From positions 1 to 19,624 of the forward strand of contig DKPS01000252.1 in the NCBI GenBank assembly GCA_002471345.1: 19,624 bases of DNA, read 5' to 3'. The notes under the pieces are model-generated. The model was not told the origin of the DNA, ran no database searches, and was given only the letters and a program-made list of their open reading frames with translations. Position 1 is the first letter of the stretch; each line of letters begins with the position of its first letter. A program made the translations under genes and the position numbers. Positions 1 to 19,624 of this stretch are shown piece by piece. This DNA comes from Saprospiraceae bacterium UBA7328. Its GTDB lineage: Bacteria; Bacteroidota; Bacteroidia; Chitinophagales; Saprospiraceae.

Positions 1-91
1 CTTAAGTAACGTAAGTCTTCAGGTATGCTAATCTTAATCATTCAAAAAAAAGTAATTATAAACTACTGATATTAGAAGATAGATAGGAAAA

Positions 92-132
92 GCTCTTATA
101 TCTTCACGGAAGATATGAGTGAGCCGTTTTTT
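92..132 (+). terminator. Rho-independent terminator-like hairpin upstream of the patatin gene
   Basis: A 14-bp stem can be drawn from 92-105 paired with 109-124, with loop ACG, one T-G wobble and a two-base bulge (119-120). It is followed by CG and six T (127-132). On the + strand this has the form of an intrinsic terminator. It lies only 28 bases before the patatin start codon, so it either ends a + strand gene lying left of the window or acts as an attenuator in the patatin leader. Frames entering from the left close at 7-9 or 29-31, which fits the first reading. The structure is seen directly; the role is inferred. Confidence 0.7.
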
Positions 133-159
133 CTTGAAGTTTCACAAAAAAAATAAATA

Positions 160-1626
160 ATGTTTTCAAGACGATTAAATAAAATCAAAAAGAAACTTAA
201 CAAAGCTGAAAGTTATGAAGAGTGGAAAACTTTCGCTTTAGAAATTGACGAGGCCACGGGAATGGAAGCATGGAAGCACGTAAATCATAGCAATTTATAT
301 GATAATGAGGAAATTTATCTTCGCTTAGAAACTCTCAGAAATTACAGAGAACAAGGAGATGATCAAGGACTGCTATTTACATTGAATGAAGGGATTCATG
401 GTAATATGGGCGGTATGGGAAATAGTAAACTTTATGAAAAAGCTCTTTTTGGAACGAAGCAATTAATAGAAGATTATTTAGATGAAGTCGGAGACTCTAT
501 TCTTCATATTGCCGACAAGAATAATGACAACATTAGTTTTGAAGACAAACTGGACTTTTTCCATAGAGCAAGCCAATGCTTTGGGAGGTCTGCATTAATG
601 TTAAGTGGTGGTGGCCAATTAGGAAATTTTCATGGAGGAGTGCTTAAAGTGATGGCTCAACATCATCTGATACCAGATGTCATATCTGGCTCAAGTGCGG
701 GTTCAATTTTTGCAGCCTTAGCAGGAACTCTTAATGATGAAGAATTATTAGGCTTTCTTGGAGAAGACTCTTTATTTCAATTACTTGAACAAGAGGAAAA
801 TATATTCAAAAACATTTCTGATGAAAGAAGCTCGCTTAGAGTTAGAGACCTTGAAAGTGTAGTCAACTCCACTATTCCTAACCTCACATTTCAAGAAGCT
901 TTCGAACATACAGGTAGAAAAATTAATATTTCTGTTTCGCCAAAAGGACTACAGCAAAAATCTAGATTACTGAATGCCATTGCATCTCCAAATGTGTTAA
1001 TACGGTCAGCACTTATGGCATCATGTGCTGTTCCAGGTGTCTTCCCACCAGCAACTTTATTTGCTAAAAACAAGGATGGAAAGGTCCAAGCCTATTTACC
1101 TTCCAGAAAGTGGGTAGATGGATCTGCTTCCAATGATCTTCCTGCAAAACGCCTGGCAAGATTATATGGTGTGAATCATTTCATTGTGAGCATGACCAAT
1201 CCATTGGTTCTACCTTTTACTAATTCTCCTTTGCACAAAAGTGAATTTCTCTCTCCGGCTGTAAGGTTTGGGTCAGCAGTTCTCAAAGAAACTTCACAGT
1301 TTAATTATACATTGGCAAAGCCATTCTTTAAGTATGTTCCAAAACTGGCAGTTATGGCAACCACCATCAATTCGGTTATTCAACAAGACTACCAGGGTGA
1401 TATAAATATCATCGCAGACTTTAGTTCAATTAGGCCAACCAGGCTACTGTCTACTTTGACAAGAGACGAACTTGCAGAATTAATAACAAAGGGAGAAAAA
1501 GCGACATGGCCAAAGGTAGAGGCAATAAGGATTTGTACGAAAGTCGGCAGGATTCTAGATAAAATTTTGGAAGACTATGAATCAGAAGAAATGCATTTGG
1601 CTAAACAAGTATTGACTGAAAATTAG
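160..1626 (+). CDS. Patatin-like phospholipase/triacylglycerol lipase with DUF3336 N-terminal domain
   Basis: The product is 488 residues. Residues ~15-115 match the DUF3336 pattern (YEEW, YDNE, a central HGNMGGMGN, LYEKALFGTK). The patatin domain follows from ~145, with the oxyanion-hole stretch SGGGQLG at 149-155, the nucleophile elbow GSSAG at 177-181 (Ser179) and the DG dyad at Asp320-Gly321. All parts of the Ser-Asp catalytic dyad are therefore present. DUF3336 plus patatin is the arrangement of yeast TGL3/4/5 and plant SDP1 lipases and of many bacterial homologues, so acyl-ester hydrolysis of membrane or storage lipid is the likely role; the substrate is not evident. No signal peptide is seen, so it is probably cytoplasmic or membrane-associated. 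The ATG follows an A-rich leader without a clear Shine-Dalgarno, as is common in Bacteroidota. It is monocistronic, bounded by hairpins on both sides. Confidence 0.93.
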   Translation: MFSRRLNKIKKKLNKAESYEEWKTFALEIDEATGMEAWKHVNHSNLYDNEEIYLRLETLRNYREQGDDQGLLFTLNEGIHGNMGGMGNSKLYEKALFGTKQLIEDYLDEVGDSILHIADKNNDNISFEDKLDFFHRASQCFGRSALMLSGGGQLGNFHGGVLKVMAQHHLIPDVISGSSAGSIFAALAGTLNDEELLGFLGEDSLFQLLEQEENIFKNISDERSSLRVRDLESVVNSTIPNLTFQEAFEHTGRKINISVSPKGLQQKSRLLNAIASPNVLIRSALMASCAVPGVFPPATLFAKNKDGKVQAYLPSRKWVDGSASNDLPAKRLARLYGVNHFIVSMTNPLVLPFTNSPLHKSEFLSPAVRFGSAVLKETSQFNYTLAKPFFKYVPKLAVMATTINSVIQQDYQGDINIIADFSSIRPTRLLSTLTRDELAELITKGEKATWPKVEAIRICTKVGRILDKILEDYESEEMHLAKQVLTEN

Positions 1627-1662
1627 CACCTGAATTTTTCAGTGCTTCTTTTTCCTTTTTTG
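1625..1662 (+). terminator. Terminator of the patatin gene
   Basis: The stem AGCACCTGAA (1625-1634) pairs with TTCAGTGCT (1638-1646) with one bulged C and a 3-base loop, followed by a T-rich tail to about 1662. The stem begins inside the patatin stop codon. Confidence 0.75.
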
Positions 1663-1994
1663 TTTCTTTTAATGCACCATTTCATAGTACTGAATAAGGA
1701 TTTCATGAAGTTCAAATAGTAACTTCACTAACTCCTTTCAAGATTGAATTGAAAAAGAAGTGACCATTCATTTAAATAATCTAATAGCCAAAATTAGAGT
1801 AGAGATGCCTTGGTTCGGATATCAAATCAAAAGATGATTTTGATCTTTTAAATGATTTGAATCATCCATTGAATAAGAGTTCAATACACATAATTTGAAC
1901 GAATTAAAAAGTCTTGAAAAGTTGTTCGAAATTAAATCAGTAGTGGATTAATCATCCTTGATTACTCTTATTTTGAGCACTGATAAATTGAAAA
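1663..1994. other. Non-coding gap before the sulfatase, holding a 14-bp bulged hairpin
   Basis: No credible gene is seen in this gap. It holds one notable inverted repeat: 1822-1828 pairs with 1854-1860 (7 bp) and 1829-1835 pairs with 1843-1849 (7 bp), separated by a four-base bulge at 1850-1853, with a 7-base loop. The hairpin has no following T-run, so it is not a standard terminator. It lies about 135 bases before the sulfatase ATG and could sit in that gene's promoter or leader. No match to the Bacteroidota -33/-7 promoter pattern could be picked with confidence. Confidence 0.4.
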
Positions 1995-3752
1995 ATGAAA
2001 AAACATAAATCATTAAGTTATTTGATAATCTCTATTTTTTTGCTTTTTGCAAAAAGTGCATTTTCCCAAACTGAGTCAACTCCTCCAAATTTCGTCCTTA
2101 TCCTTGTCGATGATGCTGCCCTTCAGGACTTTGGATGTTATGGAGGAGAAGCATCTACGCCTCACATAGATGCATTAGCCGGCAGAGGCATAATGTTCAC
2201 TAATCATCACGCCTCGCCAATGTGTGCTCCTTCCAGAGCAATGTTACTTACTGGTCACGATAGCCATCAGACAGGTGTTCCAAACCTTCCTATATTCACA
2301 CCCCCACAAATTGCCGCTTATGAAGGCTACGAAGGTATACTCAACAATAAAGTATTTACTATAGCTACAAGACTGAAAAATCATGGATACCACACTTACA
2401 CTTCAGGTAAGTGGCACTTAGGTCATACTCAAAATACTTTGCCTACTAAACGAGGATTCGATAGATCTTATATACTAGACGCTTCAGGGGCAGACAACTA
2501 TGAGCAACGCCCATATCTTCCTACTCAAGAAGCCAAACCTCCATGGTATAAAGATGGAAAAACTGTAGATCTACCAGAAGATTTTTACTCATCCCGCAAC
2601 TTAGTAGATGAGATGATCCAATTTATGAAGGAAACTCCCAAAGACGACAAACCCTTCTTCTCGTATTTAGCATTTCAAGCCATCCATATACCCGTACAGG
2701 CCCCCAGAGAAATCACAAAAAAATACATTTCTACATATGAAAAGGGCTGGGCTGCGATAAAGAAGAGGCGCTATGAGAACGCAAAAAAAATAGGCATTAT
2801 ATCACCTAGTGCGCCTCTAGGAGAAATGCTACCGACTTTGGAAAATTGGGAAGATCTGACTGAAGAAGACAAAAAATATAAAGCCAAAGCAATGGCTGTG
2901 AACGCTGCCATGCTAGAATCAATGGATACCCATATTGGACGATATATAACGTATCTCAAATCTGTAGGCAAGTATCAAAATACGATGTTTGTGATTACAT
3001 CAGACAATGGCCCAGAGGCCAGTGCAGTAGGTGATGTAGCCGCAATGAAAATATGGCTTAAAACTCAAGGATATCATCAAGATTATGAACGGCTAGGAGA
3101 ACAAGGTTCATTCAATTATATAGGCCCTGAATTTGCAAGTGCTGCTGCTGGGCCTAGTTCATATTTTAAATTTTACGCTGGAGAAGGTGGATTAAGGGTT
3201 CCATTAATTTTCTCAGGTCCACAGATTCCAAAAGGAGATACATTACATTCATTCACCTGGATAACAGATATAACACCTACTATTTTATCGTTGGCAGGAA
3301 TCGATATTCCTAAAATTGCTCCAGTGGGACCTATGACAGGAAAAAACCTCACCCCGCTACTTCGTAAAGAGGTCCAACAGGTCTATGAAACAGATGACAT
3401 TATCGGCATGGAAGCAGCCGGTCAATGTGCATTATACAAAGGAGATTTAAAACTAGTAAGAAATGGAAAACCATACGGTGATGGTATTTGGAGAATGTAC
3501 AACCTCAACAATGATCCTGGAGAAACTATTGATTTAAAAGAGTCAGAACCAAGTATTTTTGCCTCTATGATTAAGCATTATGATGATTACACTACCGAAA
3601 ATAATGTAGTAGAGATGGGAATAAATTACCAACCTCTTTTAGAAATCCAGAACAAGTATAGAGCAATGCTAGGGAAGACCATAAGACCCTGGTTTCTATT
3701 GATTTTTGGGTTAATATTTGGGTTTCTTTTTTGGAAGAAAATGAAATCATGA
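1995..3752 (+). CDS. Type I (formylglycine) sulfatase, secreted, with C-terminal membrane anchor
   Basis: The product is 585 residues. A signal peptide spans 1-25 (basic start, hydrophobic core, cut near AFS|Q). The sulfatase fold follows: metal ligands Asp39-Asp40, the signature C77-A-P-S-R81 whose Cys is converted to formylglycine in this family, GKWH at 138-141, His231, and Asp337-Asn338 for calcium. All key active-site residues are present. It resembles arylsulfatase-type (S1 family) enzymes that cleave sulfate esters from organic or polysaccharide substrates. The last ~25 residues form one hydrophobic helix (about 566-580, Phe/Leu/Ile-rich) followed by KKMKS, so the mature enzyme is probably held in a membrane with its catalytic domain outside the cytoplasm. 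No SusC/SusD pair, glycoside hydrolase or formylglycine-generating enzyme is adjacent, so the substrate is open. The ATG is the only start that gives a full signal peptide. Confidence 0.95.
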   Translation: MKKHKSLSYLIISIFLLFAKSAFSQTESTPPNFVLILVDDAALQDFGCYGGEASTPHIDALAGRGIMFTNHHASPMCAPSRAMLLTGHDSHQTGVPNLPIFTPPQIAAYEGYEGILNNKVFTIATRLKNHGYHTYTSGKWHLGHTQNTLPTKRGFDRSYILDASGADNYEQRPYLPTQEAKPPWYKDGKTVDLPEDFYSSRNLVDEMIQFMKETPKDDKPFFSYLAFQAIHIPVQAPREITKKYISTYEKGWAAIKKRRYENAKKIGIISPSAPLGEMLPTLENWEDLTEEDKKYKAKAMAVNAAMLESMDTHIGRYITYLKSVGKYQNTMFVITSDNGPEASAVGDVAAMKIWLKTQGYHQDYERLGEQGSFNYIGPEFASAAAGPSSYFKFYAGEGGLRVPLIFSGPQIPKGDTLHSFTWITDITPTILSLAGIDIPKIAPVGPMTGKNLTPLLRKEVQQVYETDDIIGMEAAGQCALYKGDLKLVRNGKPYGDGIWRMYNLNNDPGETIDLKESEPSIFASMIKHYDDYTTENNVVEMGINYQPLLEIQNKYRAMLGKTIRPWFLLIFGLIFGFLFWKKMKS

Positions 3753-4124
3753 CTTTTAAATGTCAATCATATTCAGGTATCTAAATCAAAAAAAATTAGG
3801 TCTTACTTGCAAGGTCTGATTGAGCAATTCATCTTGCTTAAATTGAAAAGGCAGACAATTTAATTGCCATCAAGAGATTACAAAGATGAGGGCCAAATGA
3901 ATTTATGCTTCAGAATATCCAACATTCTAATCTGTTTTTAACTTCCAAATATCTGGAAAGTAACATTTCAATTTAAAATTTAACAGAGCATAAAAAAGCT
4001 GTTATTCCACAAATGAGAAATGTTTATGAGATCTAGTGAGAGTCTCTTATATCTCTAGCAGCATCATTTGACTTTGTACCCTAAGAGTTTCCTCATTAAG
4101 AAATCAATGGTCGCAGAATGAATT
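3753..4124. other. Non-coding gap between convergent sulfatase and TonB receptor genes
   Basis: Nothing convincing is coded here: frames are short and broken. Small inverted repeats (TAACAG/CTGTTA near 3980-4010, GAGAGTCTC near 4040) are weak and lack T-runs. No good + strand terminator for the sulfatase was found before the shared hairpin at 4132-4163, which may serve both genes. Confidence 0.5.
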
Positions 4125-4163
4125 AAATAAAAAATCCCACTCCTCGTTTGAGGAGTGGGATTT
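4125..4163 (-). terminator. Perfect terminator of the TonB receptor-OmpA gene
   Basis: A perfect 14-bp stem (4132-4145 with 4150-4163, GC-rich core, 4-base loop) is followed on the minus strand by a T-rich run covering 4134 down to 4125. It lies 30 bases past the receptor stop codon. The + strand side has only three T, so it works best for the minus-strand gene, though it may also slow transcription coming from the sulfatase. Confidence 0.93.
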
Positions 4164-4193
4164 AAAATCTGAAAGATTTTATTCTTTAGAGTA

Positions 4194-7100
4194 TTATTTT
4201 AAAATGATAAATTCTACTCTTCTGTTCATTTTTCTACCTTTCGCTGTGTTATTATCAGCTATTGGATGATCTTCACCTAAGCCATTAGTAGAAAGTCTTG
4301 ATGTATCAATTCCTTTTGATACCAAGTATTCTTTCACTGCATCAGCTCTAGACTGAGACAATTTCATATTACTTTCAGCTTGTCCTTGGCTATCAGTATG
4401 ACCTTGTATTAATACACTGATATCGCCAAATTCCTCCATTATAGCAGCAGCTTCATCCATCTTAGCGAAAGACTCTTTTCTAAAAGTAGATCTTGATGAA
4501 TTGAACTGAAGTCCTTCTAAAGCAGCAGTAAATCTAGTTGTGATCTCTGTATTTCTTACTTTCAAAGCTTCAATCCTCATTGTTTCCGCTTTTTCAGCAG
4601 CTTCTGCTTCCATTCTTGCTTTTTCAGCAGCAGCGGCAGCAGCAGCTTCTGCATCTGCTCTTCTCTTTGCTTCTGCAGCAGCTCTTGCTTTAGCCTCAGC
4701 TTCTGCTTTTACTCTTGCCTCTTCTTCTGCTTTTACTCTTGCAGCTTCTGCAGCAGCTTTTGCTTCTGCAGCAGCTTTTGCAGCCATATCTTCAGCATTC
4801 ATAGGACATCCCTTATGCTTTCTGATACCAGCTATATCCGGACATGCATCTTTGTGATCTCTTATACCATCACCATCGCTATCCATTTTCTTAGCAGCCA
4901 TATCAGCAGATGATCGTGAACTAGCTCCATCATCACCAAATGTATAAGTCAATTTACCTAACACTCTTCTTCCAATTTTAGGAAAGCTAGGATATGTTCT
5001 ATACTCAGAATCAAATAAATTCTGTGCTGAAATATTTAATGCCAAACCACTGTCAAACTTATATCCAACACCTAAATCTACAAGGTTTTTCTCGTCAGTA
5101 TCTCCTGAAAATTGACCTAAAAACACCTCATAAGTAGGATCATGTTGGAATGCCATATTTGCTCTAAACCCAAACTCTGGAACATAATTGAATCCTAATC
5201 TGAACTTGTTAGTTGGTTGAGAAATAGAAGTTCTTTCTGTATCACCATCACTACCTACAATCGTTGGATTGAAGATGTTATCTGAAGTCCATGAGTAAGC
5301 AGCACTAAGTGTTAAATCGTTAGAAACGAAATAATTTAATCCTATGTCAGATCCCCAATAATCATAAGCCTCAAAAGTTCTATATCCTGCAGCTAAGTGA
5401 GTAACTCCATTATTAGGCACCTGCTCTGTAGGAGTAGTAGCTAATACAAATCCTGCATTAAGAGGTGCTATACTTTGTAAAAATCCAGCTCCACCAGCTG
5501 CATATCCGCCACCTACAATTCCTGCCACTTGAGCAACTGTCGCTTCAAAAGTAGCTTGATCAGGGAAACCTCCAGGTACACCTATAAATGGTGACAAGAG
5601 TCCAGAAAGGAAGGTTGCAAAGTCTGCTCCTACCGCATTACCTAATGCTGCTGGCAGACCATCTGTACCCTGAAGACTATAACCTGGGCTAATAGCAGTA
5701 AATAAAGTCGCTCCGTCCACTTTTCTATTATACACATCCACTGATACGCCTAACTTATCGCCTATCAATCCTTTGTATCCTACTTCCCACGTATCCTCTG
5801 TTCTTAAAGTAGCTGCAGGAGCATCTGTCAATCCTAGAGGACGACCGTTAAATAGGTTGATCCCAACAAATTGACCTGCAAGGCCGCCAACAAAGTTCGC
5901 CGGATTACCCAAGTAATCAGCTATTGGCCCAGCAAGAGGGGCAAATAGAGGATTAGCAGCAGTTAATCCTTGAATAATAGCTGGAATAACTGCAGAAGAT
6001 ACGGCTCCTTGTACATATGCCAAAGGTATACCCGGAGTACCTACAGGTAAGCTAGGGAATGGTACTGCTCCATTAAATACAATCTGTGGATTAGAACCAA
6101 ATGTCTGTGCATTTTTATTACCTATAAGGAAAACATCAAATGCACCTGGAACAACTGTACTTACAGGGAAATCGATATTAACCTGCAGCTGAGAAGGAGC
6201 TCCAACAGCTCTATTAAATCCACCTCTGAATGTATGCTTAGGGCTAGGCTTCCAAACCATTACTGCTCTTGGAGAAAATGAATTCTCTTCCAAGAAATTA
6301 AATCTATCAGCTCTACCAGCCAATACTAAATCTAACTTATCACCCAAGGCCAACTTAGTTTGTAAGTAAAGTCCTTGAATTCCAAAATTGTCATCATCTT
6401 CTTCTCTACCATAAACCTGATTCTTTGTATCTGCTTTTGACAATCGGTAATCAAAACCAGCTGTCCAATTCGCATTCAAGAATCCAGGAGTGTCAAAATT
6501 ATATTGCAACTGAGCTTCTAGTTGTGTTCTTCCTACAGTAGTAGTGTTTCCAGTTTGATATAAGAATGTTGGATTCTCATCTGTACCTCCGGGTGTATTT
6601 AACCAAAATGCCTGTGCAAAAAGGCCCCCTTTCTGAAGTCTTGCTTGTGCATATGTCTCTCTTGCTTGACTTAGACCGAATCCTTGACTATTGTAGAATA
6701 GGTGCGAAGCTTGATTCATACCACCTGTAAATATTATGGATAAATCATCCTGCGGCCTAAATTCTAAAGTACCATTCAAACGAGCTGAATTCCAGTCATT
6801 TTGAAGAGGGTTACCATCTCCATCAGGATCTAAGTCTGACGCTGTCTTTATCACTCTACCTGGTAAAGTACCATCTACTATACCACCTGTGATAGCAGGT
6901 ACAGAAACAGTAGATTGTAGTCTACCTAAACTTACTTGATCTATTGGATCATTCGGATCTAATCCAAACTCATTTCCTTTTTGATATGCTGCATTGATTT
7001 TAAAACCAAATTTGTCAGAAACCTTGGTAGCATGTCTTACTGCAGCACCGAAAGTACTTAGTTCTCCACCTGTTAATTCTATAGTGGTACCTGGTTTGTC

Positions 7101-7814
7101 TATTGCAGATTTAGAAAGAAAGTGAATTACACCCGCAGTCACACCAGGTCCATAAAGAGCTGAACCAGGACCTCTTACAACTTCAATTCTTTCAAGATCA
7201 ATACTACTAACAGGAGTATTCAGTGCATCATAAGTTCCTAATCCTGGACCGGATAAAGATCTATAATCCAAAATCGGAAATGATGCTGATCCAAATATCC
7301 CCCCATCACCTCTTAATTGAATATTAGTAACTGCAGCACCTTGTTGCTGAACAGTAATTCCAGGTTCATTGATTAAATTCCTGACTGGGTTATTATTCGG
7401 AGAAGCTTCAAGCTTTCTCGCTGTAATAACTGAAATAGAAGCCGGAGCCTCTTGAATCTTTTCACGTCTTCTTGATGCAGATATAACTACATCATCCCCT
7501 AACAAGACCCCTTCTTGTAAGGTCACATCTACATTAGAAGATGAACTAGCCACATCAACCTCTGTGGTATTATATCCAGTAAAAGAAATAACTAGTGTAA
7601 GTGGAAAAGATGCTGAGGTATTCACCTCATATGTACCATCAAAATTTGATATAGTACCATCCGTAGTCCCCTTCACTAAAACATTAGCCCCGATGAGTAC
7701 CTCACCTGAAGCGTCAGTTATTGTACCTGAGACAGAGTTTTGGGCCATCATCAAAGTACACATCAGCATTCCAAAAAGGAATGCAGATGATCTGAGTAAA
7801 ACAGTTTTTTTCAT
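4194..7814 (-). CDS. TonB-dependent outer-membrane receptor fused to a C-terminal OmpA peptidoglycan-binding domain
   Basis: The product is 1206 residues. In order: signal peptide 1-25; carboxypeptidase-D-like regulatory domain ~27-101; possible TonB box near DDVVISASRR (107-116); plug ~118-238 with the usual closing RIEVVRGPGSALYGPG; beta-barrel ~240-959 ending LTYTF. After the barrel, where most receptors stop, come a DSDGDG calcium-type repeat (978-989) with CP at 991-992 and 1003-1004, an Ala/Glu/Lys/Arg-rich coiled coil (~1010-1088), and an OmpA/MotB domain to the end. The OmpA domain keeps Asp1141 and Arg1156, spaced 15 apart as are the diaminopimelate-binding pair of E. coli OmpA. It would import a ligand across the outer membrane with TonB energy while holding peptidoglycan from the periplasmic side. 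Long Gly/Ala/Pro-rich apolar inserts sit in the barrel (~580-650 and ~705-790). No SusD partner follows. The ligand is unknown. The reading frame is continuous through the fusion. Confidence 0.95.
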   Translation of the reverse strand: MKKTVLLRSSAFLFGMLMCTLMMAQNSVSGTITDASGEVLIGANVLVKGTTDGTISNFDGTYEVNTSASFPLTLVISFTGYNTTEVDVASSSSNVDVTLQEGVLLGDDVVISASRRREKIQEAPASISVITARKLEASPNNNPVRNLINEPGITVQQQGAAVTNIQLRGDGGIFGSASFPILDYRSLSGPGLGTYDALNTPVSSIDLERIEVVRGPGSALYGPGVTAGVIHFLSKSAIDKPGTTIELTGGELSTFGAAVRHATKVSDKFGFKINAAYQKGNEFGLDPNDPIDQVSLGRLQSTVSVPAITGGIVDGTLPGRVIKTASDLDPDGDGNPLQNDWNSARLNGTLEFRPQDDLSIIFTGGMNQASHLFYNSQGFGLSQARETYAQARLQKGGLFAQAFWLNTPGGTDENPTFLYQTGNTTTVGRTQLEAQLQYNFDTPGFLNANWTAGFDYRLSKADTKNQVYGREEDDDNFGIQGLYLQTKLALGDKLDLVLAGRADRFNFLEENSFSPRAVMVWKPSPKHTFRGGFNRAVGAPSQLQVNIDFPVSTVVPGAFDVFLIGNKNAQTFGSNPQIVFNGAVPFPSLPVGTPGIPLAYVQGAVSSAVIPAIIQGLTAANPLFAPLAGPIADYLGNPANFVGGLAGQFVGINLFNGRPLGLTDAPAATLRTEDTWEVGYKGLIGDKLGVSVDVYNRKVDGATLFTAISPGYSLQGTDGLPAALGNAVGADFATFLSGLLSPFIGVPGGFPDQATFEATVAQVAGIVGGGYAAGGAGFLQSIAPLNAGFVLATTPTEQVPNNGVTHLAAGYRTFEAYDYWGSDIGLNYFVSNDLTLSAAYSWTSDNIFNPTIVGSDGDTERTSISQPTNKFRLGFNYVPEFGFRANMAFQHDPTYEVFLGQFSGDTDEKNLVDLGVGYKFDSGLALNISAQNLFDSEYRTYPSFPKIGRRVLGKLTYTFGDDGASSRSSADMAAKKMDSDGDGIRDHKDACPDIAGIRKHKGCPMNAEDMAAKAAAEAKAAAEAARVKAEEEARVKAEAEAKARAAAEAKRRADAEAAAAAAAEKARMEAEAAEKAETMRIEALKVRNTEITTRFTAALEGLQFNSSRSTFRKESFAKMDEAAAIMEEFGDISVLIQGHTDSQGQAESNMKLSQSRADAVKEYLVSKGIDTSRLSTNGLGEDHPIADNNTAKGRKMNRRVEFIILK
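4551..4787 (-). repeat. Internal DNA repeats encoding the Ala-rich coiled-coil linker
   Basis: The stretch encoding residues ~1010-1088 of the receptor-OmpA protein is built of near-identical in-frame units. An exact 18-base unit is repeated back to back at 4744-4761 and 4762-4779. Another 18-base unit occurs at 4701-4718 and again at 4725-4742 (24-base period). All units are multiples of three, so gain or loss would lengthen or shorten the helix without breaking the frame. Confidence 0.85.
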
Positions 7815-7896
7815 AAGCTTTCTTTGTTAATTAAACTTTAAAATATCCTCATAATTAGTAAAAAAAGCGCATTTACCGAAATGAACAATATTTTCA

Positions 7897-7909
7897 ACCT
7901 TGACAAGGT
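7897..7909. promoter_or_regulatory. 13-base palindrome upstream of the TonB receptor gene
   Basis: ACCTTG-A-CAAGGT is an exact inverted repeat with a single central base, about 83 bases before the receptor start codon. Overlapping it, GGTA and TACC (7907-7919) flank an A-run. Its size and place suit a dimeric regulator's operator, but no regulator gene is nearby and no promoter elements could be fixed, so this is only a candidate. Confidence 0.3.
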
Positions 7910-8007
7910 AAAAAATACCAATAAGATTCCTCATATATTATTTCTGATTTATGAACAAACTATCTTAGTTATATACTATGTAGTAACGAATAGACCCGAA
8001 AAAGAAG

Positions 8008-9135
8008 TTAATTGAGAGATTTAAGCTTTTCCTTTGCAAATGCTAACTCTTCAGGAGTGTTCGCATTGTACAATGAAAGATCATGAGGTGGTTCAATTTC
8101 TTTGATATCAGAATTAATCAAAACTTTTCTGGGACAACTATAGCCCATACTCAAGAAATGAAGTAAAGAAGGATAAGCTCGAGGTTCCCATATTGTGATA
8201 AGTGGTTCTGGAAATCCTGTTTCCTTATTGTGAAAACAGGTAGCCATTTTAGAAGGGTCTCTTTCCGATATCAATAATTCTATTAATGGTGCATCAATAA
8301 AAGGAACATCACAGGGTAGTGTGAAATAAGCTGAATTAGGATTAGCCCTGAATGCGGATAATATTCCACCAAATGGCCCTAGATCTGTGAAAGTATCCGT
8401 AATCACATCATCACTTTTAATGCCATCGCTTAATTGTGATTTTGAAACGTAAGTTTTATCACAGTATTTCTTCATCAGATCAGAGAGATAATCCACTTGA
8501 GAACTTCCATGATAGTTTATTCTTCCTTTATCTGACCCCATTCTTGTGCTCTTTCCACCATATAGGAGTAGCCCAAACAAAGAGGGGTTGCTAGCCTTAA
8601 CAAAATCTATGATAAGCTCAATAATAGAATCAATATTCTCAATTGAGAGAATTGGTACCTCTTCATAATTGGCTACTGATTCCTTGAGGAAGTCAAAAGG
8701 AACATTCATCCCTTCATCAAGAATAAAAGCCTTGACATTAGTCAATTTATCTAATTTTCTAGAAAGGGATTCTCTCTTTTTCTCGTTTATGATTACGATT
8801 TGTTGATCTGATTTGAAGTGATTAGCATTAATCAACAGACCAGAACATGTTTCGAATTTTTGTTTAAGGCTATAATCGGTATGACTGTCTTCAAAATTGA
8901 CTTGATGAAAATTGATTTTATCCGTGTAAACCATATGGTAGTTCAAAGATGAATCGCCACTACCATGATCGGCATCCATGTATCCAATATTATAGCCGCC
9001 TTTTAGTCCTAATACTATCTTATCACAAAGGATTTGAATAGTACTACATGGAGCTCCAATAAACCCGAACTCATTGCGATGAAAGTTACCACCATTTGGT
9101 TTTTTTAGAAAGACATGTTTGTTGTGCTTCTTCAA
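8008..9135 (-). CDS. MobA-like molybdenum cofactor nucleotidyltransferase with MobB-like N-terminal domain
   Basis: The product is 375 residues. The C-terminal half (~185-375) is a MobA-type NTP transferase: the signature YGGKSTRMGSDKG at 192-204 matches the family GGxSxRMGxDK, with Lys203 in place, and LPCDVP at 273-278 supplies the metal-binding Asp. This family links GMP (or CMP) to molybdopterin to complete the molybdenum cofactor in the cytoplasm. The N-terminal half (~22-180) looks like MobB, the P-loop partner of MobA, but at the P-loop it reads GAPCSTIQ (27-34) and lacks the Walker A lysine. From memory, such two-part proteins occur in other Bacteroidota and begin with a similar KHxKH segment. 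That supports the rare TTG start used here; an in-frame TAA lies five codons upstream and the next Met is residue 53. No other cofactor gene is in the window. The 193-base gap to the receptor gene suggests separate transcripts. Confidence 0.85.
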   Translation of the reverse strand: MKKHNKHVFLKKPNGGNFHRNEFGFIGAPCSTIQILCDKIVLGLKGGYNIGYMDADHGSGDSSLNYHMVYTDKINFHQVNFEDSHTDYSLKQKFETCSGLLINANHFKSDQQIVIINEKKRESLSRKLDKLTNVKAFILDEGMNVPFDFLKESVANYEEVPILSIENIDSIIELIIDFVKASNPSLFGLLLYGGKSTRMGSDKGRINYHGSSQVDYLSDLMKKYCDKTYVSKSQLSDGIKSDDVITDTFTDLGPFGGILSAFRANPNSAYFTLPCDVPFIDAPLIELLISERDPSKMATCFHNKETGFPEPLITIWEPRAYPSLLHFLSMGYSCPRKVLINSDIKEIEPPHDLSLYNANTPEELAFAKEKLKSLN

Positions 9136-9313
9136 AAAGATAAATTGTTAATTACAAAAAATGAGAACTAAGGGACTGCAATTTACTTATAGCTCTAGTT
9201 AAAGACAATTAATCAGTTATTGAATTGAAATATTCTCGATCAGACCAAACGCAACCAATGACCTAGATTTACAGTAAGTATTTATATAACTTAGTATTGA
9301 AAATCAATCGATT

Positions 9314-9320
9314 AAGAGGA
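9314..9320 (+). promoter_or_regulatory. Ribosome binding site that fixes the start of the DM13 protein
   Basis: AAGAGGA lies three bases before ATG 9324, giving a purine-rich Shine-Dalgarno-like site. The longer in-frame TTG at 9297 has no such site and would put nine polar residues ahead of a clean signal peptide. Confidence 0.55.
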
Positions 9321-9323
9321 AAT

Positions 9324-11018
9324 ATGAGAATTCTAATCCATCAAATATTTACGACCATTTTTCTGTTGTGTTCTATATTCTTTGTCGCTTCTGCACAGAC
9401 TGTTGTGGAAACAAGAGAAGCAGAGTTAATGGACGGAAATTATGTCATTTCAGGTAAAGCATTTTTAGATCTTTTGGATAATGGTGACATTGTTCTAAGG
9501 CTCGATGAAGACTACGATACACCTAGAGGCCCAGATGTTCAGATTTTCTTATCTACAGATCCTCAAAATCATACAGGAGCTTTTTTTGTAGAAGACATTG
9601 CTGAGACTGGAAAATTCAGTGGGGCACAGCAATGGGAACTTGGCACTCAAGTTGGGTTTAATGAATATGACTATATTATATTTCGATGTGTCCAATTTGG
9701 ATTACACTGGGCAGGTGGCACATTCGGTGCAGCAAGTGATGGAGGAGGAAACGGTGGTGGTGGGAATGAACCTATGGACACTTGTGTAAGAACAATTGCT
9801 GCTGGTGTAAATTGGGCTACTGAAATTGGTATTTGTCCTACTGATGGAATAGATGATATCATTCCACTAAGAAATACTGAAGGAATTCCTGCTGGAGATA
9901 GTTACGCTTATGTATTAACAAGTGAATTTGGAAGTATCATTACACTTCATTATGAAGACATGTACAATTTTGAAGGATCTGGCACTTCTCCTACAAGAGT
10001 ATATGGAATCTCATATTCGGGTAATCTAACATATGATGTTGGTGATTTATGGACTTCCATTCAGTCAGATGGATGTATAGAATTTTCTGATAATAATGTT
10101 TTCCTCACAGTTAATAAGGACAGCTGTTCTGCAGAACCCGAGTGTTTTGAGACCAATGTAGCTTCTACGGCATGGGTGACTGACATCTCAATATGTCCTT
10201 CTGATGGTTTAAGCGACTCTGTTCAACTTCAAAATAACCTATTAATTCCTGCAGGTGACACTTATGCCTATGTGTTCACTGATGAAAATAGAAGGATAAA
10301 ATTTATTCATTTGGAGGATTGGTATGATTTTGAAAATTCTGGCTCACAGACTGATTACGTCTATGGTGTTTCCTATGAAGGAACACTTTCATACAATGTA
10401 GGTGATCCATTAAGTAGTATTACAGCTGATGGATGTGCTACTGTTTCTAGTAGTGAATTGTTTATTGCGGTTTCAAAAAATTCCTGCCAGCCTGAAGTGG
10501 GCAGTATAAGTGGTAAAGTGACTAATTTTAATGGGAACGGCGTATCTGGTGTTTCTATTACCCTTAATACTGGGGCAGTCGCTATGACTAATCTTGATGG
10601 TGTATATACTTTCAATGATCTTCCTCTTAATGCTCCTTACACCCTTACTCCTACCAAATCTGACATTTTTGGAAATGGTGTTTCTGCACAAGACTTAGTA
10701 ATTATGTCAAGACATATTTTAGGCATCCAACCATTCTCAAATCCATTTCAACTTATTGCAGCTGATGCCAATAAAGACAATAGAGTTTCTGCTTTGGATA
10801 TCATTAATTATGTGAACATCATTATTGGCAAATCTGATGAACTAAGCAACAATACTAGTTGGAGATTTGTACCAGGATCTAAGTCTTTTGGTGACAATGA
10901 GGATCCTTTTGACTTTGTAGAGAAAGACGCTATTCAAGACTTAACAGAGGATGTTGTAGACTTGAATTTCACTGCAGTTAAAACAGGTGATACTAGTGGA
11001 AATGCCAATGTGAACTAA
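9324..11018 (+). CDS. Secreted DM13-domain protein with duplicated four-cysteine module and dockerin-like C-terminus
   Basis: The product is 564 residues. A signal peptide covers 1-24 (cut near ASA|Q). A DM13 domain lies at ~30-137, with the GPDVQIFLS strand at 69-77 and a lone Cys122; DM13 in eukaryotes is proposed to take part in redox or electron transfer through such a cysteine. A Gly-rich linker (139-148) leads to two copies of a ~115-residue module, with cysteines 154/171/251/268 and 274/291/371/388, each pair exactly 120 residues apart. Then come a carboxypeptidase-like beta domain (~395-446) and a dockerin-like part (~447-503) with one good EF-hand-type loop, D481 to D492, and one degenerate loop near 447-457. 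The end, GDTSGNANVN, resembles sequence after dockerin-like segments in Bacteroidota secreted proteins. No type IX sorting domain follows. The role is unknown; surface or extracellular adhesion or redox is conceivable. It is first in a + strand run. Confidence 0.85.
   Translation: MRILIHQIFTTIFLLCSIFFVASAQTVVETREAELMDGNYVISGKAFLDLLDNGDIVLRLDEDYDTPRGPDVQIFLSTDPQNHTGAFFVEDIAETGKFSGAQQWELGTQVGFNEYDYIIFRCVQFGLHWAGGTFGAASDGGGNGGGGNEPMDTCVRTIAAGVNWATEIGICPTDGIDDIIPLRNTEGIPAGDSYAYVLTSEFGSIITLHYEDMYNFEGSGTSPTRVYGISYSGNLTYDVGDLWTSIQSDGCIEFSDNNVFLTVNKDSCSAEPECFETNVASTAWVTDISICPSDGLSDSVQLQNNLLIPAGDTYAYVFTDENRRIKFIHLEDWYDFENSGSQTDYVYGVSYEGTLSYNVGDPLSSITADGCATVSSSELFIAVSKNSCQPEVGSISGKVTNFNGNGVSGVSITLNTGAVAMTNLDGVYTFNDLPLNAPYTLTPTKSDIFGNGVSAQDLVIMSRHILGIQPFSNPFQLIAADANKDNRVSALDIINYVNIIIGKSDELSNNTSWRFVPGSKSFGDNEDPFDFVEKDAIQDLTEDVVDLNFTAVKTGDTSGNANVN
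9783..10487 (+). repeat. Tandem duplication of a 120-residue four-cysteine module
   Basis: The two copies span 9783-10127 and 10143-10487. They share the pattern W-x-T-[ED]-I-x-ICP-[TS]-DG, IPAGD-x-YAYV-x-T, a VYG-[IV]-SY box, VGD and DGC, with all four cysteines in register at a 360-base offset. The copies have diverged strongly at DNA level, so this is an old duplication. Two intramodule disulfides are likely but inferred. Confidence 0.85.
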
Positions 11019-11076
11019 TTTGTGAGATACTAATGTTTTACTCTTCTCGTTTTAAAATCCACAACAAAAAGTCAGC

Positions 11077-11499
11077 ATGAAATTCATCTCCATTATTCTA
11101 TTTGGACTAATCTTCTCAAATGTCTCTGCTCAAGAATCCGTTTTTGGAATTTGGAAAGCAATTGATGATAAAGACGGAGAGCCATCATCTTATATCGAAA
11201 TCTACAAAAAAGAAGGAAGAGCATATGGCAAAATCACCAAACTCTTTGACCAAACAGATGATATCCTTTGTGAAAAATGCCCAGGTGACAAAAAAAACAC
11301 ACCAGTTTTAGGCTTAGAAATGTTATGGGACATGAAACAAAAAGGTAAAGAGTGGAACGGTGGAAGAATTCTTGATCCTGAAGACGGAAACACTTATAAA
11401 TGTGTCATAGGCTTAAACAAAGATGGCACTCTTAAAGTAAGAGGCTATATAGGTATTAGAGCTCTGGGTAGAACACAAACTTGGCATAGAGTAAGTTAG
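11077..11499 (+). CDS. DUF2147 family secreted protein
   Basis: The product is 140 residues. A signal peptide covers 1-19 (cut near VSA|Q). The remainder follows the DUF2147 pattern throughout: GIWKAIDDKDGEPSS near the start, GKITKLF at 51-57, a C65-EK-C68 pair, WNGGRILDPEDG at 93-104, Cys109, VRGYIG at 121-126 and a closing GRTQTWHRV. The length is usual for the family. DUF2147 proteins are small exported beta-rich proteins of unproven function. The gene starts 58 bases after the DM13 gene with no terminator between, so the two may share a transcript. The CxxC pair and Cys109 suggest a disulfide or metal site, which is inferred. Confidence 0.9.
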   Translation: MKFISIILFGLIFSNVSAQESVFGIWKAIDDKDGEPSSYIEIYKKEGRAYGKITKLFDQTDDILCEKCPGDKKNTPVLGLEMLWDMKQKGKEWNGGRILDPEDGNTYKCVIGLNKDGTLKVRGYIGIRALGRTQTWHRVS

Positions 11500-11604
11500 A
11501 AGAGAATAACTTATTATCTCATTAAGAATGATTTAATAGTTCTTTAAGGCTTAAGGCAGTCGATAACATATACCTTAACCATATACTTCAAAACGTCAGT
11601 CAAT

Positions 11605-14076
11605 ATGAAAATTCTCTACGCCTTAATTGGATCTCTATTTCCTATTCTACTTAGTGCACAGATCAATGGCTCAATTACTGATCAAAGTGGAGAGCCACTT
11701 CCATTTGTGAGTATTTACATCAAAGGATCTACACAGGGCACTACATCCAACATTGAGGGAGTTTATAGGCTTAATCTCTCTCCCGGCAATTATCAAATTG
11801 TATATCAATACGTAGGAAAAGAAACTGTAACAAAGCACGTAGATTTAGGAAGCAACTCAATAAATATTGACATTGTACTTCAAGCCCAAGCTACTTTGCT
11901 AAATGAAGTAACCATAGCTGCTGATGCTGAAGATCCAGCTTATGCCATTATCAGAAATGCTCAACGTAAAAGGAAATATTATCAAAACCTGATAGAGCAA
12001 TTTACGTGTGATGTATATGTCAAAGGGAATCAAAAGATAGAGGATGCACCAGAAAAAATTATGGGGATAAAGGTAGGAGACATGGACGGAGCCCTAGATT
12101 CTAATCGTCAAGGCATAGTATATCTGTCCGAATCTATTTCTAAACTTTACTACAAAGGAGAAGGGAATCTCAAAGAAGTCGTATATAGTTCAAAAGTAAG
12201 TGGAGATGATAGCGGGTATAGTTTTAATACTGCAAGAGAGATGGAATTCAATGTCTATGACAACACCATGGATTTCAGTAGAGAACTGGTCTCACCCATT
12301 GCAGAAAATGCTATGGCATACTACAAATACCGTCTAGAAGGGACATTCTATGAAGATGGCAGGCTCATCAATAAGATTAAGCTCCTCAGAAAACGAGAAA
12401 CTGATCCGTCATTTTATGGTACAATTTACATAGTAGAGGATTTGTGGAATATCCACAGTGTAGAAGTTGGAGTTACATCTAAGGCATCACAGCTTTATTT
12501 TCTAGATAGTGTGGAGGTAGACCAGGTTTTTGTGCCGCTTCAGGAACCAGACGTTTGGCGTATATTCTCCAATAACATTTCTTTTAAATTAGGAATCCTT
12601 GGTTTCAAGTTAAATGGAAATTTCTCTGCAACCTACTCTAATTACGACCTTACATCTCCGATAGATGATAACATTTTCAATAAAGAGGTTTTCGTAGTAG
12701 AGAAAGATTCTAATAAGAAGGATAGTCTATACTGGGAGGCAAACCGCCCAGCTCCACTTACACAAGAAGAAAAAGTGGACTATGTAAAAAAAGACAGTAT
12801 CCAAAAGGTAAGAGAAAGCCCAGCTTTTAAAGATTCTTTAGACAGAGAAAATAATAGATTTGAAATTGGAGATGTTCTTGGTGGCTACAGTCATTCTAAT
12901 TCATCAAATCATACCTATTGGAGTATAGGATCCGCTCTGAGTCATGTCGGATTCAATACTGTGCAAGGTTACAATGCATCACTCGACCTTAGTTGGTGGA
13001 AATATTTTGATAAAGAGCATACCAACAGAATCATCCTTGATGGGAATATTAACTATGGATTTTCAGAAAAGAAAGTCCGAGGAAACGGAAGTATAACATA
13101 CAGACCCAATAGGCTAAATAGGTCTTATGTTACTTTAACAGGAGGGACTTCTGTCAAGCAATTTAATAAGTTTGAACCTATAGATGAATTGAGGAACACG
13201 CTATACAGTCTTTTTGCTCGAAGAAACTATCCTAAATATTTTGACTATTCCTATGCTAAGATAGGTTTTGGGAAAGAAATTTTTAACGGAGTGAACGTCA
13301 GAGCTATGATGGGATATGAACAACGTAGTCAACTTTTTAACAATTCTGATCAAAGTTATTTTTATAAAGATAGTCGTGTATTTACACCTAACTTCCCTTC
13401 TGAAATAATAGATAATGATTTAGTAAATGAGTTCGAAAATCATAAGGTATTCTCAGCAGAGCTTTATGCAGATTTTAGATTTAACCAAGAGTATTTTGTT
13501 TATCCTGACAGAAAATTTGATTCTGGAAATAATGGAGCCACTTTAAGATTTAAATACAGATTCCTCAATGGAATAAAGAATGGTATTTCACTTAATGCAT
13601 TGAGCGCTTCTTTAACTAATGAGATTTCATTAGGTTCTAGAGGAAGTTTTACCTATTTTTTAAAAGGAGGAAGTACTCTACAAAAAAATGAGTTAACACC
13701 TCTTGACTATTTCCATTTTCAAGGAAACCAATTTACACTCTCAGACCCTGCATCTTATCCAACTTCTTTTTTAGCGCTACCCTATTATTCTCACAGTACT
13801 GATGGCAATTTTGTTCAAGCTCATGTGCAACACCACTTTGATGGATTTGTTATGGATAAAATTCCAGGAATAAACAAGTTGGGTTTTGGACTGGTGGCAG
13901 GGGCTAAATATCTCAATGCTCAAGGATCAGACTCTTACTATGAAGTTCATCTAGGTATTGATAAAATAGGATGGCATATTTTTAGAATATTGAGGCTTGA
14001 TTTAGTAAGATCTTCAATGGGTAGTAATTCAGATTGGAGTTATAGAGTAGGCGTTAAAATCCGAAGTTCTGATTGA
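11605..14076 (+). CDS. CarboxypepD-regulatory-like/DUF5686 outer-membrane protein
   Basis: The product is 823 residues. A signal peptide covers 1-18 (LLSA|Q). Residues ~20-95 form a carboxypeptidase-D-like regulatory domain (NGSITDQSGEPLPFVSIYIKG start, NIEGVYRL). From ~108 the DUF5686 part begins with the typical DPAYAIIRNAQRKR and YVKG motifs and runs to the end as alternating aromatic/polar strands with Asn/Gly turns, consistent with an outer-membrane barrel. It lacks a TonB plug, so it is not a classic TonB receptor. DUF5686 proteins are widespread in Bacteroidota and of unknown role. It lies 105 bases after the DUF2147 gene. The 3' end faces the hydrolase at 14091 with only 14 bases between. 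Confidence 0.9.
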   Translation: MKILYALIGSLFPILLSAQINGSITDQSGEPLPFVSIYIKGSTQGTTSNIEGVYRLNLSPGNYQIVYQYVGKETVTKHVDLGSNSINIDIVLQAQATLLNEVTIAADAEDPAYAIIRNAQRKRKYYQNLIEQFTCDVYVKGNQKIEDAPEKIMGIKVGDMDGALDSNRQGIVYLSESISKLYYKGEGNLKEVVYSSKVSGDDSGYSFNTAREMEFNVYDNTMDFSRELVSPIAENAMAYYKYRLEGTFYEDGRLINKIKLLRKRETDPSFYGTIYIVEDLWNIHSVEVGVTSKASQLYFLDSVEVDQVFVPLQEPDVWRIFSNNISFKLGILGFKLNGNFSATYSNYDLTSPIDDNIFNKEVFVVEKDSNKKDSLYWEANRPAPLTQEEKVDYVKKDSIQKVRESPAFKDSLDRENNRFEIGDVLGGYSHSNSSNHTYWSIGSALSHVGFNTVQGYNASLDLSWWKYFDKEHTNRIILDGNINYGFSEKKVRGNGSITYRPNRLNRSYVTLTGGTSVKQFNKFEPIDELRNTLYSLFARRNYPKYFDYSYAKIGFGKEIFNGVNVRAMMGYEQRSQLFNNSDQSYFYKDSRVFTPNFPSEIIDNDLVNEFENHKVFSAELYADFRFNQEYFVYPDRKFDSGNNGATLRFKYRFLNGIKNGISLNALSASLTNEISLGSRGSFTYFLKGGSTLQKNELTPLDYFHFQGNQFTLSDPASYPTSFLALPYYSHSTDGNFVQAHVQHHFDGFVMDKIPGINKLGFGLVAGAKYLNAQGSDSYYEVHLGIDKIGWHIFRILRLDLVRSSMGSNSDWSYRVGVKIRSSD

Positions 14077-14090
14077 AAGTCCCATTAGTT

Positions 14091-14939
14091 TCAAGAGTTT
14101 AAAATCCCTAGTGACCACTCCCATAATTTTCGACCTTTCTTCTTGTTGAAAAAACCTGAATGGCCTATTCTAGATAATGACAGAGATTTCGGATCAATCT
14201 GGTGATGACTGATAGGAGCATTTTTATAGTGTCCCATCATGAATTTTAATGCTTTGCTTGTAGCTATGGGATCATCAGAAAATGAAATCCAATCTATCTT
14301 TTGAGTAATCTTTTCATAGAGGTCTTTTTCAAATCTGGATTTAACAAACCCTCTAAAATATAATGGATGTCTAGAAAACATTGCCCAATCCTTTGCTACA
14401 CCTTTGGATATCGCCACACCTCTATAAGTTAGACCTTTAGGTAATTGTCCGAAAAGAGTGGACACAATAGGGATATGAACGTAGAACATGAAAAAAGTGA
14501 AAAGATTAAGAGGGAATTCAAATAGACGATAATGGCCACCAGTAGAACAAAAGAAAAGAAACCTTTCTATGGATTCGATACTAGGAACAAGTCCAGCTAT
14601 TTGACCAGCCACACTGTGTCCTACATAATAGATTTTTTCTGAAGGGAACTCACGAAGGATATAGTTAATACAAGCTGGAATGTCCTGAAGTGGCCAATTG
14701 GTCAGATTAATTTTGGAAGTCTTTTCTCTCAGATCATCTTTTCCTATTCCTCGATAATCAAATACTAAAACCCGATAATCAGATGACCTAAGAAATTCAC
14801 AATAATTAAGGTAGAACTCCTTTGGAATACCCAATCCCGGACAAAATAAAATAACACCTTTAGACCGATTTTGTGGAGAGAAGAGCAGTGCAGAAATCTG
14901 AACACCATCTTCAGCAAGTACTTTAACCTTCTTGTGCAT
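14091..14939 (-). CDS. Alpha/beta hydrolase (COG4757-like)
   Basis: The product is 282 residues and has no signal peptide. It has PGLGIPKEFY (34-43), the VFDYRGIGK strand-turn (59-67), nucleophile elbow GHSVAG at 107-112 (Ser109), an acid at Asp222 or Asp223 in FSDDPIAT, and His260 in IGHSGFF. The KDWAMFSRHPLY box (183-194) is like that of predicted hydrolases grouped as COG4757. Those usually read GHSxGGQ; here the first G of the GG pair is Ala. A cytoplasmic esterase or lipase-type reaction is likely, with unknown substrate. It follows the hydrolase at 14952 by only 12 bases and is thus translated from the same transcript, last of the minus-strand run that begins with the sigma factor. The stop is TGA. 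Confidence 0.88.
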   Translation of the reverse strand: MHKKVKVLAEDGVQISALLFSPQNRSKGVILFCPGLGIPKEFYLNYCEFLRSSDYRVLVFDYRGIGKDDLREKTSKINLTNWPLQDIPACINYILREFPSEKIYYVGHSVAGQIAGLVPSIESIERFLFFCSTGGHYRLFEFPLNLFTFFMFYVHIPIVSTLFGQLPKGLTYRGVAISKGVAKDWAMFSRHPLYFRGFVKSRFEKDLYEKITQKIDWISFSDDPIATSKALKFMMGHYKNAPISHHQIDPKSLSLSRIGHSGFFNKKKGRKLWEWSLGILNS

Positions 14940-14951
14940 TTGTAAGATTCA

Positions 14952-15758
14952 TTATAATTGACTTAGCATTATATGAGCCAGTTCTTTTGGCTTTTCCATG
15001 GGAATGAGGTGACCTACATTCGTCATATTAATAAATGTAGAATTAGGCGTATTCCTTTTAATCTTTTCCCAGATTTCACTACTTATTACATTACTATTAT
15101 CTCCTCTTATTATGATCAATGGGCAAGGTGGTCTTTTCAAAATAGACCATACATCAATCACAGAACTGTATATTTTCCCTTCCCACTTTTTTGGAAAAGC
15201 AAGAGTGAATTTTCCATTCTTTTCTTTCAGACCACCTTCTATAAAATCTTCAAATGCTTCGGGATGAAATTTTTGAATGAATCTTTTACTTTCAAAATAT
15301 GCTCGTGCCTCTTCTTTAGTATCCCAACTATCTTTTCTTCTTAAAGCAATTTTCACCATTGGCATCATTCTCTTCTTAATAAAATAAGGAAACTGAGTGA
15401 ATTTGTAAGCCTTTTGAGGAATAATAACTGGGTCTATTAGAATTAATTTTTTGAACAATTCTGGACGTTTATTTGCAGCTATTAATGAATAAATAGCGCC
15501 CATTGAATGTCCAACTCCGATGACATTGGACAATTGCTGTTCTTCAAAACAATGGATTAGATCTTGACCAAACTCTTCCCAATCATTAAAATTTTGTGAT
15601 TTACTTTCCTCCCAGAGAGGCCTTGCATGCATGCCACATACAGCATATTTCTCAGTGAAAGGCCTTAAAAATGACCGATAGCATGACAAAGGATATGCAT
15701 TAGCATGAGCAAAATGTAGCGCTTCTCCTTTTTGACTAATCTGGGTAAAAGGTATCAT
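14952..15758 (-). CDS. Alpha/beta hydrolase, esterase-like
   Basis: The product is 268 residues, without signal peptide. It has the oxyanion-side motif HFAHANAYP (15-23), nucleophile elbow GHSMGA at 83-88 (Ser85), the acid in IIIRGDNSN (Asp220) and His250 in NVGHLIPMEKP, giving a full Ser-Asp-His triad. The fold resembles small cytoplasmic hydrolases of the Abhydrolase_1/6 group (esterases, thioesterases, C-C hydrolases); the substrate cannot be read from sequence. It is only distantly like its downstream neighbour, so the pair is not a recent duplication. It starts 42 bases after the FecR-like gene and probably belongs to the same transcript. Confidence 0.9.
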   Translation of the reverse strand: MIPFTQISQKGEALHFAHANAYPLSCYRSFLRPFTEKYAVCGMHARPLWEESKSQNFNDWEEFGQDLIHCFEEQQLSNVIGVGHSMGAIYSLIAANKRPELFKKLILIDPVIIPQKAYKFTQFPYFIKKRMMPMVKIALRRKDSWDTKEEARAYFESKRFIQKFHPEAFEDFIEGGLKEKNGKFTLAFPKKWEGKIYSSVIDVWSILKRPPCPLIIIRGDNSNVISSEIWEKIKRNTPNSTFINMTNVGHLIPMEKPKELAHIMLSQL

Positions 15759-15800
15759 ACTGGATTTGATGTTGATAGGTGATGTTATATTGAAATGAGC

Positions 15801-16994
15801 CTAAAGAGACTTCATTCTCTTGATAAGATAACAGCCATTGCACTCTGCAGATTGATAATCTATATCCATAAGATCCTTCAATGAAGAAAGTACATCTTCG
15901 TAAGATTGGTCTAAATTCACAACGACTTCATGGTCTCGATCTATTGGCATAGATGGAGTTGTTATTACCTTCCATCCTGATTGTTCCATAAGCCAATCCA
16001 AGAGTCGGTCTAACTTGATGCTTTCACCTACTAGAATAACAGGAAGTTCAGGAAGAACCTCAACCAATAATATCATACTTTCAAAATTGCCATTGACATA
16101 TTTGAATTTGTCACCCTCTGACAATTCTACATTATTCTCCTCATTTAAAGTTTCGAAAAACCTCAATTTGCCATCAAAGCTTTCCGCAGAAACAAAGTCC
16201 TCTGCTTTCTCAAGATCAAAAGATGTTCCTCTAGTCATTACAGACACATCACCAAAATCTACTATCATCGGTTCTGTATCAGCCATCACGTCAAATTCTC
16301 CTCCACCAAATAATGATAATCTTCTTTGATCATCCATATCTCTAGGATATGAAAGTCTAGAGAAAGGATCCAATACAACTTCAGAACCGTCAGGGAGTGT
16401 AAATTCCTTTGATGTTTCTGTAGTCGCAATTTCAACAATTGGAGTTTTCTTATTGAGTAGTTTGTAAATCCCAAATGCTATTATTCCTGCAGCTATTATA
16501 GATCCTACTATGTAGACTATCTTATCGATAAGTGGAATACCCGAATCATTTTTCTTTCCAGCTACATAAGTTGATTTAATCGTCTCACTTTTTAGACTTG
16601 GCTTAGACTTATTTGTTGCCTCAGAAGATCTAATGACAGAAGATTTGGAAATATCTTCATTTTCTGATGTAGAAACTTGATCAGTGACAATTGGTTTTGG
16701 TGCAAAAGCTACCTTCTTCATTGATGGCTGGACCTCTACGACTTTAGGGCTCAAATCGTCATTTTTAGGAATTCCATGAATATCTACTAATGATGTCATT
16801 GTTTTCCAATCCTTTTTGACATTAGGAGTCTTAAAGGATTTTAAGTCCTCAAATTGAGACCATACTACCTTTAATCGATCTAATTCATTAGAATGGGCAA
16901 TATCCTCAGCCAACCAAGACTGTACTTTGGCAACTTGCTTTTTGGAGCAGTTTCCATTCAGATATTTCATAAGTAACCCTTCCTTCATTTTCAT
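15801..16994 (-). CDS. FecR-family anti-sigma factor
   Basis: The product is 397 residues. A cytoplasmic N-terminal part (1-60; LLMKYLNGNCSKKQVAKVQSW) resembles the sigma-binding start of FecR proteins. A long Ser/Lys-rich, probably disordered stretch follows (~75-155), then one membrane helix (~159-180). The periplasmic FecR domain runs ~195-300, with LPDGSEVVLDPFSRLSYP at 200-217 and DVSVMTRGTSFDL at 249-261. A C-terminal STN/DUF4974-like domain lies at ~318-392 (SIKLDRLLDWL), with a C385-NG-C388 pair. Family members sense the state of an outer-membrane TonB receptor and hold or release an ECF sigma factor. Here the partner is the sigma gene 94 bases upstream. No receptor gene follows, so the sensed protein lies elsewhere. 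The first ATG is used; Met3 is equally possible. Confidence 0.9.
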   Translation of the reverse strand: MKMKEGLLMKYLNGNCSKKQVAKVQSWLAEDIAHSNELDRLKVVWSQFEDLKSFKTPNVKKDWKTMTSLVDIHGIPKNDDLSPKVVEVQPSMKKVAFAPKPIVTDQVSTSENEDISKSSVIRSSEATNKSKPSLKSETIKSTYVAGKKNDSGIPLIDKIVYIVGSIIAAGIIAFGIYKLLNKKTPIVEIATTETSKEFTLPDGSEVVLDPFSRLSYPRDMDDQRRLSLFGGGEFDVMADTEPMIVDFGDVSVMTRGTSFDLEKAEDFVSAESFDGKLRFFETLNEENNVELSEGDKFKYVNGNFESMILLVEVLPELPVILVGESIKLDRLLDWLMEQSGWKVITTPSMPIDRDHEVVVNLDQSYEDVLSSLKDLMDIDYQSAECNGCYLIKRMKSL

Positions 16995-17088
16995 TGTCTC
17001 AATCTTTAGACGATTTGTATCATTCTTCCCACATTATTGGTGGACATTGATAAATCTACATCTCTGTGCTTTTATTGCATTTTTTGAA

Positions 17089-17589
17089 TTAATAGATATT
17101 CTTATTTTTTGCTAGATCCTTTCTTAATGCTTTGAATGCTCTTGCCATATTGTCTTCTACGGTTCTTTCTGAAATTTTCAAAAATTTGGCAATTTCGGGA
17201 TAAGTCAATCCTTCAATTTTATTGAGCATAAATATTTTCCGATTTTTAGTTTTCAGCTTATTTAGAGATTTCATAATCTCAGAGCGTATAATAAAAGAGT
17301 CCATTTCAGTTTCACTAGAGGCAAGAAGCACACTATGTCCATCCTCCGATATACCCATCCTTTTCTCTTTCCTAATGGTATCAATTAGCGTATTTTTCAC
17401 TGCTCTAAATAGATAGCTTTTCTGAGATAGGGCTCCGCTAAAAGTGTCCCAATTATTCCAAACTTTTAAAAAAGTTGATCGAACTATATCTTTTGATGTA
17501 TCCCAATTATCGAGATACTTATATGCATAGTTACATAGAGGAGTATAATACTTCTGGAATATCGATTCGAATTTTTCTTCTTTTGTCAC
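17089..17589 (-). CDS. ECF RNA polymerase sigma factor (Bacteroidota type)
   Basis: The product is 166 residues. Sigma region 2 spans ~7-75 (FQKYYTPLCNYAYKYL, KDIVRSTFLKVW, KSYLFRAVKNTLID) and region 4 spans ~105-157 with a helix-turn-helix at ~129-150 (LTYPEIAKFLKISERTVEDN). The length is normal for the family. The start codon is GTG, fixed by an in-frame TAG directly before it and the lack of another suitable start ahead of region 2. It would direct polymerase to a set of promoters when its FecR-like partner, encoded next, lets it go. Pairing with FecR is usual in Bacteroidota; what follows here (two hydrolases) is not. Self-activation of the operon is likely but the promoter could not be pinned down. 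Confidence 0.93.
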   Translation of the reverse strand: MTKEEKFESIFQKYYTPLCNYAYKYLDNWDTSKDIVRSTFLKVWNNWDTFSGALSQKSYLFRAVKNTLIDTIRKEKRMGISEDGHSVLLASSETEMDSFIIRSEIMKSLNKLKTKNRKIFMLNKIEGLTYPEIAKFLKISERTVEDNMARAFKALRKDLAKNKNIY

Positions 17590-17982
17590 CTAGAAATTGT
17601 CCTATATGGATTTACCCCGTGAATATAGCAAAGATGCAGGATTGTTCAGAACTTCTTAACAATAGATGAGTCTTTGTTATGAAGTGATTTAAAAACTTAC
17701 CTCATCGACTGCTGATAACACATTGATCCTTAATTTTTTATCAAAATTATTCAGCCAAACGCTCATAAAACATAGGTTGTCAAGACATAAATTTGGCCAT
17801 GCATTTCAAATTTTGCATTTGCTTTGGAACTAGGCCGTTACCTCCAACAGACGATGTGGTTAATAGATGACTTCTATATAATGACTTCATAAGGAAGTTT
17901 AAAAGGTCTAATTTAATCTTTTGATTATAGCGATTGCTTTAAATCAATTGATAAAACTTCACTCATACGTCATTCATCTCTC
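17590..17982. other. Non-coding gap between groL and the sigma operon
   Basis: No gene is supported on either strand. It must hold the promoter of the minus-strand sigma/FecR/hydrolase run. A TAATTTTG box (17749 down to 17742, minus strand) fits the Bacteroidota -7 consensus TAnnTTTG, but no TTG was found at the right distance upstream. AAATTTG and CAAATTT (around 17789-17813) form a 7-bp stem with an 11-base loop containing ATGCAT. No tRNA-like fold was seen. Confidence 0.4.
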
Positions 17983-18022
17983 AAAAAAAAAGCCCGTCCC
18001 GATAATTATCGAGACAGGCTTT
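17983..18022 (-). terminator. Terminator of groL
   Basis: The arms 17989-18005 and 18006-18022 form an inverted repeat of 17 positions with two C/A mismatches, centred on TAATTA. On the minus strand it is followed by a T-run down to 17983. It lies 24 bases past the groL stop codon. Confidence 0.92.
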
Positions 18023-18046
18023 ATATTCATTATAAGCTGGATGATA

Positions 18047-19624
18047 TTACATCATACCGCCCATACCACCACCTGGAGGCATCATAGGCGCAGCTGGACC
18101 TTCTTCAGGCATATCATTGATCACAGCTTCAGTAGTTATAACCATCCCCGCAATACTTCCTGCATTGAGAAGAGCAATTCTAGTTACTTTAGTTGGATCT
18201 ATAACACCTGCTTTCTTCAGGTCTTCGTACTTATCTGTTTTAGCATTGTAGCCTTCACCACCTTTCTTTCTGAAAGTTTCCATGAATACTACTGCTCCGT
18301 CTACACCTGCATTTTCTGCAATAATTCTTACAGGATACTCCAGCGACTTTTTAATGATCTGAATACCTAAATTCTCATCTTCATTTTCACCAGACACTTT
18401 GTCCAAGCACTTGATTGCCCTTATCAAAGCTACACCACCACCTGTTACAATTCCTTCTTCTACAGCAGCTCTTGTCGCATGAAGTGCATCATCTACTCTG
18501 TCTTTTTTCTCCTTCATTTCTACCTCAGTTGCAGCACCTACATAAAGTACAGCTACACCACCTGAAAGCTTAGCTAATCTTTCCTGAAGTTTTTCTCTAT
18601 CATAATCAGAAGTAGTAGTTTCAATCTGCTGCTTAATCTGATTGATTCTTCCTTGAATGTCTTTTTTCTTACCAGCACCATTCACTACAGTAGTATTGTC
18701 TTTGTCTACAGTGATTTTCTCACATGTACCTAAGTGCTCTACTTCTACATTTTCTAGTTTGTACCCTTTCTCTTCTGAGATCACAGTACCACCAGTAAGA
18801 ATGGCTATGTCTTCTAACATTGCTTTTCTTCTATCACCGAAACCAGGAGCTTTTACAGCTACTACTTTCAATCCACCTCTTAGTCTATTCACAACTAAAA
18901 GTCCAAGTGCTTGAGAATCTACGTCTTCTGCAATAATCAAAAGAGGTTTTCCAGCACCCGCTGCTTTTTCTAAAATAGGAATAACATCCTGTGTATTAGA
19001 TATTTTCTTGTCATGAATAAGAACTAATGGGTTCTCATATTCAGTCTTCATATCCTCCGTATTAGTCACGAAGTATGGAGATAGATATCCTCTATCAAAC
19101 TGCATTCCCATCACTTCCTCTACATAAGTATCAGTACCTTTTGCTTCTTCTACCGTGATCACACCATCCTTTGATACTCTTTTCATCGCATCAGCGATCA
19201 ATGCTCCGATCTCAGCGTCATTATTAGCTGAAATTGATGCTACTTGCTCTATCTTTTTGAAATCATTTCCAACTACTGTAGACTGTTTCTTAAGATCCGC
19301 TATCACAGCTTCAACCGCTTTATCGATACCTCTTTTAAGGTCCATAGGATTAGCACCTGCTGCTACATACTTCATCCCTGAAGTCACCATAGCTTGAGCC
19401 AATACTGTAGCTGTAGTAGTACCATCACCTGCACTGTCAGCAGTTTTAGATGCTACTTCTTTTACTAACTGAGCACCCATATTTTCTACTGGGTCTTCTA
19501 ATTCTACTTCTTTAGCTACTGTCACACCATCTTTAGTTACAGATGGAGCACCAAAGCTTTTTTGAATAACTACGTTACGACCTTTTGGTCCTAATGTTAC
19601 TTTTACTGCATTGGCAAGAGCATC
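18047..19624 (-). CDS. groL: Chaperonin GroEL (60 kDa), 5' end cut by the window
   Basis: 525 residues are visible up to the stop; about 20 N-terminal residues lie beyond the window edge. The frame stays open to position 19624, reading [18 protein letters not shown] at the edge, followed by [13 protein letters not shown]. Equatorial ATP-site motif [14 protein letters not shown], apical segment [11 protein letters not shown] and the C-terminal tail [10 protein letters not shown] are all intact. GroEL forms the double-ring ATP-driven folding chamber with GroES in the cytoplasm. groES would be expected just upstream, outside the window. The gene is intact as far as seen and ends in a strong terminator. 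Confidence 0.98.

Follow-up and report, generated by a model that had tools for sequence, protein, structure and literature searches.

Porins of the OmpA/OprF type, found in Proteobacteria, are built of an outer-membrane barrel, a linker and an OmpA domain, and the wall-binding residues of E. coli OmpA, D262 and R277, are reported to lie 15 positions apart (PMC11648852). Their barrel has eight strands, and they lack a plug, a CarboxypepD domain and TonB coupling. OmpM of Veillonella also combines an outer-membrane tether and nutrient uptake in one chain, but it is described as a porin of Terrabacteria with an N-terminal SLH wall domain (PMC10628300). In Bacteroidota, the T9SS lipoprotein PorE is reported to show OmpA-type wall binding together with a CarboxypepD-like domain, whereas barrel and plug are absent (PMC12204202). 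Chains from Billgrantia and Halomonas (P0189, P0191) join a channel protein to an OmpA domain. They consist of TolC and PF05036 (SPOR), however, and TonB parts are absent. The TonB-dependent receptors of Bacteroidota, including those of PF25183 (Oar-like), have an N-terminal extension, a plug, a barrel and a closing strand motif, and usual members stop at the last strand.

The protein described here is encoded in a window of 19,624 nucleotides, the whole stretch of DNA analysed, from Saprospiraceae bacterium UBA7328 (contig DKPS01000252.1). It resembles these receptors, but like other fused members it adds a tail with an OmpA domain. In contrast to OmpA/OprF, the barrel is that of a TonB receptor, and a long helix, or a TSP3 array in relatives, precedes the OmpA domain. 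A search of the open-access literature, with most subscription papers outside its reach, found, among the papers listed, none whose title or opening abstract lines describe a TonB receptor carrying an OmpA domain, and OmpA is absent from the main text of one TonB review (PMC11658791).

A receptor and an OmpA domain in one chain

The gene is a single frame of 1206 codons in which the ORF listing shows no internal stop (Table 1). The sequence-only reading had recognized this uninterrupted frame but not its orientation: it lies on the minus strand, and the plus strand of 4194-7814 has stops throughout (ORF check). Pfam found five families in the 1206-aa protein, each exceeding its cut-off. A plug is followed by a TonB-type barrel (Pfam, model and fold matches), the best Pfam barrel stretch being residues 331-566, which identifies a TonB-dependent receptor. 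It is not of the SusC/RagA type, as TIGR04056 scored 92.7 bits against a curated cut-off of 368.25. PF00691 (OmpA) covers residues 1104-1198 with 73.3 bits (cut-off 27.2), and together with the conserved Asp/Arg pair it identifies the tail as an OmpA domain; the preceding barrel, of the TonB-receptor and not the small OmpA type, separates the protein from OmpA/OprF porins. Pfam gave no TSP_3 match in the window protein, though it did in relatives. Judged by eye, DDVVISAS directly before the plug resembles a TonB box and may be one. The hairpin past the stop codon (4163-4132) is a weak terminator candidate, since the terminator scan gave 5 sites against 2.5 (SD 1.5) in shuffles. Against Rfam, the window gave zero matches at gathering score.

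Table 1. Features of the receptor gene, with positions in the window
Feature	Position	Strand	Basis
TonB-dependent receptor with C-terminal OmpA anchor, 1206 aa, whole gene	4194..7814	minus	ORF, Pfam, relatives
Signal peptide, residues 1-24	7743..7814	minus	read by eye from sequence
CarboxypepD_reg-like N-terminal extension (CarbopepD_reg_2), residues 28-111	7482..7733	minus	Pfam
Plug domain, residues 120-229	7128..7457	minus	Pfam
TonB-dependent beta barrel, residues 230-959, last strand ending ...GRRVLGKLTYTF	4938..7127	minus	Pfam, end motif, model, fold matches
Single TSP3-like repeat, residues 978-1004	4803..4883	minus	sequence
Ala/Glu/Lys/Arg helix linker, residues 1005-1094 (modelled helix 1007-1099)	4533..4802	minus	composition, model
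OmpA peptidoglycan-binding domain, residues 1095-1206	4197..4532	minus	Pfam 1104-1198, nearest solved structure
Asp1141 codon (peptidoglycan-binding pair)	4392..4394	minus	sequence, alignment
Arg1156 codon (peptidoglycan-binding pair)	4347..4349	minus	sequence, alignment
Terminator-like hairpin, 14 pairs, ~30 bases past stop codon	4132..4163	minus	consensus match only, weak

TonB receptor and OmpA domain, the latter with a conserved binding pair, are truly joined in one chain. Among the best 120 of 844 relatives, 50 carry PF00691 and receptor domains in one chain according to Pfam, and P0019 was recognized as a 51st by its end motif. Listed fused relatives that align over 99-100% of the query are 44% to 67% identical to it and share the order signal peptide, CarboxypepD, plug, barrel, TSP3 repeat, helix and OmpA, as had been read from the window protein alone. 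The closest, P0001, which matches the whole query at 67% identity, lies on a contig of 7,047,083 bases. An assembly or annotation join of two genes, which had been named as a finding that would undo the fusion, was checked and is ruled out by these full-length relatives, 50 of the 120 listed and one of them on the 7.05-Mb contig.

The statement that receptors normally end at the last barrel strand held, as parsable tail-less relatives stop 0-7 residues beyond it, with the exceptions of P0005 (63 residues) and the partial P0117 (16). The tails of P0005 and P0019 looked damaged on casual sighting. A fused protein was present at 12 of 37 loci from named genomes (11 titled Saprospiraceae and 1 Bacteroidetes), that of L048 being cut by the contig end; at a 13th locus, L056, the gene runs off the contig within the helix linker.

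The predicted wall-binding domain and two linker designs

Among solved structures the best sequence match is 5wtl, an OmpA family protein (E 5.1e-36, residues 1102-1206), while in the fold comparison of the model all 50 PDB matches listed were TonB receptors. AlphaFold2 predicted an OmpA-like order of elements for residues 1091-1182 of the mature chain (pLDDT 72-89), and the model places this fold beyond the last barrel strand, in agreement with the predicted C-terminal OmpA domain. Asp1141 and Arg1156 are present as first read, with the same spacing of 15 as in E. coli OmpA. Across 80 fused tail rows, some of them identical, each residue is present in 79 and missing from a single gapped row. 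By sequence, wall binding by the OmpA tail is a well-supported prediction, and in vivo the tail would be expected to bind peptidoglycan.

The segment between repeat and OmpA domain had been described as a coiled coil. Sixty-eight tails could be parsed for their linkers, and nine more could not. In 34 of the 68 there is a segment of more than 40 residues; a composition filter (AEKRQM above 0.7) kept 32 of them and dropped P0058 (160 aa) and L112 (108 aa). The helix linkers that passed have a median length of 99 residues (SD 5.4, range 81-104, n=32). The other 34 tails carry TSP3 repeats, eight in 29 tails and nine in 5 (motif count). Two linker designs, each of narrow length, are thus present.

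In 18 coil linkers, E to K/R pairs at i,i+4 numbered 152 against 74 in shuffles (2.1x) and K/R to E pairs 183 against 73 (2.5x). Pro and Gly are nearly absent, and with the excess of opposite charges at i,i+4 this is the pattern of a single alpha helix. The heptad test on the same 18 linkers gave a VILMF power of 0.83 against 0.94 shuffled at period 3.5, and of 0.74 against 0.88 at period 7. It was raised at period 4 (1.94 against 0.90 shuffled), a period seen in both Ala and hydrophobic residues of the helix linkers, and the linker helices may self-associate. For want of a heptad signal the coiled coil was rejected, and a continuous helix reads better. Because of the i,i+4 charge excess and the missing 3.5- or 7-residue hydrophobic period, a single salt-bridged helix is the likelier form of the linker, ahead of a coiled coil. 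As the linkers are related in sequence, the narrow lengths and the salt-bridge excess stand for fewer independent events than rows. AlphaFold2 drew the helix (mature-chain residues 983-1075) as one unbroken element, with low confidence (pLDDT 47-77), and gave no fixed placement of the tail relative to the barrel; in a model of a TSP3-array tail, pLDDT was mostly below 50 within the repeats. The linker would be rigid.

Spread, exchange and copy number of the tail

When residues 1096-1206 were used as a query, 50 proteins were found, of which 17 were receptor fusions (Pfam and barrel comparison). These belong to the window's class (P0001, P0080), the PF25183 receptors (13) and a third plug family (P0122, P0134). 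Their OmpA domains are 63-77% identical to that of the window, those on the other families only 63-73%, and 18 tails drawn from three receptor classes, compared in 153 pairs, have a mean OmpA identity of 68.9%. A TSP3-type tail is also carried by a fourth receptor family (L118, L126). The receptors themselves, compared by BLAST with one representative per class, gave no alignment at E 0.01 among classes A, B and C; class A, C or B2 aligned with the fourth family over only 152-196 residues near the plug, at 28-32% identity, and representatives of two PF25183 subfamilies were 45% identical to each other. By these comparisons the tail is a portable module that several receptor families have in common, and this shared end piece suggests a swappable wall anchor.

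The window's family was sampled with 398 genomes out of a larger group. Among the matches listed, 21 of these genomes have long open frames with the tail, 27 in total and 1167-1379 aa in length. Eighteen of the frames are class A, seven PF25183 and two of the fourth family; one, L109, has its start cut by a contig end. In one genome, G236, the 20 OmpA-domain matches at E 1e-15 include four fusions, which belong to three families. At the order level (396 genomes), 12 of 12 matches at E <= 1e-44 fell in the window's family, 6 of them in fused frames. At the class level (395 genomes), with a search profile built from Saprospiraceae-type fused tails, the window's frame alone exceeded 1000 aa among the places listed. 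These searches detected chains that share sequence words with the query.

In a barrel-only FastTree of 137 rows, from which rows below 900 aa were excluded and in which P0005 and P0105, with uncertain ends, were labelled tail-less, 21 changes of OmpA state were counted, and starred branches make 16 of them unavoidable. Receptors with and without the anchor are thus intermixed within the window's own family. A maximum-likelihood barrel tree of 42 rows, with sister pairs chosen on purpose, needed 17 OmpA changes (16 without P0005), and the fused rows as one clade were rejected. The OmpA-tail tree of 81 of 124 rows and 111 columns (34 stand-alone and 9 repeated rows dropped) rejected one clade for the class A coil tails (p-AU 0.0025) and one for all class A tails (p-AU 0.0037), groups that were tested after the 124-row tree had been viewed. 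In that 124-row tail tree, the window's tail pairs with P0080 in a set of 22 tails from class A (3), PF25183 (17) and third-family (2) receptors, with a fork of 99/94. These trees show that barrel and tail histories differ, and a single fusion inherited along with the barrel is rejected by the barrel trees and the tail tree.

An anchored class-A receptor was found exactly once in 18 of 18 genomes, all picked for having one (matches at E 1e-60). Thirteen of these carry unanchored paralogues as well, between one and four per genome and 19 altogether; among the matches, the frames G290:C97 and G318:C80 (831 and 778 aa) are possibly cut short. An anchored and a free copy adjoin at L047, L048, L049, L052 and L120. 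Recent conversion between such tandem copies is unsupported for the pairs at L049 and L052, the members of which are not mutual nearest barrels in the 137-row tree. In the window's genome, the fusion is one of 39 plug matches (by position) and one of 17 OmpA matches.

What the tail may do

The protein would be a TonB-dependent outer-membrane importer braced against peptidoglycan. Beyond the last barrel strand the chain would enter the periplasm, where a knob formed by the TSP3 repeat and then a straight alpha helix with a set length would span the gap to the wall, and the OmpA domain would bind peptidoglycan at the far end. At a rise of 1.5 Angstrom per residue, a helix of 93 residues is ~14 nm long. 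As a cassette of Saprospiraceae, the tail would have been gained by several receptor families, exchanged among them and lost again. Such a strut would fix the receptor above the wall. It would keep the outer membrane in place there and let the wall take up TonB's inward pull, so that the tail would serve a mechanical purpose. A wall-braced importer with a portable Saprospiraceae tail that sets the receptor at a fixed distance above the wall is considered somewhat probable. Only tentatively can it be proposed, further, that an interchangeable, length-set strut shared among unrelated receptors bears the TonB reaction force and is a mechanical part of import, beyond a tether.

Since sister barrels lack the tail, transport by the class cannot generally need an anchor, and the suggestion that gating responds to wall distance found no support, close barrel relatives being without a tail. 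In E. coli, the OmpA wall domain is reported to work partly on OmpX, an effect lost with D262A/R277A, the OmpX-OmpA chimera gave no detectable improvement of envelope stiffness, and OmpA function was lost in an Lpp-OmpA chimera (PMC11648852). These chimeras indicate that putting the wall domain on a new anchor is not enough to brace the envelope.

A rather doubtful alternative is a general envelope tether, in which OmpA tails are put on any available barrel, with uptake unaffected, in a lineage from which Tol-Pal loci appear to be missing. The occurrence of the tail on at least four receptor families would fit, as would OmpM, in which tether and uptake channel are united in diderm Firmicutes (PMC10628300), and the report that no tol-pal loci are identifiable in Bacteroidetes, with PorE proposed as one tether and others awaited (PMC12204202). 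However, bulk tethering does not require this protein, because 16 other OmpA-domain matches exist in the window's own genome, and one anchored copy per genome (in the 18 chosen for it) beside 19 unanchored ones is odd for a bulk tether.

That single copy alongside free paralogues would suit positioning near the Ton motor, an unlikely explanation, in which receptor and motor are both wall-bound and TonB contact becomes likelier for a scarce substrate. ExbD, a partner in the Ton motor, is indeed reported to bind peptidoglycan too (PMC10771500; PMC11658791). Against this, no conserved operon, neighbour or substrate was found in the window or in the frame lists of the few loci fetched, and E. coli OmpA is reported to stay immobile without its wall-binding domain (PMC3637615), which also weakens the earlier idea that the anchor limits diffusion of the receptor.

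Neutral accretion, by which OmpA tails recombine onto receptors and are tolerated, would agree with the frequent gain and loss in the barrel tree, but it is made very improbable by the retention of the Asp/Arg pair (79 of the 80 fused tails aligned), by two linker designs of narrow length and by the OmpA identity across three receptor classes. Although the window's genome is a draft in 288 contigs, the chance of a joining artefact is negligible in view of the listed fused relatives, one of them on the 7.05-Mb contig, and the 27 long open frames with the tail among the listed matches from 398 family genomes, of which 21 have at least one.

How the outer membrane is kept attached to the wall in Bacteroidota without recognised Tol-Pal is unsettled (PMC12204202), and the transfer of energy from the Ton motor to the receptor has been called enigmatic (PMC10771500). 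Natural anchored and unanchored relatives, together with linkers of narrow length, make both the membrane-wall and the Ton-energy question testable.

Variant tails among relatives of the receptor

The chain of P0005, a relative 73% identical to the receptor under study, stops shortly past the TSP3 repeat, and P0019, another relative, is without the part of the OmpA domain that carries the Asp/Arg pair; these two ends possibly reflect tail decay or assembly error. In a third relative, P0029, the usual ending is replaced by the C-terminal residues VSYTHLTLPTKA, which resemble a sequencing-adapter artefact.

Other genes of the window

The secreted-looking protein has a CarboxypepD_reg stretch scoring 31.4 bits, slightly below the 32.3 cut-off, and a dockerin type I match of 26.4 against 22.9. 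No TonB receptor was seen directly beside the FecR-type/ECF sigma pair in the window. Two alpha/beta hydrolases follow this pair on the (-) strand.

Additional features of the window
Feature	Position	Strand
Secreted-looking protein, CarboxypepD_reg stretch and dockerin type I match	9297-11018	+
FecR-type anti-sigma and ECF sigma factor pair	15801-17589	-

Other chains with an OmpA domain

In all three loci L110, L111 and L112, the next open frame on the same strand, of 532-538 codons (stop to stop), starts within some 27-45 bases past the PF25183-type fusion, and may be a conserved partner. P0172 (980 aa) unexpectedly pairs OmpA with PF03030 (H+-pyrophosphatase), and could be a join. PF05036, an OmpA domain and a TolC-type protein form a single chain in P0189-P0192 (P0189 titled Billgrantia, P0191 Halomonas), which, like the receptor fusion, combines a channel with a wall-binding domain.
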